From Gordonia gummivorans (lineage in GTDB: Bacteria > Actinomycetota > Actinomycetes > Mycobacteriales > Mycobacteriaceae): a stretch of 64,000 bases of DNA. The stretch spans positions 124,001-188,000 of the forward strand of contig NZ_JAKWBF010000004.1 of assembly GCF_022513585.1 (NCBI RefSeq), written 5' to 3'. Under the pieces are notes generated by a model, which was given only the letters and a program-made list of their open reading frames with translations, was not told where the DNA came from and did no database searches. A program made the position numbers and the translations under genes. The stretch's first letter is position 1. Each line of letters begins with the position of its first letter. This document shows positions 1 through 64,000 of the stretch, piece after piece.

Positions 1-93
1 GTCCCCTATTCTTGGAGCCCTCCCCGCGAATTTTCTCGCGGGCGACTCAACAAGCAGGGGCAGAAAGTAGGGGAAGAACCTTCCCCTACTTTC
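1..93 (-). repeat. Multi-hairpin interspersed repeat, copy 1 (cut by window edge)
   Basis: Read on the minus strand this matches copies at 45003-45110 and 58839-58949: a hairpin with AGGGGAAG...CTTCCCCT arms, then a central Gxxx-CCCGCGA/GCGGGGAGG hairpin, then TCCAAG and a further GGGGA arm cut off at base 1. It lies downstream of rpsR, so it may act as a terminator there, but conservation across three unrelated places suggests a dispersed element. The identity was read by eye. Confidence 0.6.
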
Positions 94-234
94 AGTGGTC
101 CGGTGGCTCGCTGACGTGGCCTGTTCGCCTGCCCTTCGAGGCATCCCTCGGCTGGCGTCTCGGGCACCTCGGAGAGCGGTGGGGTGGTGGACGCTTATGC
201 GCAGGTCAGAGCCCTGTTCGCCTAACTCGTCGAG

Positions 235-495
235 TCAGCGATTGCTGCCGTAGGGCAGCAGCGCCATTTCTCGTGCGTTGCGAATCGCGGTGGCCACCTG
301 GCGTTGCTCCTGGGGTGACAATCCGGTGACTCGTCGGCTGCGGATCTTGCCTCGATCGGAGAGGAAGGTGCGCAGCAGGGAGACGTTCTTGTAGTCCACC
401 GGGTTGCGACCGTCCACCTTGATTCCCTGTGCGGTCAGTTGATTACGCGCCTTGCGGGCGGGTTCGGCCGCGCGTCGGCGAGAGGGTTTGGGCAT
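235..495 (-). CDS. rpsR: 30S ribosomal protein S18, zinc-independent paralogue
   Basis: 86 aa, the usual S18 length, beginning [20 protein letters not shown] and carrying the S18 core ([23 protein letters not shown], residues 33-55 approximately). It contains no cysteine, so it is the C-minus type that needs no zinc. I chose the internal ATG at 495 because upstream sequence overlaps rpsN and does not look like S18. It is the last of four genes rpmB-rpmG-rpsN-rpsR, 22 bases after rpsN. In mycobacteria this set replaces zinc-containing paralogues when zinc is scarce; that role is inferred from the family and the gene set. Confidence 0.95.
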
Positions 496-517
496 CGATG
501 GCTCCTGAGATCGGCTG

Positions 518-823
518 TTACCAGCTGGATTTGTGGATTCCGGGCAGCTCGCCGCGGTGGGCCAGTTCACGGAACCGGACCCGTGAGACCCCGGCCTTCC
601 CGATGTATCCGCGGGGGCGGCCGTCGATGGCGTCGCGGTTGCGCAATCGGGTGGGGCTGGCGTTGCGGGGGAGTGCCTGCAGTTCGCTCTGCGCACGACG
701 ACGGTCGGCGGCGGGCAACGATATGTCGGCGATGGTGCGTTTGAGGGCAGCGCGACGCTCCGCGTGGCGGGCGACGATCACCTTGCGCTGCTCGTTGCGA
801 ATCACCTTGGACTTCTTGGCCAT
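518..823 (-). CDS. rpsN: 30S ribosomal protein S14, zinc-independent paralogue
   Basis: 101 aa, starting [20 protein letters not shown] and ending with the S14 signature ([20 protein letters not shown]...[13 protein letters not shown]). The length is that of the long, zinc-free S14; the short zinc-binding form of about 61 aa has two CxxC pairs, and none are present here. The start ATG at 823 overlaps the rpmG stop (ATGA), with GGAGGAA just upstream inside rpmG, so translation is coupled. It belongs to the divergent zinc-sparing operon and probably shares Zur control with it. Confidence 0.96.
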
Positions 824-993
824 CAGCGTTCCTCCCGGAATTCCACGTGGCGACGGACAACGGGGTCGTATTTCTTCAACGTCATGCGGTCGGGATCGTT
901 GCGCCGATTCTTGCGCGTCACATAGGTGTATCCCGTTCCGGCAGTTGACTTCAGCTTGACGATGGGGCGAATCTCGCTTCCGCGCGCGGCCAT
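823..993 (-). CDS. rpmG: 50S ribosomal protein L33, zinc-independent paralogue
   Basis: 56 aa: [20 protein letters not shown] followed by [20 protein letters not shown] and [16 protein letters not shown]. The L33 core ([12 protein letters not shown]...KYDP) is intact, but the CxxC pairs of zinc-binding L33 are absent. Both ends overlap neighbours: its ATG overlaps the rpmB stop (ATGA at 990-993) and its TGA overlaps the rpsN ATG, so the first three genes of the operon are translationally coupled. Confidence 0.95.
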
Positions 994-1229
994 CAGATCT
1001 TCTCCCCGCGGGCGCGAATACCGGCCACCACGGACTCGATGCCCTGGCGGTCGATGGTGCGCAACCCTTTGGTGCTGACGCGCAAGGTGATGTAGCGGTT
1101 CTCGCTCGGCAGGTAGAACCGCCGACGTTGGATGTTGGGGTTCCAGCGACGACGAGTTCGCCTGTGCGAGTGCGAGACCCGATTACCGAAGCCGGGTGAG
1201 CGGCCGGTGACCTGGCAGTGTGCGGACAC
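993..1229 (-). CDS. rpmB: 50S ribosomal protein L28, zinc-independent paralogue
   Basis: 78 aa from a GTG start at 1229, preceded by AAAGGAG seven bases upstream. A longer frame reaches an ATG at 1262, but that would cover the operator-like palindrome and only add [11 protein letters not shown], which is not L28-like. The body ([20 protein letters not shown], then [20 protein letters not shown]) is typical L28. Zinc-binding L28 starts with a CxxC (for example CDVC); here the equivalent is CQVT, so one ligand is lost. It is first in the four-gene zinc-sparing operon. Confidence 0.95.
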
Positions 1230-1245
1230 GAGCACTCCTTTTTTG

Positions 1246-1262
1246 TTGGCAATGATTTCCAA
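1246..1262. promoter_or_regulatory. Candidate Zur operator between divergent genes
   Basis: TTGGCAATGATTTCCAA is a near-perfect 17 bp palindrome (the only mismatches are the centre and one symmetric pair), AT-rich against a GC-rich background. It lies 17 bases upstream of the rpmB GTG and 37 bases upstream of the CobW-like ATG, so one site could repress both. The AATGATTT core resembles mycobacterial Zur boxes; the assignment rests on that and on the zinc-related genes on both sides. Confidence 0.55.
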
Positions 1263-1298
1263 TTACTGTCAGGACACGGTAGCGTGGTCGACGTGCAA

Positions 1299-2654
1299 AT
1301 GGAAATTGTTCCCAATAGCCGGACGCCGGTGATCCTGGTTTCCGGGCTCGACCGTGACGGCGTTGCCCGCGTGAGCGACTCGCTTGCGACGCCAGGAACG
1401 ACGCTGATCCACCACGACCTGCGATCGCTGAACTCCGGCGCAGTCATTCGAACGGTGCGCTCGGTGGACCCCGACGGCACCGACCGTCAACAGTCCACTC
1501 TCGTGCAACTCGAGCACGGATGTGCGTCGTGCACGCTGCGCTTCGACCTCCTGCCGCTGCTTCGTCAGCTGCATCGGCGCACCAGCGTGAATCGCATTGT
1601 CCTGGAACTCGACTCCACCCTGGAACCCGAGGTGATCAGCGAGGCCATCGACACCGTGATGATCACGGACATGCCCGGTTTCGTCGACGGGCCGGCCGGC
1701 CTGGATGTCGACATCCACGCGACGGTGGTCTGTGTCGCAGAGGCCGATTGGCTCGACGCGGCGACCGGCGACATCACGCTGGGCGAAGCGGGCCTGCTGA
1801 ATCGCGAACCATCGATCGGCGACGACGTCCCGGAATCGGAGATGATTTCGGTCGAGTACGACGACGATCGGACGCTCGCGCAGGTGGCCGTGGGTCAGGT
1901 CGCGTTCGCCGATGCCCTCGTGGTGTCCGCCGCCGATCCGGCTGTGCGCGACAACTGGGCATCGGCACGTTTGATGGCCGTCCTCACGAGGTTGGCGCCC
2001 AAGGCGCCTATCATTCTGGAACTCCCGCAACGGCCGATGTCGTCGTCGCATGCGACAAGCCTGCTGCAGGCCATACAGCCGGGTGCTCGCCGCGGTCGGG
2101 TGAGCGGTCCGCACAGTCCGCTCCTCGTCGGCGAACCGCCGCTGGATTCCGAGTGTGGTGTGCAGATCGTCGAGTTCCATTCCGATCGGCCCTTCCATCC
2201 CGAACGACTGCACGAAGCGCTCGACGCCCTGCTCGACGGTGTGGTGTGTTCGCGGGCGCGGGTGTGGTTGGCGACGCGGCCCGACCACATGTTCTGGCTC
2301 GAATCCGCCGGTGGCGCCCTGCGGGTCAGCGAGGCGGGCCGGTGGCTGGTCGCGACGCCGGTCGACGAACTGGCCGGCGTCGACGCCCAGTGGCGCGCGA
2401 TGGCGGCGCTGCGCTGGGACGACACCCATGGAGACCGGCACTCGTCGATGGTCGCGCTCGTCCACCGGGCCGACCCGATCGAGATACAGGAAGCGCTCCG
2501 CGACGCCTGCCTGACCGACGCCGAGATGGCTGAGGGGCCGCAGGCTTGGCTCAGTTATTCCGACCCGTTCGGTGTCGTCCACAACGACCCCTGCGAACCC
2601 GATGAACGCGATGCCGACGAGTCGACGAGCATCGCCCGAGAGGACCGACGATGA
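1299..2654 (+). CDS. CobW/ZNG1-like protein with degenerate P-loop
   Basis: 451 aa from ATG 1299; an in-frame start further upstream would run through the operator. CobW/COG0523 proteins are GTPases that deliver zinc. The N-terminal strand PVILVSG is followed by LDRDG where a Walker A GxxGxGKT should be, so GTP binding by the usual route is unlikely. The family metal motif survives as [13 protein letters not shown] (C75, C78; usual form GCxCC). The C-terminal CobW_C domain is recognisable ([20 protein letters not shown] ... [20 protein letters not shown]). M. tuberculosis Rv0106 is, from memory, a similar degenerate homologue. It overlaps rpmE2 by four bases and probably serves zinc-limited growth. 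Confidence 0.8.
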
Positions 2655-2911
2655 AGAAGGGTGTTCACCCGGAATACCACCCGGTGGTCTTCCGCGACGC
2701 CAACACCGGCGACGAATTCATGACCCGATCGACCGCGACCTCGTCGTCGACCGTGGAGTGGAGCGATGGTGAGACCTACCCACTCATCGTGGTGGAGATC
2801 TCATCGAAGTCGCATCCGTTCTGGACCGGCAGGGCGCGGGTGCTCGACCGGGAAGGCCGCGTCGAACGCTTCCGTCGGAAGTACGCTGACCTGGGTCGAA
2901 ACGCCGGATGA
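2651..2911 (+). CDS. rpmE2: 50S ribosomal protein L31 type B (zinc-free)
   Basis: 86 aa starting [20 protein letters not shown], with the type B features [20 protein letters not shown] and HPFWTG. There are no cysteines, unlike type A L31 which has a CxxC. The ATG overlaps the stop of the CobW-like gene (ATGA), so the two are co-translated. Type B L31 replaces the zinc form under zinc limitation in several bacteria, so this completes a set of five zinc-sparing ribosomal proteins around one operator. Confidence 0.95.
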
Positions 2912-3016
2912 AAGCCATCTGTCGCGTGTCGTCTGATTGAGTGGTTGTGATCGCCGGTCGGATTTCTACGGGTTAGAGTTGTCGCACCAAGTTCCCGCCT
3001 CTCACCTGGAGGACCG

Positions 3017-3106
3017 ATGTGCGGTCAGGCTAGCCCGTCCGGCGCCGTGCACGCGATCGTCCCAGTTCGATTGAGTGTCACCGGACACCCGAGGACACTG
3101 GGGTGA
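3017..3106 (+). CDS. Possible 29-codon leader ORF coupled to the FAD-binding protein gene
   Basis: ATG at 3017 follows a strong ribosome-binding site (TGGAGG, 3007-3012) and the frame runs 29 codons (MCGQASPSGAVHAIVPVRLS, then VTGHPRTLG) to a TGA that overlaps the GTG start of the next gene (GTGA at 3103-3106). The downstream GTG has no comparable site of its own, so translation of the short frame may feed the main gene. No homology is recognised; this could also be a chance frame beneath a real ribosome-binding site. Confidence 0.4.
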   Translation: MCGQASPSGAVHAIVPVRLSVTGHPRTLG

Positions 3107-4890
3107 GCGCGCCACGAGGGCCGCACGATCCGCGTGGCCCGCAAGGTCCGACGCGGATCGTGCCTGCCTCCTCTCCTCCGGGCGGGCCGCCGCCTCCCGG
3201 TCCACCACCGCGATACCCCGGTCGGCCGGGTGGACCACCTCCGGGACCGGGTTTTCCGCCGCCTCCTCCAGGTCAACGAGCACCCGGTCCGCCGCCGAGG
3301 TCTGGGGCACCGCAGCCAGCTGCACGTGGTCAGGTGCAGACCGTCGGCGGTGACCTGACACCGGAGCTCATCGACTCCGACGTCTGGACCGACCAGATGG
3401 TCGAGCTCGCCGGGATTCCGGTTGTCGACGTGCCTTTCGTGACGGTCGGATCGGGTATCGGCTCCTTTGTCACGGTCGACTACCTCCGCATTTGTGGCGT
3501 CCCGCTGGACCGGATCGCGGTGCTCGGTCCGCAGGATGTGCCGTGGCACAGCTACGAATACCTGACGCGGGTGTCGCAGATCCCGCGCGGTGAGCGGCTG
3601 CGCTCGGACTCCGCCTCGACGCCGGACAACATCTGGGGATTCCCGTCGTATGCGGTGCGGGAAGCGTGGAACGACAAGAAGATCGGGCCGCTGTGGAACG
3701 TGCTGACCGAGCCGATCTTCTCGAACTACTACACGCCCAAGGCCGGGCACGCATTCGAGTCGATGGAGAAAGAGTGCAACCGGATCGGCTACCTGAATTG
3801 CCTGCATCGCGGACAGGTTCGGATGATCCGACGCCGGGCCGGTGGCGGCTACTTCACGATTCTCACACCGCCGCAAGGAACTTCGCCCACCAAGCGCGTC
3901 GCGTTCCGCAGCCAGTGGGTTCACGTGGCCATCGGCTACCCGGGTATCAAACTGCTGCCCGACCTACAGGCATTCCGTGAGAAGTACCGCGACGCAAGCA
4001 AGGTCGTCAACGCCTACGAGCCGCACGAACACATTTACCAGTCCCTCCAGCGCAAGCCCGGCACGGTGATGATCCGCGGTGCCGGTATCGTCGCATCGCG
4101 TGTCCTGCAGCGGCTCATCGACGACCGCGACAAGTACGGCCTGCAGACCCAGATCGTGCATCTGTTCCGCAGCTACGTCGACAAAGCGCACGGACCGCAC
4201 ATCTTCATGCGGCGCAAAGGCAAGGACGGATGGGCCTACCAGGGCTTCAACTATCCGAAATCGGTGTGGGGTGGCCAACTCAAGGCGCGCATGCGCAAAC
4301 TCGAGGGCCACGAACGCGCCGAGGCGTACAAGCAGATGGGCGGCACCAACACTCCGGTGCGCGACGACTGGCAGGAGCAACTCAAACGCGGACGCTCCGA
4401 GGGCTGGTATCGCGTCGCGGTGGGCAAGGCCGAGAGTCTGGTCCCGGCCCAGGGCGGTCAGGGCGTGATGGCGACGGTGCGCGTCGACCCGCACGCACCG
4501 ATCGAACAGCAACACCGGCCGGACGGGACCTTCGAGCTGTACGCCGATTACGTGATCGACTGCACCGGACTGGAAGCCGACGTCCGCGAGCATCGGCTAC
4601 TCGCCGATCTCCTCGACCACACCGGCGCCGGCATCAACCCGGTCGGTCGCATGGATGTCGAACGGGACTTCGAGCTCAAGGGCACGCGCAATGGCAGCGG
4701 GAAGATCTATGCCTCGGGCAGTGCGACTCTCGGTGGGTACTTCCCGGGCGTCGACACCTTCCTCGGGCTGCAGATCGCGGCCCTCGAGATCGTCGATGAT
4801 CTTGCCAAGCAGGGCTTTTGCAAGCGGCTCGGACCGGGCAGATCGATGCGGCAGTGGTGGCGCTGGGTGAATCACAAGGGGGTGGACTGA
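3103..4890 (+). CDS. FAD/NAD(P)-binding oxidoreductase-like protein with Pro-rich N-terminus
   Basis: 595 aa from GTG 3103. Residues 1-75 are a low-complexity Pro/Gly/Arg tail. A first dinucleotide-binding loop appears as VTVGSGIGSF (116-121) and a second as MIRGAGIVASRVL (326-332). Near the C-terminus DYVIDCTGLEAD and IYASGSATLGGYFPGVDTFL resemble the FAD-binding ends of flavin monooxygenases and disulphide-type oxidoreductases. Substrate unknown. It heads a run of five same-strand genes with gaps of 3, overlap, 11 and 1 bases, suggesting an operon with a membrane protein, an FHA protein, a cation/proton antiporter and a pseudokinase. A redox or NAD(P)-sensing partner for the antiporter is an inference. 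Confidence 0.7.
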   Translation: MSAPRGPHDPRGPQGPTRIVPASSPPGGPPPPGPPPRYPGRPGGPPPGPGFPPPPPGQRAPGPPPRSGAPQPAARGQVQTVGGDLTPELIDSDVWTDQMVELAGIPVVDVPFVTVGSGIGSFVTVDYLRICGVPLDRIAVLGPQDVPWHSYEYLTRVSQIPRGERLRSDSASTPDNIWGFPSYAVREAWNDKKIGPLWNVLTEPIFSNYYTPKAGHAFESMEKECNRIGYLNCLHRGQVRMIRRRAGGGYFTILTPPQGTSPTKRVAFRSQWVHVAIGYPGIKLLPDLQAFREKYRDASKVVNAYEPHEHIYQSLQRKPGTVMIRGAGIVASRVLQRLIDDRDKYGLQTQIVHLFRSYVDKAHGPHIFMRRKGKDGWAYQGFNYPKSVWGGQLKARMRKLEGHERAEAYKQMGGTNTPVRDDWQEQLKRGRSEGWYRVAVGKAESLVPAQGGQGVMATVRVDPHAPIEQQHRPDGTFELYADYVIDCTGLEADVREHRLLADLLDHTGAGINPVGRMDVERDFELKGTRNGSGKIYASGSATLGGYFPGVDTFLGLQIAALEIVDDLAKQGFCKRLGPGRSMRQWWRWVNHKGVD

Positions 4891-4893
4891 CCC

Positions 4894-5331
4894 ATGCTGC
4901 CAACTCTGTGGGGCCGAATTCAGACCCGGGTGCTGGTCCTGGGCATCCTCGGTGGACTCTGGACGCTGGTCCTCGCTCCGTTCCTGCCCGACGGCGCCCC
5001 GATCGCCACGAGCTATCAGGTGGCGTTCACGGTGCTGGCCGTGGTCATCGTGCTGGGTGTCGGCTGGGAGTTCATCTACCACTTCCTGCAACAGTTCCGG
5101 TGGGAGAAGGACTGGCCGACGCTGTTCGGATTGCTCACCGCAATCAACGAGGGCATTGCGGCCTGGTTCTTCCTCAAGTACGTCCCGGTCCTGCCCGACG
5201 ATGTGGAGCTGACCCCACTCGTGTTCTGTATCCAGTTCATCACCACCTGGCTGATCGTGTGGGTGGCGGTCAACGGGCCGTTGCGAGCGATCTTTCCGCA
5301 CTGGCGATTCCAAGGAGGCCGGTTCTTTTGA
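4894..5331 (+). CDS. Small integral membrane protein
   Basis: 145 aa, four predicted membrane segments: VLVLGILGGLWTLVLAPFL (13-31), VAFTVLAVVIVLGVGWEFIY (44-63), TLFGLLTAINEGIAAWFFL (75-93) and VFCIQFITTWLIVWVAVNG (110-128). The ends are basic/aromatic (HWRFQGGRFF). No family recognised. It lies three bases after the FAD-binding protein gene and its TGA overlaps the TTG start of the FHA gene; the AAGGAGG that serves the next gene is inside its last codons. The context suggests a membrane anchor or partner for the cluster. Confidence 0.75.
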   Translation: MLPTLWGRIQTRVLVLGILGGLWTLVLAPFLPDGAPIATSYQVAFTVLAVVIVLGVGWEFIYHFLQQFRWEKDWPTLFGLLTAINEGIAAWFFLKYVPVLPDDVELTPLVFCIQFITTWLIVWVAVNGPLRAIFPHWRFQGGRFF

Positions 5332-6941
5332 CCACGTCAGCCGAGACCCCGAGTCTGACGCCAACCGTCACCCTGGTCCCGGGCGACGGAATCGTGATCC
5401 GCAAACCCGCATTCCTGTGCGTGCTCACCTCCGACGCACCGGCCGCGCTGCTCAAGGACGTCACTGCGCTCCAGGCCGCCGTCGCGGTACCCGACCGGAT
5501 GCCGCGCCGCGGCCGTCATCTGGTGCGCAAGCTCGCCGAGATCGTCGCCACCGCCGACGACCCGGTGAACATCGCCTTCGCCGCGCCCGACAGCGCCGGA
5601 ATCGCAATCTTCATGTCCGGGGCGGTGTTTGCCGAAGCCGACGGTGAGCGACTCGAACCGGAGGGCGACGAACCCTTCGACCGTGCCGTGGTGTGGCCGT
5701 TCGAAGGATTGGGGCTGTATCTGGTCGGCGCGGTCCCCGCCGAACCGGGCGAAGAGACCTTCGACCTGGTCAACGGTGTGGTCCCGGCCAGGGGTGCCCT
5801 GTTGCACACGCCGCTGGGCCTGCGGGGCACCGAAATCCACGAGATCGCCGCGCCACCACCGCGTATTCGTCCAGAAGTCCACGTCGACGACATCGCATCC
5901 AAGCCTGCCGCCGAGCCGGTCGACGCCGAGTCCGTTCCGGCCTTCCACGAACCGCCCCTGGACTTTTCGAAGCCGGCGCCGGAGCCGCCGGTGGAAGAGC
6001 CGGTCGTCCAACCGGATCCGGTTGCGCCCGCGCCGGCCGCCGACGCTGTGGACGAATCGATGAACTCGGCGACCGAACCCATGCGGGCGCCAACTCCGCC
6101 GCCTCCTCCTCCTCCTCCTCCTCCTCCTCCTCCGCAGCCCGAGCCGCGCCCTGGCCCGGTGGCAGTGCCCGAACCGCAACCGTTCCAGTCGTCGTCACTG
6201 GGCGGTGGTGAACCGTTCCAGTCGGCGTCGCTCGGTTCCGTGGGTCCCGACCCCGTTGCACTCGAGCCTGCTGCACCCGAGCCCATTGCGCCCGAGCCGG
6301 TTCCGCAGCCGCTGCCCGTCCAACCCGTGCGACCCGCCGAACCGGTGCAGCATGCACACGTGCATCACGACGACCTGCACGAACCGGTGGAGCAGCGCGC
6401 ACCGTTGCCCAAGCAGGAACATCAGCGGCCGGCAACCGAGGTCGTGAAGATCGAGGAATCCCGCGCACATGTCCACGGGATTCGCTGCTCCCGTGGACAT
6501 CTCAACCACCCGCAATCGTGGCTGTGCGGGGTGTGCGGCATCCGCATGGATCAGCTCACCGCGATCCTCGTCGAAGGGGAGCGGCCGCCGCTGGGCTGGC
6601 TGTTGCTCGACAACGGGTCCACGTACCTGCTCGACGAGGATCTGGTGATCGGACGTGAACCGGGCACCGGAGGGGGTGGAGGGCGTGGGAAGCCCAAACC
6701 GATTCGCGTGCAGGACGAGTCCGGGCAGCTCTCTCGGCGACACGTCGAGATCCGGCTCGTCGAATGGACGGTGCAGCTCGTCGACCTTGGTTCGGCGAAC
6801 GGTACCTACGTCGTCGACCCGTTGAGCGGCAATCGGGAGACCCGACTGCCCGCGCAGCGCCCGCATGTGCTCGCTCCCGGCTCGCACGTGCGAATCGGCG
6901 GACGGCACTTCATCTTCGAATCCCCGCACGCCCGAGTCTGA
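5328..6941 (+). CDS. Zinc-ribbon and FHA domain protein
   Basis: 537 aa from a TTG start (TTGA overlap with the previous stop; AAGGAGG at 5312-5318). Residues 1-175 form a globular domain of unknown family; 175-380 are Pro/Glu-rich with an uninterrupted run of Pro encoded by (CCT)n near 257-269; 385-405 form a short zinc ribbon (RCSRGHLNHP...CGVCG, C387, C400, C403 plus a His); 430-533 is an FHA domain with the phosphothreonine-binding signature GRE (442-444), SRRH (469-472) and NGTY (491-494). FHA domains bind phosphothreonine, so this protein should respond to a Ser/Thr kinase. The neighbours are an antiporter and a kinase-like protein that lacks the catalytic Asp, so the true kinase may be elsewhere. 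Confidence 0.88.
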   Translation: MTTSAETPSLTPTVTLVPGDGIVIRKPAFLCVLTSDAPAALLKDVTALQAAVAVPDRMPRRGRHLVRKLAEIVATADDPVNIAFAAPDSAGIAIFMSGAVFAEADGERLEPEGDEPFDRAVVWPFEGLGLYLVGAVPAEPGEETFDLVNGVVPARGALLHTPLGLRGTEIHEIAAPPPRIRPEVHVDDIASKPAAEPVDAESVPAFHEPPLDFSKPAPEPPVEEPVVQPDPVAPAPAADAVDESMNSATEPMRAPTPPPPPPPPPPPPPQPEPRPGPVAVPEPQPFQSSSLGGGEPFQSASLGSVGPDPVALEPAAPEPIAPEPVPQPLPVQPVRPAEPVQHAHVHHDDLHEPVEQRAPLPKQEHQRPATEVVKIEESRAHVHGIRCSRGHLNHPQSWLCGVCGIRMDQLTAILVEGERPPLGWLLLDNGSTYLLDEDLVIGREPGTGGGGGRGKPKPIRVQDESGQLSRRHVEIRLVEWTVQLVDLGSANGTYVVDPLSGNRETRLPAQRPHVLAPGSHVRIGGRHFIFESPHARV

Positions 6942-6952
6942 CCGAGGGCGAC

Positions 6953-9100
6953 ATGGCCGACACGCACACCGTCACGTTCCTTCTCCTCGACGTCGCCGTC
7001 GTCATCGCGGCGGCGCGAGCGGGTGGCTTCGTGGCACGTAAGTTGGGGCAGCCCGCGGTGGTAGGTGAGATCGCGGCCGGAATCGCGCTGGGGCCAAGCC
7101 TGCTCGGGCTGTTCCCGGGCAACCCCGACGAATGGCTGTTCCCGACCGAGGTGCGACCGCTGCTCTTGGCGATAGCCCAGCTCGGGCTGGTCTTGTTCAT
7201 GTTCATCGTCGGGCTCGAACTCGACATGCGGCTCATCAAGGGGCGTGAACGCGCTGCGGCGAGCATCTCGCTGTCGTCGATCATCCTGCCGTTCGCGCTC
7301 GGTGCGGCACTCGCCCTGATCCTGTACGACCAGCACGACGACAAGTCCCTCGCCCCGAATGTCAGTCTCCTGAACCTGACGCTGTTTCTCGGAATAGCCA
7401 TGTCCATCACCGCATTTCCGGTGCTGGCCCGCATTCTGAACGACCGAGGGATGATGCGCACGGTGCCCGGCGTGTTCAGCCTGGCGGCAGCCGCGGTCGA
7501 CGACATCGTCGCGTGGACCCTCCTCGCATTCGTGACCGCCATCATCGGTGGCGAGAACGTGGGTGACGTCGGCAAGATCGTCGGGCTGTCGCTGTTGTAC
7601 TGCGCGGTGATGTTCCTCGTCGTGCGCCCGTTGCTCGCTCGTCTGGTCGAGTGGCGCGACACCGCGGGCCGCATGACTCCCGACATCCTTGCCGTTGTCC
7701 TGATCGGGTTGTTCCTGTCTGCGGCGGCCACCGAGTGGATCGGCATCCACTTGATCATCGGTGCCTTTGTGTTCGGTGCGGTGATGCCGAAAGTCGGCGC
7801 CGAACAACTGCACCGGGAGATCCTCGAACGGCTGGAACAGGCCAGCGTGCTGCTCTTGCTGCCGATGTTCTTCGTGGTCACCGGTCTGGCGGTGGACCTG
7901 AGCGGCATCGGTCTGGACGGGTTGTGGCAGCTCGTGCTGGTTCTCCTCGTGGCGATCGCGGGTAAGTTCTTCGGAGCGTTTGCCGGTGCTCGGGCCAGTG
8001 CGATCCCGGGCAGACAGAGCGCTGCGATAGCCGTGCTGATGAACACACGAGGGCTCACCGAGTTGGTGATCCTGTCCGTGGGGCTCAGCCTCGACGTGCT
8101 CACACCCCAGCTCTACGCGATGCTCGTGGTCATGGCGCTGGTCACCACTGTGCTCACCGCGCCGCTCCTACGACTCGTGTATCCGGATTCGGTGGTGGCC
8201 AACGACATTGCGGAGGCCGAGCGCCTCGCATTGGCGGCCGGATCGGCCAACCGGGCGATGGTGGTGCTGACCGATCTCGACGCGAGTGTCGACGAACTGT
8301 TGCATCGACATCGGCGACTCTTCGGTGCAGCGGCAGGCTACGACGTGGTCCTGGCCGGCGTACTCTCGGTCACGGCGCCCGCGAAGCGGCTCGAGGTCGG
8401 GGTGCCGATCATGCCGGACTTCGCTGCGATGGCGTCGGCCGTGGAGAAGCTGAACATGTTGGGATCGGCGTTACCGGGCCCGGATTCGGTGTCGGTGCTG
8501 TGCCGCTTCAGTGCCGACCCGGTGGTCGATCTGACCGAGATGGCCGAGAACGCCAACATCGATTTCATCTTCCTCGACAGCAGCCGTTCCGAGATCGCCG
8601 ACGGGCTGCAGATCGCACCCGTGGTGACGGTGGACGAGCGAGCTCCGGGACCCGATATTGCTGCGAGCGGGGATCGGGGGGCCGCGTCGATCGTCTGCGT
8701 CGCACCGGAGACGCGTGCCGGCCGGACCGCCATTCTTGTGGCTGCCGGGTTGGCACTCAACGAATCTGCGCCGCTGACGATCGTGACCGGCGCATCTCGG
8801 CGTCGCGTGCTCGCCGATCTGGAACCGGCGATCGACCAAGGTCTCGAGATCAGCGTCATCGACCGCAAGCGCTCCTACGATCGGGTCGCGGCATTGATTG
8901 TGGTGGCCGACGAGGAGACCGACGGCACGGTCAAGGTCGTCGACCATGTGGGAACCAGTGAAGAAGGCTTGGGGGACAGGGTGAGTCGCTACTTTGAACG
9001 GGTGGTCGCAGAACGGGTGGACTCAGCCGCCCCGCGCCCGATACTCGGGCAACCAGTGCACACGCACACCACAGCACACGAAACACCGGAGAGGCACTGA
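6953..9100 (+). CDS. CPA2-type cation/proton antiporter with C-terminal cytoplasmic domain
   Basis: 715 aa from ATG 6953, 11 bases after the FHA gene. About 12-13 membrane segments span residues 5-420, with the conserved loop LGQPAVVGEIAAGIALGP (31-48) and the paired acidic residues of the transport core in AAVDDIVAWTLL (D183, D184). Residues 425-715 are cytoplasmic alpha/beta sequence resembling universal-stress-type folds; I see no clear GxGxxG of an RCK/KTN domain. KefB/KefC and related CPA2 exchangers move K+ or Na+ for H+ and are often controlled by soluble partners, which the adjacent FAD-binding and FHA proteins could be. Confidence 0.9.
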   Translation: MADTHTVTFLLLDVAVVIAAARAGGFVARKLGQPAVVGEIAAGIALGPSLLGLFPGNPDEWLFPTEVRPLLLAIAQLGLVLFMFIVGLELDMRLIKGRERAAASISLSSIILPFALGAALALILYDQHDDKSLAPNVSLLNLTLFLGIAMSITAFPVLARILNDRGMMRTVPGVFSLAAAAVDDIVAWTLLAFVTAIIGGENVGDVGKIVGLSLLYCAVMFLVVRPLLARLVEWRDTAGRMTPDILAVVLIGLFLSAAATEWIGIHLIIGAFVFGAVMPKVGAEQLHREILERLEQASVLLLLPMFFVVTGLAVDLSGIGLDGLWQLVLVLLVAIAGKFFGAFAGARASAIPGRQSAAIAVLMNTRGLTELVILSVGLSLDVLTPQLYAMLVVMALVTTVLTAPLLRLVYPDSVVANDIAEAERLALAAGSANRAMVVLTDLDASVDELLHRHRRLFGAAAGYDVVLAGVLSVTAPAKRLEVGVPIMPDFAAMASAVEKLNMLGSALPGPDSVSVLCRFSADPVVDLTEMAENANIDFIFLDSSRSEIADGLQIAPVVTVDERAPGPDIAASGDRGAASIVCVAPETRAGRTAILVAAGLALNESAPLTIVTGASRRRVLADLEPAIDQGLEISVIDRKRSYDRVAALIVVADEETDGTVKVVDHVGTSEEGLGDRVSRYFERVVAERVDSAAPRPILGQPVHTHTTAHETPERH

Positions 9101-9101
9101 C

Positions 9102-9914
9102 ATGGCCACCGTCGAGATTCCGCAACAGCTCGCGGATTTCACTGTGCTCAGCAAGTTGGGTGCAGGAGGAAACGGCACGTTCTACGTGGCGGTCCCACCA
9201 CCGCGCCTGAACATCAACGCCGAGCGCGTGGTGGTGAAGGTGTTCAGCGGCACCTGTAGTGACGATGCCTATCGTCGCGGTGTCCGCGAGCTCCGCGCGT
9301 TCGCCGCGGTGCAGTCGCCGTATCTCGCCGCGTTGTACGACGCTGTGCTCCAAGGCCAATTCATGTATGCCATGGAGTATTTCCCGCTGGGATCGCTGGG
9401 CGCTCCGACTCGGCCGCTGACCCGCAACGAGAAGCTGTCGGCGATCGCCGACGCGGCCCGTGGCGTCGACGCACTGCACGAAGCTGGGATCGCCCACGCC
9501 AACATCACGCCGACGAGCATCATGGTCACCGAGGGCGGCGGTCGCATCTCGGACCTCGGTCTGGCCCGGGTTCTCGCCGCCGATGAGCCGATCACCAGTT
9601 TCGCGCAGCCCGGCGCGGTCCAGTACATGGATCCTGCTCTGCTGGCCGGTGACACACCATCCCGTGCCACCGACATCTGGTCGCTCGGTGCGTGCCTGCA
9701 CGTCGCGCTCACCGGTCGCGGCGTGTACGGCGACATCCCAGAAGCCCAGCCGCTGTTGGCGATTCGCGCCGCACTGTCCACTCCGCCGGCGCTCTCGGAG
9801 AACCTCGACCGCGACGAGCGTGCGCTGATCGCGAGTTGTCTCGCACTGGCCGGCACCCGCCCGGCCACCGCACTCGAGGTCGCCGACAAGATCGAGGCGA
9901 TCAAAGAGGCGTGA
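9102..9914 (+). CDS. Soluble Ser/Thr kinase-like protein, probable pseudokinase
   Basis: 270 aa, a bare kinase domain with no membrane segment. The glycine loop (LGAGGNGTFYVA, from 19) and the VAIK-type lysine (VVVKVF, K46) are present, and the DFG motif is DLG (151-153), followed by DIWSLGA (191-197). The catalytic loop HRDLKPxN reads HANITPTS (132-139): the base Asp is Asn134 and the magnesium-binding Asn position is Ser. ATP binding is plausible; catalysis is doubtful. The gene starts one base after the antiporter stop, so it is most likely an allosteric or scaffold component of the cluster. Alternatively it is a weakly active atypical kinase. Confidence 0.85.
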   Translation: MATVEIPQQLADFTVLSKLGAGGNGTFYVAVPPPRLNINAERVVVKVFSGTCSDDAYRRGVRELRAFAAVQSPYLAALYDAVLQGQFMYAMEYFPLGSLGAPTRPLTRNEKLSAIADAARGVDALHEAGIAHANITPTSIMVTEGGGRISDLGLARVLAADEPITSFAQPGAVQYMDPALLAGDTPSRATDIWSLGACLHVALTGRGVYGDIPEAQPLLAIRAALSTPPALSENLDRDERALIASCLALAGTRPATALEVADKIEAIKEA

Positions 9915-9973
9915 GCCCAGCCGCCGGGAGAGCCGACCATCCGCTCCCTGGCTCGAAGGGCCTATTCCGCTCC

Positions 9974-10076
9974 CTGAGGTGCGAGCGAAGCGAGCCTCGA
10001 AGGGGCTTGGTGAGACAACAACGCAATCTCACCAGGGAGGCTTCGAGGCTCGTCGCTTGCGCTCCTCGCACCTCAG
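9974..10076. repeat. Long intergenic palindrome, copy 1, between convergent genes
   Basis: CTGAGGTGCGAGCGAAGCGA at 9974 pairs with its imperfect complement ending at 10076 (CTTCGAGGCTCG...CGCACCTCAG); inner arms GGTGAGA / TCTCACC lie around a ~10 base loop. The same design occurs at 19285-19390 and 51201-51294, each time between the 3' ends of convergent genes. A bidirectional terminator made from a mobile palindrome is likely. Confidence 0.85.
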
Positions 10077-10146
10077 CCGGCGGGACGGCTCAGCCGACGG
10101 GACGCCTCAGCCGGCGGAAGCGGTCTCGAGTTGGGGATGGTCACCG

Positions 10147-11727
10147 TCAGGTGCCGAAAGGTGCTGTCTGCCACCAGTCGTCGAGGACTTGCTGCCCGGT
10201 GTGGCCGGGCCACGTGGCGACGATCGTGTAGGGGCGCCGTGGGTCGTCGTTGAAGTTGGTGATGGTCCAGCCGTGCGGGACCGTGTCGGGGCTGGCGAAG
10301 ACCGGGCCCTCATCCCACCGGTGGGGCTGGCCGGGGCGTTTGGGCAAGTCGGCGGTGACGACGGACCGGCCGGCCATGGTGGCGGTGTGCCACACGACGA
10401 ACGTGAGGTTGTTGGGGTTGATGCAGCTGATCCCGGGGACGTCGCCGTTGGTGATCTCCTTGCATCCGGAGTCACCCCAGCCGTTCTCGGCCGGTCGCGA
10501 GGGAAGCAGGTCGGGGAAGGTGTCGGCGATCGGTGCGGCGGCCGACGACCACTTGTCGCCGCCGTTCCGCGCCCCCAGGTAGGCGAGCGTGCCGATGACG
10601 ACACCGACGATGACCAGCACGGAGACGATGGGCACCACGACGGGCGGCATCCGCCGGTTGTGGGCAGATTTGGCACGGACTGCCGACCCCGATCGAGATG
10701 CGTTGCGCGGCTGGGGATGATGAGAGGCGTCGGCCTGCCCGAGGGCGGCGCGGCGGTCGGTGACCACCTCGGTGTCACTCTCCGGATTTGCCCGCGGGGT
10801 GAACAGTCGCCGGAGGCGGGTGGTCGGCTGGTCTATCGCCTGGGTGGTCGCCTCCACTGAAGCAGGAGCGGGTTGTGATCGCTGCGCGTCGGCGACCTGT
10901 GCGGCCCTCGTCGCCGACGACGACGGCGGCACCGGGCTCCCCGACGGGAAGTCGCCCGACGGCGGTGGCTGGGCGGCTTCGGGCCGGGACAGTGTGACGG
11001 CGAGTTCGGCCGCGCGCGTGAATTCGGCGCACGTGCGATAGCGCACGTTCTTGTCGGCACCGAGGGCGCGGTCGATGGCCGACCGCAGGGTGGGCGAAAT
11101 GCTCTCCGACAGTGGTTCATTGGGTGACGGAGGGGTTCCGGTGAGCAGCTCGAGGAGCACGTAGGCCAGCATGTGAACGTCGTTCGCGGGATGGTACCGG
11201 GCGTCGTCTGCGGTGCGCGACAGGGCAAATCCGGTGAGGACGGCGCGTGGTGCAGCTGTCTGCTGTCCCGCCTCGGCTGGCACGAGGATGATCGTGGCCG
11301 GGCTGATGTTGCGCAGGACAAGGCCTTTGCGGTGCGCGCTGTCGAGCCCCTTGCCGATGTCGGTGACGATGGCGACGGCGGTCTCTTCGTCGAAAGCGTT
11401 GGGTCCACTGCGGAGACGTTCGGCAGCGGAGATGCCGTCGAGGTGTCGGGCGGCCACCCACAGTTGCGCGTTGTCGCTCCCGCGTCCGAGCACTTCGGCG
11501 AGGTTGGGATGCCGCAAGCGCGTTGCGACGTCGATGGCGCGCTCGAGTCGGCGTCGAAAGTCGGGATCGGCGGAGAGATCGGGTCGGATCAGGGTGAGGT
11601 CCACCGGCTCCGGGTGCGAGGGGTTGGTGGCGAGGTAGGTGACCCCGCCCGGGTCCGCCCGCAACACGGCCTCGATCCGATGCCCTGACACTGTGGTTCC
11701 CGGCGGGACGGTGCCAGAGATGTTCAC
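10147..11727 (-). CDS. Membrane-anchored pseudokinase with extracytoplasmic domain
   Basis: 526 aa from a GTG at 11727 (GGGGAG upstream); extension further upstream would overlap the next gene. The kinase-like domain covers about 1-245: the glycine loop is weak (ADPGGVTYLAT), no VAIK lysine is visible (VDLTLIRPDL), HRD is LRN (138-140, followed by ISPATI) and DFG is TGF (165-167). All catalytic signatures are therefore lost. A Pro/Ser-rich linker follows, then one membrane helix (PPVVVPIVSVLVIVGVVIGT, roughly residues 350-372) and a ~150 aa outer domain with two cysteines (GCKEI, SCINPNN). The layout is PknB-like or MviN-like; the likely role is binding rather than phosphorylation. It converges on the cluster ending at 9914. 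Confidence 0.85.
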   Translation of the reverse strand: MNISGTVPPGTTVSGHRIEAVLRADPGGVTYLATNPSHPEPVDLTLIRPDLSADPDFRRRLERAIDVATRLRHPNLAEVLGRGSDNAQLWVAARHLDGISAAERLRSGPNAFDEETAVAIVTDIGKGLDSAHRKGLVLRNISPATIILVPAEAGQQTAAPRAVLTGFALSRTADDARYHPANDVHMLAYVLLELLTGTPPSPNEPLSESISPTLRSAIDRALGADKNVRYRTCAEFTRAAELAVTLSRPEAAQPPPSGDFPSGSPVPPSSSATRAAQVADAQRSQPAPASVEATTQAIDQPTTRLRRLFTPRANPESDTEVVTDRRAALGQADASHHPQPRNASRSGSAVRAKSAHNRRMPPVVVPIVSVLVIVGVVIGTLAYLGARNGGDKWSSAAAPIADTFPDLLPSRPAENGWGDSGCKEITNGDVPGISCINPNNLTFVVWHTATMAGRSVVTADLPKRPGQPHRWDEGPVFASPDTVPHGWTITNFNDDPRRPYTIVATWPGHTGQQVLDDWWQTAPFGT

Positions 11728-11801
11728 AGTCGGATCTGCTCCCCGAGTCGTGAGGTTACTGCCCGTCGCTTCGCTCGCCCCGGGTTTGTTGGAGTCTAGC
11801 C

Positions 11802-12095
11802 CTAAGACTCGACGAGTTCGCCTGCCGTGCCGAAGAGCGTGATCACGAAGAATGCGAGCAGAAACCACGATCCGCCCTGCCATACCTGCCAGCGGCCTTC
11901 GTTTCGCCAGACCCGATAGGTGCGCCACAACATGGCGAGTGCCCCCAGCAGTGCCACGATCGGTGACGCCGCGAACAGCGCCGTGCGCAAGGGCGAGGAC
12001 GACGCGACGGCGACGCCGATGAGGCCGAAGGTGAAAGCGACAGTGACGATCACGTGAATGGCCACCGCGCGGAGATCGTCCGACGTGCCGGTCAT
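11802..12095 (-). CDS. Small membrane protein
   Basis: 97 aa starting MTGTSDDLRAVAIHVIVTVA, with three hydrophobic segments: AIHVIVTVAFTFGLIGVAVA (12-31), ALFAASPIVALLGALAML (38-55) and GGSWFLLAFFVITLFGTAG (74-92). A short charged WRTYRVWRNEGRWQVW loop joins the last two. No family is recognised. It precedes the pseudokinase gene by 74 bases on the same strand and may be co-transcribed with it. Confidence 0.65.
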   Translation of the reverse strand: MTGTSDDLRAVAIHVIVTVAFTFGLIGVAVASSSPLRTALFAASPIVALLGALAMLWRTYRVWRNEGRWQVWQGGSWFLLAFFVITLFGTAGELVES

Positions 12096-12223
12096 CGGGC
12101 CGACTCCTGGTAGTTCGCAAGCATGTTCATCGTCGACAACACCCTACACGGAGCTTCGCAAAGCGTAAGAACGGGACTTTCGCCTTATTGCCACCACAGT
12201 CGTAACCGGGCACGATAGAAGGT

Positions 12224-12241
12224 GAGGATAAGAGTATCCTC
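12224..12241. promoter_or_regulatory. Palindrome in the usp promoter region
   Basis: GAGGATAAGAGTATCCTC has perfect 7-base arms around AGAG and contains a -10-like TAAGAGTAT, 27 bases before the start codon of the universal stress gene. It is a candidate operator or a 5' stem; the binding factor is unknown. Upstream, 12171-12180 holds GGGACTTTCG, only weakly like half of a DosR box. Confidence 0.35.
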
Positions 12242-12268
12242 CAGTCGAATTGAGGAGATGGTCTGCAT

Positions 12269-13129
12269 ATGAACGCGATTCTCGTCGGCGTTGACGGGTC
12301 GGACGCGGCAACAGGTGCAGTACGGTGGGCGGCTCGAGCCGCCGCGGTGGAGAACGCCGAACTCAAGTTGGTAGGCGTGTATGACGCCAGCACCAGTGAC
12401 TACGCCCCGGGGTTGATCATTCCCCAGGACGTCATCGACGCAATTCGTCAAGATGCCTCTGATGCGGTACATGCCGCCGCGGATGCGGCCAAGCAGGTGG
12501 CTCCCGACGTCAGTGTCGTCACCTCGATCGTCGACGGCGATGCCGGCCGCGTCCTTCTCGAACTCGGCAAGGAAGCATCGATGATCGTCCTCGGTACCCG
12601 CGGGCTCGGCAGCGTCAAAGGACTGTTCCTGGGTTCGGTGAGCACCACGGTCGCCGCACACGCGCATGGGCGCGTCGTGATCGTCGCCGGTGAAGGCGGC
12701 GGCGGACCGGTGGTGGTCGGTGTCGACGATTCGCCGGTCAGCGAAGCCGCTGTCGCCGAGGCGTACCGGCAGGCGTCGTTGCGCAACGCGACACTCGTGG
12801 CAGTGCACACCTGGACACCGCTGGATGTGGATGCCCTGCACGGCTATGGCATCGACCCCGATGAGGTCGCGCGGATGTCGCAGGACGCCGTGGAAGCCGT
12901 TGCCGAGCGGATGGCCGGATTCGCCTCCGACTATCCCGACGTCAACGTCGAGCGCAAGGTGCTGCCGGAGGATCCGGCCAAGGCGCTGCTGGACGCTGCG
13001 GGCGACGACGCTCAACTGATCGTCGTGGGCAGCCGCGGTCGTGGCGGCTTCAAAGGACTACTGCTCGGCTCGACCAGCCAGAAGGTCATGCACCAGGCGC
13101 AATGCCCGGTGATGGTCGTCCGGGCCTGA
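12269..13129 (+). CDS. Universal stress protein, two tandem UspA domains
   Basis: 286 aa made of two UspA repeats (about 1-145 and 150-286). Each has the ATP-binding signature G-x2-G-x9-G-(S/T): GTRGLGSVKGLFLGSVST and GSRGRGGFKGLLLGSTSQ. Each begins with the usual strand and acidic residue (ILVGVDGSD, VVVGVDDSP). Double-domain USPs of this kind in mycobacteria bind ATP and accumulate in hypoxia and dormancy. The start ATG at 12269 follows GAGGAG at 12250-12255. The gene stands alone, with a palindrome upstream and a hairpin just after it. Confidence 0.95.
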   Translation: MNAILVGVDGSDAATGAVRWAARAAAVENAELKLVGVYDASTSDYAPGLIIPQDVIDAIRQDASDAVHAAADAAKQVAPDVSVVTSIVDGDAGRVLLELGKEASMIVLGTRGLGSVKGLFLGSVSTTVAAHAHGRVVIVAGEGGGGPVVVGVDDSPVSEAAVAEAYRQASLRNATLVAVHTWTPLDVDALHGYGIDPDEVARMSQDAVEAVAERMAGFASDYPDVNVERKVLPEDPAKALLDAAGDDAQLIVVGSRGRGGFKGLLLGSTSQKVMHQAQCPVMVVRA

Positions 13130-13165
13130 CAGACTCGCGTCCGCGGGCGTGCGGGCGCAACCGAT

Positions 13166-13203
13166 CGAACACCCCATGATCCCGTCGGGGGCAGGGGTGT
13201 TCG
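13166..13203 (+). terminator. Hairpin terminator after usp
   Basis: CGAACACCCC (13166-13175) and GGGGTGTTCG (13194-13203) are perfect 10-base arms around an 18-base loop, 37 bases after the stop codon. There is no U tract, as is common for actinobacterial terminators. Confidence 0.55.
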
Positions 13204-13293
13204 TGATCATGGATCGCCGACGGTGGCCTTCGTACGACGACGGGCCGCTCGCAGCGATCCTTCTCCGGGACCGGTGACGCCTACCATGGCGGC

Positions 13294-13743
13294 ATGGCCC
13301 TGAAGAAGCTCGAGCTCTCCGTGGGAGAACTCGCGCAGCGGGCAGGAATCGCACCGTCGGCGGTCCGATTCTATGAGGAGCAGGGACTCATCTTCTCCCG
13401 GCGTACCTCGGGGAATCAGCGACGCTATCACCGTGCGATGCTGCGTCGAGTGGCCTTCATCCGGGCGTCGCAGGCAGCCGGGATTCCGCTGGCAGTGATC
13501 GCCGAGGTCCTCTCCGAACTCGGTGACCACGAATCGCCGCCGAAAGCGATGTGGGAAGCGGCGTCCAAACGGTGGATCGACGACATCAACCATCGCATCG
13601 CACTCCTGGAGAACATGCGCGACATGATCGGCTCGTGTGTGGGCTGCGGATGCCTGTCGCTGGGGGAGTGTCACCTGCTCAATCCGGGGGACGAACTCAA
13701 CAAACTCGGCCCCGGGCCGCGTCGACTGATGCGGGATAACTGA
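13294..13743 (+). CDS. soxR: SoxR redox-sensing transcriptional regulator
   Basis: 149 aa MerR-family protein. The N-terminal winged helix reads LSVGELAQRAGIAPSAVRFY EEQGLI; a dimerisation helix follows; and the [2Fe-2S] ligands are exactly those of SoxR, C-x2-C-x-C-x5-C at C115, C118, C120, C126 (CVGCGCLSLGEC). SoxR is activated by oxidation of the cluster by redox-cycling compounds; in actinomycetes it controls a few oxidoreductases and exporters. Nearby candidates are the patatin/MFS pair immediately downstream. No clear SoxR box was found upstream. Confidence 0.93.
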   Translation: MALKKLELSVGELAQRAGIAPSAVRFYEEQGLIFSRRTSGNQRRYHRAMLRRVAFIRASQAAGIPLAVIAEVLSELGDHESPPKAMWEAASKRWIDDINHRIALLENMRDMIGSCVGCGCLSLGECHLLNPGDELNKLGPGPRRLMRDN

Positions 13744-13772
13744 CTTTCTGGGGGCGTCGATAGTGTGGGGGC

Positions 13773-14735
13773 ATGGCTCGACCGACGCGGGTGGCGCTCG
13801 CCCTGGGTAGTGGTGGCGCGCGGGGCTACGCGCACATCGGGGTGATCGAGGAACTCCTTGCGCGTGATTTCGAGATCGTCAGCGTCGCGGGCTCGTCGAT
13901 GGGTGCACTCGTGGGTGGACTGCACTGTGCGGGCCGCCTCGATGAGTATGTCGAGTGGATCGCGGGTCTGCGACAACTCGACGTCGTCCGCCTGGTGGAT
14001 GTGTCGTTGAACAAACCGGGCGGAGTGATCGGTGCCGAGCGGGTCGTCGACCGAGTTCGGGAGATGCTGGGAGACAAGCAGATCGAGGATCTCGAGATCC
14101 CGTTCACCGCTGTCGCCACCGACCTGAACGCCGGGCGGGCGGTGTGGTTCCAGCGTGGCCAACTCGTCGACGCGATCCGCGCTTCGATCGCCATTCCGGG
14201 TGTCATCAGTCCACACGAATACCAGGGACAACTCCTCGGCGACGGCGGCATTCTGGATCCGCTTCCGGTGGCACCGACCTCGGCGGTACCCAGCGACGTC
14301 ACGATCGGGGTGATCCTCGGCTCCGACAGCGGGCCCGACGACGGCGCATCGCGGGAACCGCGCCCCAAGGGCCTGCTGCGCCGCAACGTGGCACCGATCC
14401 TGGAGACCGAGTTCGTCCGATCGGTCCGCGAACGCTTCGGCTTCGATGGCACCGGTTCCGATACCGACACCAAGGACACCGACGACACCGCCGACGCCGC
14501 CGACGCCAAGGAAGGGCCGCAGCGGATGGGCCGAATCGAGGTTCTCGGCCGTTCGCTCGACATCATGCAGGAAGCGCTGACGCGCTACCAGGTCGCCGGA
14601 TACCCGCCGGATGTGCTCATCCGGGTCCCGCGCAATGCGGTCCGGACCCTCGACTTCCACAAGGCGTCCGAGATGATCCAACTCGGGCGGGAACTCACCG
14701 CGCAGGCGCTCGACGATCTGCCCGAGCGGCCATGA
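13773..14735 (+). CDS. Patatin-like phospholipase/acyl hydrolase
   Basis: 320 aa of the bacterial patatin (RssA) type. The oxyanion loop is LGSGGARGYAHIG (from 11), the nucleophile elbow GSSMG (40-44, Ser42), and the catalytic Asp lies in LLGDGGILDPLP (D157), giving the Ser-Asp dyad. Residues about 228-247 are a low-complexity Asp/Thr/Ala insert. No signal peptide, so probably cytoplasmic. The stop overlaps the start of the MFS gene (ATGA), so the two are coupled. Substrate not predictable. Confidence 0.92.
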   Translation: MARPTRVALALGSGGARGYAHIGVIEELLARDFEIVSVAGSSMGALVGGLHCAGRLDEYVEWIAGLRQLDVVRLVDVSLNKPGGVIGAERVVDRVREMLGDKQIEDLEIPFTAVATDLNAGRAVWFQRGQLVDAIRASIAIPGVISPHEYQGQLLGDGGILDPLPVAPTSAVPSDVTIGVILGSDSGPDDGASREPRPKGLLRRNVAPILETEFVRSVRERFGFDGTGSDTDTKDTDDTADAADAKEGPQRMGRIEVLGRSLDIMQEALTRYQVAGYPPDVLIRVPRNAVRTLDFHKASEMIQLGRELTAQALDDLPERP

Positions 14736-15937
14736 AGCAGATTCCTCGCGGTATCTGGGTGTTGCTCGCCGCCAACGTGGTGATCGCCCTCGGCTATGGC
14801 CTGATCGCACCCGCGTTGCCGAGTTTTGCGCGCAGTTTCAACGTGTCGCTCACCGCGGCGACGGCCGTCGTGTCGGCGTTCGCGGTGATGCGGCTGCTGT
14901 TCGCGCCGGCCACCGGGCGTCTCGTCACCCTGTTCGGTGAACGCCGCATCTACCTCACCGGGCTGTTGATCGTCGCCGTCAGTACCTTCGCGTGTGCGTT
15001 CGCGCAGGGCTACTGGCAGTTGCTGGTGTTCCGGGCGGCCGGTGGCATCGGATCGACGATGTTCAGCATCTCCGCGATGGCGCTGCTGATCAGGATGTCG
15101 CCCAACGACATTCGCGGTCGCGTGTCCGGATTCTTCTCGGCCGGTTTCCTGATCGGCAACATCACCGGCCCGCTGATCGGGGCGGCGCTCGTCGGGTTCG
15201 GGCTCCGTATGCCGTTCGTCGTCTACGCGATCGCACTGGTGATCGCCTCCGCGGTGGTGGCCACCCAGCTGCGTGAGGTGCCGGCACCCGACCGCACCGA
15301 CGGCCCGGCGAGCGGCGTCATCTCCTTTCGGCACGCCCTCGGCGACAGCGCCTACCGCGCGATCATCGCGTCCAACTTCACCCAGGGCTGGGCGTCGATG
15401 GGGGTGCGGGTTGCCGTGGTTCCGCTGTTCGTCACCGAAGGGCTCGACGAGGGTGCCGGCATGGCGGGGGTGGTGCTGGCCGTGTACGCCGCCGGCAACG
15501 TCGTCGCGATCCTCAGCGCGGGCCGCCTGTCGGATCGTTACGGGCGTCGGCCCATCATGCTGCCCGGACTGGTCCTGATGGCGGCCTCGACGGCCGCTCT
15601 CGGGTTCTCCGCGAACATCGTTGTCGCGCTGGTCCTGTCGCTCGTCGCGGGTGCGGGATCGGGGTTGTTCGCACCCACCCATCAGGCGGCCCTCGCCGAT
15701 GTGCTCGGAAATCGGCAACAGGGCGGCTCTGCGTTGGCGGCCTATGGCATGTCGTCGGATCTGGGTGCGATCAGTGGGCCAGTGATCGTCGGGTTCGTGG
15801 CCGACCGGGTGGGTTTCGGTCCAGCGTTCGTGTTGACGGGTGTGGTGGCGGCGCTCGCCTGCGTGATGTGGCTGTTCGCGCGGGAGACCGCGCCGGCGAT
15901 CGTCGGCGACGGTCCGACGATCACACCCACCGGATGA
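14732..15937 (+). CDS. MFS transporter
   Basis: 401 aa from ATG 14732, overlapping the patatin stop by four bases. Twelve membrane segments are visible. MFS signatures include GRLVTLFGERRIYLTG between TM2 and TM3 (the A motif) and AGRLSDRYGRRPIMLPGLVL between TM8 and TM9. This two-fold A motif is typical of drug-efflux (DHA1) members. Coupling with a lipid hydrolase and proximity to soxR suggest export of a lipophilic or redox-active compound, but the substrate is unknown. Confidence 0.9.
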   Translation: MKQIPRGIWVLLAANVVIALGYGLIAPALPSFARSFNVSLTAATAVVSAFAVMRLLFAPATGRLVTLFGERRIYLTGLLIVAVSTFACAFAQGYWQLLVFRAAGGIGSTMFSISAMALLIRMSPNDIRGRVSGFFSAGFLIGNITGPLIGAALVGFGLRMPFVVYAIALVIASAVVATQLREVPAPDRTDGPASGVISFRHALGDSAYRAIIASNFTQGWASMGVRVAVVPLFVTEGLDEGAGMAGVVLAVYAAGNVVAILSAGRLSDRYGRRPIMLPGLVLMAASTAALGFSANIVVALVLSLVAGAGSGLFAPTHQAALADVLGNRQQGGSALAAYGMSSDLGAISGPVIVGFVADRVGFGPAFVLTGVVAALACVMWLFARETAPAIVGDGPTITPTG

Positions 15938-15978
15938 TTTGAAATGTGCGCGCCTCGCCGAGGCTCTACCGTTGACTC

Positions 15979-17208
15979 ATGACCGATCGGGACGCGTACG
16001 ACTATCGGCTCGGGGCGACATCGGAGGTGGGCCGACTCCGCGCCGTCATGCTGCACCGGCCCGGCGACGAGCTCAGGCGTCTGACCCCGCGCAACAACGA
16101 TCAACTCCTGTTCGACGGTCTGCCCTGGGTGGGTCGCGCGCAGGAGGAGCACGACGCCTTCGCGCAGGTGCTGACCGACCGCGGTGTCGACGTCTACCTC
16201 CTCGGTGATCTCCTCACCCAAACCCTCGAACACAGTGGTGCCGCACGTATTCAGGGGATCGCGGCGGCGGTCAGTGCGCGGCGGCTGGGCAACCACCTGG
16301 CCGAGGACCTCGCCGGCCACCTCCGGTCGTTGCCGCCCGCCGAACTCGCCCGTGTCCTGACCGCGGGAATGACCTACGACGAACTGCCGATCACACCGTC
16401 GGCGGCCACGTCGTCGCTGGTGCGTCGGATGCACCACGGGCCGGAGTTCGCGATCGACCCGCTGCCGAATCTGCTGTTCACCCGCGACAGTTCGTTCTGG
16501 ATCGGGCCGCGGTTCGCGATCACCTCGCTGGCCCTGCCGGCGCGTGCCCGCGAAACCTCCCTGACCGACCTCATCTACGCACACCACCCGCGGTTCACCG
16601 GTGCCCGACGCGCCTATGAGTCGCAGGTGGCGCCCGTCGAAGGGGGTGACGTGCTGCTGCTCGCCCCGGGCGTGGTGGCGGTCGGCGTCGGCGAACGCAC
16701 CACACCGGCCGGTGCGGAAGCCTTGGCGCGCAGTCTCTTCGACGACGAACTCGCGCACACCGTGCTCGCGGTGCCGATCGAACAGGCCCGCGCGTTCATG
16801 CACCTCGACACCGTCTGCACCATGGTCGACACCGACGCCGTCGTGATGTACCCCAACATCCGCGACACGATGTCGGCGTTCACGTTGACCCACCGCGACG
16901 GCGAGGTGACCGTGACCGGTTCGCGACCCTTCGTCGACGCCGCCGCCGAGGCGATGGGAATCGACAAGCTTCGCGTGATCGACACCGGACTCGATCCGGT
17001 GACCGCCGAACGTGAGCAATGGGACGACGGGAACAACACGTTGGCCGTCGCCCCGGGCGTGGTGGTCTCCTATAACCGGAATGTGGAAACCAATCGACGC
17101 CTTGTGGATTCGGGTATCGAGGTGATCGAGATCGAAGGCCGCGAACTCGGTTCGGGCCGTGGGGGACCGCGCTGCATGTCCTGCCCCATCGCCCGAGATC
17201 CACTGTGA
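15979..17208 (+). CDS. arcA: Arginine deiminase
   Basis: 409 aa, full length. Converts arginine to citrulline and ammonia. Family motifs: [13 protein letters not shown] near the N-terminus, [12 protein letters not shown] (about 168-179), the catalytic His in [32 protein letters not shown], and the nucleophile in GGPRCMSCP (C399). No carbamate kinase or catabolic ornithine transcarbamylase is beside it, so ATP-yielding fermentation is not encoded here; ammonia release, acid defence or nitrogen supply is more likely. A small GntR regulator follows after 13 bases and a BCCT transporter after that. Confidence 0.96.
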
Positions 17209-17221
17209 GAAGCGACGTTCC

Positions 17222-17593
17222 ATGACGCTCGCCGAGAAGCTGGCCATCGACCCGTCGTCCGACCGGGCGCCGTTCGAGCAGGTTCGCCTGGGCATCATCG
17301 AGCTGATCTCGACCGGCGCACTGCTGGCCGGCGAGCGTCTGCCGACCGTCCGGGCACTCGCCACCGACCTGAACCTCGCGTCGAACACCGTCGCCCGCAG
17401 CTATCGCGAACTCGAGGCGGCGGACGTGATCGAGACCCGCGGCCGTCAGGGGTCGTTCGTCAAAGCCGGACGAAGCACCACGCTCGACGCGGCCGCGCGG
17501 GCCACCGTCGAGCATGTGACATCCCTGCGTGAACTGGGTGTCGACGACGAGACGATTGTTTCGCTAGTGCAACGAGTGGTGCGTGGTGCTTGA
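17222..17593 (+). CDS. Short GntR regulator (YtrA-type)
   Basis: 123 aa: an N-terminal winged helix (PFEQVRLGIIELISTGALLA ... ERLPTVRALATDLNLASNTV) and only a ~45 aa tail with no ligand-binding domain, as in the YtrA subfamily, whose members usually control adjacent transporters. The start chosen is ATG 17222, 13 bases after arcA. It sits between arcA and a BCCT carrier and may regulate one or both. Confidence 0.9.
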   Translation: MTLAEKLAIDPSSDRAPFEQVRLGIIELISTGALLAGERLPTVRALATDLNLASNTVARSYRELEAADVIETRGRQGSFVKAGRSTTLDAAARATVEHVTSLRELGVDDETIVSLVQRVVRGA

Positions 17594-17625
17594 AGTCTCA
17601 TGTCAAGATTTGATTACGTGAAGTA

Positions 17626-19266
17626 ATGACAGCTGAACAGTTCCTGAAGAAGCCGGCTCGCCCGGTGGTGGATCCGTGGGTTTTCGGGATCACTGCGGTG
17701 ATTGTGATCGCCTTCGTCGTCTGGGGCCTCGTCGATCAGGAAAGCCTGAACAACGTCAGCCAGGACGTCCTCGACGTGATCACCGAGAACCTCGGCTGGC
17801 TGTTCATCCTGGCCTCCACCGGCTTCGTCATCTTCGCCGTGTGGCTCGCCCTGTCCAAGTACGGGCGCATCCCGCTCGGCAAGGACGACGACAAGCCCGA
17901 ATTCCGCACGGTCAGCTGGATCGCGATGATGTTCAGCGCAGGCATGGGCATCGGCCTGATGTTCTTCGGTGCCTACGAACCGCTGTTTCACTACGTGAGT
18001 GCGCCACCGGAGTTCCCGGAGGCCGACATCCGCGCAGCGATGGCGACCACGATGTTCCACTGGGGTTTCCACCCGTGGGCGATGTACGCGGTGGTGGGCC
18101 TCGCGATCGCCTACAGCACCTACCGGGTGGGGCGGACCCAGCTGATGAGCGCGGTGTTCGCCCCGTTCCTGGGCGAGCGCACCAACGGGCCGGGCGGCAA
18201 GATCATCGACATCCTGGCGATCTTCGCGACGCTGTTCGGCACCGTCGCGTCGCTGGGACTCGGTGCCCTTCAGATCGGGTCCGGTCTGGACACCGTCGGC
18301 TGGGTACACGAGCCGACGACACCCCTGCTGGTGGGCATCATCGCCGTTCTCACCGCCGCATTCGTGCTGTCGGCGGTGTCGGGAATCGCCAAGGGCATCC
18401 AGTGGCTCTCCAACATCAACATGGTGGCGGCGATCGTCCTGGCGGTCTTCGTGTTCGTCGTCGGCCCGACGATCTTCATCCTCAACCTGCTGCCGACGAC
18501 GCTCGGTGCCTATGCCACCGACATCACCACGTTCTCGGCCCGGTCGGCGGCCACGGTCGGCGACGAGGGCGAGAAGTGGCTGGCGGACTGGACGATCTTC
18601 TACTGGGCCTGGTGGGTGAGCTGGACGCCGTTCGTGGGCATGTTCCTTGCCAAGATCAGCAAGGGCCGGACGATCCGCGAATTCGTCGTCGGCGTGATGC
18701 TGGTGCCGACCACGGTGTCGTTGGTGTGGTTCTGCATCTTCGGTGGTACCGCCATCCGGCAGCAGATGACCGGCGAACTCGGTTTCAGTTCCGACTCGTC
18801 CAGTGACTCGGCACTCTTCGACGTCCTCGGCCACCTCCCGTTGACGGGTATCGCATCCGCACTCGTGATGTTCCTCGTCGCCATCTTCTTCGTGTCGGGT
18901 GCCGACGCGGCGTCGTTGGTGATGGCCACACTGTCCGAACGCGGCGCGGAGGATCCGTCGCGATCGGTCACCATCTTCTGGGGTGTGCTGACCGGTGCCG
19001 TGGCCGCGCTGCTGCTCGCCATCAGCGGCGACGACGCACTCGAGGGAATCAAGAAGATGGCGATCATCGCGGCACTGCCGTTCGTCATCGTGATGATCGG
19101 TATGTGCCTGGCCCTCTACAAGGATCTCCGGCGCGATCCGCTGATCGTGTCGCGCAAGATCCTGACGACCCAGGTGGACAAGCACATTCGAGAACAGGCC
19201 GAGAAGATCACGACCGGCGAGTTCGAGGCGATCGACCCCGAGACCGCGGAGCGTGTCGATGGATGA
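17626..19266 (+). CDS. BCCT family osmolyte transporter (BetP-like)
   Basis: 546 aa with about 12 membrane segments. The family hallmark GMGIGLMFFGAYEPLFHY (TM3) and the WWVSWTPFVGMFLAKISKGR region (TM8 and loop) are clear. BCCT carriers import betaine, carnitine, choline or related osmolytes, often Na+-coupled; the glycine-rich Na+-type stretch is present. The C-terminal tail is acidic/charged, as in osmosensing members. The start ATG 17626 has no good ribosome-binding site; a short palindrome ATTAC-GTGAA-GTAAT spans 17613-17627 and could be the operator of the upstream GntR. Confidence 0.93.
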   Translation: MTAEQFLKKPARPVVDPWVFGITAVIVIAFVVWGLVDQESLNNVSQDVLDVITENLGWLFILASTGFVIFAVWLALSKYGRIPLGKDDDKPEFRTVSWIAMMFSAGMGIGLMFFGAYEPLFHYVSAPPEFPEADIRAAMATTMFHWGFHPWAMYAVVGLAIAYSTYRVGRTQLMSAVFAPFLGERTNGPGGKIIDILAIFATLFGTVASLGLGALQIGSGLDTVGWVHEPTTPLLVGIIAVLTAAFVLSAVSGIAKGIQWLSNINMVAAIVLAVFVFVVGPTIFILNLLPTTLGAYATDITTFSARSAATVGDEGEKWLADWTIFYWAWWVSWTPFVGMFLAKISKGRTIREFVVGVMLVPTTVSLVWFCIFGGTAIRQQMTGELGFSSDSSSDSALFDVLGHLPLTGIASALVMFLVAIFFVSGADAASLVMATLSERGAEDPSRSVTIFWGVLTGAVAALLLAISGDDALEGIKKMAIIAALPFVIVMIGMCLALYKDLRRDPLIVSRKILTTQVDKHIREQAEKITTGEFEAIDPETAERVDG

Positions 19267-19284
19267 CGAAGCGCCTCCCGCCGG

Positions 19285-19390
19285 CTGAGGTGTGAGGAGC
19301 GATAGCGACGAGCCTCGAAGCCCTGGTGAGACGAAGTTGTTGTCTCACCAGGCCCTTCGAGGCTCGTCGCTTGCGCTCCTCACACCTCAG
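19285..19390. repeat. Long intergenic palindrome, copy 2, between convergent genes
   Basis: CTGAGGTGTGAGGAGCGATA at 19285 and its complement ending CTCCTCACACCTCAG at 19390 are long arms; the inner CCTGGTGAGAC / GTCTCACCAGG arms enclose GAAGTTGTT. It lies 18 bases after the BCCT stop and 40 bases before the pmt stop on the opposite strand, the same setting as the copies at 9974 and 51201. Confidence 0.88.
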
Positions 19391-19430
19391 GGAGCGGGGG
19401 CGCAGGTGGCGAAGGCGGGAGTGTCGTCCA

Positions 19431-21020
19431 TCAGCCCCAGCTGGGCAGCCAGATCTGCTGGTCCCACTGGGCCGGCGAGATCGGGGAGCCGGTGAGGATC
19501 GGCCACAGCCAGACGAAGTTGGTCACCACGAGGCCGACGTAGATGGCGACCACCAGGATCGCGAGTATGCGACGTTCGGGTCTGACGCCGGCGCGGGCGG
19601 TGGCCGAGCGCAGGATGTCCCCGCAACACAGGGCCAACCCCATCACCAGGAACGGTGCCATCACCGTGGCGTAGAAGAAGTACATCTGCCGGTCGATCTC
19701 GGCGAACCAGGGGAGGAACCCGGCGGCGTACCCGGTGAGGACGGCGGCGTAGCGCCAGTCACGGCGCACGATCCACGACCACAGACCCCAGAGCAGCATC
19801 GGCAGGGCGAGCCACCACAGTGCGGGCGAACCGATGAGCATCTGCGCGCGGACACATTCGCCGACGCCGCAGTGGTCGGGCCCGCTCTCGTAGGCGTAGA
19901 GCATGGGGCGCAGACTCATCGGCCAGGTCCATGGCTTGGATTCCCACGGATGGTGGTTGCCTGCCGAGTTCGTGAGTCCGGCATGGAATTTCAGGATGCC
20001 CGACTCGTAATACCAGAGCGATCGCCAAGCGCCGGGCACCCAGGCCCAGGTTCCTCCGGTGCCGATCGAGTTGCCGACCTGGTAGCGGTACACGGCGGTC
20101 TCACTGTTGAACCAGGGGATGAATGTCGCCAGATAGATGGCGATCGGCATCACCACGAGACTTGCGCCCGACGGCACCACGTCGCGTACCAGCGTCCCCA
20201 CCCACGGGCGCTTGACGTGGTACGCCCGCCGCGCCGCGACGTCGAACCCGATGGCCAGCAGGACGAAGAAGATGACGAAATAGATGCCCGACCACTTGGT
20301 GCCGCACGTCAGACCGAGCATCACACCGGCGGTGAACCGATACCAGCGGAATCCCAGGCGCGGGCCGAAGTCGGAGTCGTCGATGCGGCCCTCGACGTAC
20401 ACGCGGTGCATGCGGGCGCGTACCTGATCGCGATCGGCGATCAGCGCGGTGAACGCGGCCACCACGAAGACGGCCTGGAAGATGTCGAGCATGCCCATCC
20501 GCGACTGCACGAACAGCACGCCGTCGCAGACAGCGAACACGCCGGCGATCGCGCCGACAAGGGTGGACCGCGACATCCGTCGCACCACGAAGTAGATCAT
20601 CACCACGGTGGCGACACCGCAGACTGCCGATGCCACTCGCCAGCCGAGCGGACCGTAGCCGAACATGCCCTCCGACGCGGCGAGCAACCACTTGCCGACC
20701 GGCGGGTGCACGACCAGCCCGTACCCCGGATTGTCCTCGATCCAATTGCCCCCGGTGAGTACCTGCCACCCCTGCGGCACGTAGTGCTTCTCGTCGAACA
20801 CCGGGGTGCCGTGGTCGGTGGGGTTCTGCAGGTTCCAGAACCGGGTGGCGATCGCCAGCAGGGCGATCACGGCTCCGACGACGAGTCCGCGCGCACGGTC
20901 GGGCGCACCGAACAGGGGGGTCGGGATGGCCGCGGCGAGTTGTGCCTGAGGGCCGCTCGGTTCGGTGGGCGGTCCGCCGCCGGCGGCGACGTCCGGCTCG
21001 CGGTCGCCGACAGCGGTCAT
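19431..21020 (-). CDS. pmt: Dolichyl-phosphate-mannose (polyprenyl) protein mannosyltransferase
   Basis: 529 aa from ATG 21020; a GTG at 21047 would add nine residues. GT39 membrane enzyme that transfers mannose from polyprenyl-phosphate to Ser/Thr of Sec-exported proteins; M. tuberculosis Rv1002c is the counterpart in the same neighbourhood. The first outer loop has the conserved acidic pair in TPVFDEKHYVPQGWQVL and the HPPVGKWLLA motif; about 10-11 membrane segments follow. The C-terminal half matches the PMT 4TM region (MLIGSPALWWLALPMLLWGL). Divergent from rsmI by 44 bases. Confidence 0.93.
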   Translation of the reverse strand: MTAVGDREPDVAAGGGPPTEPSGPQAQLAAAIPTPLFGAPDRARGLVVGAVIALLAIATRFWNLQNPTDHGTPVFDEKHYVPQGWQVLTGGNWIEDNPGYGLVVHPPVGKWLLAASEGMFGYGPLGWRVASAVCGVATVVMIYFVVRRMSRSTLVGAIAGVFAVCDGVLFVQSRMGMLDIFQAVFVVAAFTALIADRDQVRARMHRVYVEGRIDDSDFGPRLGFRWYRFTAGVMLGLTCGTKWSGIYFVIFFVLLAIGFDVAARRAYHVKRPWVGTLVRDVVPSGASLVVMPIAIYLATFIPWFNSETAVYRYQVGNSIGTGGTWAWVPGAWRSLWYYESGILKFHAGLTNSAGNHHPWESKPWTWPMSLRPMLYAYESGPDHCGVGECVRAQMLIGSPALWWLALPMLLWGLWSWIVRRDWRYAAVLTGYAAGFLPWFAEIDRQMYFFYATVMAPFLVMGLALCCGDILRSATARAGVRPERRILAILVVAIYVGLVVTNFVWLWPILTGSPISPAQWDQQIWLPSWG

Positions 21021-21064
21021 GGTCACCCGTCCGATCGTAGGGGACACTCGTAAGCTGGCTCATC

Positions 21065-21931
21065 ATGGACGCTCCGCACTCGGTCGAACACACCACGGAC
21101 TCGGGTCGCCTGGTCCTCGCCGCGACCCCGATGGGGCAGGCCGACGACGCGTCCCCGAGGCTGCGTGCCGCGTTGGCGACCGCGGACGTGGTGGCCGCCG
21201 AGGACACCCGGCGCGCCCGATCGCTCGCGGCCGCGCTCGGTGTCGAGATAGGCGGCCGGCTGGTGAGCTACTACGACCAGGTGGAGGCGGCGCGCACACC
21301 GGCGCTGCTCGACGCGATCTCAGCCGGTTCCACGGTGCTGCTGATCACCGACGCCGGAATGCCGTCGGTGAGCGATCCCGGCTACCGCATCGTCGTGGCC
21401 TGCGCCGATGCCGGCCTGCCGGTGACCGCGTTACCGGGTCCGTCGGCGGTGACCACCGCGCTGGCGGTGTCGGCGATGCCGTCGGAGCGGTTCTGCTTCG
21501 AGGGTTTCGCACCCCGCAAACCCGGTGCTCGTCGGGATTGGCTGGCCACCCTGGCCGACGAGCGTCGGACCGTGGTGTTCTTCGAATCGCCCCATCGACT
21601 CGCCGAGACGCTGTCGGCCGCGGTGGACGTCCTCGGCCCCGACCGGCGTGCGGCGGTGTGCCGCGAACTCACCAAGACCTATGAGGAGGTGCGGCGGGGC
21701 CCGGTGTCGGAGTTGGCGCAGTGGGCCGCCGACGGTGTGCGCGGCGAGATCACGGTGGTCGTCGCGGGTGCCGAGATCGCCGAACCAGATGTGGGCGAGC
21801 TCGCCGATCGTGCCGAGCAGCTGGTCGAGGCCGGCACCCGCCTCAAGGAGGCGTGCGTGATCGTCACGCGAGGAACCGCTGCCTCTCGTCGAGACGTGTA
21901 TCAAATGGTGCTCGAGCGCCGTCGGGAGTGA
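21065..21931 (+). CDS. rsmI: 16S rRNA (cytidine1402-2'-O)-methyltransferase
   Basis: 288 aa tetrapyrrole-methylase-fold enzyme that 2'-O-methylates C1402 of 16S rRNA. Signatures: LVLAATPMGQADDASPRLRA (usual TPIGN is TPMGQ), VVAAEDTRRARSL, VLLITDAGMPSVSDPGYRIV, TALPGPSAVTTALAVSAMP, FESPHRLAETL and CRELTKTYEEVRRGPV. The C-terminus contains the small extra domain of long RsmI forms. Its last 68 bases overlap the 3' end of the convergent GAF regulator gene. Synteny with Rv1003. Confidence 0.95.
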   Translation: MDAPHSVEHTTDSGRLVLAATPMGQADDASPRLRAALATADVVAAEDTRRARSLAAALGVEIGGRLVSYYDQVEAARTPALLDAISAGSTVLLITDAGMPSVSDPGYRIVVACADAGLPVTALPGPSAVTTALAVSAMPSERFCFEGFAPRKPGARRDWLATLADERRTVVFFESPHRLAETLSAAVDVLGPDRRAAVCRELTKTYEEVRRGPVSELAQWAADGVRGEITVVVAGAEIAEPDVGELADRAEQLVEAGTRLKEACVIVTRGTAASRRDVYQMVLERRRE

Positions 21932-23132
21932 CACCGTCGGGAGTAACACCGTCGGGGATGACGCGGAGTTCGACGTCGGGCGCCAGTCGGTAGGGCCTGC
22001 TGGTCACCAGCGCGCCGACGGCACGGCGCAGGCGCGACATCTCGGCGCGCACGGTCACCAGGTGTCCGCCGTCGCCGAAGATCAAGTGGCTCAATCGTTC
22101 TGCGTTGAGGCCGTGGTCGCCCGCGTTGCCGAGCAGGATCAGTATCTCGGCGTGGCGGGGCGTCAGCACGGTGTGCCACGGCTCGGCGTCACCACTGACG
22201 GTCACCGTCGGCTCGCCGCGCAGATCCAGCTCGGCAACCACCGGCGACGACGGCCCGACCTGCCGGACCAGCCAGCCCTTCGGCAGGCGTTCGACGACGC
22301 ACGCACCGAGGCCCGGAATGAACTGGCGCATGCCGTCGACCGGTGCCGCGACGCGGGTCGGCTGCGTGCAGCCGCGGCCTTCGGCGACCCATCCGTCGTC
22401 GTCGATCAGCAGTCCGGGTCCCCGAATTCCGGCCAGCCGCGAGGTTCCCGCGCTCCGCAGCTCGGCCAGGGCGGCGAGGTGTGCCGTGGACATCTCGTGC
22501 TCGCCGAGTGTGGCGATGGCGGTGGTGAACGCGGTGGCGGCCGGCTGTAGCGCCATTGCCGGTCCGGCGAGTCCGGCAATGGCGACCATCTCACCGGTCC
22601 GCCGGTCGTGGATGGGGGCGGCGGTGCAGTACAGGCTGTGCAGGGCACGGTTGTAATGTTCGGCGCCGAAGAGCCGGGTGGGCCGCTGATGCCGGACGAC
22701 GAGTCCGACGGCTGTGGTGGCGGTGGACTCCTCGTCCCATCGGGCACCTTCGACGAGGTGGAGGCGGTCGGCCGCTGTCAGCAGGCCCGATGACCCGCCG
22801 CGCCACAGGAGTACGCCGTCGGCGTCGAAGATGCCCATGGTCATCGCGGTGTCGTCGGCCGCGTCGGAAAACAAGGTCTGGATCTTCTCGACCGCGTCCC
22901 GGACCGGGTGGTGGGCGCGCCGCTCGGCGAGTTCGGTGCCGCTGATCGACGTCGGATTGTGGGTGTCGGGGCTGGGGCGTGTGCCGGACGAGCGTGCGCG
23001 CGTCCATGATTCGTGCACGTCGTCGTCGGGCGTGGCCGTCGGGGTCGCGCCGGCCATCACGGCGTCGTGCGTCGCGCTCAGATCGCGTGCGAGAACCGTG
23101 AGGTCGGTACCCGGAGCGATGGGGATGCCCAT
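21864..23132 (-). CDS. GAF-domain regulator with C-terminal winged helix
   Basis: 422 aa from ATG 23132; the longer frame adds low-quality sequence. Residues about 85-215 look like a GAF/PAS-type sensor (AMTMGIFDADGVLLWRGGSS; TAVGLVVRHQRPTRLFGAEH; CTAAPIHDRRTGEMVAIAGL), as in AcoR-like actinobacterial regulators. The C-terminal part (LTPRHAEILILLGNAGDHGL ... TVRAEMSRLRRAVG ... PYRLAP) is an OmpR-like DNA-binding wing rather than the usual Fis helix. The extreme C-terminus is PDGVTPDGVTPDGARAP from a 15-base tandem repeat. Overlaps the rsmI 3' end. Ligand unknown. Confidence 0.78.
   Translation of the reverse strand: MGIPIAPGTDLTVLARDLSATHDAVMAGATPTATPDDDVHESWTRARSSGTRPSPDTHNPTSISGTELAERRAHHPVRDAVEKIQTLFSDAADDTAMTMGIFDADGVLLWRGGSSGLLTAADRLHLVEGARWDEESTATTAVGLVVRHQRPTRLFGAEHYNRALHSLYCTAAPIHDRRTGEMVAIAGLAGPAMALQPAATAFTTAIATLGEHEMSTAHLAALAELRSAGTSRLAGIRGPGLLIDDDGWVAEGRGCTQPTRVAAPVDGMRQFIPGLGACVVERLPKGWLVRQVGPSSPVVAELDLRGEPTVTVSGDAEPWHTVLTPRHAEILILLGNAGDHGLNAERLSHLIFGDGGHLVTVRAEMSRLRRAVGALVTSRPYRLAPDVELRVIPDGVTPDGVTPDGARAPFDTRLDERQRFLA
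21921..21965. repeat. Three tandem 15-base units across the overlapping 3' ends
   Basis: Units GTCGGGAGTGACACC, GTCGGGAGTAACACC and GTCGGGGATGACGCG follow one another. The first contains the rsmI stop; on the minus strand they encode PDGVT repeats at the end of the GAF regulator. Expansion of this unit may explain the gene overlap. Confidence 0.8.
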
Positions 23133-23214
23133 GGTCGGCAGTCTACGCAGGCCGCGGATATCCGGCCTGCTTGACGCGACGCCACGAGGTGGTGCCCGGG
23201 CAACTTTGATGTTA

Positions 23215-23228
23215 ATGTCGATTGACAT
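23215..23228. promoter_or_regulatory. Candidate TetR operator
   Basis: ATGTCGATTGACAT is an inverted repeat (5-base arms, GATT centre) overlapping the chosen start codon of the TetR gene, an AT-rich island in GC-rich sequence. Autoregulation is the likely meaning; the arms are short. Confidence 0.4.
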
Positions 23229-23826
23229 GAAATCTGCGGGGTCGCCGGCCGATACGCGGCGGTACCGTCAGACGGCGCGTGCCGAGAAGGCGGCGCGGAC
23301 GGCGCAACGAATTCTCGATGCGTGCCTGGAACTGGCGTCGACCACTCCGCTGACGTCCATCACATTGACGAAGATCGCCGAGACCGCCGACGTATCTGTT
23401 CAGACGGTCATGCGGCGCTTCGGAAGTCGTGACGGGGTGGTGGCCGCGGCCGTCGAGCACTTCCAGGTGTCGGTCACCGATCAGCGCCGCGTCACACCGG
23501 GCAACATCGATGAGGCCGTCCGAGTCGTGGTGGAGCATTACGAAGAGTACGGCGACATCGTCATCGGGCTACTCGCGCAGGAGAACGAGGATGCTCAAGT
23601 TGCCGCGATCACCCAGCAGGGCAGAGAACTTCACGATCGATGGGTATCCGACTCCTTTGCGCCGAGCGGCCCGGTGATCCACCGACTACTCGTGGTGGCC
23701 ACCGATGTGTACACCTGGAAACTGTTGCGATGCGACCGCGGTCTGACCGCGACGCACACCGAAGAACACATGCGCAGGCTGTGCCACGCGATCCTGGCAG
23801 ATGCGTCGAACACCGAGGAGAACTGA
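23227..23826 (+). CDS. TetR family transcriptional regulator
   Basis: 199 aa from ATG 23227; in-frame ATGs at 23209 and 23215 are alternatives and none has a ribosome-binding site. The helix-turn-helix is clear (TAQRILDACLELASTTPLTS, ITLTKIAETADVSVQTVMRR FGSRDGVV). The ligand domain (residues 75-199) is not matched to a subfamily by eye. The TGA overlaps the ATG of the glycosyltransferase (TGATG), so repressor and enzyme are coupled and the enzyme is the likely target. Confidence 0.9.
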   Translation: MKSAGSPADTRRYRQTARAEKAARTAQRILDACLELASTTPLTSITLTKIAETADVSVQTVMRRFGSRDGVVAAAVEHFQVSVTDQRRVTPGNIDEAVRVVVEHYEEYGDIVIGLLAQENEDAQVAAITQQGRELHDRWVSDSFAPSGPVIHRLLVVATDVYTWKLLRCDRGLTATHTEEHMRRLCHAILADASNTEEN

Positions 23827-24941
23827 TGGCCGACATACTGTTCGTCACGATGGATGCGGGCGGCAACGTGCAGCCGATGCTCGGGGTGGCGCAGGCCGTT
23901 GCTGCCATGGGGCATGACATTCGGGTCGTGGGCCATGAGTCGCTGCGCGCCGAAGCGTCGCGGTACGGTGTCGACCTGATTGCGTATAGATCTGTACGAC
24001 AATGGGATTCACTCAAAGTGCAGAGTCCGCTACGGTGGCCGCAGATGCTCAACGACCGGCGGATCGGCGACGAGGTGCGTGAGCTGTGTGAGACTCGACG
24101 GCCCGACGTCGCGATCGTCGATTGTCTGCTGGCGCCTGCGCATCATGTGGTTCGTGAACTGGGAGTATCGCGCGTCGTGTTCACTCACACCTTCCGCGAG
24201 TATGCCGACCACATGCGTCAGCTTCGACGGCTCGGCGGTGGCAGCCCCGCCGCGTTCTACGGCTATCGTCTTGGTGCGCTGTGGAACTCGGCGTCGGCGA
24301 ACCTGGTTGCGACGCACCGCGCACTCGATCCTGCGTCCCGTCGTACGCAGCCGGCCAACGTGGAGTGGACGGGTGTGGTACTGCCCGAGGTCGTCGGGCC
24401 TGCCGCGTCGTCAGCGAGCAATGTGCTGGTAAGTATGTCCACCAACGGTTTTCCCGGTCAGGATCGCACCCTGCGGCGGATTGTCCAGGCGCTCGGGGAC
24501 TTACCGGTGCAGGCGACTGTGACAACCGGAGGGGTCTTCGATCCGTCGGCCTTCGACGCACCCGACAACGTGACGATCACCGGCTATGCGGACCACCTGA
24601 CGCTGATGCCGCAGTGTTCGCTGTTGATCGGCCACGGCGGACACTCGACCACCATGCGTGCCCTGGCTCATGGCATGCCGGTCCTCGTCATCCCGGCTTC
24701 GGCGTTCCTGGACCAGCGGATGATCGGGCGGGCATTACGTACTGCGGGCGTCGGAAATGTGTTGCCGCGCTGGTCATCGGCCGCGGCGATTCGACGGGCC
24801 GTGCAGACCTTGCTGGACGAGGAGGACGTACGTCGTCGGGCGGCGGCGTTGGGGGCCGAACTTCGTGCCGAGGACGGTGCGCGTCGTGCTGCCGAGAAGA
24901 TCGACGCGCTGGTCGCGACGCGCGGTGTCGACTCGGCGTGA
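23826..24941 (+). CDS. GT1-type glycosyltransferase (macrolide/UDP-glycosyltransferase-like)
   Basis: 371 aa. The N-terminal Rossmann half begins MADILFVTMDAGGNVQPMLG VAQAVAAMGH, typical of GT-B enzymes such as MGT/UGT. The donor-binding motif near the C-terminus is LLIGHGGHSTTMRALAHGMPVLVIP, close to the UGT/MGT signature GGxxSxxxAxxxGxPxxxxP. It lies in a two-gene unit with a TetR repressor. The pattern suggests inducible glycosylation, possibly inactivation, of a small molecule; acceptor and donor cannot be told from sequence. Confidence 0.88.
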   Translation: MADILFVTMDAGGNVQPMLGVAQAVAAMGHDIRVVGHESLRAEASRYGVDLIAYRSVRQWDSLKVQSPLRWPQMLNDRRIGDEVRELCETRRPDVAIVDCLLAPAHHVVRELGVSRVVFTHTFREYADHMRQLRRLGGGSPAAFYGYRLGALWNSASANLVATHRALDPASRRTQPANVEWTGVVLPEVVGPAASSASNVLVSMSTNGFPGQDRTLRRIVQALGDLPVQATVTTGGVFDPSAFDAPDNVTITGYADHLTLMPQCSLLIGHGGHSTTMRALAHGMPVLVIPASAFLDQRMIGRALRTAGVGNVLPRWSSAAAIRRAVQTLLDEEDVRRRAAALGAELRAEDGARRAAEKIDALVATRGVDSA

Positions 24942-25049
24942 CGATTCGCTCGCGTGCGGGATGACCGTGCCACTGCCGGTGCTTCCGCAGCGGATGGGAT
25001 CTTCGGGCGAGGGAGCGGATACGACTCTACGAGGCAATGCGGTGCGCGA

Positions 25050-26210
25050 TCACGGCTCGCTATGCTGCACGATGCTGGCCGCCTTGTCGAGGCACTCCTG
25101 CCATTCGGCGAGGGGGTCGGAGTCGATGGTGATCCCGCCGCCGACCCCGAGGGTGGCGCGCCCGTCCGGCGCGATCGCGACGGTGCGGATTGCGACATTG
25201 AGGTCCAGTTCCCCTCCGGGGCCGGCGATTCCGACCGCTCCGCAGTACACGCCGCGCGCAGCGGATTCCCACTCCGAAAGTAGCTCCAGCGCACGTAGTT
25301 TGGGGGTTCCGGTGACCGATGGTGGGGGAAACGTGGCCGCCAGCAGGGCGTCGTTACCGGTGCCGACCTCCAGGATGGCCTGAACGCGGGAGACGAGGTG
25401 CCATACCCCGGGGGCGGGCATGATCGAGAGCAGCTCAGGTACCCGAACCGATCCGGGTACCGCGAGGCGGCCGAGGTCGTTGCGGGTCAGGTCGACGATC
25501 ATGATGTTCTCCGCGACATCCTTGACCGACGACGAGAGCACGTTCGGGTCGTCGTGGCCGGCGATGGTGCCCTTGATCGGCGCCGACGAGACGATGTTCC
25601 CGGTCCTGCGCAGGAACAGTTCCGGCGAGAAGCTCGCCACCGAGCCCCAACTGCCTTGCAGGAAAGCAGCTTTCGCCGGTGCGGTGGCGGCGGTGAGGTC
25701 GGCGAAGTAGTCGAGAGCGTTTCCGGTGACGCTCCCGGTGAACTGTGTGCATACGCAGGCCTGGTACACCTCACCGGCCCGTATCGCCGCCAGGCACCGC
25801 TCGATCGCCATCAAGTGGGGATCACGTTGTGGTGCAACCCAGTCCGCATGCCATTCGTTCCCTCTGGCCGGCCGAGCCGATGAATTGCCTGCGACGACGG
25901 CCAGTGCCCACGGCGGCACATCGCCGATCGTCTCCCAGACGCCGTCGCGCAAGATCAGCAGGTGGTCGGTGAGTCCACCGACCACCGTCGGAAGCGGCGA
26001 TCGGTCGTTGTGCACCGGAAAACCCAAGTAGCCGAGCCAGTATCGGTCCGGGTTGTCGGGTGGGCGCACACCCGCGCGCAACTCGATCGACGGCGCGATG
26101 ACCGCGTCCGCGTCCCACCACTCGCCGACCAGGGCGGCCGGCGGCGCCACGCCGTGTTCGGCGGTGTGGGCAGACAGCGCCCGCAGGACGTCGAGCGCGG
26201 TGCCGACCAT
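25050..26210 (-). CDS. pabB: Aminodeoxychorismate synthase component I (chorismate-binding enzyme)
   Basis: 386 aa. Converts chorismate with glutamine-derived ammonia to 4-amino-4-deoxychorismate for folate synthesis. Motifs of the chorismate-binding fold: YQACVCTQFTG, PIKGTIAGHDDPN (the PIKGT lysine signature), ENIMIVDLTRNDLGR, and PPPSVTGTPKLRALELLSEW. It lies 10 bases after metG on the same strand, as in M. tuberculosis Rv1005c/Rv1007c. Anthranilate synthase component I is a less likely alternative given the short N-terminal part and context. Confidence 0.88.
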   Translation of the reverse strand: MVGTALDVLRALSAHTAEHGVAPPAALVGEWWDADAVIAPSIELRAGVRPPDNPDRYWLGYLGFPVHNDRSPLPTVVGGLTDHLLILRDGVWETIGDVPPWALAVVAGNSSARPARGNEWHADWVAPQRDPHLMAIERCLAAIRAGEVYQACVCTQFTGSVTGNALDYFADLTAATAPAKAAFLQGSWGSVASFSPELFLRRTGNIVSSAPIKGTIAGHDDPNVLSSSVKDVAENIMIVDLTRNDLGRLAVPGSVRVPELLSIMPAPGVWHLVSRVQAILEVGTGNDALLAATFPPPSVTGTPKLRALELLSEWESAARGVYCGAVGIAGPGGELDLNVAIRTVAIAPDGRATLGVGGGITIDSDPLAEWQECLDKAASIVQHSEP

Positions 26211-26220
26211 CCGCGTCGGA

Positions 26221-27795
26221 TCAGCTTTCGTAGCGCGGGAAGACCGGCGACGGCTTGGGCAGGGCGGTGCCCGGCACCAGGCGATCGCCGACCGCGCTGA
26301 ACTGCCGGTCGGGCCCCACCGCGAGCAGGTCGAGCATCTTCGCGGTCGACGTCGGCATCACCGGCTGGCTGAGCAGGGCGACGATGCGTACCACCTCCGA
26401 GCACACGTACAGGACGGTTCCGGTGCGGCCGAGATCGGTCTTGGCCAGCTTCCACGGTTCCTGCGCGGAGATGTAGCGGTTGGTGTCGGCCAGCACCGCC
26501 CACAGCGCTTCCAGCCCGAGGTGGATGGCTTGGACATCGAATTGTGCACGGACCGCGTCGAGCAGCGCGTCGGCCTTCGCGAGCAGCTCGGTGTCGGCGT
26601 CGAGATAGACCCCCGGCGCCGGTAGTTCACCGTCGAAGTACTTGCCGATCATCGACAGAGTGCGTTGGGCGAGGTTGCCGAATTCGTTGGCGAGGTCGGC
26701 GTTGATACGGGCGATGATGGCGTCGGTCGAGTACGAACCGTCCTGGCCGTAGGAGATCTCGCGCAGGAAGAAGTAGCGGACGGGGTCGAGGCCGAACTCG
26801 GCGACGAGGGCATCGGGATCGAGGACGTTGCCGACCGACTTGCTCATCTTCTCGCCCTTGTTCAGCAAGAACCCGTGCACGAACACCCGCTTGGGGAGCT
26901 CGATCCCCGCACTCATCAGGAATGCCGGCCAATAGACGCAGTGGAACCGGATGATGTCCTTGCCGATGATGTGGAGATCGGCCGGCCAGAAACGACGCAG
27001 CGTTTCCTCGTCGTCGGGGAAGCCGACGCCGGTCAGGTAGTTGGTGAGGGCGTCGACCCACACGTACATGACGTGGTCGGGGTGGTCGGGGACCGGGACG
27101 CCCCAGTCGAAGGTGGTGCGCGAGATCGACAGGTCGGTGAGGCCGCCCTTGACGAAGCTGACCACCTCGTTGCGCCGGACGTCGGGACCGATGAACGACG
27201 GATCGGCGTCGTAGAGCTCGAGCAGCTTGTCCTGATAGGCCGACAGCCGGAAGAAGTACGTCTCCTCCTCGGTCCAGGTGACGACGTGACCCGATTCCGT
27301 TGCGACGCGCTCGCCCGCCTCGTTCACGCTGGTCTCGGAATCGGCGTAGAAGGTCTCGTCGCGGACGTCGTACCAGCCCGAATACTTGTCCAGGTAGATG
27401 TCGCCGTTGTCGTTCATCCGCTGCCAGATGGCCTCCGACGCCCGCTTGTGGTCCTCGTCGGAGGTGCGGATGAAGCGGTCGTAGCTCGACGACAGGCGGT
27501 CCTGCAGGGCCTGGAACCGGTCGGAGTTGCGGTTGGCGAGCTCGGCAGTCGGGATGCCCTCGGCCTCTGCGGTCTGCTGCATCTTCTGGCCGTGCACGTC
27601 GGTCCCGGTGAGGAACCGCACGTCGTACCCGTCGAGCCGTTTGAACCGGGCGAGCACGTCGGCCGAGATGTACTCGTAGGCGTGGCCGATGTGCGGTGCG
27701 CCGTTGGGGTAGGCGATCGCGGTGGTGATGTAGAACGGGCGCCCGTCACCGTGCGAGGTGGCAGGGGTGTCGGTGCTGGTCGGGTTCTCGGCCAT
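26221..27795 (-). CDS. metG: Methionyl-tRNA synthetase
   Basis: 524 aa class I synthetase. The HIGH motif is HIGH in [20 protein letters not shown] and the second signature is [18 protein letters not shown]. The connective domain lacks the zinc-binding CPxC knuckles ([16 protein letters not shown] at the equivalent place), as in mycobacterial MetRS. The C-terminal anticodon-binding helical domain is present, but no tRNA-binding extension. Co-directional with pabB, 10 bases apart. Confidence 0.96.
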
Positions 27796-27848
27796 AGTGG
27801 TGCCAGATTACCGATCGCGGCGTACGGGCCACCAACCGGCGTACACGC

Positions 27849-28847
27849 CTACGACGAGTTGCGGTGGCGCAGGATCGCCGCCGCGGTCCCGGCGACCGTC
27901 CCGTCGGGATCGGTGGTCATCTGGGTCAGCACGTCGACCGCACCCGGACCCGGAATCTCCGCCAGGGCCTGCGCGAGGCGTTGGCGCTGGGCTGGGTTCC
28001 CGTCGCCGAGTGCGGTGGTGAGAGTGCCGACGATCGGCACGGCGACGGTCGGGTCGTCGGCGTAGGTGCCGAGTATTTCGGCGGCCTCGACGTCGCGGTG
28101 GCCTTCGACGATGAGGCCGACCAACGATGTCACCGCGACCTGATCGCCGCGCGCACCGAGCGCGAGCGCCGCCCGATGACGGATCTCGTCGTCGGAGTCG
28201 GTGAGTAGTCGGCGGAGCAACTCGGTTGCACGATCGTCGTCGAAGCCCGCGATCGCCGTCGCCGCGCGGCGTCGCACATCTGCATCGGTCGACTCCAACC
28301 CTTGTGCGAGGACTGATAATCCGTCGCCATCAGACTGTGCCAACGCCCACCGCAACGCGCCGGCGACGTTGGTGTCGCTTTCGGTGAGGACGGCTTCGGC
28401 GAGACTGTCGGCCGACAGCCCGCGTGGGCTCGGGGACTCGAGCGCCGCCCGCTGCCGCAGCGCCGCGTGCTCGGACTCGACGCCGCGCAGGAGTGCGACC
28501 ACGTGCAGCACCGAGTCCCAATCGGTCGGCCCGGCATCCGATACGTGCTCTAGGCGTTCGAGAAGGTCGGCGTCAGCGGCCATCCGGTCGCGGGTGTGGC
28601 GGATCAGGTCGGCGACGAGGGCGGACGGTGAGAAGCCGGGGTCGTCGAGCGCGTTGTGGATGTCGCGCAATGACATGCCCAGTGTCCGAAGGCTTTCCAC
28701 GTGCAGCAGGCGCGTGATGTCGTCGGCCGAGTACTCGCGGTAGCCGCCGGAGGTTCGGCCGGTCGGTCGCACGAGCCCCAGCTTGTCGTAGTGACGCAGC
28801 ATCCGTGTGCTGACGCCGGAGCGTCGTGCGACCTCACCGATCAACAT
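27849..28847 (-). CDS. MerR regulator fused to HEAT repeats
   Basis: 332 aa. Residues 1-70 are a canonical MerR winged helix (LIGEVARRSGVSTRMLRHYD ... GYREYSADDITRLLHVESLR), followed by the dimerisation helix to about 115. Instead of a metal or drug-binding domain, residues about 130-330 hold PBS-lyase/HEAT-like helical repeats (for example STDADVRRRAATAIAGFDDD and DSDDEIRRHRAALALGARGD-like units). HEAT repeats bind proteins or helices, so the effector may be a protein. The ATG overlaps the stop of a second HEAT gene (TGATG); a MerR-type 21 bp palindrome lies upstream of that gene. Confidence 0.87.
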   Translation of the reverse strand: MLIGEVARRSGVSTRMLRHYDKLGLVRPTGRTSGGYREYSADDITRLLHVESLRTLGMSLRDIHNALDDPGFSPSALVADLIRHTRDRMAADADLLERLEHVSDAGPTDWDSVLHVVALLRGVESEHAALRQRAALESPSPRGLSADSLAEAVLTESDTNVAGALRWALAQSDGDGLSVLAQGLESTDADVRRRAATAIAGFDDDRATELLRRLLTDSDDEIRHRAALALGARGDQVAVTSLVGLIVEGHRDVEAAEILGTYADDPTVAVPIVGTLTTALGDGNPAQRQRLAQALAEIPGPGAVDVLTQMTTDPDGTVAGTAAAILRHRNSS

Positions 28848-29503
28848 CAGGCGCCGTCACCGAGGGCTGCAACGCGTTTGGCCGACTCGACCTCCAGCGC
28901 GAAGTCGGTGTCGGGGTCGAGCATCAGGCGCTCGGTGGCAATTGCGTGCGCCCGAACGCTTTCGAGCGCAGGAACAGCGGCGTCACCCAATGCGACAAGG
29001 GCGCGGCTCAAACTGCGCTGGACATCGATGTCGCCGCGGCCGAGTTGCGCTGTGAGTGTTCTCGCCAGTGCAGCTTCGCTGCCCGACGGCACCAGTGTGA
29101 CTGCCGCCCGCCACGCGCTGCGCGCCACCTCGTCGTTGTCGTCGTCCATCAACGATGACGTTATCGCGGCCCAGGCCCGACGATCGCCGATCTTGGAGAG
29201 CGTGTGCAGCGCCTGGCTGCGTGCCTGCGGGTTCGGTGCGCCGAGCTCGACGATCAGGCGCTCGACGGTGACCTCGGTCGGCAGTCGGGTCAGTGCCCAC
29301 GTCAGCATGTCGCGGACGAAGAAGTCCGGCTCGACCCCGCACCGTTCGGTGAGCGTGTCGACGAGTCCGGCGTCGGCGTGCGTGCCGGCCGCCAGTGCCG
29401 CCTGCAGTCGAGTCGACGCGTTCGGCGCGGCGAGCGCGGCTACGAGTCGGTTGTCGACGGTGTGCCGGGTCGCTGGGTGCTGGGTCGTGCTGTTCTGGGT
29501 CAT
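28847..29503 (-). CDS. HEAT-repeat protein partner of the MerR-HEAT regulator
   Basis: 218 aa from ATG 29503, preceded by AAGGAGG; an in-frame start at 29521 lacks such a site. Almost the whole protein from residue 20 is helical HEAT repeats (NASTRLQAALAAGTHADAGL, NPQARSQALHTLSKIGDRRA, DDDNDEVARSAWRAAVTLVP). It is coupled to the MerR-HEAT gene downstream. The two may form a sensor/regulator pair through their HEAT arrays; no enzymatic motif is seen. Confidence 0.82.
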   Translation of the reverse strand: MTQNSTTQHPATRHTVDNRLVAALAAPNASTRLQAALAAGTHADAGLVDTLTERCGVEPDFFVRDMLTWALTRLPTEVTVERLIVELGAPNPQARSQALHTLSKIGDRRAWAAITSSLMDDDNDEVARSAWRAAVTLVPSGSEAALARTLTAQLGRGDIDVQRSLSRALVALGDAAVPALESVRAHAIATERLMLDPDTDFALEVESAKRVAALGDGA

Positions 29504-29533
29504 GGGGACCACCTCCTTCACCCATGACCCAAC

Positions 29534-29554
29534 ACCTTGTCACCGTGTGAAGGT
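29534..29554 (-). promoter_or_regulatory. MerR-type operator/promoter of the HEAT-MerR operon
   Basis: A 21 bp palindrome, minus strand ACCTT-CACACGGTGA-CAAGGT, with only two unmatched symmetric pairs. It lies between a -35-like TTGACC and a TTGGGT hexamer separated by 19 bases, the long spacer typical of MerR-activated promoters. Ends 31 bases before the HEAT gene start codon. Autoregulation by the MerR-HEAT protein is the natural reading. Confidence 0.7.
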
Positions 29555-29664
29555 CAACGGTGGTCTCGACACGACGCCTCGCCCCACGGGGCTCGGTGTC
29601 GGCTCGACCAGCGGTGGGTGCGGGTTGGCTGGTGGTCTCGACCAGCGGTGGGGGCGGTGCTGGG

Positions 29665-32028
29665 TCAGATCTCCCGGCGGTAGGGTTCGCAGCCGTGTGG
29701 CGCCTTCGGGGGTTCGCGGTACTCGAGGGGTGGGATTTCCATCGCCACGGGTGCCGATTCCAGGGTGAACTTCTCACCGTGGTGGGCGAGGTCGATGGGC
29801 GGTCCGGAGAGCAGCCGGTAGGTGGCGTGATCCTTGTCGATCGCGACGACGATCTTGGAGTCGCGCACGATCATGCGGAACGACAAGTAGGTGAGCCGGC
29901 TCGGTAGCCGCGGCGCGAACGTGATGTTGCCGCCGAAGTCGCGCATCCCGCCGAACCCGGCGACGCAGTCGGTCCACGCCCCGGCGAGGGCCGCGATGTG
30001 CAGACCGCTGTTGACGTTGTTGTGCAGATCGTGCAGATCGGTGAACACCGATTCGGCGAGCAGGTCGTAGGCGAGATCGAGATATCCCACCTCGGCGGCG
30101 GTGACCGCCTCACAGCACGCCGACAGCGACGAGTCGCGCACGGTCAGCGGGTAGTAGTAGTCGAAATTGCGCAGCTTCTGTTCGGGCGTGAACGACGACC
30201 CGAACAGGTAGGTCGCGAACACCAGGTCGGCCTGCTTGACCACCTGCTTGCGATAGAGGTCGTAGTACGGGTAGTTCAGCAACAGCGGGTAGCGGCCGGC
30301 CGACGACTCGAAGTCCCACGCGCCGAGCAGGGTGAACGACTCACACTGCTGGTGCACGCCGAGCGCCTCGTCGTAGGGGATCGTCATGTCGTCGGCACAC
30401 GATTCCCAGTGTGCGGCTTCGGCATTGGTGACACCGAATTGCTCGGCCAAATCGGGTCGACGATGGACCGCGGCCACCGCGTCACGCAGATTCTGCTGCG
30501 CGGCAAGGTTGGTGAAGGTGTTGTTGTTGACGACGGCGGTGTACTCGTCGGGTCCGGTCACACCGTCGATGCGGAAGCGTCCGTTGGCATCGTGATGTCC
30601 GAGCCCGGCGAACAGTCGCGCCGTCTCCACGAGAATCTCGACGCCGCACTCGGTTTCGAACTGCTCGTCATGCGTCGCGCGTAGGTAGCGGCCGGTCGCG
30701 TTGGCGATGTCGGCCGACACGTGCACACCGGCGGTGCCCGCGGGCCAGTAGCCCGAACACTCGTCGCCGTTGATGGAACGCCACGGGAACATCGCCCCGC
30801 GCTGGCCGAGTTCGGCGGCGCGGCTCTTGGCCTTGTCCATGGTCGCATGCCGCCATCGCAGTTCCTCGCCGGCCGCCGCGGGCACGGTGTAGGTCAGCAT
30901 GGGCAGGATGAAACTCTCGGTGTCCCAGAAGGTGTGGCCGTCGTATCCGGGTCCGGTCAGACCCTTCGCCGGGATGGCGCGGGACTGCCCGCGGGCGCCG
31001 GCCTGCAGGACGTGGAACAGGGCGAAGCGCACGGCCTGTTGCAGTTCGGGGTCGCCGTCGATCTCGACGTCGGCGTCTCGCCAGAACTCCTCGAGGTAAT
31101 GCACCTGATCGGCCTTGAGGGAGTCCCATCCCGTCTCCATCGCCATGGCGAGCGCGGCGTCGACCTGGGCACGGAGCGCGGGCACCGAACGTCGCGCCGA
31201 CCACCCGTAGCCGATGTACTTGGTGAGCGTGATGCTCTTGCCCTGCGGCACATTCGCGGCGATGGTGAGGCGGGCCAGGTCCGCGTCGGCGCGGATGAAC
31301 GTGTCGGCCTTGTCCGGGAAGTAGATCTCGTGGTCCATGCCGGCGGCGATGTGCAGGCCAGACTTCTTGGTGTGGTGGACCAGCATGCCCCAGTAGTTGC
31401 GGCATGTTGCGAGATCGGAGACCAACGGCGCGTCGAGCGCCGCGGCCAGACGTGGATCGTTGCCGGGCGCCGGAACCGGTTCGTTGGCAAGCAGATCGGA
31501 CTGCAGGACCAGCTTCATGTCCTCGCCGATGGGCTCGACCTCGTAGCGGATCGCGGCGATGGTGCGCTTGGTGAACGACACCAGCCGCTCGGATTTGATG
31601 CGCACGGTACGACCGGTCGGCGACGTCCACAGCGTATGTCTGCGCAGGGTTCCGGTCCGGAAGTCCAGTACCCGCTCGTGAATTTCGGTGCGTCCGTAGC
31701 GAAGATCCATCGGCTCGTCTTCGACGAGCAGCCGGATGATCTTGCCGTCGGTGACGTTCACCACCGTCTGGCCGGATTCCGGGTAACCGTAACCACTTTC
31801 GGCGTAGGGCAGGTCACGTAGCTCGTAGAAGCCGTTCAGATAGGTGCCCGGATGATCGACCGGCTCACCCTCCTCGAATGTTCCGCGCAGCCCGATGTGT
31901 CCGTTGGACAACGCGAACAGCGTCTCCGTGGCCCCGAGCATGTCGAGTTCGACTCCGGCCGAACGCTTGAGCTGCCAGGGATCGATCTCGAAGCCGAAGC
32001 CGCTCTCCTGCGGCGAGTGGCCGCTCAT
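29665..32028 (-). CDS. Glycoside hydrolase family 65 protein (disaccharide phosphorylase-like)
   Basis: 787 aa, full GH65 length: an N-terminal beta-sandwich (from GFGFEIDPWQLKRSAGVELD), the (alpha/alpha)6 barrel and a C-terminal cap. The barrel shows GHTFWDTESFILPMLTYT, MDKAKSRAAELGQRGAMFPW and the catalytic acid in GVTGPDEYTAVVNNN (E495). GH65 phosphorylases cleave trehalose, maltose or kojibiose to beta-glucose-1-phosphate, which the overlapping phosphoglucomutase then uses; M. tuberculosis Rv3401/Rv3400 are the same pair. Which disaccharide is used is not decidable here. Confidence 0.92.
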   Translation of the reverse strand: MSGHSPQESGFGFEIDPWQLKRSAGVELDMLGATETLFALSNGHIGLRGTFEEGEPVDHPGTYLNGFYELRDLPYAESGYGYPESGQTVVNVTDGKIIRLLVEDEPMDLRYGRTEIHERVLDFRTGTLRRHTLWTSPTGRTVRIKSERLVSFTKRTIAAIRYEVEPIGEDMKLVLQSDLLANEPVPAPGNDPRLAAALDAPLVSDLATCRNYWGMLVHHTKKSGLHIAAGMDHEIYFPDKADTFIRADADLARLTIAANVPQGKSITLTKYIGYGWSARRSVPALRAQVDAALAMAMETGWDSLKADQVHYLEEFWRDADVEIDGDPELQQAVRFALFHVLQAGARGQSRAIPAKGLTGPGYDGHTFWDTESFILPMLTYTVPAAAGEELRWRHATMDKAKSRAAELGQRGAMFPWRSINGDECSGYWPAGTAGVHVSADIANATGRYLRATHDEQFETECGVEILVETARLFAGLGHHDANGRFRIDGVTGPDEYTAVVNNNTFTNLAAQQNLRDAVAAVHRRPDLAEQFGVTNAEAAHWESCADDMTIPYDEALGVHQQCESFTLLGAWDFESSAGRYPLLLNYPYYDLYRKQVVKQADLVFATYLFGSSFTPEQKLRNFDYYYPLTVRDSSLSACCEAVTAAEVGYLDLAYDLLAESVFTDLHDLHNNVNSGLHIAALAGAWTDCVAGFGGMRDFGGNITFAPRLPSRLTYLSFRMIVRDSKIVVAIDKDHATYRLLSGPPIDLAHHGEKFTLESAPVAMEIPPLEYREPPKAPHGCEPYRREI

Positions 32029-32756
32029 GCGGGGAGCAATTCATCGAGATCGCCGACGACGACGCTGGCTCCGGCCGCACGCATGGCCTCGGTCTGCGCA
32101 CCGTCATGCCGGTCGATGGCGACGACGAACCCGAATTGGCCTGCGTGACCGGCCTGCACGCCCGAGATCGCATCCTCGAACACGGCGGCCTGCGCCGGCG
32201 GGACACCCATCAGTTCGGCGCCCAGCAGGAACGAGTCGGGAGCGGGCTTGCCCGCCAAGCCTTTCTCGACGATCTCGAGGCCGTCGACCCGGACCTCGAC
32301 GAACTGTGACAGGTCGGCTGCATCCAGCACGGCTGCTCCATTCTTCGATGACGTCACCACGGCGATGCGCAGACCCGCATCGCGTGCCGCGTTCAGATAG
32401 CGCACAGAACCCGGGTAGGCCTCGACACCCCCCTCCGACAGTGCGGTCAAGAACATCTCGTTCTTGCCGGTGCCGATGGCGGCAATCGTGTCGTCGTCGA
32501 CGTCATCGATGGCACGCGAGTGCAGAAAGGCGCGGACGCCTGCCTCGCGCGGACGCCCGTCGACATAGTCGAGGTAGTCCTGATCGGTGAACTCGACGAA
32601 GTCGGGACTGTCCGTCCCGCCCGCCCGTTCGGAGAGGAAGTCGTCGAAGGCCGTCTTCCATGCCTTGCGGTGCAAGACCGCTGTGGACGTGAGCACACCG
32701 TCGAGATCGAACAGTGCCACCGAGATCGCTTCTGGCAAACCCAACACGCTTGGCAA
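32025..32756 (-). CDS. Beta-phosphoglucomutase-type HAD enzyme
   Basis: 243 aa. HAD motif I is ALFDLDGVLTSTAVLH (D17, D19; the DxD of phosphoglucomutases), with the cap domain after it, motif II VVTSSKNG, motif III lysine in KGLAGKPAPDSFLLGAELM and motif IV AAVFEDAISGVQAGHAG. It converts beta-glucose-1-phosphate to glucose-6-phosphate. Its stop overlaps the GH65 ATG by four bases, so the two catalyse successive steps: phosphorolysis, then entry into glycolysis. Confidence 0.92.
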   Translation of the reverse strand: MPSVLGLPEAISVALFDLDGVLTSTAVLHRKAWKTAFDDFLSERAGGTDSPDFVEFTDQDYLDYVDGRPREAGVRAFLHSRAIDDVDDDTIAAIGTGKNEMFLTALSEGGVEAYPGSVRYLNAARDAGLRIAVVTSSKNGAAVLDAADLSQFVEVRVDGLEIVEKGLAGKPAPDSFLLGAELMGVPPAQAAVFEDAISGVQAGHAGQFGFVVAIDRHDGAQTEAMRAAGASVVVGDLDELLPA

Positions 32757-32805
32757 CGCTACCCGTCCGACGCCGCTCTGGCGCGGTTAGCGCGTGTCCT
32801 GGCGT

Positions 32806-33504
32806 TCAGGCCGAAGTCGCGGCGGGTTCGGAGTCGTCGTCCCAGAAGCCGATCGACTCGAGTTGGGCGATCAGACGATCGCGCGCGTCGGCGAATCGGG
32901 CGTGGATCTCGTCGCGGATACCGCGGACATCGCCGGTACGCAGTTGCTCGATCAGCAGGCGGTGGCTCGTCACCGCCTCGCGTCCCCAGGTCTCGTCGCC
33001 GGAGTACAGCTCGAACGGGTTGTACTTGCTCGCGGCGTACTGGAACCATGCCAGTTTCTTGCTGTTCGCCATCAGGTGCACCTTGCGATGAAAGGCGAAC
33101 TCGCCGGCGAGCACGCGGTCGGCAAAGCCTGCGTCGACCGCCCGCTCGAGGTCGTCGACGATGGCGGACAGCTCGGCAAGATGGCGTTCGATGTCGGGCG
33201 TGTCGACGGCGTGAGTGGCCAGCCGCGACGACAATTCCGCCTGCATCCAGAAGATGTCGACGATGTCGCCGCGGTCGAGTGGTTCGACGATGAATCCACG
33301 GTGCGGCGACGAGCGGACCAGTCCTTCGCCGCGCAGGGTCACCAGCGCTTCACGAACCGGGGTCACACTGCAGCCGAGTGCCGACGCGGTCTCGTCGAGC
33401 CGGACGAAGTCGCCCGGCCGGAGTTGTCCGGTCATGATCCGGTTGCGGAGGTAGTCGGCGACCTCGTCGGTCAGTTGGGTACGCCGAAGGGACGCGGGGC
33501 TCAT
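32806..33504 (-). CDS. GntR/FadR-family regulator at the end of the mce operon
   Basis: 232 aa from ATG 33504. The winged helix (LTDEVADYLRNRIMTGQLRP GDFVRLDETASALGCSVTPV REALVTL) is followed by an all-helical FCD domain with its metal-binding positions in FAFHRKVHLMANS and SHRLLIEQL. FCD regulators bind carboxylic acids or acyl-CoA. It overlaps the upstream DUF2236 gene by four bases and is the last gene of the mce run, so it is the best candidate for a local regulator (Mce1R and Mce2R of M. tuberculosis are also FadR-type). Confidence 0.9.
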   Translation of the reverse strand: MSPASLRRTQLTDEVADYLRNRIMTGQLRPGDFVRLDETASALGCSVTPVREALVTLRGEGLVRSSPHRGFIVEPLDRGDIVDIFWMQAELSSRLATHAVDTPDIERHLAELSAIVDDLERAVDAGFADRVLAGEFAFHRKVHLMANSKKLAWFQYAASKYNPFELYSGDETWGREAVTSHRLLIEQLRTGDVRGIRDEIHARFADARDRLIAQLESIGFWDDDSEPAATSA

Positions 33505-34376
33505 GTGCGGCTCCGTTGGTTCAGGGGGTCGTGATACACGGAGTTCTCTTTCAGTCGCGTGACCGCCTTGGCGGCCTTGCGCTTGCCGTGGCGACGTCGG
33601 GAGGGGCCAGGCCAGCACGCTTGCTTCCACCGTACTGTCCGGACGGCTCTTCGGAAGCGAACATCGTGTGCGGGGGTCCACTCGATGCCGTAGATCGATC
33701 GAAGTTGTGCGCCGGCCATGCCCCAGGTGATCAGCTGGACGCGCGGTATCTGGCGCACATATCGCCAGGGTAGGGAGTAAGTCGAGAAGACCTGCGTCGC
33801 GACATCGCCCGGGGTGGCCGTCTCCGGCGGGTCGGCCGGGTCCGACCGTGGACGATGCGCCGGGTAGTCGCCCTCCATGTAGGCGACGTAGGAGCGCAGG
33901 GCGGCGACGTCCACCGGCCAGTCGCCCACCTTCATCTGCAGCAGCGTGCCGACCGGGAGGAACTCTCGGTAGAGATGCTCGATGACGTCGTCGTCGAGCG
34001 GGGAGACGAACAACTGGTAGGTGTCGACGATGCTGACGAACCAGGTCGAGGCCACCCACAGCTGGTGGCCCGGATCGAACGCGGGGCGCCGACGACCATC
34101 CGGATGACCCGCGGGTACGCGGACATCGGCGTGGATGCGGTTGACCTCACGGACCAGCGGACGAAGCACCTCGTCGTCGCCCGAGGTGGCCAGACGCAAG
34201 TAGTTGATGGTGCCCGCCCAGCGTCGGGCCCCACGCATCCCGTAGACACCGCTTTCCACCTCGGTGGGAGCGATGTCGTCATGGGCGAGCTGCATGAGTG
34301 CTGCACGCGGCCACATCAAGTAGATGACCGGTTCGTTGAGCACCCGCTGCAGGTCGGGTCTCGACCTGGTTCGCAA
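33501..34376 (-). CDS. DUF2236 (MpaB/latex-clearing-like) protein 2 in the mce operon
   Basis: 291 aa. DUF2236 proteins include the haem oxygenase Lcp, which cleaves polyisoprene, and fungal MpaB. Conserved pieces: MQLAHDDIAPTEVESGVYGM, the central VREVNRIHADVRV (conserved His), and DPGHQLWVASTWFVSIVDTY. The C-terminus is very basic (SRRRHGKRKAAKAVTRLKEN). It lies 18 bases downstream of a second DUF2236 gene and overlaps the GntR gene. Probably a haem-dependent oxygenase acting on the lipid imported by the Mce system; substrate unknown. Confidence 0.8.
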   Translation of the reverse strand: MRTRSRPDLQRVLNEPVIYLMWPRAALMQLAHDDIAPTEVESGVYGMRGARRWAGTINYLRLATSGDDEVLRPLVREVNRIHADVRVPAGHPDGRRRPAFDPGHQLWVASTWFVSIVDTYQLFVSPLDDDVIEHLYREFLPVGTLLQMKVGDWPVDVAALRSYVAYMEGDYPAHRPRSDPADPPETATPGDVATQVFSTYSLPWRYVRQIPRVQLITWGMAGAQLRSIYGIEWTPAHDVRFRRAVRTVRWKQACWPGPSRRRHGKRKAAKAVTRLKENSVYHDPLNQRSRT

Positions 34377-34394
34377 TGTCAGTACTCCGGGTCC

Positions 34395-35309
34395 TCAGAC
34401 CATCGCCCGGTCGTGCTTCATGCGGAAACGCAGGTCGCGCATCAGCATTCGGCTGCCACCGAAGCGGATCGACTTGGGCAGGAACTTGTTGACCACCGAC
34501 ACGAAGGTGAACAGGTGCTGGAACCGACGGCGGTCGTCCTCGGTCCATTCCAGACCGAGCTGGTCGCGGTAGATGGGCGGCAGGGTGCCGATGGTGAGGA
34601 AGCGCAGCAGGTTCACGAACGGCAGCCGGATCATCGGGTTGATCATCCGCAGGTCGACCAGGTCGTTGAGGAAGTCGCAGGTGGTGTCGTCGATGACGAT
34701 GCGCTGGCAGGCCACGTTCCAGTAATGGTCGAATTCCTTGCGGCTGGCCGGCCACATGTCGTCGGGGACCTGCAGCGTGGTGCCCAGGGTCTTCGACGAC
34801 TGGTAGAACTCCTCGGCTTCTTCCTCGTTCATGACGCCGTGCAGCAGCTGGTGGGTGTCTTCGATGCCGACGAACAGGCAGGCGGCCACCCACATCTGGA
34901 GTTCGCGGTTGAAGGCGTTGTACTTGACCGGGCTGTTGGCGTCGGACTTGACGTGCCGGTGGGCGGAGTTGACGGCCTCGCGGAACGCGGCCTTCTCCTC
35001 GTCGGTGCCGAGGATCGCCACGGCCAGGTACTGGCCGGTGGTGCGGGCACGCTTCCAGGGATGTTTGACCAGCGACCCGGATTCCACCTTGGACTCCATG
35101 ACGCCGTAGGCGACCTCGGGCCAGCCGAGTTGCATGACGACGTTGGCGGCGCCGCCGGCGAAGGACCAGAAGTCGATGGCCTCCTGGATGCGCGCCGGCT
35201 TACGCAGACTGGTGGAACGACGTTTGCGGGTGTCGATCTCGATCCGGGTTTTGGCGGTGGTCAACTCGGGGACGGTCTCGGTGAGAACGGGCAGGTAACT
35301 AGCGGCCAT
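34395..35309 (-). CDS. DUF2236 (MpaB/latex-clearing-like) protein 1 in the mce operon
   Basis: 304 aa, a diverged relative of the next gene. It shares the order VVMQLGWPEVAYGVMESKVE ... FREAVNSAHRHVKSDANSPV (conserved His), then ELQMWVAACLFVGIEDTHQL. It follows the Mce-associated gene after 53 bases. Two tandem, non-identical copies suggest a heteromer or two successive oxidations. No signal peptide; likely cytoplasmic, acting just inside the Mce transporter. Confidence 0.82.
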   Translation of the reverse strand: MAASYLPVLTETVPELTTAKTRIEIDTRKRRSTSLRKPARIQEAIDFWSFAGGAANVVMQLGWPEVAYGVMESKVESGSLVKHPWKRARTTGQYLAVAILGTDEEKAAFREAVNSAHRHVKSDANSPVKYNAFNRELQMWVAACLFVGIEDTHQLLHGVMNEEEAEEFYQSSKTLGTTLQVPDDMWPASRKEFDHYWNVACQRIVIDDTTCDFLNDLVDLRMINPMIRLPFVNLLRFLTIGTLPPIYRDQLGLEWTEDDRRRFQHLFTFVSVVNKFLPKSIRFGGSRMLMRDLRFRMKHDRAMV

Positions 35310-35362
35310 CGTCGTTCCTTTCTGTGTTCTGCGGTGGGTGGTGACGCACTATTCGGTTGTGA

Positions 35363-36091
35363 TCACTTCGTCTGGATGTCGTCGACCAGCCAGTGGCCGT
35401 TGGAGTTCTTGAGCTTGACCACCATGCGGTAGGCCTGGGTCTTGCCGGTCGGTGCGACCACGTTGCGGGCCTGCTGGTCGACGAACAGCATCACGGTGGC
35501 GTCGGTTGCGCTGACCTGCTCGGCCGCTGCGTGACTGACGGTTGCGGTGGCCTCGCCCTTGCCGTCGGTGACGATCTGGGTGAGGTCGGTGACCATCTGG
35601 CTGTACTTGGCGGCGAACTCGGGGGTCGACATCGCCGCGATCGCCGCACGGTTCTTGTTCAGGTCGCGATAGTCGAAGCTGGACAGCTTGATCGCGTAAT
35701 CCTTGGCGGTGTCGATGGCCTCGGCGGTGCTCGGCGCGGCCGCGCTCGAGGCGTCGTCGTCGGAGAGGAACTGATAGGCGAAGAAGCCGACCACGCCGAT
35801 CAGGATGACGAACAGCAGGCTGACTGCACTGATGATCAGCGCGCGGGGCCGGCCTCGCTCGGGCGCAACGTCGCTCGAAGTGTCGGTGTCGGTGTCGGTG
35901 TCGGTGTTGTGGCCCACGGTCTTCGAGTCTCGTGTGGCGCTCGGCCGTTTGGCCTGCTTGCGCCGCGCGACCGGGGCCGTGCGTGCGGCAGCGCTCTTCT
36001 TGCCGCGGGGCGTGTCGGTCTCGCCGGTTGCCCCGGTGTCGTTCTTCTCAGTGTCCTTCTTCTCGGTGAGAGAGGTTGTATCAGTTGCCAC
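35363..36091 (-). CDS. Mce-associated membrane protein
   Basis: 242 aa. Residues 1-82 are hydrophilic, Lys/Thr/Asp-rich and include TDTDTDTD from a GTGTCG hexamer repeat; one membrane helix (ALIISAVSLLFVILIGVVGF, 84-108) is followed by a ~130 aa outer domain (IDTAKDYAIKLSSFDYRDLN ... GHWLVDDIQTK) typical of Mas/Mam proteins. These stabilise or assist Mce complexes. Its ATG lies inside the last codons of mceF (11-base overlap). Confidence 0.9.
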   Translation of the reverse strand: MATDTTSLTEKKDTEKNDTGATGETDTPRGKKSAAARTAPVARRKQAKRPSATRDSKTVGHNTDTDTDTDTSSDVAPERGRPRALIISAVSLLFVILIGVVGFFAYQFLSDDDASSAAAPSTAEAIDTAKDYAIKLSSFDYRDLNKNRAAIAAMSTPEFAAKYSQMVTDLTQIVTDGKGEATATVSHAAAEQVSATDATVMLFVDQQARNVVAPTGKTQAYRMVVKLKNSNGHWLVDDIQTK

Positions 36092-37349
36092 TTCGTGCCC
36101 TTTCTAGAAGCTCTTGCCACCACTGGAGAAGTTCGACGCCGTTCGGGATGAGAAGCGGGTCGGCGACTGCGGGCGGCCCGGAAACCCCGCCCGGGGTGGT
36201 CATGTTGGTCGTTCCGAGTCCATTGGGTCGCGGAGCGTTTACCGCCCCGCGCTGTCCGTAGCCGTTTCCGGGCGGGCAGTAGCGGGTGAGATTGGGTGCG
36301 GTGACGGTGAGATCGCCGATCGCGCTGCGCGGTACGTCGTAGAACATGCACACCGGCCCCTGCGTGCCGATGAGGGCGAAGTCGGCGCGGTTGCCCTTGA
36401 CGATCGATCGCAGGTCGAGCAGCCCCTGCGGAATCGTGTTCAAACCGGTTGTGAGCGCGGCATTTCGGTCGCTGATGATCGGCTCGACGACGGCCAGGTT
36501 GGCGAGCACACCGCCGAAGGTTCCGCGGTAACGATCGAAGAGAGTGCGGGTGCGCGCCAGGCTCTTCGGTCCGTGGTCGAGCAGGTAGACAAAGGTCGGC
36601 TGGTTGGCGTCGAGTTGGTCGGTGAAGTTCGCCACCGACCGCATGCCCGACTCGAAGGCCGCCGTGTTGTTGCTCATCGCGCCGAGCACGCTCAGCAGGT
36701 CGTCGAAGAGACCACGCAGGATCGGCGCATTGCGGTTGACGAGACTGGCGAGCGCGCTGCCGTTGCTGACGAGCTTGGCCAGCGCCTGATCGTTGTGATT
36801 GAAGGCGGCATAGAACTCGTTGCCGAAGGTGCTCAGATGGCCGGTCCCGATGCTGCGCAACACCGATGCGGCCTCGGTGATGATGGCGTCCATCTGCTTG
36901 GGCTGCAATTGCTGTGGGGCCTTGATGCTGTCACCGGATTTGAGGAACGGCGGCTCCTGGTCGGGCGTGATGATGTCGACGCTCTGGATGCCGGCCATCG
37001 AGGCCATGGTGACCTGCATGACGGAGTCGACCGGGATGAGGGTGTCGCCCCGGACGGTGAGTTCGATGTCGGCACTGTCGCCGGTGTCACTGAGGGACAC
37101 CGATTTGACGGTGCCGATGTCGACGCCGCGAAGCGTGACCCCGGTGCCCGGGGTGAGGCCGAAGGCGTCGACCATGGTGGCGTGCAGCGTCATCTTGTCG
37201 CGCAGCCCCTCGGGCCCGGACACGAAGGTGATGCCGTAGGGGATCACCACGGCGGACAACACCAGGAAGATGATGAACTGCAGGGTTCCGGTGCGCGGCT
37301 TGGGCATCCGGTGGCGGCGTTTGGTTCCCGAGGGTGTGGTGTGAGTCAT
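36081..37349 (-). CDS. mceF: Mce family substrate-binding protein F
   Basis: 422 aa. N-terminal anchor (TGTLQFIIFLVLSAVVIPYG, from 20), then the MlaD/MCE domain (VDAFGLTPGTGVTLRGVDIG TVKSV, roughly 60-140) and a long helical region that forms the shuttle tunnel. The C-terminus is Pro/Gly-rich. Sixth of six Mce proteins: overlaps mceE by four bases and the Mas gene by 11. Together A-F carry lipid from the outer mycomembrane to the YrbE permeases. Confidence 0.95.
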   Translation of the reverse strand: MTHTTPSGTKRRHRMPKPRTGTLQFIIFLVLSAVVIPYGITFVSGPEGLRDKMTLHATMVDAFGLTPGTGVTLRGVDIGTVKSVSLSDTGDSADIELTVRGDTLIPVDSVMQVTMASMAGIQSVDIITPDQEPPFLKSGDSIKAPQQLQPKQMDAIITEAASVLRSIGTGHLSTFGNEFYAAFNHNDQALAKLVSNGSALASLVNRNAPILRGLFDDLLSVLGAMSNNTAAFESGMRSVANFTDQLDANQPTFVYLLDHGPKSLARTRTLFDRYRGTFGGVLANLAVVEPIISDRNAALTTGLNTIPQGLLDLRSIVKGNRADFALIGTQGPVCMFYDVPRSAIGDLTVTAPNLTRYCPPGNGYGQRGAVNAPRPNGLGTTNMTTPGGVSGPPAVADPLLIPNGVELLQWWQELLERARSGN

Positions 37350-38488
37350 CGCGGGGCTCCTGGCCGGGTCGTCGTCGGGCGGGCCGGACTCGGTTGCGGT
37401 GTGGCGGGGCGATTGGCGCGAGCCTGCTTCTGAGGCCGCCCGAGGCCACCGGTGAGGGCGTCCTCGAGCTGCTTGGGTGTCGGCAGCGGCTGGCCGCTGA
37501 GCAGCAGCCCGCCGGTGAGGATCTTGTCGATGCCGCCGGGGATGTCGAGTGCACCGTCGAAGACGAGGTAGTCGCCGCGGATGGCCCGATTGAAGTTGCG
37601 CATGAACGAATTCATGTTGTTCAGCGTGGTGCCGACCGTCCCGTTGAACGCGGCCAACGACTGCACCAGGATGTTCGCGTTGGCGACCATCGTGTTCAGC
37701 GACGCCTGACGTCCCTTGACGACGGCGTCGAGATTGACGGCTAGCGTGGTGGTGTTTCGCATCAGCGATGCGACCTGATCACGCTGTGCGGCAAGGACTC
37801 CAACGGCGGTCGGCGCCTGCTGCAGGAAGTCGTCGACGACGGTTCGCTGGCTGACCAGCAGGTTGCTGACCTCGGTTGCAGCGGCGATCGCCGCGTTGAA
37901 GTCGTTGGTGTACACCGACGATCGGGACAGCAGCCGGTTGAGTGTGTCGATGAGATCGCCGACCTTGTCCGACCGGTTCTCGAACGCCGTGTTGAGGCTG
38001 TTCATCACCGACTGCAACTGGCTGACACCGCTGCCGCCCAGGATGTTTCCGAGTGCGGCCAGGGTGCTCTCGATCTGTGGGCCGACCGACGTCTGGGCGA
38101 GCGGCAGGTGTGAGCCGTCGCTGAGTTCGCCCTCGGGATCCTTGGGTGCGCTCAGCCGGATGAACGGAGTGCCCAGGGCCGACGGCAATTCGACGGTCGC
38201 ATTGGTGTTGGCGGGCAGCGTGGTGCCGTCCTCGAGCGTCATCGTGATCTCGGCGTGGTTGCCGTAGAGGCCGATGTCGGTGACCCGTCCGACGATCTGC
38301 TGACCGTGGCGCACGTCGGCGCCCGACACCACTCCGTCGGCGGTGATCAGTTCGGCGGTCACGTCGAAGGAGTCGCCGCTGCCGGCACCCAACGGGAGAT
38401 CCTGCAGTCCCGCCGAGCAGGCGGACAGCGGGATCGTCACGGCCGCTGCGAGAGTCGCGACGCGCAGTGCGGTCTTACGCCCGGCCAT
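37346..38488 (-). CDS. mceE: Mce family lipoprotein E (LprK-like)
   Basis: 380 aa. Signal peptide with lipobox PLSAC (C24), so it is the lipid-anchored member that always occupies the fifth place in mce operons. MCE domain from about 40 (DVTAELITADGVVSGADVRH GQQIVGRVTDIG). The C-terminal tail is Pro/Arg/Thr-rich. The start (MAGRKTALRV) overlaps the mceD stop by one base (TGATG). Confidence 0.95.
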   Translation of the reverse strand: MAGRKTALRVATLAAAVTIPLSACSAGLQDLPLGAGSGDSFDVTAELITADGVVSGADVRHGQQIVGRVTDIGLYGNHAEITMTLEDGTTLPANTNATVELPSALGTPFIRLSAPKDPEGELSDGSHLPLAQTSVGPQIESTLAALGNILGGSGVSQLQSVMNSLNTAFENRSDKVGDLIDTLNRLLSRSSVYTNDFNAAIAAATEVSNLLVSQRTVVDDFLQQAPTAVGVLAAQRDQVASLMRNTTTLAVNLDAVVKGRQASLNTMVANANILVQSLAAFNGTVGTTLNNMNSFMRNFNRAIRGDYLVFDGALDIPGGIDKILTGGLLLSGQPLPTPKQLEDALTGGLGRPQKQARANRPATPQPSPARPTTTRPGAPR

Positions 38489-39690
38489 CAGTTCCCACCC
38501 CTCGGTGCTGGTGTCCCATTCCCTGGTGTCACTGCTGGGGGCCGGACGGGCAGCGCACCGCCGGTGATCGCCGAGACGATGCCCAGCGGATCGGACGAGC
38601 TGATCGGGAAGGCGATCGGGTTGGTGAGGCCTGCCCCGATGCAGATCGGCATCGGGAACTGATCGCACAGCGGCTTCAGCTTCTTGAACTGGGCCAGTGT
38701 GGTGGAGATGTTGAGGCGGATCCGACCACGACGGTCGGGGCCGATGGTGCTCGACAGGTTCTGCATCATCAGCGGTGCGAGATCCATGAACTCGGCGAGC
38801 CCGGCCTTGTTGGCGACCAGGGTGTTGCCGAGGTTCTCGAGGTTCTCGGCGACCACGCCCACGTCGTTGCCGTGTTGCATCACGAAGCCGTTGATCTGGT
38901 CGAAGACGATCCGCAGGTCGTTGATGGGTGTGGTGATGTCCTGGTTGGCGCCGGCCCACTGCGTGGACAGTCGGCTCATCGCCTCGACCAGGCCCGTCAG
39001 CGACACCTGCTTGGAGCGGAAGGTCTGCATGAGCTGATTGAGGCTCTCGATCAGATCCTGCAGATCCTCGGTGCGTGCGCCGAAGACGCCGGAGGCCGAC
39101 GCCAGGCCCGTCATCATGGTGCCGAACTGTTCGCCGCGTCCGTCCCACGACTTTGCGGTGGCGGCCAAGAGCGTGCCGATGCCGTTGGGGTCGTTGTTGT
39201 TTGCGCCGCCCGGTGCAGGGCCCATGATCTTGGTCAGCGTGCCGATGCTGTCGAGCAGCTGGTCGAAGCTGATGGGGGAGTGGGTGTGTTCCATCGGGAT
39301 GGTGCCGCCGTCGGGGAACTGCGGTCCGCCGGTGTAGGCCGGGCCGAGTTCGAGGTGGCGGTCGCTGATCACCGACGGATTCAGCACGTACGCCTGGACA
39401 TTGGCGGGCAACTTCACGTCGGCCGGCATGCTCAGGGTGACGTTGACGTGGTTGCCGGCCGGCTCGACGGTCTCGATGCGGCCGATGTGGACGCCGAGCA
39501 CCGTGACCTTGGAGCCTTCGTAAAGACCGTTGACGAAGGCGAATTCGGCATGCACGGTTCGGGTGTCGGCCTTGTCGACAAAGACGTACCAGAAGCCGGC
39601 GACGAGCGCGCCCACCAGCAGCAGTGCCATGAAGATCTTGTCGCCGTAGGTCTTACGCCGGCGTACTTCGCGAACTTGACGGAAGGTCAT
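38488..39690 (-). CDS. mceD: Mce family substrate-binding protein D
   Basis: 400 aa from ATG 39690 (MTFRQVREVRRRKTYGDKIF), which overlaps the mceC stop (TGATG); a frame 11 codons longer exists but would lie inside mceC. One N-terminal helix (FMALLLVGALVAGFWYVFVD), then the MCE domain (FAFVNGLYEGSKVTVLGVHI GRIETV) and a helical C-terminal half ending in a Pro-rich tail. Confidence 0.95.
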   Translation of the reverse strand: MTFRQVREVRRRKTYGDKIFMALLLVGALVAGFWYVFVDKADTRTVHAEFAFVNGLYEGSKVTVLGVHIGRIETVEPAGNHVNVTLSMPADVKLPANVQAYVLNPSVISDRHLELGPAYTGGPQFPDGGTIPMEHTHSPISFDQLLDSIGTLTKIMGPAPGGANNNDPNGIGTLLAATAKSWDGRGEQFGTMMTGLASASGVFGARTEDLQDLIESLNQLMQTFRSKQVSLTGLVEAMSRLSTQWAGANQDITTPINDLRIVFDQINGFVMQHGNDVGVVAENLENLGNTLVANKAGLAEFMDLAPLMMQNLSSTIGPDRRGRIRLNISTTLAQFKKLKPLCDQFPMPICIGAGLTNPIAFPISSSDPLGIVSAITGGALPVRPPAVTPGNGTPAPRGGN

Positions 39691-40733
39691 CAGCGGCACC
39701 CCTGCATCGCGCCGAGCAAACACAGCATGTTGTCCGGGATCACCGCGCTCGGCGACACCACGTCGGCCCAGTTGCCGTTGCCGGTGGCGTCGGTGATGGT
39801 CCGGATGGCCGGTGGCAACTGCTTCATGATGGCGTCGATGGTGGTGACGTTGGCGCTCAGCGTGCCGGTCACCGACTGGATATTCGTCACGAGTTGCCCC
39901 ATCGGGATCTTCGGGAAGGTGGCGGCCATCTGGGCGAGAATGGTCCGGAGGTTGTCGACAAGACGCGTCAGCACGATCCGGCGCACCGCGAGGGTCTGCA
40001 CGATCAGCTGGGTGCTCGAGAAGGCACTCGCCACCGAATCACTCTGCTGCGCAGTCACTGTCGCGAGCCGCTTGGAGATGGCGAGCAGCTGGTCGATCTG
40101 CGTGCCGGTCTGGGTGATGGCCGCGGTGGCACCGGCCGCACCGGCGATCGACTGATCGAGGGTGTCGCCGTTGGGCACGATCTGGTTCATGGTGGTGATC
40201 ATCGCGCGCACCGCGTCGGAGTCGATGTCGCGCGAGGTGTGCACCGCCGCGCTGGAGATGTCGTCGAGGTTGTACGGAACCGTGGTGCGCGACAACGGAA
40301 TCGTGTTGTCGGGACCCACCTTGCCGGAGCCGGCCGGGATGATCTCCAGGTAGCGCTTGCCGAGCACGGTCCGCAGTCGCACCGTGGCGCGGGTCTGGTT
40401 ACCGAGCGGCTGGCCGTTGTCGAGGCGGAAACCGACCCGCACCTTGTCGCCGGCCAGGTCGATCGACTCGATGCGGCCGGCCGGAACGCCGGCCACCAGA
40501 ACCGGATCGGCCGTGGTGAGCCCGGACGCGTTCTTGAGTTCGGCGGTGAACGGCGAGGTTTCGGCGTGGTACTTGAGCTGCGGGACGCCGAGGGCGATCA
40601 GCATGAGTGTCAGCAGGGTGATGATCCCGGCGGTACCCAGCACGGCCGCCGACGCACCCTGGGCACGCTTGTCGGACTTGAAGACGAACTCCAAGATTCC
40701 GACGAAGACGTCGATGAGTCTGACCAGAAACAC
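39690..40733 (-). CDS. mceC: Mce family substrate-binding protein C
   Basis: 347 aa. Starts MFLVRLIDVFVGILEFVFKS; membrane helix GTAGIITLLTLMLIALGVPQ near 33-52; MCE domain SGLTTADPVLVAGVPAGRIE ... TVLGKRYLEIIPAG. Ends CLLGAMQGCR with paired Cys. The 75-base gap to mceB upstream is the only notable gap within the mce genes; I see no promoter in it. Confidence 0.95.
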   Translation of the reverse strand: MFLVRLIDVFVGILEFVFKSDKRAQGASAAVLGTAGIITLLTLMLIALGVPQLKYHAETSPFTAELKNASGLTTADPVLVAGVPAGRIESIDLAGDKVRVGFRLDNGQPLGNQTRATVRLRTVLGKRYLEIIPAGSGKVGPDNTIPLSRTTVPYNLDDISSAAVHTSRDIDSDAVRAMITTMNQIVPNGDTLDQSIAGAAGATAAITQTGTQIDQLLAISKRLATVTAQQSDSVASAFSSTQLIVQTLAVRRIVLTRLVDNLRTILAQMAATFPKIPMGQLVTNIQSVTGTLSANVTTIDAIMKQLPPAIRTITDATGNGNWADVVSPSAVIPDNMLCLLGAMQGCR

Positions 40734-40808
40734 GGGCTGGGCTCCTACTTTCTTTCCGGCTGTCGGCTGATGGGCAAGTCGTTGGTGGTCACGGGTTGTC
40801 GCATTCGC

Positions 40809-41828
40809 TCACATGCAGACCGGCGAGTGCTGCGGACCGAAGATGTTGGCCTCCAGGTTGAACGCCTTGAGGGTGAAGTTGCAGAGGTAGAGCATCATGA
40901 AGCCGCCGTAGCGTCCGCTCTGGTTGATCTTCTGTGCGAGCACCGGGAACTGTTTGAGGAATGTCGTGAACTGCGGGGTGTGGGCGACCCAGGTCGAGGT
41001 GACACCTTCCAGGCCGGTGAGGGCCTGCTGGAAGTTGCCGCCGGCCGACGTCATCATCTGCGCCAGTGAGGACACCGCGCGGTCGCCACTGGTGAGCAGG
41101 GCCGCGAACTGTCCGCTGTCGCCGACCACCGCCGACGTCAACGAGCTCAGCCCGTTGAACAGCTGGGTGAGCTGCGGGTTGTGTGAGTCCATCGTGCCCA
41201 TCAGCTCGTTGAGGTTGGTGACGAGCTGCGCGAAGATCGCGCTGTTGGCCGACAGATTCGACCCCATGCTGCCGATTTGCTTGAGCAGCAACTGGACCGA
41301 ACCCTGGCGACCCTCGAAGGTGTCGACGAAGCCGCGGGCGAGCTCGTTGACCTGCTTGGGATCCAGCGCGGAGAACAGTGGCTGGAATCCGTTCATGAGA
41401 GCGGTCAGGTTCACCGGTGCCGACGTCGCGTCGACCGGGATGTCGGTGCCGTTGCGGCCCGGCTGTCCCGGACGCGCCTGGGACAGCGCGATGTAGCGGG
41501 CGCCGAGCATGTCGCCGTACCGGATGGACGCGTGCACCTGCTGGGGAAGCTTGACGTCTTGCTGGATGTCGACCTCGACGTCGGCGAGCGCGGTGCCATC
41601 GGGCTGCGGGCTGAACTCGATCTTCTTCACCCGTCCGATGCGCACGCCGGACATGGTCACCGGGTTGCCTTCCAGCAGGCCTTCGGCGTCGGTGAACTGG
41701 ATGTTGTAGGTCGTCGTGGGACCCGAAACCGGAACGCGCAGAGTGTTGCTGACGATCACGGCCGCGATGATGCCGATGATCACGAAGGACATCGACTTGA
41801 CGACGGTCACCCAGGACAGGCGGGTCAT
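40809..41828 (-). CDS. mceB: Mce family substrate-binding protein B
   Basis: 339 aa from ATG 41828 (MTRLSWVTVVKSMSFVIIGI), overlapping the mceA stop (ATGA). One N-terminal helix, then the MCE domain (FTDAEGLLEGNPVTMSGVRI GRVKKIEF ... GDMLGARYIALSQ) and a helical region; ends YLCNFTLKAFNLEANIFGPQ HSPVCM. Confidence 0.95.
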   Translation of the reverse strand: MTRLSWVTVVKSMSFVIIGIIAAVIVSNTLRVPVSGPTTTYNIQFTDAEGLLEGNPVTMSGVRIGRVKKIEFSPQPDGTALADVEVDIQQDVKLPQQVHASIRYGDMLGARYIALSQARPGQPGRNGTDIPVDATSAPVNLTALMNGFQPLFSALDPKQVNELARGFVDTFEGRQGSVQLLLKQIGSMGSNLSANSAIFAQLVTNLNELMGTMDSHNPQLTQLFNGLSSLTSAVVGDSGQFAALLTSGDRAVSSLAQMMTSAGGNFQQALTGLEGVTSTWVAHTPQFTTFLKQFPVLAQKINQSGRYGGFMMLYLCNFTLKAFNLEANIFGPQHSPVCM

Positions 41829-43141
41829 CGCACCCTCACCTCGTTTCCGCGGAGCATCGGGCCGAGCATCAATGTGGTCGCCGGGTTCGGGGTCGCCGCC
41901 ACCGGTCCGCCGCGCAGCTGGGTCTCGAGCCCGGCCAAGGTGGGCGCTTCGGCAGCACCGTCGATGACGGCGGGTCCGGTGAAGCCGGACGGTGTGTAGC
42001 CCGGCCGCGCGGTCTGCCGAGGCGACAGCAACGGTGGGTTGGGGGCGCCGGGCGCGCGCACCGGACCGGTACCGAGGCCATTGCCGGCGCCGAAGCACTG
42101 CTGGCCGCGCAGGTTCACATACGTCGGGCAGTTGGCGGCCGTGTACGGCATCGGTTGCGAGAACGTCGGTACCGCAGTGATGTTGAACCGTCCGCTGGAG
42201 AACAGGATGGTGCCGGCGGCACCGAACTTGGCGGCCTCGGTGACGGTGTCGGTGATGCCCGACGGGTTCTGCGCGACGGTCGACAGGATGACGTTCGTCG
42301 AACTCAGCACCGTGATGAGGTTCTTGCGCTGCTGCGCGATGAACGGGGCGACGCTCCCGACGAAGCCGGAGGCCGAGGCGAGGAAGGCGCCGAGGTTCTC
42401 CTGGTGTTCCACGATCCCACGGGAGATCGAGGTGGTCGACTGCAGGGTCCGGGTGATCGATGGTGTTGCGCGACGCAGGCTTTCGACGACGGCACGGAAC
42501 CGCGGCGTCGAGTCGATGAATCGGTTGATGGTCGATTCGAGTTCACGCGACGCCTGCCACCAGTCGTCGATCATGATCCCGAGATCTCCACCGCTGGTAC
42601 CGATTGCCTGCGAGACCGCGGCAAGCGCGATGTTCATCTTCTCCGGCTGCACTTCGGCGAGGACGCTGGAGAGCTTGCTGAAGATGTCGTACAGGTTGAT
42701 CGCGTCGGGTCCGGCGTCGATCTTGATCTCGTCACCGTCGCTGAGCGACTCGGTGGACCCGGCCGGGGCCTGCGAGTTGTCGACGAGCTGAACATAGATG
42801 TCGCCGAAGAACGTTCGTGGAAGCACCCGCATGACGACGGTGCTCGGGATCTTCGACAGTTCGTCTTCTTTGATGGCGAGACTGACCTGCGACGACGTTG
42901 TGCCGGCGTCGATCGAGCTGATCTCGCCGACCTTGACGCCGTGGTAGCGCACGGGTGCGCCGGTGGTGATGAGACCGGCCTCGACCGGCACCTCGGCGTG
43001 GATCTCGGGTTCGGTCTCGAGAACGCCGGTGCTTCGGGCCACCATCCAGATGGCGAAAGTGCCCACGAGGACGGTCGCGATGAGGGCACGCAGGATGTAG
43101 GACGTGCGGGACACGGGATTTCCGGGCAGCATGACCGACAT
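41825..43141 (-). CDS. mceA: Mce family substrate-binding protein A
   Basis: 438 aa from ATG 43141 (MSVMLPGNPVSRTSYILRAL), one base after the yrbEB stop. Helix ILRALIATVLVGTFAIWMVA, MCE domain (VEAGLITTGAPVRYHGVKVG EISSI; VVMRVLPRTFFGDIYVQLVD), long helices, and a Pro/Gly-rich C-terminal tail. MceA is the first substrate-binding subunit. Confidence 0.95.
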   Translation of the reverse strand: MSVMLPGNPVSRTSYILRALIATVLVGTFAIWMVARSTGVLETEPEIHAEVPVEAGLITTGAPVRYHGVKVGEISSIDAGTTSSQVSLAIKEDELSKIPSTVVMRVLPRTFFGDIYVQLVDNSQAPAGSTESLSDGDEIKIDAGPDAINLYDIFSKLSSVLAEVQPEKMNIALAAVSQAIGTSGGDLGIMIDDWWQASRELESTINRFIDSTPRFRAVVESLRRATPSITRTLQSTTSISRGIVEHQENLGAFLASASGFVGSVAPFIAQQRKNLITVLSSTNVILSTVAQNPSGITDTVTEAAKFGAAGTILFSSGRFNITAVPTFSQPMPYTAANCPTYVNLRGQQCFGAGNGLGTGPVRAPGAPNPPLLSPRQTARPGYTPSGFTGPAVIDGAAEAPTLAGLETQLRGGPVAATPNPATTLMLGPMLRGNEVRVR

Positions 43142-43142
43142 T

Positions 43143-44003
43143 TCAGATTCCGAATCCCGGAATCTGCGGGACCAGGCCCCAGAGTCCGAACGTGAAGATG
43201 ACGTCGAAGATGCCGATCGCGAGGATCGACGTGCGCAGCGCGCGGCCGGCGGCCTGGCCGACACCCTCGGGTCCGCCGGAGGCGAAATAGCCATAGCTGC
43301 AATGCACGAGCGCCACGATGGCGGCGAAGACGATCGCCTTGGTCGCCGAGTAGAGCAGGTCGGTGGGGGTGAGGGCGAGATGGAAGAAGTAGTCGTAGGT
43401 GCCCGAGGATTCGCCGTTGTACCAGACGACCACGAGGCGGGTGGCGATGTAGCTCGCCAGCAGGCCGACCATGTAGATCGGCAGGATGCAGACCATCGCG
43501 GCGATCATGCGGGTGGTCGCGAGGAACGGGATCGACCGGATGGCCATCGAGTCCAGCGCCGCGATCTCGTCGGAGATGCGCATCGCGCCGACTTGTGCGG
43601 TGAATCCGGTTCCGACCTTGGCGGCCAACGCAATTCCGACGACGACGGGCGCGAGTTCGCGGGTGTTGGCGATCGCCGCGAGCATGCCCGACAGCGAGGT
43701 CATCCCCACCAACTGGAGTCCGCGGTAGGTCTCGACACCCAGCATCATGGCCGCGGCGAGTGACATGGCCAACACGATGCCGAGGGTGCCGCCGCCGGAG
43801 AGCAGGGACTTGGAACCGAAGGTGACCTCGGCGATCTGGTTGAGCACGTGCTTGCGGTAGTGCACCAGGGTGAACGGGATCGCGATGATCGAGCGCCAGA
43901 TGAAGGTGACGAACTCGCCGAGCCGGACCAGACCGGACGTGAACTGTTGCAGCCGAGCCGAAGTGCGGCGCTGGACGCGCAAGGAGAAGTCTGCGGAAAC
44001 CAT
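43143..44003 (-). CDS. yrbEB: YrbE/MlaE-family permease B of the mce transporter
   Basis: 286 aa from ATG 44003, which overlaps the yrbEA stop (TGATG). MlaE-type integral membrane protein with about five or six helices. Conserved parts: GMTSLSGMLAAIANTRELAP VVVGIALAAKVGTGFTAQVG and the cytoplasmic EQ/IDA-like loop AMRISDEIAALDSMAIRSIP, which contacts the ATPase. The MceG ATPase is not encoded here, as usual in this group. Confidence 0.95.
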   Translation of the reverse strand: MVSADFSLRVQRRTSARLQQFTSGLVRLGEFVTFIWRSIIAIPFTLVHYRKHVLNQIAEVTFGSKSLLSGGGTLGIVLAMSLAAAMMLGVETYRGLQLVGMTSLSGMLAAIANTRELAPVVVGIALAAKVGTGFTAQVGAMRISDEIAALDSMAIRSIPFLATTRMIAAMVCILPIYMVGLLASYIATRLVVVWYNGESSGTYDYFFHLALTPTDLLYSATKAIVFAAIVALVHCSYGYFASGGPEGVGQAAGRALRTSILAIGIFDVIFTFGLWGLVPQIPGFGI

Positions 44004-44812
44004 CAGTACGCTCCCACCGCCGGGACGATCACCGTGTACAGCTGCGACAGGATCGTGTTGAAGATGAACACCAGCGCGAAGGCGATGACGACGGCCTCGT
44101 TGACCGCGTCGGCAACACCGCGTGGTCCGCCTCGGGCGTGTAATCCCTTGAAGGTGGCCACGATTGTGGATGTCAGCGCGAAGATGGTCGCCTTCACCAG
44201 CGCCATGACGAAGTCCGAGAAGCGTCCGTACTGGCTGAAGGTCGCCATGAAAGCGCCGGCGGGCAGGTGCTGGACGTAGATGTGGTAGAGGTAGCACGCC
44301 CCGACGCCGGTCACGGTGATCAGTGAGCACAGCACGAGCGAGACGATGATCGCGGCCAGGATGCGCGGCGCGACGAGACGCTCGATCACGTTGAGCCCCA
44401 TGACTTCCATCGCGTCGACCTCTTCGCGGATCTTGCGGGAGCCGAGGTCGGTGCAGATCGCGGAACCGGCGACACCGGCCATCATGAGCGCGCAGACGAG
44501 GGCCGAGGCCTGACCGACGATGACGAAGGCGACGACCGCACCGGAGTATCCGCCGGCCCCGATCCGGCCGGCGAGTTCACCGACCGAGACGGCGATGAAG
44601 ACACCGACGGGAATCATCAGCAGCAGCGACGGTCCGGTGCTGACCCGTCCGATGAAGACGGTCTGGTTCAGCGTCTCGGCGATCGACAGTCGACGTCGAA
44701 ATGTGGCGACGACGAGGGCCCCGATGGCCTGGAGTGCGAATCCAAGAGTGTGGCCGGCCTCGTTCGCGAGATCGCGGACCGGCCCCTTGGATGCGGGCAG
44801 CTCGAACGCCAA
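44003..44812 (-). CDS. yrbEA: YrbE/MlaE-family permease A of the mce transporter
   Basis: 269 aa, first gene of the mce run. Helices around 65-90, 95-125, 150-175, 200-220 and 240-265. The permease signature VIVGQASALVCALMMAGVAG SAICTDLGSRKIREEVDAME VMG contains the ATPase-contact loop. All following genes to 32806 are on the same strand with overlaps or short gaps, giving one operon of about 12 kb. Confidence 0.95.
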   Translation of the reverse strand: MAFELPASKGPVRDLANEAGHTLGFALQAIGALVVATFRRRLSIAETLNQTVFIGRVSTGPSLLLMIPVGVFIAVSVGELAGRIGAGGYSGAVVAFVIVGQASALVCALMMAGVAGSAICTDLGSRKIREEVDAMEVMGLNVIERLVAPRILAAIIVSLVLCSLITVTGVGACYLYHIYVQHLPAGAFMATFSQYGRFSDFVMALVKATIFALTSTIVATFKGLHARGGPRGVADAVNEAVVIAFALVFIFNTILSQLYTVIVPAVGAY

Positions 44813-44908
44813 TGTGACCCCCTGTCATCGTGCGCGCTCTTGAAGCGGCGAGACGGGTCGCACCTACTGCGTATGGTGTGACCCGCATCGCAACGGAAAG
44901 CTATCGTG

Positions 44909-44922
44909 TTTCATATATGAAA
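44909..44922. promoter_or_regulatory. Candidate operator of the mce operon
   Basis: TTTCATATATGAAA is a perfect 14 bp palindrome, AT-rich in a GC-rich genome, 97 bases upstream of yrbEA. It could bind the FadR-type regulator encoded at the far end of the operon; no other gene uses it. Confidence 0.5.
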
Positions 44923-45002
44923 TCAACTCCTGAGTTGGTCGGTCGACCAGAATTGGGGACTTTCGACCCATGAACTGGGTGAACACGACTGCGTCTGTCC
45001 GC

Positions 45003-45110
45003 AAAATCTAGGGGAAGTACTTCTTCCCCGGGGTTCGTAGTCGTCCGCGAGAACTTTCTGTGGGAGGACACCACGGGTAGGGGAAGAAGTTTCTTCGCCT
45101 ACTTTTGTGG
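45003..45110 (+). repeat. Multi-hairpin interspersed repeat, copy 2
   Basis: Same layout as 58839-58949: AAAATCTAGGGGAAG...CTTCCCC, a central GTCGTCC...GGAGGAC hairpin, then TAGGGGAAGAAG-TTTCTTC. By eye roughly three quarters of positions agree. It lies between the divergent mce operon and phzF-like gene. Confidence 0.75.
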
Positions 45111-45606
45111 GCGCATGCTCCTGGCGTCGCGTTCGGCGGAACGCGACGACCGACAAGCGGTGACTGAGATCGCGCCCGTCAGCCTCCGCTTCCGGGACAT
45201 ACCCGGACGACCACCCTCAGGGGCCCGATCTTGGCCACCGGCCCCGACCCACCTTCCCCCTTCACGATCGCCGACGCTGTCGGCGGGGGCGGGGGGGGGG
45301 CCGATCCGAAGAGTTTCGTGACCGCCCCGCTGGCCGTCGGGAATCTGTGCCTGGGAGGCCGGCCAAGCTCACAGTGCGCGTCGTCGGGCTGAGGGGTACA
45401 GCTTTCCGCACGGTGGTGGTCCCGGTTGAGTCCTCGTCGGCGCGTCGCATGCCCAGAGACCGCTTGTTGTGCCTGAAACCCGATGCGGACAGGCAGTTTA
45501 CGACCAGGCATACGGTTACTGGCGGGAAGTCGGGTTTCTGGCCGGTCGCCGGGTTGATTCGAAAATCGTTGGCGCGGACGAGTGCACATGACGCAGGATG
45601 CGACCC

Positions 45607-46437
45607 ATGAAGAGACGTTTCGCGCAGGTGGATGTGTTCTCGGCGGTCGGCACTCTCGGCAATCCGGTCGCCGTGGTGCTCGACGGGGATGGACTGACGC
45701 CCGACGAGATGGCGGCGTTCGCGCGGTGGACGAACCTGTCGGAGACGACGTTTGTGCTGCCTGCCACCGACCCGGCCGCCGACTACCGGCTGGTGATCTA
45801 CACACCGGGCGGTGAGTTGCCGTTCGCGGGTCACCCGACGCTGGGGTCGGCGTTCGCCTGGCTCGCGGCCGGTGGGTCTTCGCGTAGGGAACGGATCGTT
45901 CAGGAGTGCGGAATCGGCCTGGTCGAGATCCGGGAGGAGGCGGGGCGGTTGTCGTTTGCCGCGCCGCCGTTGACCCGGTCGGGCGCGGTCGATGCAACAA
46001 CGGTCGACGAGGTGTGTGCGGCTCTGGGCGTCGGGATCGACGAGGTGTCGGATGCGCAGTGGGTCGTCAACGGGCCGGAGTGGATGGTCCTGCGGCTGCC
46101 GTCGGCCCAACGCGTGCTGGACGTGACACCGGACATGGCCGCTCTCGGCGATCACCTCGTCGGGCTGGTCGGCGCCCATCCGGTGAACGGCGACGCGGCG
46201 ATCGAGGTGCGGGCATTCGGGCCCGGCGTCGGGGTGCCCGAGGATCCGGTGACCGGCAGCCTCAATGCCGGCATCGCGGTCTGGCTTCGCGCCACCGATG
46301 CCGTGCCGTCGCAGTACATCGCGACCCAGGGCGCCGCGCTGGGTCGCGCCGGCCGGGTGCACGTGGACGACGACGGCACCGACATCTGGATCGGTGGTGA
46401 CTGCATTCGGGTCATCGACGGAACGGTCGACATCTGA
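45607..46437 (+). CDS. PhzF-family isomerase/epimerase-like protein
   Basis: 276 aa from ATG 45607, with AGGA eight bases upstream; ATG 45598 is an alternative. The PhzF fold is shown by FAQVDVFSAVGTLGNPVAVV at the N-terminus, the catalytic Glu in WTNLSETTFVLPAT, YTPGGELPFAGHPTLGSAFA and GVPEDPVTGSLNAGIAVWL. PhzF enzymes isomerise dihydro-anthranilate; most genomic homologues act on unknown substrates, and no phenazine genes are nearby. It lies 21 bases upstream of tatD and may be co-transcribed with it. Confidence 0.9.
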   Translation: MKRRFAQVDVFSAVGTLGNPVAVVLDGDGLTPDEMAAFARWTNLSETTFVLPATDPAADYRLVIYTPGGELPFAGHPTLGSAFAWLAAGGSSRRERIVQECGIGLVEIREEAGRLSFAAPPLTRSGAVDATTVDEVCAALGVGIDEVSDAQWVVNGPEWMVLRLPSAQRVLDVTPDMAALGDHLVGLVGAHPVNGDAAIEVRAFGPGVGVPEDPVTGSLNAGIAVWLRATDAVPSQYIATQGAALGRAGRVHVDDDGTDIWIGGDCIRVIDGTVDI

Positions 46438-46458
46438 CTCTGTGACATCGTTGGGTTC

Positions 46459-47331
46459 ATGACCGAGGAGACGCTGAGCAACAAGGCGGCCAAGAAGCGG
46501 CGTCGTCGTGAGCCGCCGCCGGATCCTCCACCGCTGCCCGGGCTCGTCGACGCACACACCCACCTTGCGGCCTGTGGTGGCCGCGATGCGGAGACGGTCC
46601 ACGCGATCCTCGACCACGCCGCAGCGGTCGGGGTGGGCCAGGTCGTGACGGTGGCCGACGACATGGTCGATGCGCGCTGGGCGGTTGCGGCCGCCGAATG
46701 GGACGACCGCGCGTTCGCCGCCATCGCCCTGCACCCGATGCACGCGGGTGATCTGACCGACGAGACCGCTGCGGAACTGGAAGAGATGGCGCGGCATCCG
46801 CGAGTGGTGGCGATCGGCGAGACAGGGCTCGACTACTACTGGCCGGCGCGATCGGAGGACTGTGCCGATCCGGCGATTCAACACGAGGCGTTCCGATGGC
46901 ACATCGACCTCGCCAAACGCGTCGGCAAACCCCTGATGATCCACAATCGGGAGGCCGATCGTGACCTGCTCGACGTCCTCGCGGACGTCGGCGCGCCGGA
47001 GACCGTGATCATGCACTGCTTCTCCGGTGACCGAAATGTTGCATCCGAATGCATAGATCGCGGGTACTTGCTGAGCTTTGCCGGAACTGTGAGCTTCGCC
47101 AATGCCGGAGAACTCCGAGCCGCAGCCGAGATCGTGCCCGACGATCAAGTACTGGTCGAGACCGACGCGCCGTTTCTGACCCCGGATCCCTATCGTGGCC
47201 AGCCCAATCAGTCCTATTGCCTGCCGTACACCGCCCGCGCGCTGGCGCAGGTCCGGGGCGTCGACGACGCCGAGATGGCGCGGGTGCTGGGCGACAACGC
47301 CAAAAGAATTTACCGACTGCCTTTGCAGTAA
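46459..47331 (+). CDS. tatD: TatD-family metal-dependent DNase
   Basis: 290 aa. After a basic, Pro-rich N-terminus (residues 5-26) the TIM-barrel begins with the metal-binding GLVDAHTHLAACG (H33, H35). Other ligands are in GETGLDYYWP (Glu), PLMIHNREAD (His), VIMHCFSGD (His) and LVETDAPFLTPDP (Asp). TatD proteins are 3'-5' exonucleases in DNA repair. The neighbourhood tatD-rpfB-rsmA is conserved with Rv1008-Rv1010. Confidence 0.94.
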   Translation: MTEETLSNKAAKKRRRREPPPDPPPLPGLVDAHTHLAACGGRDAETVHAILDHAAAVGVGQVVTVADDMVDARWAVAAAEWDDRAFAAIALHPMHAGDLTDETAAELEEMARHPRVVAIGETGLDYYWPARSEDCADPAIQHEAFRWHIDLAKRVGKPLMIHNREADRDLLDVLADVGAPETVIMHCFSGDRNVASECIDRGYLLSFAGTVSFANAGELRAAAEIVPDDQVLVETDAPFLTPDPYRGQPNQSYCLPYTARALAQVRGVDDAEMARVLGDNAKRIYRLPLQ

Positions 47332-47351
47332 TCAGGCCGGTTCGTTATCGT
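47323..47351 (+). promoter_or_regulatory. Probable rpfB promoter
   Basis: TTGCAG (47323-47328) and TATCGT (47346-47351) are separated by exactly 17 bases, a sigma-A-like arrangement, starting inside the last codons of tatD. Confidence 0.45.
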
Positions 47352-47357
47352 ACTGTG

Positions 47358-49470
<2,113 letters not shown>

Positions 49471-49473
<3 letters not shown>

Positions 49474-49519
49474 GGCGTGTCTCCCAATCCCTCGCAGTGG
49501 GATTGGGAGGCACGCCCTA
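49471..49519 (+). terminator. Strong hairpin after rsmA
   Basis: About 21-base arms (TAGGGCGTGTCTCCCAATCC and its complement, one mismatch) enclose a seven-base loop TCGCAGT. The left arm includes the rsmA stop codon. No U tract, but stability points to termination, separating rsmA from the GNAT and ispE genes. Confidence 0.75.
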
Positions 49520-49589
49520 ATTCGCTCGCTTTGTCCGGTTCCGGCTCGTACCCTGTTGCAACACAAGCCGATACCGAAGGGAGAGCGCG

Positions 49590-50177
49590 ATGACAGTAGA
49601 CACGCACGTGAAGACCCTACGCACAGGACGACTCGTCATGCGCCTTCCCGAAGAGCGCGACATCGAGCCGATCTTTCAGGCGTGTCAGGACCCGCTCATC
49701 CAGCGATTCACGCTGGTGCCGGTTCCGTATCGACGCTCGGACGCCGAATGGTTCGTTCGGGTGAACGCGCCGAACCCCGCCTCGGTGACCTGGTCGATCG
49801 AGGCCGCCGACGGGCATCTCGCCGGGACGATCGGGGTGTCGTTGAAGGGCGACGGGTCGGGTTCGGTCGGGTACTGGTGCGCGCCCGCCGATCGAGGCAA
49901 CGGCTATCTGGGTGAAGCGCTGCATGCCGTCGTAGAGCACGCGTTCGACGACGAGGACGGGCTCGGGCTGCGGCGGGTGACGTGGCGAGCTCTGTGCGAC
50001 AATGTCGTGTCGGCCCGCATGGCTGCGGCGGCCGGGTTCCGCTACACAGGGGTACGCACCGACAACCTGCGTGATGGCGACGAACGGATGCACACCGCCG
50101 AGCTCTGGGCAGCCGATGATCGGTCGCCGCAGATCTGGCCCGCGGACGTGGGCGGAATCTCGAAGTCGGGTGCCTGA
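49590..50177 (+). CDS. GNAT acetyltransferase (RimJ/RimL-like)
   Basis: 195 aa. RimJ-like start (LRTGRLVMRLPEERDIEPIF) and the acetyl-CoA loop in YWCAPADRGNGYLGEALHAV (R/Q-x-x-G-x-A type), followed by VSARMAAAAGFRYTGVRTDN. Start ATG 49590 with AAGGGAG upstream. It lies between rsmA and ispE, which are adjacent in M. tuberculosis, so it is an insertion. Acceptor unknown. Confidence 0.88.
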   Translation: MTVDTHVKTLRTGRLVMRLPEERDIEPIFQACQDPLIQRFTLVPVPYRRSDAEWFVRVNAPNPASVTWSIEAADGHLAGTIGVSLKGDGSGSVGYWCAPADRGNGYLGEALHAVVEHAFDDEDGLGLRRVTWRALCDNVVSARMAAAAGFRYTGVRTDNLRDGDERMHTAELWAADDRSPQIWPADVGGISKSGA

Positions 50178-50211
50178 CGTCGCCGGGCAGCCTCGGTTAG
50201 GCTGATTTCTT

Positions 50212-51165
50212 GTGCCTCGCTCGTCCCTGTCGGTGGTGTCCGACTCCGTCACGGCGCGGGCTCCGTCGAAGGTCAATCTGCACCTGGGCGTGGGTCCGCG
50301 CCGGGCAGACGGCTACCACGACCTCGTCACGGTCTTCCAGGCCCTGTCGCTGCACGACGACGTGCGGGTAGCGCCGTCCACCGGCCTGCAGGTGACGGTG
50401 CGCGGCGAGGGTGCGTCGTCGGTGCCCGCCGACGACTCCAACCTGGCCGCACGAGCAGTGATCGCGCTCGCGCAGTGGGCCGGACGCGAACCCCGCGTCG
50501 ACATCGACATCGACAAATCGATCCCGGTGGCCGGCGGCATGGCCGGTGGTAGCGCCGACGCGGCGGCAGCCCTCGTGGCCGCCGCCACGATGTGGAAACT
50601 CGACATCGACCGGGCGGAGCTGTCGGAGATCGCGGCGACGCTGGGCAGCGACGTGCCCTTCGCTCTCCATGGCACCACCGCGCTGGGGACCGGCCGGGGT
50701 GAGCAACTCATGTCGGTGCTGTCGCGTGGTGAGTTCCACTGGGTGCTGGCGTTGGCCCGAGAAGGGTTGTCGACGCCGCAGGTGTACGGCGAACTGGATC
50801 GGTTGCGCGACAGCCGATCTGACGGTTCCGAAGACGATGAGGATTTGCTGCGTTCGCCCGACGAATTGATGGTGGCGTTGGCTGCCGGCGACCCGGAAGC
50901 CGTCGCCCCGCTACTGCACAACGATCTGCAGCCGGCGGCCCTGAGTTTGCAGCCCACGCTGCGTCGAACGCTGCGCGCCGGGGTGGACGCGGGTGCGCTG
51001 AATGGCATCGTGTCGGGCTCCGGACCGACCTGTGCGTTCCTGTGCGCGGACGAGGATGCCGCGGTCAACGTCGCGGCGGAACTCTCCGGGGCCGGGGTCG
51101 CGCGTTCGGTGCGCACCGCGTCGGGACCGGCGGTCGGTGCGCGGGTGGTCAGTCCGGGCGTGTGA
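50212..51165 (+). CDS. ispE: 4-diphosphocytidyl-2-C-methyl-D-erythritol kinase
   Basis: 317 aa from GTG 50212. GHMP kinase of the MEP isoprenoid pathway, phosphorylating CDP-ME at C2. Motifs: [37 protein letters not shown], the ATP loop [37 protein letters not shown] and the C-terminal [14 protein letters not shown] -10-like TAGGCT lies 9 bases before the start codon. Synteny with Rv1011. Confidence 0.95.
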
Positions 51166-51200
51166 TTCCCTGCCTCTCCCTGAGGCGCCCCCTCCGCTCC

Positions 51201-51294
51201 CTGAGGTGCGAGCGAAGCGAGCCTCGAAGGGCCTGGTGAGACGACCAATGTCCTCTCGCCAGGGGGCTTCGAGGCTCGCAGGCTCGCACCTCAG
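51201..51294. repeat. Long intergenic palindrome, copy 3, between convergent genes
   Basis: CTGAGGTGCGAGCGAAGCGA at 51201 is identical to the first 20 bases of the copy at 9974; the complement ends GCTCGCACCTCAG at 51294. It lies between the ispE stop (51165) and the GH25 stop (51351) on opposite strands. Confidence 0.88.
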
Positions 51295-51350
51295 CCATCG
51301 GTGGGGGCTGCTCGCACCTAGCTGGCGGGGGTGCGGTGACGCTCGGTGGA

Positions 51351-52091
51351 TCAACTGCCGAAGACGTTGATGGCGTTTCCGTAGGCGCGCAGCGACGCGA
51401 TCGAACCGTTGTAGCGGTTCAGGTCGACGCGGGTGGGGACGCCGGGCAGGCGACCCGACGAGGTGTACTGCCAGAACCGCCAGGTGCGCCAGCCGCCGCG
51501 CGGCATCTGTGGGGCACTGCGGCCGTTGTACGACGCGATCCAGAGTGGGTGGTCGGCGAACTCGCGGGTCCCGCCCATCGCGGTGTTCCAGAAGTTCGGG
51601 TAGGTGTACAGGATCGTCTTGCGTCCGGTGAGCGGCTCGAGCGTCGCGAAGAACTCCCGCGCCCACGCGGCGAGAGCCCGCGGCCCGAGGCCGCCGCTGT
51701 GCTCGAAGTCGAGTACCGGCGGAAGGTCGAGAATGCCGTTCTGGCCGAGCACGATCGTCGCGTAGAAGATGGCTTGCGGTGCAGCGGGCCGACTGGGGTC
51801 GGCGTAGTGGTAGGTCCCGCGAATCAGTCCGGCGGCGCGCATGGCGAGACTGTCGGTGATGAAATACGGGTTCACATACCAGGTCGACTCGGTGGCCTTC
51901 ACCATCGCGATCTGTTGCCCGGCCGCGCGAACCGCGAACCAGTTGATCGACGCACCGCCCGGATGCTGATGGCTCGACACGTCGGGACCGATGGTCTGCG
52001 GAGCCGCGTCCGCGCCCGGGACCTGCGACAACCCGCCCACGACGAGGGCAGCGGTGAGTGTGACGGCGACCACGATTCGTCGGACAACCAC
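51351..52091 (-). CDS. Secreted GH25 lysozyme-like hydrolase
   Basis: 246 aa. Signal peptide about 1-30 (IVVAVTLTAALVVGGLSQVP GADA). GH25 features: GPDVSSHQ (D37), KATEST, the catalytic pair in PPVLDFEH (D128, E130), LYTYPNFW, LWIASYNG and the final FWQYTSSG...DLNRYNG. GH25 enzymes cut the N-acetylmuramic acid-GlcNAc bond in cell wall. It is divergent from a secreted lipase gene with only 42 bases between, so both share a promoter region. Confidence 0.9.
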   Translation of the reverse strand: MVVRRIVVAVTLTAALVVGGLSQVPGADAAPQTIGPDVSSHQHPGGASINWFAVRAAGQQIAMVKATESTWYVNPYFITDSLAMRAAGLIRGTYHYADPSRPAAPQAIFYATIVLGQNGILDLPPVLDFEHSGGLGPRALAAWAREFFATLEPLTGRKTILYTYPNFWNTAMGGTREFADHPLWIASYNGRSAPQMPRGGWRTWRFWQYTSSGRLPGVPTRVDLNRYNGSIASLRAYGNAINVFGS

Positions 52092-52133
52092 AGGTCAACG
52101 CTAGGTGATGCGGTGGACTATTACAGTTGTTTC

Positions 52134-53282
52134 GTGCGACCGACACTCATCCGGCCCGTGGTGGCAGCGATCGTGGTGCTGCTCGCCGCCGCCTGGGGGG
52201 TCGCCGTCGTGCCGCCGCAGGCGTCGGCCGCGGCACCCATCCCCGGCTTTGTCTTCTCGGCACGGCCCCTCGCTGCCGACCAGTTGCCCTCGGGTGCGGC
52301 GCAGGGCACCGACCTCGTCTACGCGACTCTCGATCAGAACGGCCGCCCTGCCATGGCGAGCGGGGTCTTCTGGACGCCGCGCGGCACCCCGCCTGCCGGT
52401 GGATGGCCGGTGGTGTCGTGGGCGCACGGAACCACCGGCATCGCCGATGACTGCGCACCGAGTCGAACTCGGCACGGCGACGGTCTCGAAGCTCCCGTCC
52501 GAAAGGCGCTCGACGCCGGATACGCCGTCACCGCCACCGACTACGCCGGGATGGGATCGGCGGGGGAGACCGAGTACCTCGGTGGCCGGGCGGCCGCGCA
52601 CGCGATCGTCGACATCATCCATGCCGCACGGTCGATCGATTCCTCACTGTCGACGCGGTGGGTGTCGACCGGGCATTCGCAGGGTGGGCATGCCGCGCTG
52701 TTCGCGGCCCGGTTCGCCGGCGAGTACGCGCCGGATCTGTCGCTGCGCGCGGCCGTTGCCATCGCCCCGGTGTCGTCGATCGAGAACTACTTCGGCCTCT
52801 TTGGCCCGCGCACACCGGGATTGGGCCGATTCAACGGATTCAGCGGACTGTTCCTCTACATCTTGGCCGGCCTCGACCACGCCCGCCGCGACCTCGGCAT
52901 CGCCGACCACCTCACCGACAACGGCCGCCGCTACCTCGACGCCGCCCGCGAACAGTGCTACGGCGACCTGAACGAGTCGCTGCGGTCGACCTCACCGGGA
53001 TCGTTGGTGGCCAAGCCTTTTGACGACAGCGCGTTCCGCGACGCCCTGCGTGACTACGCGGCGGTACCGACCGGTGGCTACTCCGTGCCGGTGCGCATCG
53101 AACACGGCTTCCTCGACCCCGTTCTGCCGTACTTCCTGAGCCGCGATCTCCGCAAGGAAATGCGCGACGACGGCACCGACGTCACGCTGAAGACCTACCT
53201 GCGAGCCGACCACACGACCGTCGTCGACGAGTCACTCGACGACACGATGCGGGCCATCAAGGACGGGTTCGCGCGGGACTGA
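52134..53282 (+). CDS. Secreted lipase (secretory lipase family)
   Basis: 382 aa from GTG 52134. Signal peptide about 1-33 (VAAIVVLLAAAWGVAVVPPQ ASAAA). Alpha/beta hydrolase with the secretory lipase motif WPVVSWAHGTTGIADDCAPS, nucleophile elbow GHSQGG (S182), a likely Asp in HGFLDPVLPYFL and His in ADHTTV. Acts on triacylglycerols or other esters outside the membrane. A -10-like TATTAC lies about 12 bases before the start codon, giving a very short leader. Confidence 0.88.
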   Translation: MRPTLIRPVVAAIVVLLAAAWGVAVVPPQASAAAPIPGFVFSARPLAADQLPSGAAQGTDLVYATLDQNGRPAMASGVFWTPRGTPPAGGWPVVSWAHGTTGIADDCAPSRTRHGDGLEAPVRKALDAGYAVTATDYAGMGSAGETEYLGGRAAAHAIVDIIHAARSIDSSLSTRWVSTGHSQGGHAALFAARFAGEYAPDLSLRAAVAIAPVSSIENYFGLFGPRTPGLGRFNGFSGLFLYILAGLDHARRDLGIADHLTDNGRRYLDAAREQCYGDLNESLRSTSPGSLVAKPFDDSAFRDALRDYAAVPTGGYSVPVRIEHGFLDPVLPYFLSRDLRKEMRDDGTDVTLKTYLRADHTTVVDESLDDTMRAIKDGFARD

Positions 53283-53299
53283 TCAGCCGATCAGCCCCG

Positions 53300-55099
53300 T
53301 CAGCCGATCAGTTCCGACAACTCCAGCCAGCGTTCCTCGAGTTCGGCGGTCTCCACCTCGACCGCCCGCAACGAACCGGCGAGTTCGTGCAGACCGGTGT
53401 GATCGCTCTGATCGTGCTCGGCCATCCGCTGATGCAGACGCTCGACCTCGACGCCCAACTTGTCGAGCCGCCGCTCGATGGACGACGCCTCCTTTTCTGC
53501 CGCGCGACGATCGGCGCCCGACAACGCCGGTGCACCAGCCGTATCGGGTTTCGGTGAAGCCACAACCGATTCCGACGCCGAGGCCTCGGCCCGCCGCAGT
53601 CGCAGGAACTCGTCGACGCCGCCCGGCAGATGTCGGAGTCGTCGGTGGAGGATGCCGTACTGCTGATCGGTGACGCGTTCGAGGAAGTACCGGTCGTGGG
53701 AGACGACGATCAAGGTGCCGGGCCACGAATCGAGCAGGTCCTCGAGCGCGGCCAGCATGTCGGTGTCGAGGTCATTGGTCGGCTCGTCGAGGATGAGGAC
53801 GTTGGGTGCGTCGAGCAGGATGAGCAACAGTTGCAGCCGGCGCTTCTGCCCGCCGGACAGATCGCGGACCGGGGTGGACAGCTGTGCACCGTCGAAGCCG
53901 AGTCGTTCGAGGAGCTGCGACGGTGAGAGTTCCTGCGCCTTGGAGCCCGACCCGAAGGTGTAGGTGCTGCGCAGGTCGGCCAGCACCACCCGCACCGGGT
54001 CGTCGAGGAAGGGGTCGAGGTCGTCGAGACGCTGGGTGAGTGTCGCGACCTTGACGGTCTTGCCGCGCTTGACCCGTCCGCCCGTCGGTTCCACCGTGCC
54101 GGCGATCAGACCGAGCAGCGTCGACTTGCCCGCGCCGTTGGCCCCGAGGATGCCGGTGCGTTCACCGGGTGCCAGTCGCCACTCGACGTCGTGCAGCACC
54201 TCGCGACCGTCGTAGGACACCGAGGCGTCGAGAAGGTCGACGACGTCCTTGCCGAGGCGTGCGACCGCGAGCGACTGCAGAGCGACGTTGTCGCGGATCT
54301 GCGGGACGTCGGCGATGAGTGCGTTGGCGGCGTCGACGCGGAACTTGGGTTTCGAGGTCCGGGCCGGGGCCCCGCGTCGTAGCCAGGCGAGTTCCTTGCG
54401 GGCGAGGTTCTGCCGGCGCGCCTCGATGGCGGCGGCCTGCCGGTCTCGTTCCACCCGCTGCAGGATGTAGGCCGCGTAGCCACCCTCGAAGGGTTCGACG
54501 ATGCGGTCGTGCACCTCCCAGGTGGTGGTGCACACCTCGTCGAGGAACCACCGGTCGTGGGTGACCACCAGCAGCCCACCGGCGTTCGGCGGCCAGCGTT
54601 TCTTGAGATGCTCCGCGAGCCAGGTGATGGCCTCGACGTCGAGGTGGTTGGTCGGCTCGTCGAGGGCGAGGATGTCGTGATCGCCGGCGAGCAGCCGGGC
54701 CAGCGAGACGCGTCGCCGTTGCCCGCCGGACAGCGATTTGACCGGGGCGTTCCAGTCGACGTCGCCGAGCAGACCGGCGATGACGTCGCGGATTCGCGGG
54801 TCCGACGCCCATTCGTGTTCGGGTCGGTCGCCGACCACCACGTCGCCGACCGTTTGATCGCCGTCGAACACATCGGCCTGATCCAGCACACCTACTCGGA
54901 CCCCGCCGCGGACCGTCACGCGGCCCGAGTCGGGCTCGCGCCGCCCGGCCAGCATCGCCAGCAGGCTGGACTTGCCGTCACCGTTGCGTCCGACGATGCC
55001 GATCCGGTCGCCCTCGTTGACGCCGAGGGACACCGAGTCGAAGACCTTGGTCGTCGGATACTCCAGGCCGAGGGCTTCTGCCCCGAGAAGATGTGCCAC
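53300..55099 (-). CDS. ABC-F ATPase (Uup-like)
   Basis: 599 aa with two ABC domains and no membrane segment. NBD1: Walker A GRNGDGKSSL, signature LSGGQRRRV, Walker B ILALDEPTNHLD. NBD2: Walker A GANGAGKSTL, signature LSGGQKRRL, Walker B LILDEPTNDLD. A C-terminal coiled coil (about 525-595: RRAAEKEASSIERRLDKLGV EVERL) is typical of Uup-type members. ABC-F proteins act on the ribosome E-site, relieving stalls or protecting against drugs. Monocistronic as far as seen. Confidence 0.93.
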   Translation of the reverse strand: MAHLLGAEALGLEYPTTKVFDSVSLGVNEGDRIGIVGRNGDGKSSLLAMLAGRREPDSGRVTVRGGVRVGVLDQADVFDGDQTVGDVVVGDRPEHEWASDPRIRDVIAGLLGDVDWNAPVKSLSGGQRRRVSLARLLAGDHDILALDEPTNHLDVEAITWLAEHLKKRWPPNAGGLLVVTHDRWFLDEVCTTTWEVHDRIVEPFEGGYAAYILQRVERDRQAAAIEARRQNLARKELAWLRRGAPARTSKPKFRVDAANALIADVPQIRDNVALQSLAVARLGKDVVDLLDASVSYDGREVLHDVEWRLAPGERTGILGANGAGKSTLLGLIAGTVEPTGGRVKRGKTVKVATLTQRLDDLDPFLDDPVRVVLADLRSTYTFGSGSKAQELSPSQLLERLGFDGAQLSTPVRDLSGGQKRRLQLLLILLDAPNVLILDEPTNDLDTDMLAALEDLLDSWPGTLIVVSHDRYFLERVTDQQYGILHRRLRHLPGGVDEFLRLRRAEASASESVVASPKPDTAGAPALSGADRRAAEKEASSIERRLDKLGVEVERLHQRMAEHDQSDHTGLHELAGSLRAVEVETAELEERWLELSELIG

Positions 55100-55123
55100 C
55101 CGACAACGCTAACCGAGGTGGGA

Positions 55124-56071
55124 TTACCGCCTGATGGCGCCGTTCACCATCATTGCGATGGCCAGTGCGCCGGCCTGGTTGAGGTGGAACGGATAGGCGA
55201 TGGTGTTGGACAACGCGGATTCGTACCAGGGGTTGATGAGGTTGCACGGATCGTGCCCGGCAGAGAGGCGATTGGCGTCGACGAAGGTTCCGTTCACCTT
55301 CACCGTCGCCCGCCAGAGCGCGCCGTTCGCGCGGTTGAACACCCGGTTCATGTAGCGGGTGTCGGGGTCGCTGAGCGGCACCATCGGCCAGCAGCCGTGG
55401 TTGCCCATGAAGCCGCCGATGCCGACGACGATGATCTGTGCGCGGGGCGCCTTGCGTCGGATCGCCTTGAGCGCAGGCGTGACCCGGTTCTCCATCGTCG
55501 CGATTCGCGCGCGGACCTCGTTCTCGACGCTACGACTGTGCCGGCAGCGTCGATCCTGGAACGGCGCGGTGGTGCATCGGGCGTAGATCCGGCCCCAGGC
55601 CATGTCGTTGCCGCCGATGCTGACGGTGATCAGCTCGGCGTCGCGCGGGACCAGATACAGCTGCGGCACCTTGTATCCGGCGTTGGTGCGCTGCCCGTAG
55701 GCATAGAGGTTTGCCGACTTCGCGCCTGCACAGGAGGTGTCGACGTAGCGGCGGGGAAGCGTCATCGCGGCGACGTAGAGCGGGTAGTTCAGCAACGACC
55801 GTTTGCAGCCGAGGAAGTAGTCGGGCGTCATGGAGAAGAATGCGCCCGACGCGCGGGAATCGCCCATCGCGACATAGGGGCCGTGGTTGTAGCGGACGGG
55901 CTGGACGACCGGTGCGGCGTTGGGTTCGGCGTGAGCCGGCGACCACGCGGCGGACACCAAGGAAACGACGAAAGCGGTCACCAGGACCAACGTCACGCCG
56001 CGCCCGATCCCCCGATGTGTCCCCCCTCGACGTACCACCCGAACCACTCGTCCACTCACTTTCGCCAACAA
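55124..56071 (-). CDS. Secreted SGNH/GDSL hydrolase
   Basis: 315 aa with an N-terminal signal or anchor (VTLVLVTAFVVSLVSAAWSP AHA, about 26-48). SGNH blocks: YVAMGDSRASGAFF (S72), the Gly in YYAYGQ-like region, Asn in SIGGNDMAWG, and the C-terminal His in IAYPFHLNQAGA. Six cysteines probably pair outside. Rv0518-type esterases in mycobacteria are similar. Substrate is probably a lipid or acylated sugar. Confidence 0.88.
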   Translation of the reverse strand: MLAKVSGRVVRVVRRGGTHRGIGRGVTLVLVTAFVVSLVSAAWSPAHAEPNAAPVVQPVRYNHGPYVAMGDSRASGAFFSMTPDYFLGCKRSLLNYPLYVAAMTLPRRYVDTSCAGAKSANLYAYGQRTNAGYKVPQLYLVPRDAELITVSIGGNDMAWGRIYARCTTAPFQDRRCRHSRSVENEVRARIATMENRVTPALKAIRRKAPRAQIIVVGIGGFMGNHGCWPMVPLSDPDTRYMNRVFNRANGALWRATVKVNGTFVDANRLSAGHDPCNLINPWYESALSNTIAYPFHLNQAGALAIAMMVNGAIRR

Positions 56072-56155
56072 ACATCCGACACCGGCCCCGGCGCTCAGCA
56101 GATTCTAAGGCACGACCCACTTTCTCGGGTCAACTATGGCGTACGCCACATTTGC

Positions 56156-57349
56156 TCACCTGTCGCGGTACTCCCGCAGCAGGCCGCGGCTGATGATCTG
56201 CTTCTGGATCTCGCTCGTGCCCTCGCCGATCAGCAGAAACGGCGCCTCACGCATCAGACGTTCGATCTCGTATTCCTTCGAGTAGCCGTAGCCGCCATGG
56301 ATGCGGAAGCTGGCCTGGGTGACCTCGGCGCAGTATTCGCTGGTCAGGTACTTGGCCATGCCCGCGGCGACGTCGTTGCGTTCCCCCGAGTCCTTGAGGC
56401 GTGCCGCGTTGACCATCATCAGGTGTCCGGCCTCCACCTTGGTGGCCATCTCGGCGAGCGAGAACGCCACCGCCTGGTGTTCGGCGATGGGCTTGCCGAA
56501 GGTGCTGCGCTGCTGTGCGTATCGGACGGCGAGTTCGAAAGCGCGCTGCGCCACCCCGCACGCCCGGGCAGACACGTTCACGCGGCCGACCTCCACACCG
56601 TCCATCATGTGGGCGAACCCGCGGCCGCTGACCCCGCCCAGAATGTCGGTTCGCTCGGCGCGGTAGTCGTCGAAGATGAGTTCGGTGGTGTCGATGCCCT
56701 TGTAACCCATCTTCTCGATCTTCCCGGGGATCGTCAGGCCCGGTTTGATCTCGCCGAAGCCCGACGGTTTCTCGATCAGGAAGGTCGTCAGATTGTGGTG
56801 CGGTTTCTCGGCACCTTCGTCGGTGCGGACCAGTGCGGCCACCAGGGTGGACGATGCGCCGTTGGTCAGCCACATCTTCTGACCGTTGATCCGGTAGCCG
56901 TCGCCGTCGGCCTTGGCGGTCGTCTTGATGGCCGCGACGTCGGACCCGAGGTCGGGTTCGCTCATCGAGAAGGCGCCGCGCACCTCGCCGGTGGCCATGC
57001 GCGGCAAGAAGTGCTGCTTCTGTTCGTCGGTGCCGTGCTGGCGGATCATGTAGGCGACGATGAAGTGCGTGTTGATCACCCCGGACACGCTCATCCAGCC
57101 GCGCGCCAGTTCTTCCACACACAGCGCGTAGGTGAGCAGCGACTCGCCGAGGCCCCCGTACTCGTCGGGAATCATCAGGCCGAACAGGCCCATCTCGCGC
57201 ATGTCGGCCACGATCTTCTCGGGGTAGGCGTCGGCATGCTCGAGTTCGTTTGCGGCCGGGATGATCTCGCGGTCGACGTAGGACCGGACGGTGGCGAGGA
57301 TGTCGCGCTGGAACTCGGTGAGATCGAGGGTCTGGGCGATGCGGGCCAT
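56156..57349 (-). CDS. Acyl-CoA dehydrogenase
   Basis: 397 aa FAD enzyme from ATG 57349 (MARIAQTLDLTEFQRDILAT). Signatures: GAFSMSEPDLGSDVAAIKTT (flavin/substrate), GYRINGQKMWLTNGASS, DDYRAERTDILGG, AQQRSTFGKPIAEHQAVAFS and the C-terminal IHGGYGYSKEYEIERLMREA PFLLIGEGTSEIQ with the catalytic Glu. Introduces a 2,3-double bond in acyl-CoA. Divergent from a thiolase gene, with a 10-base inverted repeat between them, so the two are probably co-regulated. Confidence 0.93.
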   Translation of the reverse strand: MARIAQTLDLTEFQRDILATVRSYVDREIIPAANELEHADAYPEKIVADMREMGLFGLMIPDEYGGLGESLLTYALCVEELARGWMSVSGVINTHFIVAYMIRQHGTDEQKQHFLPRMATGEVRGAFSMSEPDLGSDVAAIKTTAKADGDGYRINGQKMWLTNGASSTLVAALVRTDEGAEKPHHNLTTFLIEKPSGFGEIKPGLTIPGKIEKMGYKGIDTTELIFDDYRAERTDILGGVSGRGFAHMMDGVEVGRVNVSARACGVAQRAFELAVRYAQQRSTFGKPIAEHQAVAFSLAEMATKVEAGHLMMVNAARLKDSGERNDVAAGMAKYLTSEYCAEVTQASFRIHGGYGYSKEYEIERLMREAPFLLIGEGTSEIQKQIISRGLLREYRDR

Positions 57350-57394
57350 GTGGTCAGCTCCGTTGCTTCTCGGCAGTGATGGCGCCGTGTGAGT

Positions 57395-57436
57395 GTCACA
57401 CATCGCGGGACCCGGGGGTGGCCCGGGATGTGTGAC
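57395..57436. promoter_or_regulatory. Candidate operator between divergent fatty-acid oxidation genes
   Basis: GTCACACATC (57395-57404) and GATGTGTGAC (57427-57436) are perfect 10-base inverted arms 22 bases apart (centre to centre 32, about three DNA turns). It lies between an acyl-CoA dehydrogenase gene and a thiolase gene, so one regulator could act on both. Confidence 0.6.
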
Positions 57437-57482
57437 GTGTAGAACGATTCTCGGTGCCACAACTGCCCGAGAGGACCACCCC

Positions 57483-58706
57483 ATGCGTGAGATCGTCATC
57501 TGCGAACCGCTCCGCACACCGATCGGCCGGTATGGCGGGATGTTCGCCTCGCTCACGGCCGTCGACCTGGGTGTCGCCGTGCTGACCGGCCTGCTGGAGC
57601 GGACGGGCCTGCTCCCCGATGCCGTCGACGACGTGATCCTCGGGCAGTGCAACCCCAACAGTGAGGCCCCGGCCATCGGACGTGTGGTGGCGCTCGACGC
57701 CGGGCTCGGGGTGGCCGTGCCCGGTATGCACGTCGATCGTCGGTGCGGTTCCGGCTTGCAGGCGGTGATCCAGGCCGGTCTGCAGGTCGCCGCCGGCGCC
57801 GACGACGTGGTGATCGCCGGAGGGACCGAGTCGATGAGCAATGCGTCGTTCTACTCGCTGGACATGCGGTGGGGCGGTGCGCGGTCGGGTGTCGAGGTGC
57901 ACGACAGCCTCGCGCGCGCTCGCACGACGTCGGGTGGACGGAATCACCCGGTCGCGGGCGGGATGATCGAGACCGCGGAGAACCTGCGTCGGGAGTACGG
58001 CATCGAGCGTGTCGAGCAGGACGAGTTGTCGTTGGCATCGCACGAGCGCGCGGTCCGCGCCCAGCGCGACGGCATCTTCGCCGAGGAGATCATCCCGGTG
58101 CGGGTGGCCGGGCGTAAGGGCGAGACGATCATCGACACCGACGAGCACCCGCGCCCCGACATCTCGATGGACGCGTTGGCGCGACTGAAACCGATACTGG
58201 TGGAGACGGATTCGGAGGCGACGGTCACCGCGGGCAATGCCAGCGGGCAGAACGACGCGGCGTCGATGTGCGTGGTGACGACACCCGACGTCGCACACCG
58301 TCACGGCCTGGTGCCGATGGTGCGCCTGGTGTCGTGGGCGACGGCGGGAGTGCCGCCGGAGACGATGGGCATCGGTCCGGTGCCGGCGACCGCCAAGGCT
58401 CTGGGACTCGCCGGCCTCTCACTCGACGACGTCGGCCTCATCGAGCTCAACGAGGCGTTCGCCGCGCAGGCGCTCGCGGTGACGCGGGAGTGGGGGTTCG
58501 GGACATTCGGTGCCGGAACGGGTTTCGACCGGACCAACGTCAACGGCTCCGGAATCTCGCTGGGCCACCCGGTCGGCGCCACGGGTGGGCGCATGCTCGC
58601 GACGCTAGCCCGCGAAATGCGTCGTCGCTCAGTGCGTTACGGACTCGAGACGATGTGCATCGGCGGCGGACAGGGGCTTGCCGCGGTGTTCGAACTGGTG
58701 GATTGA
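57483..58706 (+). CDS. Acetyl-CoA acetyltransferase (thiolase)
   Basis: 407 aa from ATG 57483. Full thiolase with the acyl-accepting Cys in VDRRCGSGLQAVIQAG (C88), the NEAFAAQ motif, GSGISLGHPVGATGGRM with the catalytic His, and the second Cys in MCIGGGQG. Cleaves or forms acetoacetyl-CoA/3-ketoacyl-CoA. Start of the body, ICEPLRTPIGRYGGMFASLT, is typical. Divergent from the acyl-CoA dehydrogenase. Confidence 0.95.
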   Translation: MREIVICEPLRTPIGRYGGMFASLTAVDLGVAVLTGLLERTGLLPDAVDDVILGQCNPNSEAPAIGRVVALDAGLGVAVPGMHVDRRCGSGLQAVIQAGLQVAAGADDVVIAGGTESMSNASFYSLDMRWGGARSGVEVHDSLARARTTSGGRNHPVAGGMIETAENLRREYGIERVEQDELSLASHERAVRAQRDGIFAEEIIPVRVAGRKGETIIDTDEHPRPDISMDALARLKPILVETDSEATVTAGNASGQNDAASMCVVTTPDVAHRHGLVPMVRLVSWATAGVPPETMGIGPVPATAKALGLAGLSLDDVGLIELNEAFAAQALAVTREWGFGTFGAGTGFDRTNVNGSGISLGHPVGATGGRMLATLAREMRRRSVRYGLETMCIGGGQGLAAVFELVD

Positions 58707-59217
58707 GCCGCCGCAGCGTGGGCCCGCATTTCCGCTCCCTGAGCTGAGCGGGAGTAGCGCTTGCCGCCACCGCTCCCTGATCCGAAGAGTTCGGTGACCG
58801 ACGCTCTGACCTGGGCAAATACGCTTGCATCGTGCCGAAAAATCTAGGGGAAGAACTTCCTCCCCTAAGTTCCAAGTCGTCCCCGCGAAAATTTGTGGGG
58901 AGGACTCCAAGGGTCGGGGAAGAAGTTTCTTCCCCTATTTTCTGTGCGGTCCCAGGCCGGACGACCACCCTTGTCTGGGTGCTCGTCGGCGTGTCGCGAA
59001 CCGAGAACCGCGTTCTTCCCGCCTCCACGATCGCCGACGACGTCGGCGGGTGGGTCGCTGATACCCAAATAGCCCATTTGCCCTGGTCACGACGCCACCC
59101 CCGTGGCCGCAACACTGAGGTTCAAGGCTCTCGGCCGGCGCCTGGATCACCTAGCCAGCGGTGGACGGCGGCTTCGAGGCTCTCGGCCGGCGGAGTGGGG
59201 TGGGTGCGCAAACCGGC
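58707..59217. other. Intergenic region between convergent thiolase and hydrolase genes
   Basis: About 510 bases without a convincing gene. It holds a multi-hairpin repeat (58839-58949), a GCCGAC-GAC-GTCGGC inverted repeat (59035-59050) like that at 45270, and a degenerate CTCCCTGAGCTGAGCGGGAG hairpin (58735-58754). Confidence 0.7.
58839..58949 (+). repeat. Multi-hairpin interspersed repeat, copy 3
   Basis: Three successive hairpins: AGGGGAAG-AACTT-CCTCCCCT, GTCGTCCCC...GGGGAGGAC around GCGAAAATTTGT, and the perfect GGGGAAGAAG/TTTCTTCCCC (58916-58935) followed by TATTTT. The last, with its T-rich tail, resembles an intrinsic terminator. Copies at 1 and 45003 share the order. Confidence 0.75.
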
Positions 59218-60015
59218 TCAAGCAACCGGCGGCAACCCCAGCGAGCACGACGACGCGAAATCGTCGATCAGCCGGCCCGTGCGTTCAGGCTGGATGAGCG
59301 GAAACAGGTGGCTCGCACCGGGGATGACGGTGAGTGCGGTGGCGTCGGATACGGCTTCGAATCGGCGTTCGTGCGCGCGGAACGGATCGCGTCCGCCGTT
59401 GACGAGTGCGATGGGACCCGGGAATCGCCCCAGTTCGCCCAGTGCGTCGAAATGCCGTACCTCGCCGACCACGTCGGAGATCGCGACCAGGGCCAGACCG
59501 CCGATCTCCATGTCGTCGGACACCTGACGACCGACGGTCACCCGGGTGAGCCAGCGGCTGATGGCGGCCGCCTCTTTCGGTAGGAAAGCGGTTGCCGCAC
59601 CGAAGATCTGGAACGGCAGCGCGAACACGCGGCCGGGTTGGACGGTGGCGCACATCGGCATCACCCCGGCGACGAGTTCGGGATGCCGGCCGGCGACGGC
59701 CATCGCCACGTAGCCACCCATCGACATCCCGGCGATCACAGCTGGCCGGCCGAAGCCCTCGATCGCCGCGACCGCGGTGGCGACTGCGCCGTCGAGCGTG
59801 AAGGTTTCGGCCTGGCGCGCCCCGTGCCCGGGGAGGTCGGGATGCACGACGCGGCGGTTGGGGATGGCGGCGGCGATGCGGTGCAACGACTCGCCGCTCA
59901 CCCGGATGCCGTGCACGAGAACGACTGGTGTGGCGTCATGAACAGAGGTCACCCCAGGCAGCGTGCAGGTTGTGGCTGGCGTGGCGGTGGCCGGGAGGAA
60001 AACGTCGGGTGACAA
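59218..60015 (-). CDS. Alpha/beta hydrolase
   Basis: 265 aa from ATG 60015. Oxyanion strand PVVLVHGIRVSGESL, elbow VIAGMSMGGYVAMAV (GMSMG), Asp in LVNGGRDPF and His in PGASHLFPLI complete the Ser-Asp-His triad. Probably a cytoplasmic esterase or lipase. It lies seven bases after the ABC-F gene on the same strand and may be co-transcribed with it. Substrate unknown. Confidence 0.87.
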   Translation of the reverse strand: MSPDVFLPATATPATTCTLPGVTSVHDATPVVLVHGIRVSGESLHRIAAAIPNRRVVHPDLPGHGARQAETFTLDGAVATAVAAIEGFGRPAVIAGMSMGGYVAMAVAGRHPELVAGVMPMCATVQPGRVFALPFQIFGAATAFLPKEAAAISRWLTRVTVGRQVSDDMEIGGLALVAISDVVGEVRHFDALGELGRFPGPIALVNGGRDPFRAHERRFEAVSDATALTVIPGASHLFPLIQPERTGRLIDDFASSCSLGLPPVA

Positions 60016-60021
60016 CCCCGT

Positions 60022-61635
60022 TCAGCTGTCGTCTCCCAGCGCAACAGTGCGGTCGATGCCGATCGCGTCGAGGAAACCACTGTCGTGCGACACGACGAGC
60101 AGTGCACCAGTCCAGTTGTTGAGGGCGTCGGCCAACTGGGTGACGGTGTCGAGATCGAGGTTGTTGGTCGGCTCGTCGAGGACTATCAGTTTCGGGGCGA
60201 GCGAAGCGACGGGGGATTGATGCGGGGCGAGCGAAGCGACGGGGGATTGATTCGGCGGAGACTCACGAAGGAGTGCCGACGCCAGGGCGACTCGTAGCCG
60301 TTCGCCGCCGGAGAGTTCTTCGACCGCGCGCTCGGCACGTGCACCTCGAAACAGGAACCGGGCCAGGTGCGCACGGACCTGCTGTGCCGGAATGTCGGGA
60401 TGTGCCGCGCTGAGTTCGTCGGCGATGCTGCGGTGCGGATCGTCGAAGCCGAATCGCTGTGGCACATAGGCAAACGGGACGACGATCCGCCCGGTGTCGA
60501 TCAGTTCGGTGATGAGCGTGGACTTCCCGGACCCGTTGGGGCCCACGAGCGCGACCCGCTCTGGACCGTCGATGCGCAGTCGGTCGTCGGTGATGACCTG
60601 CGCGTGGGCTGCCAGTTCCACTGTCGGCACGGTGATTCGGGTAGCGCGATCGTCGCGGAGGTCCGCACGTGCGGCGTCGAGCCGGGCGGATGCCGCAGTG
60701 ACGTCGTCGCGATGGGCGTTGCGCAGCTTGCCGGCCGAGACTTGCGCTGCATCCCGCCGCAGGTGCGCGATGATCTTCGGGACCCGTTTCTCCCGTTCGG
60801 CCTTGTCGGCGGTGCGGGCGCGGCGGTCGAGCTTGATCTGTGCGTCGACGAGTTCGCGCTTCTGCTTGCGCAGATCCCCGGCCGCGGTCGTCGCGGTCGC
60901 GACCGCCGCGTCCTGCTCGGCGTCGACGACCTCCCGGTAGTGCGTGTACGGACCACCGAAGAGTCGGACCGAACCACGGTACAACTCGAGCGTGGCGTCG
61001 ACCCGGTCGAGGAGTTCGAGGTCGTGGCTGACCACCACCACGGTTCCGGTGAAGGCATCGAGAGCATCGAAAAGCCTTGCTCGCGAGCGACTGTCGAGGT
61101 TGTTGGTCGGTTCGTCGAGCAACAGGACGGCCGGGCGGAGCAGCAGGCGGGCAGCGATCGCCAGCAGCGTGGCCTCACCGCCGGACAGACCGCCGACTCT
61201 GCGGTCGAGGTCTGTCGGCAACCCGAGTTTCGACAGCTCGGAGATCGCGCGATGTTCGATGTCCCACTCGTCTCCGACGACGGCGAAGTCGCGTTCGTCG
61301 ACGGAGCCCGCCTCGATCCGACGGATCGCGTCGGCCACCGATGCCACGCCGAGGGCGGCGGCGATCGTCGTCGTGGGCTCGTCGAAGCTGTGCTGCGGAA
61401 CAAGAGCCACGGCGCCGTGTGTGGTGACCGACCCGGAACTCGGCCGCAGTCGGCCGGCGATCAGTGCGAGCAGCGTCGACTTGCCCGCGCCGTTGGCGCC
61501 CACGAGCGAGTGCACACCCGTGCCGACGGTGAACGACAGGCCGTCGAACACCGGTGTGCCGTCCGGCCACGCGAAGGTGACGTCCGAGAAGGTGATGGGG
61601 GCCGACGATGGTGCGCCGAAATGAGATGCGGTCAT
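60022..61635 (-). CDS. ABC-F ATPase with an in-frame tandem insert
   Basis: 537 aa, two ABC domains and no membrane segment. NBD1: Walker A GANGAGKSTL (47-56), signature LSGGEATL (150-157), Walker B VLLLDEPTNNLD. NBD2: Walker A GPNGSGKSTL (365-374), signature LSGGERLRV (441-449), Walker B LIVLDEPTNNLD (483-494). Residues 462-481 are a direct repeat, NQSPVASLAP/HQSPVASLAP, inserted between signature and Walker B of NBD2, where family members have only a few residues. Charged linker helices at 250-310 fit an ABC-F interdomain arm. Probably a ribosome-acting protein, but the insert may perturb the second ATPase site. Confidence 0.9.
   Translation of the reverse strand: MTASHFGAPSSAPITFSDVTFAWPDGTPVFDGLSFTVGTGVHSLVGANGAGKSTLLALIAGRLRPSSGSVTTHGAVALVPQHSFDEPTTTIAAALGVASVADAIRRIEAGSVDERDFAVVGDEWDIEHRAISELSKLGLPTDLDRRVGGLSGGEATLLAIAARLLLRPAVLLLDEPTNNLDSRSRARLFDALDAFTGTVVVVSHDLELLDRVDATLELYRGSVRLFGGPYTHYREVVDAEQDAAVATATTAAGDLRKQKRELVDAQIKLDRRARTADKAEREKRVPKIIAHLRRDAAQVSAGKLRNAHRDDVTAASARLDAARADLRDDRATRITVPTVELAAHAQVITDDRLRIDGPERVALVGPNGSGKSTLITELIDTGRIVVPFAYVPQRFGFDDPHRSIADELSAAHPDIPAQQVRAHLARFLFRGARAERAVEELSGGERLRVALASALLRESPPNQSPVASLAPHQSPVASLAPKLIVLDEPTNNLDLDTVTQLADALNNWTGALLVVSHDSGFLDAIGIDRTVALGDDS
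60193..60252 (-). repeat. 30-base tandem duplication inside the ABC-F gene
   Basis: Two copies of a 30-base unit (CGGGGCGAGCGAAGCGACGG then GGGATTGATG or GGGATTGATT), 29 of 30 bases identical, kept in frame. The core GGGCGAGCGAAGCGACGGG also occurs upstream of the pseudokinase (11762-11780, reverse strand), and GCGAGCGAAGCGA also begins the intergenic palindromes. Confidence 0.93.
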
Positions 61636-61777
61636 GAAAACTCCCGAGATGGTGGCGGATCACGCGATGGGCGGTGTCCGCGGCGACGTGCGGACGCATC
61701 TCAGCTGTTCATGATGGCTCCACCGTAACGCCCGGGTGGGTCGGGATGTCAAGTTGGTTTCGCGCTACCGTGACGGC

Positions 61778-62779
61778 ATGTCGCTTATTCGTACCTCGGT
61801 CGCCAACGGTGTCGGTGAAGTCATCCTCGATCGCCCCAAGGCGCTCAACGCGCTGGATCAGAGCATGATCGACGACATGCATGCGGTCCTCACCGTCTGG
61901 GCCGACGACGACTCGGTCGAGACGGTGCTCGTCACCTCGGCGAGCGACCGCGCATTCTGTGCGGGCGGCGACATCCGTGCGATCCGCGACCACGCCGTCG
62001 ATGGCGACATCGACGCGATCACCCACTACTTCCACAGCGAGTACCGCCTCGACCAACTCGTCGCCGACTATCCGAAGGCCTATGTCAGCCTCATCGACGG
62101 CGCCGCGATGGGCGGTGGACTGGGAATCAGTGTGCACGGCGAGATCCGGGTGGTGACCGAGAAGGCCCTCATCGCGATGCCGGAGACCGCGATCGGCTTC
62201 TTCCCGGACATCGGCTCCACGTATTTCCTGCCGCGGCTGCCCGACGGCGTCGGAATGTGGCTGGGGCTCACCGGTGCTCGTATTCGCGGCATCGACGCGG
62301 TGGCGGTCGGCCTCGCCACCCATTTCGTCGCGTCCGCGGATCTGCCGGACGTCGCCGACGCGATCCGGTCGGGCGCGCCGCTCGCCGACGCCCTCGCGAC
62401 GTCGGGAACCGACGAAACCAGCGACGTGCCACTACGCAAGATCGGGGAGTACTTCGCCGACGACAACGTCGTGGCGATCGTCGGCGGCCTGCGCGGCGCG
62501 GTCGGCGACGAGTGGGCCGCCGAGATGCTGGCGCTGATCGAGAACGCCTCGCCGACAAGCCTGTTGGTCACCGCAGCGATGGTGAAGGCGGGCGCGCGAT
62601 CGGGTCTCGACGAATGCTTCGATCGCGAACTCCATGCAGCACAACGGATCACAACCACCAACGACTTCCTCGAAGGAGTCCGGGCGGTACTGGTCGACAA
62701 GGATCGCAACCCGCATTTCGACCCCGCCACCATCGAGGCGGTCGACCCGGCCGTCGTGGCCACGATCGTCGGGGACTGA
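61778..62779 (+). CDS. 3-hydroxyisobutyryl-CoA hydrolase / enoyl-CoA hydratase family
   Basis: 333 aa from ATG 61778. Crotonase fold: GEVILDRPKALNALDQSMID, AFCAGGDIRAI (oxyanion), AMGGGLGISVHGEIRVVTEK ALIAMPETAIGFFPDIGSTY FLPRLP. The last stretch with Glu and Asp and the C-terminal helical extension (RITTTNDFLEGVRAVLVDKD RNPHF) are characteristic of HIBCH, which hydrolyses 3-hydroxyisobutyryl-CoA in valine breakdown. Monocistronic; the next gene is convergent. Confidence 0.9.
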   Translation: MSLIRTSVANGVGEVILDRPKALNALDQSMIDDMHAVLTVWADDDSVETVLVTSASDRAFCAGGDIRAIRDHAVDGDIDAITHYFHSEYRLDQLVADYPKAYVSLIDGAAMGGGLGISVHGEIRVVTEKALIAMPETAIGFFPDIGSTYFLPRLPDGVGMWLGLTGARIRGIDAVAVGLATHFVASADLPDVADAIRSGAPLADALATSGTDETSDVPLRKIGEYFADDNVVAIVGGLRGAVGDEWAAEMLALIENASPTSLLVTAAMVKAGARSGLDECFDRELHAAQRITTTNDFLEGVRAVLVDKDRNPHFDPATIEAVDPAVVATIVGD

Positions 62780-62793
62780 AGTCCGGACGCACC

Positions 62794-63549
62794 TCACGGA
62801 CGGATGTCGAACCACCCACTGAACGACACCGTGGCCGGTGGACCCGGCGTCGTCGTCGATGTGGTGGGCGGAAGAGTCGTCCCAGGAGCGGGAGGCGGTG
62901 GCGGTGGTGGCGCGCTCGACGACGACTCGTCGGCGTCGTAGGGCACCGCGTCGTCGGGTGCGATGGGGTTCGCGTCGGTGAGCGCGGCGGTCGGGCAGAC
63001 GAAGGAGCCGGCCGCGCGGTCGTCGGACATCGCGGTGATCGTCAACGCGCACACCGCGGAATGGTGATAAGCGCCTCCCGCCGAGACGCCGACCTGGGCG
63101 TTGATCGGCGCGGTGAGCGGTCCGACCTTGGGTCGTACGGTCCCGATGTTCGGGAGGACGCCACCGGTGAGCTCGCCGATGAGAAACTCGAGCTGCGCGC
63201 CGTCGGTACCCGCACCCTTGAAGACGAACAGCAGGGAATCCGGCGGCACGTCCGGTTGCGCCGGACCCCATCTGGCGAATTCGTAGCAGGTCGTATTGTC
63301 CGGCCCCACCACCGCGACGCGCATGAATCCCTTGCGGAACGCCAGATCGTGTGCGGCGCGGTCGATCCTGCCCTGGGGTGCTTCGGCGAGGCACTGGTCG
63401 GTTTCGAGGGTGCGTGAGGTGGCGGGCGTCGTGGGGGCGGCCGTCGACGACGCAGCATCGTCGGTGGTTTCCGCCCCGCAGCCTGCCACGCCAAGCGCAA
63501 CGACAACGCCCAGCGCCGCGAACAACCGCATCCGAGAACGTGCGCTCAT
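62794..63549 (-). CDS. Putative lipoprotein of unknown function
   Basis: 251 aa. Lipobox LGVAGC (C24) after a short signal peptide (LFAALGVVVALGVAGC), followed by a Thr/Ala-rich spacer (26-45). The folded part (50-200) has a few cysteines (DQCLAEAPQ, TTCYEF, AVCALT, FVCPTA) that may pair. The C-terminal third is Ser/Pro/Thr-rich (SSSSAPPPPPPPAPGTTLPP) and ends VSFSGWFDIRP. No family recognised. It lies 15 bases after prfC on the same strand. Confidence 0.82.
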   Translation of the reverse strand: MSARSRMRLFAALGVVVALGVAGCGAETTDDAASSTAAPTTPATSRTLETDQCLAEAPQGRIDRAAHDLAFRKGFMRVAVVGPDNTTCYEFARWGPAQPDVPPDSLLFVFKGAGTDGAQLEFLIGELTGGVLPNIGTVRPKVGPLTAPINAQVGVSAGGAYHHSAVCALTITAMSDDRAAGSFVCPTAALTDANPIAPDDAVPYDADESSSSAPPPPPPPAPGTTLPPTTSTTTPGPPATVSFSGWFDIRP

Positions 63550-63564
63550 ATCGGTTGTCCGCTC

Positions 63565-64000
63565 TCAATCCGCGGTCGCGACAAGGGGTTCCAGCGTGAG
63601 ATCGGAATGCTCTTTCTCGATGTACTGCAGCCGCCACTTGTCACTGAACAGCGCGAGGATCGCGCCGTCGGTACGAGTGAACACTTCGACGCCGCGCTGC
63701 CGATCGAGTTCGGGTGCGCTCTGCTCGTCGGTCCGTCGGGCCAGGGTGTAGCCGAGCGGGTCGATGACGGTGTCGACGTTGAACTCCGACTTCATCCGTG
63801 CGGTGACCACTTCGAACTGCATCGGACCCACCGCCGCGAGCACCGGCGAGGCGTCGCCTCGGGTGTCGTTGCGCAGGACCTGAACCACGCCTTCGCTGTC
63901 GAGTTGATCCATCGCCTTGCGGAACTGCTTGTACTTGTCCGCGGTGGTTGCCCGCAGCGACGAGAAGTGTTCGGGTGCAAAGGACGGGATCGGCGGGAAC
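63565..64000 (-). CDS. prfC: Peptide chain release factor 3, C-terminal part (cut by window edge)
   Basis: 145 codons are visible; the 5' part lies beyond 64000. The RF3 C-terminal domain is clear: FPPIPSFAPEHFSSLRATTA DKYKQFRKAM, DQLDSEGVVQVLRNDTRGDA SPVLAAVGPMQFEVVTARMK, and the last block EVFTRTDGAILALFSDKWRL QYIEKEH. RF3 is the GTPase that recycles RF1/RF2. ATG at 63912 is internal, not the true start. Confidence 0.93.
   Translation of the reverse strand, partial: FPPIPSFAPEHFSSLRATTADKYKQFRKAMDQLDSEGVVQVLRNDTRGDASPVLAAVGPMQFEVVTARMKSEFNVDTVIDPLGYTLARRTDEQSAPELDRQRGVEVFTRTDGAILALFSDKWRLQYIEKEHSDLTLEPLVATAD

Follow-up and report, generated by a model that had tools for sequence, protein, structure and literature searches.

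The window, a 64,000-nucleotide stretch of the Gordonia gummivorans genome, carries five genes (A to E) on one strand. A conserved core of three genes, A, B, and C, usually joined by the D-E pair, occurs in many Actinomycetota. The five genes almost certainly act as a functional unit, because of the joint occurrence of A, B, E, and D, the conservation of the arrangement in 93 loci, the overlaps of B with C, a fusion of a B-like domain into C, and the linkage of divergent relatives of A and B. The locus seems to couple a reader of protein phosphorylation to a membrane redox protein and, in most species, also to a salt/proton exchanger. No account of the gene set or of its combination was found in the openly licensed literature, judged from titles and abstract openings among the matches listed. 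The five-gene team is apparently undescribed, as the sequence-only reading of the window had supposed.

Gene order and conservation of the locus

The junctions A/B, B/C, C/D, and D/E measure 3, -4, 11, and 1 bases, and all spacings had been given correctly when the genes were described from the sequence only as tightly packed. Position 3017 had been taken as the start of gene A, but it is out of the gene A frame and opens a short upstream open reading frame instead (Table 1). Such a frame, coupled to gene A by an overlapping stop, is present in four of the 13 Gordonia loci scanned (the window, L044, L046, and L048); the sequences of L051 and L054, also among the 13, end shortly upstream of gene A. 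The four peptides differ, which argues against a conserved leader peptide.

Table 1. Features of the five-gene locus, in window positions
Feature	Position	Strand	Evidence or remark
Upstream open reading frame	3017..3106	+	29 codons, strong Shine-Dalgarno sequence; stop overlaps gene A GTG (GTGA)
Gene A: predicted two-dinucleotide-binding-domain flavoprotein, Pro-rich N-terminal extension	3103..4890	+	GTG start at 3103
Gene B: small membrane protein, N-terminal motif MxPTLxGRxQTR	4894..5331	+	Hydropathy; motif conservation in 108 sequences
Gene C: PP2C-fold domain, Pro-rich linker, CHCC zinc ribbon, FHA domain	5328..6941	+	
Gene C PP2C-fold domain, residues 11-168	5358..5831	+	Without conserved PP2C catalytic acids
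Gene C zinc ribbon C387...H391...C400..C403	6486..6536	+	Three Cys in 92/92 C proteins
Gene C FHA domain, residues 452-524 (Pfam)	6681..6899	+	PF00498; Arg443 of GR motif lies just before
Gene D: CPA2 (NapA-like) cation/proton antiporter, Usp-like C-terminal region	6953..9100	+	PF00999; NapA 4bwz
Gene D cytoplasmic C-terminal region	8195..9097	+	PF00582 matches in relatives, not in window copy
Gene E: soluble Ser/Thr-kinase-family protein, pseudokinase in Gordonia	9102..9914	+	PF00069; motif survey
Gene E catalytic loop HANITPTS, residues 132-139	9495..9518	+	Replaces HxDxKPxN
Gene E activation-loop Thr165	9594..9596	+	Thr in 65/65 distinct copies

In a sample of 150 genomes of the order, the window's own genome included, gene A occurs in 18 and gene B in the identical 18. 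A gene E orthologue (at least 231 bits) and full-length gene D (at least 455 bits) are found together in the identical 15 of these 18 genomes and in none of the other 132; the D-E pair is absent from the remaining three at these cut-offs. Up to 17 candidates for E and up to seven for D were scored per genome. Because the genomes sampled come from related species, the nominal chance values are unrealistically small and should not be read literally.

Of 249 relatives, 80 were among the matches listed. Removal of five duplicates with identical A ends, including one from the pair L064/L075 of two Nocardia species, reduced 98 loci to 93 distinct ones. The complete set ABCDE is present in 64 loci, ABC in 22, ABCD in two, ABC with E in one, and only AB in four. 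All 93 contain A and B, and 89 contain C; the four loci without C stop at a contig edge. The homologues are not scattered, a pattern that would have spoken against the system idea of the sequence-only reading: in the co-occurrence check across the order and in the 93 loci the families occur jointly, and they adjoin one another in many Actinomycetota.

Neighboring B and C genes overlap by four bases in 52 of 88 pairs, and the fusion of a B-like domain into gene C is seen in L042. Nine Nocardia genomes have A-B-C without an E orthologue and with no D nearby; a search with the membrane part of D detects only relatives at 33-49% identity in these genomes. Where D is present, it lies on the strand opposite to gene A in 43 of 66 loci. 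The locus is therefore best described as an A-B-C core with D-E as a second pair. In Antrihabitans, D and E lie beyond the 21.5-kb stretch surrounding A-B-C. Neither B nor C was found near gene A in L136, and in L144 no C was found within about 5 kb downstream of A and B.

The linkage extends to divergent relatives. Protein A' is 25% identical to A (hhalign probability 99.2), and B' matches B with an hhalign probability of 84.7. The two genes adjoin an FHA gene in L147, L148, L149, and L150, and L147 also contains a kinase and an antiporter; the fragment L151 was excluded from this deep set. Genes flanking the locus vary by lineage in the flanks sampled and include Mfd, Era/RecO/UppS, complex I, and RuBisCO, the last two only in Nocardia (sought in the fetched loci from L027 onward and in the window). 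Gene A is patchy in Gordonia, where it occurs in 22 of 59 species. A search of a plasmid set returned a single match, in a stretch of an 11.85-Mb Nonomuraea replicon that bears no annotated genes, and this lone record speaks against plasmid transfer.

Properties of the encoded proteins

Protein A has no Pfam match above the cut-off and no NCBIfam family, and a sequence search against solved structures gave nothing at E 1. A two-dinucleotide-binding fold spans most of its predicted model, in agreement with the two-Rossmann oxidoreductase-like protein recognized from the sequence. The model, which resembles YpdA, PvdA, and SidA, is of moderate quality (mean pLDDT 74.9), with weak stretches around residues 80-130 and 280-340. 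Ornithine/lysine N-hydroxylases are matched over about 340-390 residues and are ranked first by Foldseek; no closest enzyme function stands out. Despite the fold match, no Pfam monooxygenase family is matched at E 1. Flavodoxin-type proteins are absent among the fold matches listed, which alone excludes nothing. The conserved part of the gene begins near position 3340, and glycine motifs for putative FAD and NAD(P)H binding are present, with G37, G39, G41, G247, and G249 invariant. L043, in which gene A is split over two frames, was omitted from the alignment and the model.

Protein B belongs to no family in Pfam or NCBIfam. It had been read as a four-helix membrane protein; the membrane assignment stands, but hydropathy displays three strong peaks and the fourth helix is only implied. 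Its N-terminal motif is retained in both near and far families.

The zinc ribbon and FHA domain previously noticed in protein C are both present, the latter with 38.6 bits to PF00498 (cut-off 20.7). FHA domains bind phosphate through residues of the GR, SxxH, and NG motifs. Among 92 C proteins, R443 is kept in 91, S469 in 90, R470 in 90, H472 in 92, and N491 in 91, and these residues are damaged in two proteins, those of L041 and L042. The first approximately 165 residues of C have a PP2C-type fold in the predicted model (VIA-align structural comparison), which had been missed. No PP2C family match was obtained for this region in 38 members, and a sequence search against solved structures gave nothing credible (best E 0.033). 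PP2C phosphatases have conserved metal-binding Asp residues. The corresponding catalytic acids are not conserved in C, where position 118 alone exceeds 65% acidic residues among the members (33/38), and the domain is probably without activity. We infer that C is a phosphothreonine-reading scaffold.

Protein D matches the Na_H_Exchanger family PF00999 with 180.8 bits (cut-off 26.2) and stays below the cut-off of the NCBIfam CPA2 model TIGR00932 (148.6 of 238.3 bits). It aligns with NapA (4bwz, E 2.6e-22) including the DD motif, D183/D184; in 70 copies Asp occupies position 183 in 56 and position 184 in all 70. Usp (PF00582) is matched by 10 of 26 tails, with a best value of 3.7e-7 and no match for the window copy. 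RCK is not among the seven families matched by the 26 tails at E 0.1 or better, which bears out the initial description of a CPA2 antiporter without an evident RCK domain. Judged by these comparisons, D is a NapA-like antiporter with a tail that looks Usp-like, and the Usp-like tail without an RCK match disfavors membership of the Kef family.

Protein E is recognized as a kinase by PF00069 (80.5 bits, cut-off 31.7); its HRD motif is replaced by HAN. The replacement of the catalytic Asp by Asn noted earlier is correct for the window copy, but in the main set it is a feature of Gordonia: position 134 holds Asn in all 13 Gordonia copies, that of the window among them, and Asp in all 52 distinct non-Gordonia copies. 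The beta-3 Lys K46 and the DFG Asp D151 are kept in 65 of 65 distinct copies. In five copies from a deep-branching clade the catalytic Asp is also gone and the activation-loop Thr retained; this clade lost the Asp independently of Gordonia. Thr165 occupies a usual site of kinase activation, and active copies would be expected to conserve it in any case. The catalytic loop is intact in most lineages, and at least two have lost the Asp while retaining the activation-loop Thr. This natural experiment makes the remaining role of a non-phosphorylating bacterial kinase directly testable.

Possible mechanism and alternative explanations

Most likely, the locus places a redox pair at the membrane, A-B, under the control of phosphothreonine reading. 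The whole mechanism, in which phosphothreonine docking scaffolded by C would control flavoprotein A with B, and optionally D, is assigned a probability of about 0.35 on the basis of sequence comparisons and predicted models. The FHA domain of C would bind a phosphothreonine, most likely Thr165 of E or Thr4/Thr11 of B, whose N-terminus is taken as cytoplasmic. The reader role is attributed to C because the FHA residues are kept in 90-92 of 92 proteins. Docking on E is proposed because Thr165 is retained in both lineages without the catalytic Asp, and docking on B because of the persistence of its N-terminal motif. The probably inactive PP2C-fold domain and the zinc ribbon may keep the complex together. 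Docking would allow A to meet its membrane partner B and switch its NAD(P)H/FAD activity or redox sensing, a redox role suggested by the fold of A. The phosphate could be supplied by E where E is an active kinase; in Gordonia, another kinase may phosphorylate E, which would serve as a docking platform. Where present, D may be a second membrane client, with its cation/proton exchange tuned by the same signal.

An enzymatic alternative, which is possible but rather unlikely, is that A and B modify a membrane or envelope compound, with A an N-hydroxylase or FMO-like monooxygenase, C and E regulating the pair, and D compensating the change in ions or pH. The fold matches of A agree with this, as do the constancy of the A-B pair, the highest of any in the locus, and the membrane nature of B. 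However, A matches no Pfam monooxygenase, and the flanks sampled differ between lineages and revealed no biosynthetic genes common to them. More doubtful is the Kef-like system of the sequence-only reading, with D as the main output, A as a redox sensor or activator, and phosphothreonine reading added. A flavoprotein is indeed linked to a CPA2 antiporter, and 15 of 150 genomes contain full-length D together with E and A. This antiporter-centered picture is weakened by the Nocardia genomes that have A-B-C with no D nearby and no E orthologue, the frequent inversion of D, its Usp-like tail without an RCK match, and the fit of the A model to the YpdA/PvdA class.

An anti-phage defense system is very improbable. 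The patchy presence in Gordonia and the matches of E to generic defense kinase models in PADLOC could suggest one, but such matches are expected of a Ser/Thr kinase, and no PADLOC match at E 0.01 was obtained for A, B, C, or D. Moreover, the flanks sampled contain housekeeping genes, and the only plasmid-set match is the large replicon. Hardly credible is a chance neighborhood of genes with no common function, to which the absence, inversion, or distance of D in some lineages might point; it is already contradicted for A-B-C and for D-E, which are present or absent together across the 150 genomes and persist in deep lineages despite altered flanks and order.

Returning to phosphothreonine control of A-B, we tentatively propose that the locus encodes an ancient, undescribed actinobacterial membrane signaling complex. 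Its writer and eraser would be non-catalytic in some lineages (pseudokinase E and the PP2C-fold/FHA scaffold), and it would control a flavoprotein-membrane redox pair and optionally cation/proton exchange. Proteins A and B and the N-terminus of C have no Pfam match above the cut-off, yet they travel jointly through a phylum. The locus may be a new link between phosphothreonine signaling, redox state, and ion balance in actinobacteria.

Comparison with known systems

As in KefC-KefF, a CPA2 antiporter is linked to a flavin-type protein. However, D has no RCK match, and the Kef analogy is weak because D is NapA-like, including the DD motif, with a Usp-type tail. KefF is a small protein of flavodoxin-type fold. 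It is reported to use FMN and to have an accessory role (PMC11150392). In contrast to this small FMN protein, the model of A matches two-dinucleotide-binding flavoproteins. Its structural alignments with YpdA, FMO, and the N-hydroxylating monooxygenases PvdA, SidA, and KtzI have 10-18% identity, and it differs from them in the lack of a Pfam match above the cut-off, in long inserts, and in adjoining a membrane partner in 93 of 93 main-set loci.

The N-terminus of C is shorter than PP2C phosphatases such as PstP and Stp1, with 6-14% identity among the matches listed, and differs from them in the missing family match (38 members) and the unconserved catalytic acids. Protein D shares its membrane domain and DD motif with the Thermus Na+/H+ antiporter NapA and adds a cytoplasmic tail of about 300 residues, which in relatives resembles Usp.

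The actinobacterial MviN/FhaA system is another in which a pseudokinase works together with an FHA protein; there the phosphorylated tail of mycobacterial MviN recruits the FHA domain (PMC12599244). MviN carries its site in a C-terminal tail and has completely degraded kinase motifs, whereas E is a separate soluble protein with a catalytic loop that is intact in most lineages. Unlike FhaA, the FHA protein C also bears a PP2C-fold domain and a zinc ribbon.

Organization of the gene block

The block comprises the genes for a predicted flavoprotein with two dinucleotide-binding domains (A), a small membrane protein (B), a protein with a PP2C-fold domain, a zinc ribbon, and an FHA domain (C), a CPA2 (NapA-like) antiporter with a Usp-like tail (D), and a Ser/Thr-kinase-family protein (E). 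Its position in the window is listed in the table.

Features of the window in and around the gene block
Feature	Position	Strand	Remark
Ribosomal proteins S18, S14, L28, L31 (second-copy type) and ribosome-hibernation recruiting GTPase MRF	235-2911		
Genes A-E	3103-9914	+ (all)	Spacings 3, -4, 11, 1 bases
Second degenerate kinase with membrane segment and outer domain	10147-11727	-	Next gene
Tandem universal stress protein, MerR regulator, patatin, MFS transporter, and arginine deiminase genes	12269-17208		Downstream

The sequence-only reading had placed the start of A at 3017. However, this position is in another frame and begins a 29-codon ORF, the stop codon of which overlaps the GTG start of A (GTGA). 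Coupled upstream ORFs were found before A in four of 13 Gordonia loci; two of the 13 are truncated just upstream of A. Since the peptides from the four loci are unrelated, the ORF probably either serves translational coupling or has no role. The L31 gene ends 191 bases before A; sets of second-copy-type ribosomal proteins with MRF are usually zinc-controlled. In the second degenerate kinase, LRN replaces HRD and TGF replaces DFG, and its Pkinase match of 27.7 bits is under the cut-off. The equivalent position in L050 and L091 is occupied by a kinase with an intact HRDVKP loop.

Neighborhoods of A were fetched for 98 loci, namely 17 from the draw of the order, the best 80 of 249 GTDB relatives, and the window, and 93 distinct loci remained after removal of identical A ends. 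The loci come from Gordonia, Nocardia, Antrihabitans, Geodermatophilaceae, Pseudonocardia, Occultella, Nocardioides, Streptosporangiaceae, Micromonosporaceae, Thermomonospora, and MAGs, among others; the nearest to A among the named ones of these best 80 of 249 are Gordonia species (82–91%), which places the window in a Gordonia genome. A and B are present in 93/93 distinct loci and C in 89, and the four loci lacking C all stop at contig edges. Counted within the stretch fetched, not the whole genome, the composition is ABCDE in 64 loci, ABC in 22, ABCD in two, and ABC with E in one. In L038, E falls just beyond the fetched stretch. Nocardia contributes 16 of the 22 ABC loci. The ABC loci also include L034, with D and E on a different contig of the same genome, L071 and L122, with an E orthologue elsewhere in the genome, and L076, with just 3 kb of sequence past A. 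In the cases examined, the flanks vary by lineage, and conservation therefore applies to the A-E block itself rather than to an extended region of synteny.

The most frequent gene order is A, B, C, inverted D, and E. Among 66 loci, D runs antiparallel to A in 43 and shares its strand in 13 from Gordonia and 10 others; E shares the strand of A in 62/65. The order A B C E D occurs in three Micromonosporaceae-type loci and in L114, where B is not called as a gene. In Antrihabitans L071, A, B, and C are together, and D and E form a divergent pair elsewhere in the genome, outside the 21.5-kb stretch that holds the three genes. Nine Nocardia genomes tested lack an E orthologue (best E-values 6.5e-20 to 7.5e-18, approximately 30–36% identity), and the membrane part of D retrieved from them relatives at 33–49% only. 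The inverted D, the split in Antrihabitans, and the nine Nocardia genomes without the E orthologue thus divide the block into an A-B-C core and a linked D-E pair. The B and C genes share four bases in 52 of the 88 pairs. In L042 (8595-10457), a second, B-like membrane domain is fused into the linker of C, the FHA residues of which are damaged.

Complex I genes are also near A-B-C in 17 Nocardia loci (among L056-L077), 16 of which contain RuBisCO genes (one match partial); neither was found in any other locus searched. A and the L062 complex I genes are on opposite strands.

Co-occurrence in the order and depth in the phylum

A is present in 18 of 150 genomes sampled evenly from the order, the genome of the window being one of the 150. 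B is present in the same 18, with one more marginal match (E-value 9.6e-4). Fifteen of these 18 genomes have an E orthologue (at least 231 bits, cut-off 1e-40) and none of the 132 genomes without A does; full-length D was found (at least 455 bits, cut-off 1e-105) in exactly the same 15. G014, G033, and G097 contain A and lack the D-E pair at these cut-offs. Weaker E paralogues (149–178 bits) occur in six genomes without A, a second E copy of 167 bits in G041, and matches to the membrane part of D only (at most 387 bits) in four genomes without A. The chance values for the co-occurrence, approximately 1e-23, 5e-18, and 6e-21, assume independent genomes, which these are not. The families occur together rather than scattered, and we put the probability that a functional unit exists at about 95%.

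Among 396 genomes drawn from the phylum, A has 11 strong matches, its own included, and two weak ones. In the ten strong loci beyond the window, B is beside A in nine, and C is present with FHA in five and represented by its first domain before a contig end in two more; the stretch of L145 is too short. L136, in which A adjoins an antiporter gene and neither B nor C was found, and L144, with A and B and C not found, are exceptions to the core. The order in L139-L141 is D A B E C, although the L141 contig stops within C. Two deep lineages have a TauE/SafE-type transporter gene separating B from E (L142:6608-7795, L143:7649-8962), and C is followed by a gene for glutamate dehydrogenase in L139 (Pfam) and L140 (by similar sequence).

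A second query, A', taken from one of the weak matches, matched 17/396 genomes: five with full-length A', one with fragments, and the rest weak, mostly A itself. Profile comparison of A' with A (hhalign probability 99.2, 25% identity, 399 columns) and of B' with B (probability 84.7, E-value 6.7e-6) indicates a divergent A'-B' branch related to A and B. An FHA gene accompanies A'-B' in L147, L148, L149, and L150, and a kinase gene does so in L146; L147 also encodes a kinase and an antiporter of 902 residues.

Loss of the catalytic aspartate in kinase E

Lys46, the DFG Asp151, and the activation-loop Thr165 are invariant in 65 distinct E proteins. The sequence-only reading regarded E as a pseudokinase, which holds for Gordonia, where the catalytic-loop position is Asn in 13/13 copies, but not for the wider family, with Asp in 52/52 others. 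A is present in 22 of 59 Gordonia genomes; nine further loci inspected from these, some from species already covered, are all ABCDE in a single direction; seven carry the loop AHAN and two AHGN. The corresponding loop residues in a deep-branching clade are HRH (L137), HRN (L138), or HRE (L139-L141), and HRD is retained in L142, L143, and a second copy of L137. The inactive-looking HRH copy and the intact HRD copy of L137 flank A-B (7423-8238, 10387-11289). Because the Gordonia copies (support 1.0) and the five deep copies (0.994) form separate clades in a FastTree tree, the catalytic Asp was lost at least twice. Thr165 is retained in all Asp-less copies, including L138, which is also without the Lys and DFG motifs.

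Proposed mechanism and comparison with known systems

From the composition, linkage, motifs, and predicted folds of the block, we infer a signalling scheme. The phosphothreonine would be either Thr165 of E or located in the MxPTLxGRxQTR tail of B, position 4 of which is Thr in 101 of 108 sequences. C would read the phosphothreonine and assemble A onto B, and D, where present, may be tuned by the same signal. As a whole, this mechanism is a tentative proposal that we rate somewhat below even odds.

Domain matches were obtained for FHA in C, Na_H_Exchanger in D, and the kinase in E. A and B had no Pfam match above the cut-off and no NCBIfam family, and the first domain of C likewise had no such Pfam match. 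No description of the A-E gene set was found among the openly licensed papers searched, and the gene combination appears to be new. Its parts are of known kinds, save for A, B, and the first domain of C. A precedent for the recruitment of an FHA protein by a phosphorylated pseudokinase is the mycobacterial pair MviN-FhaA (PMC12599244).
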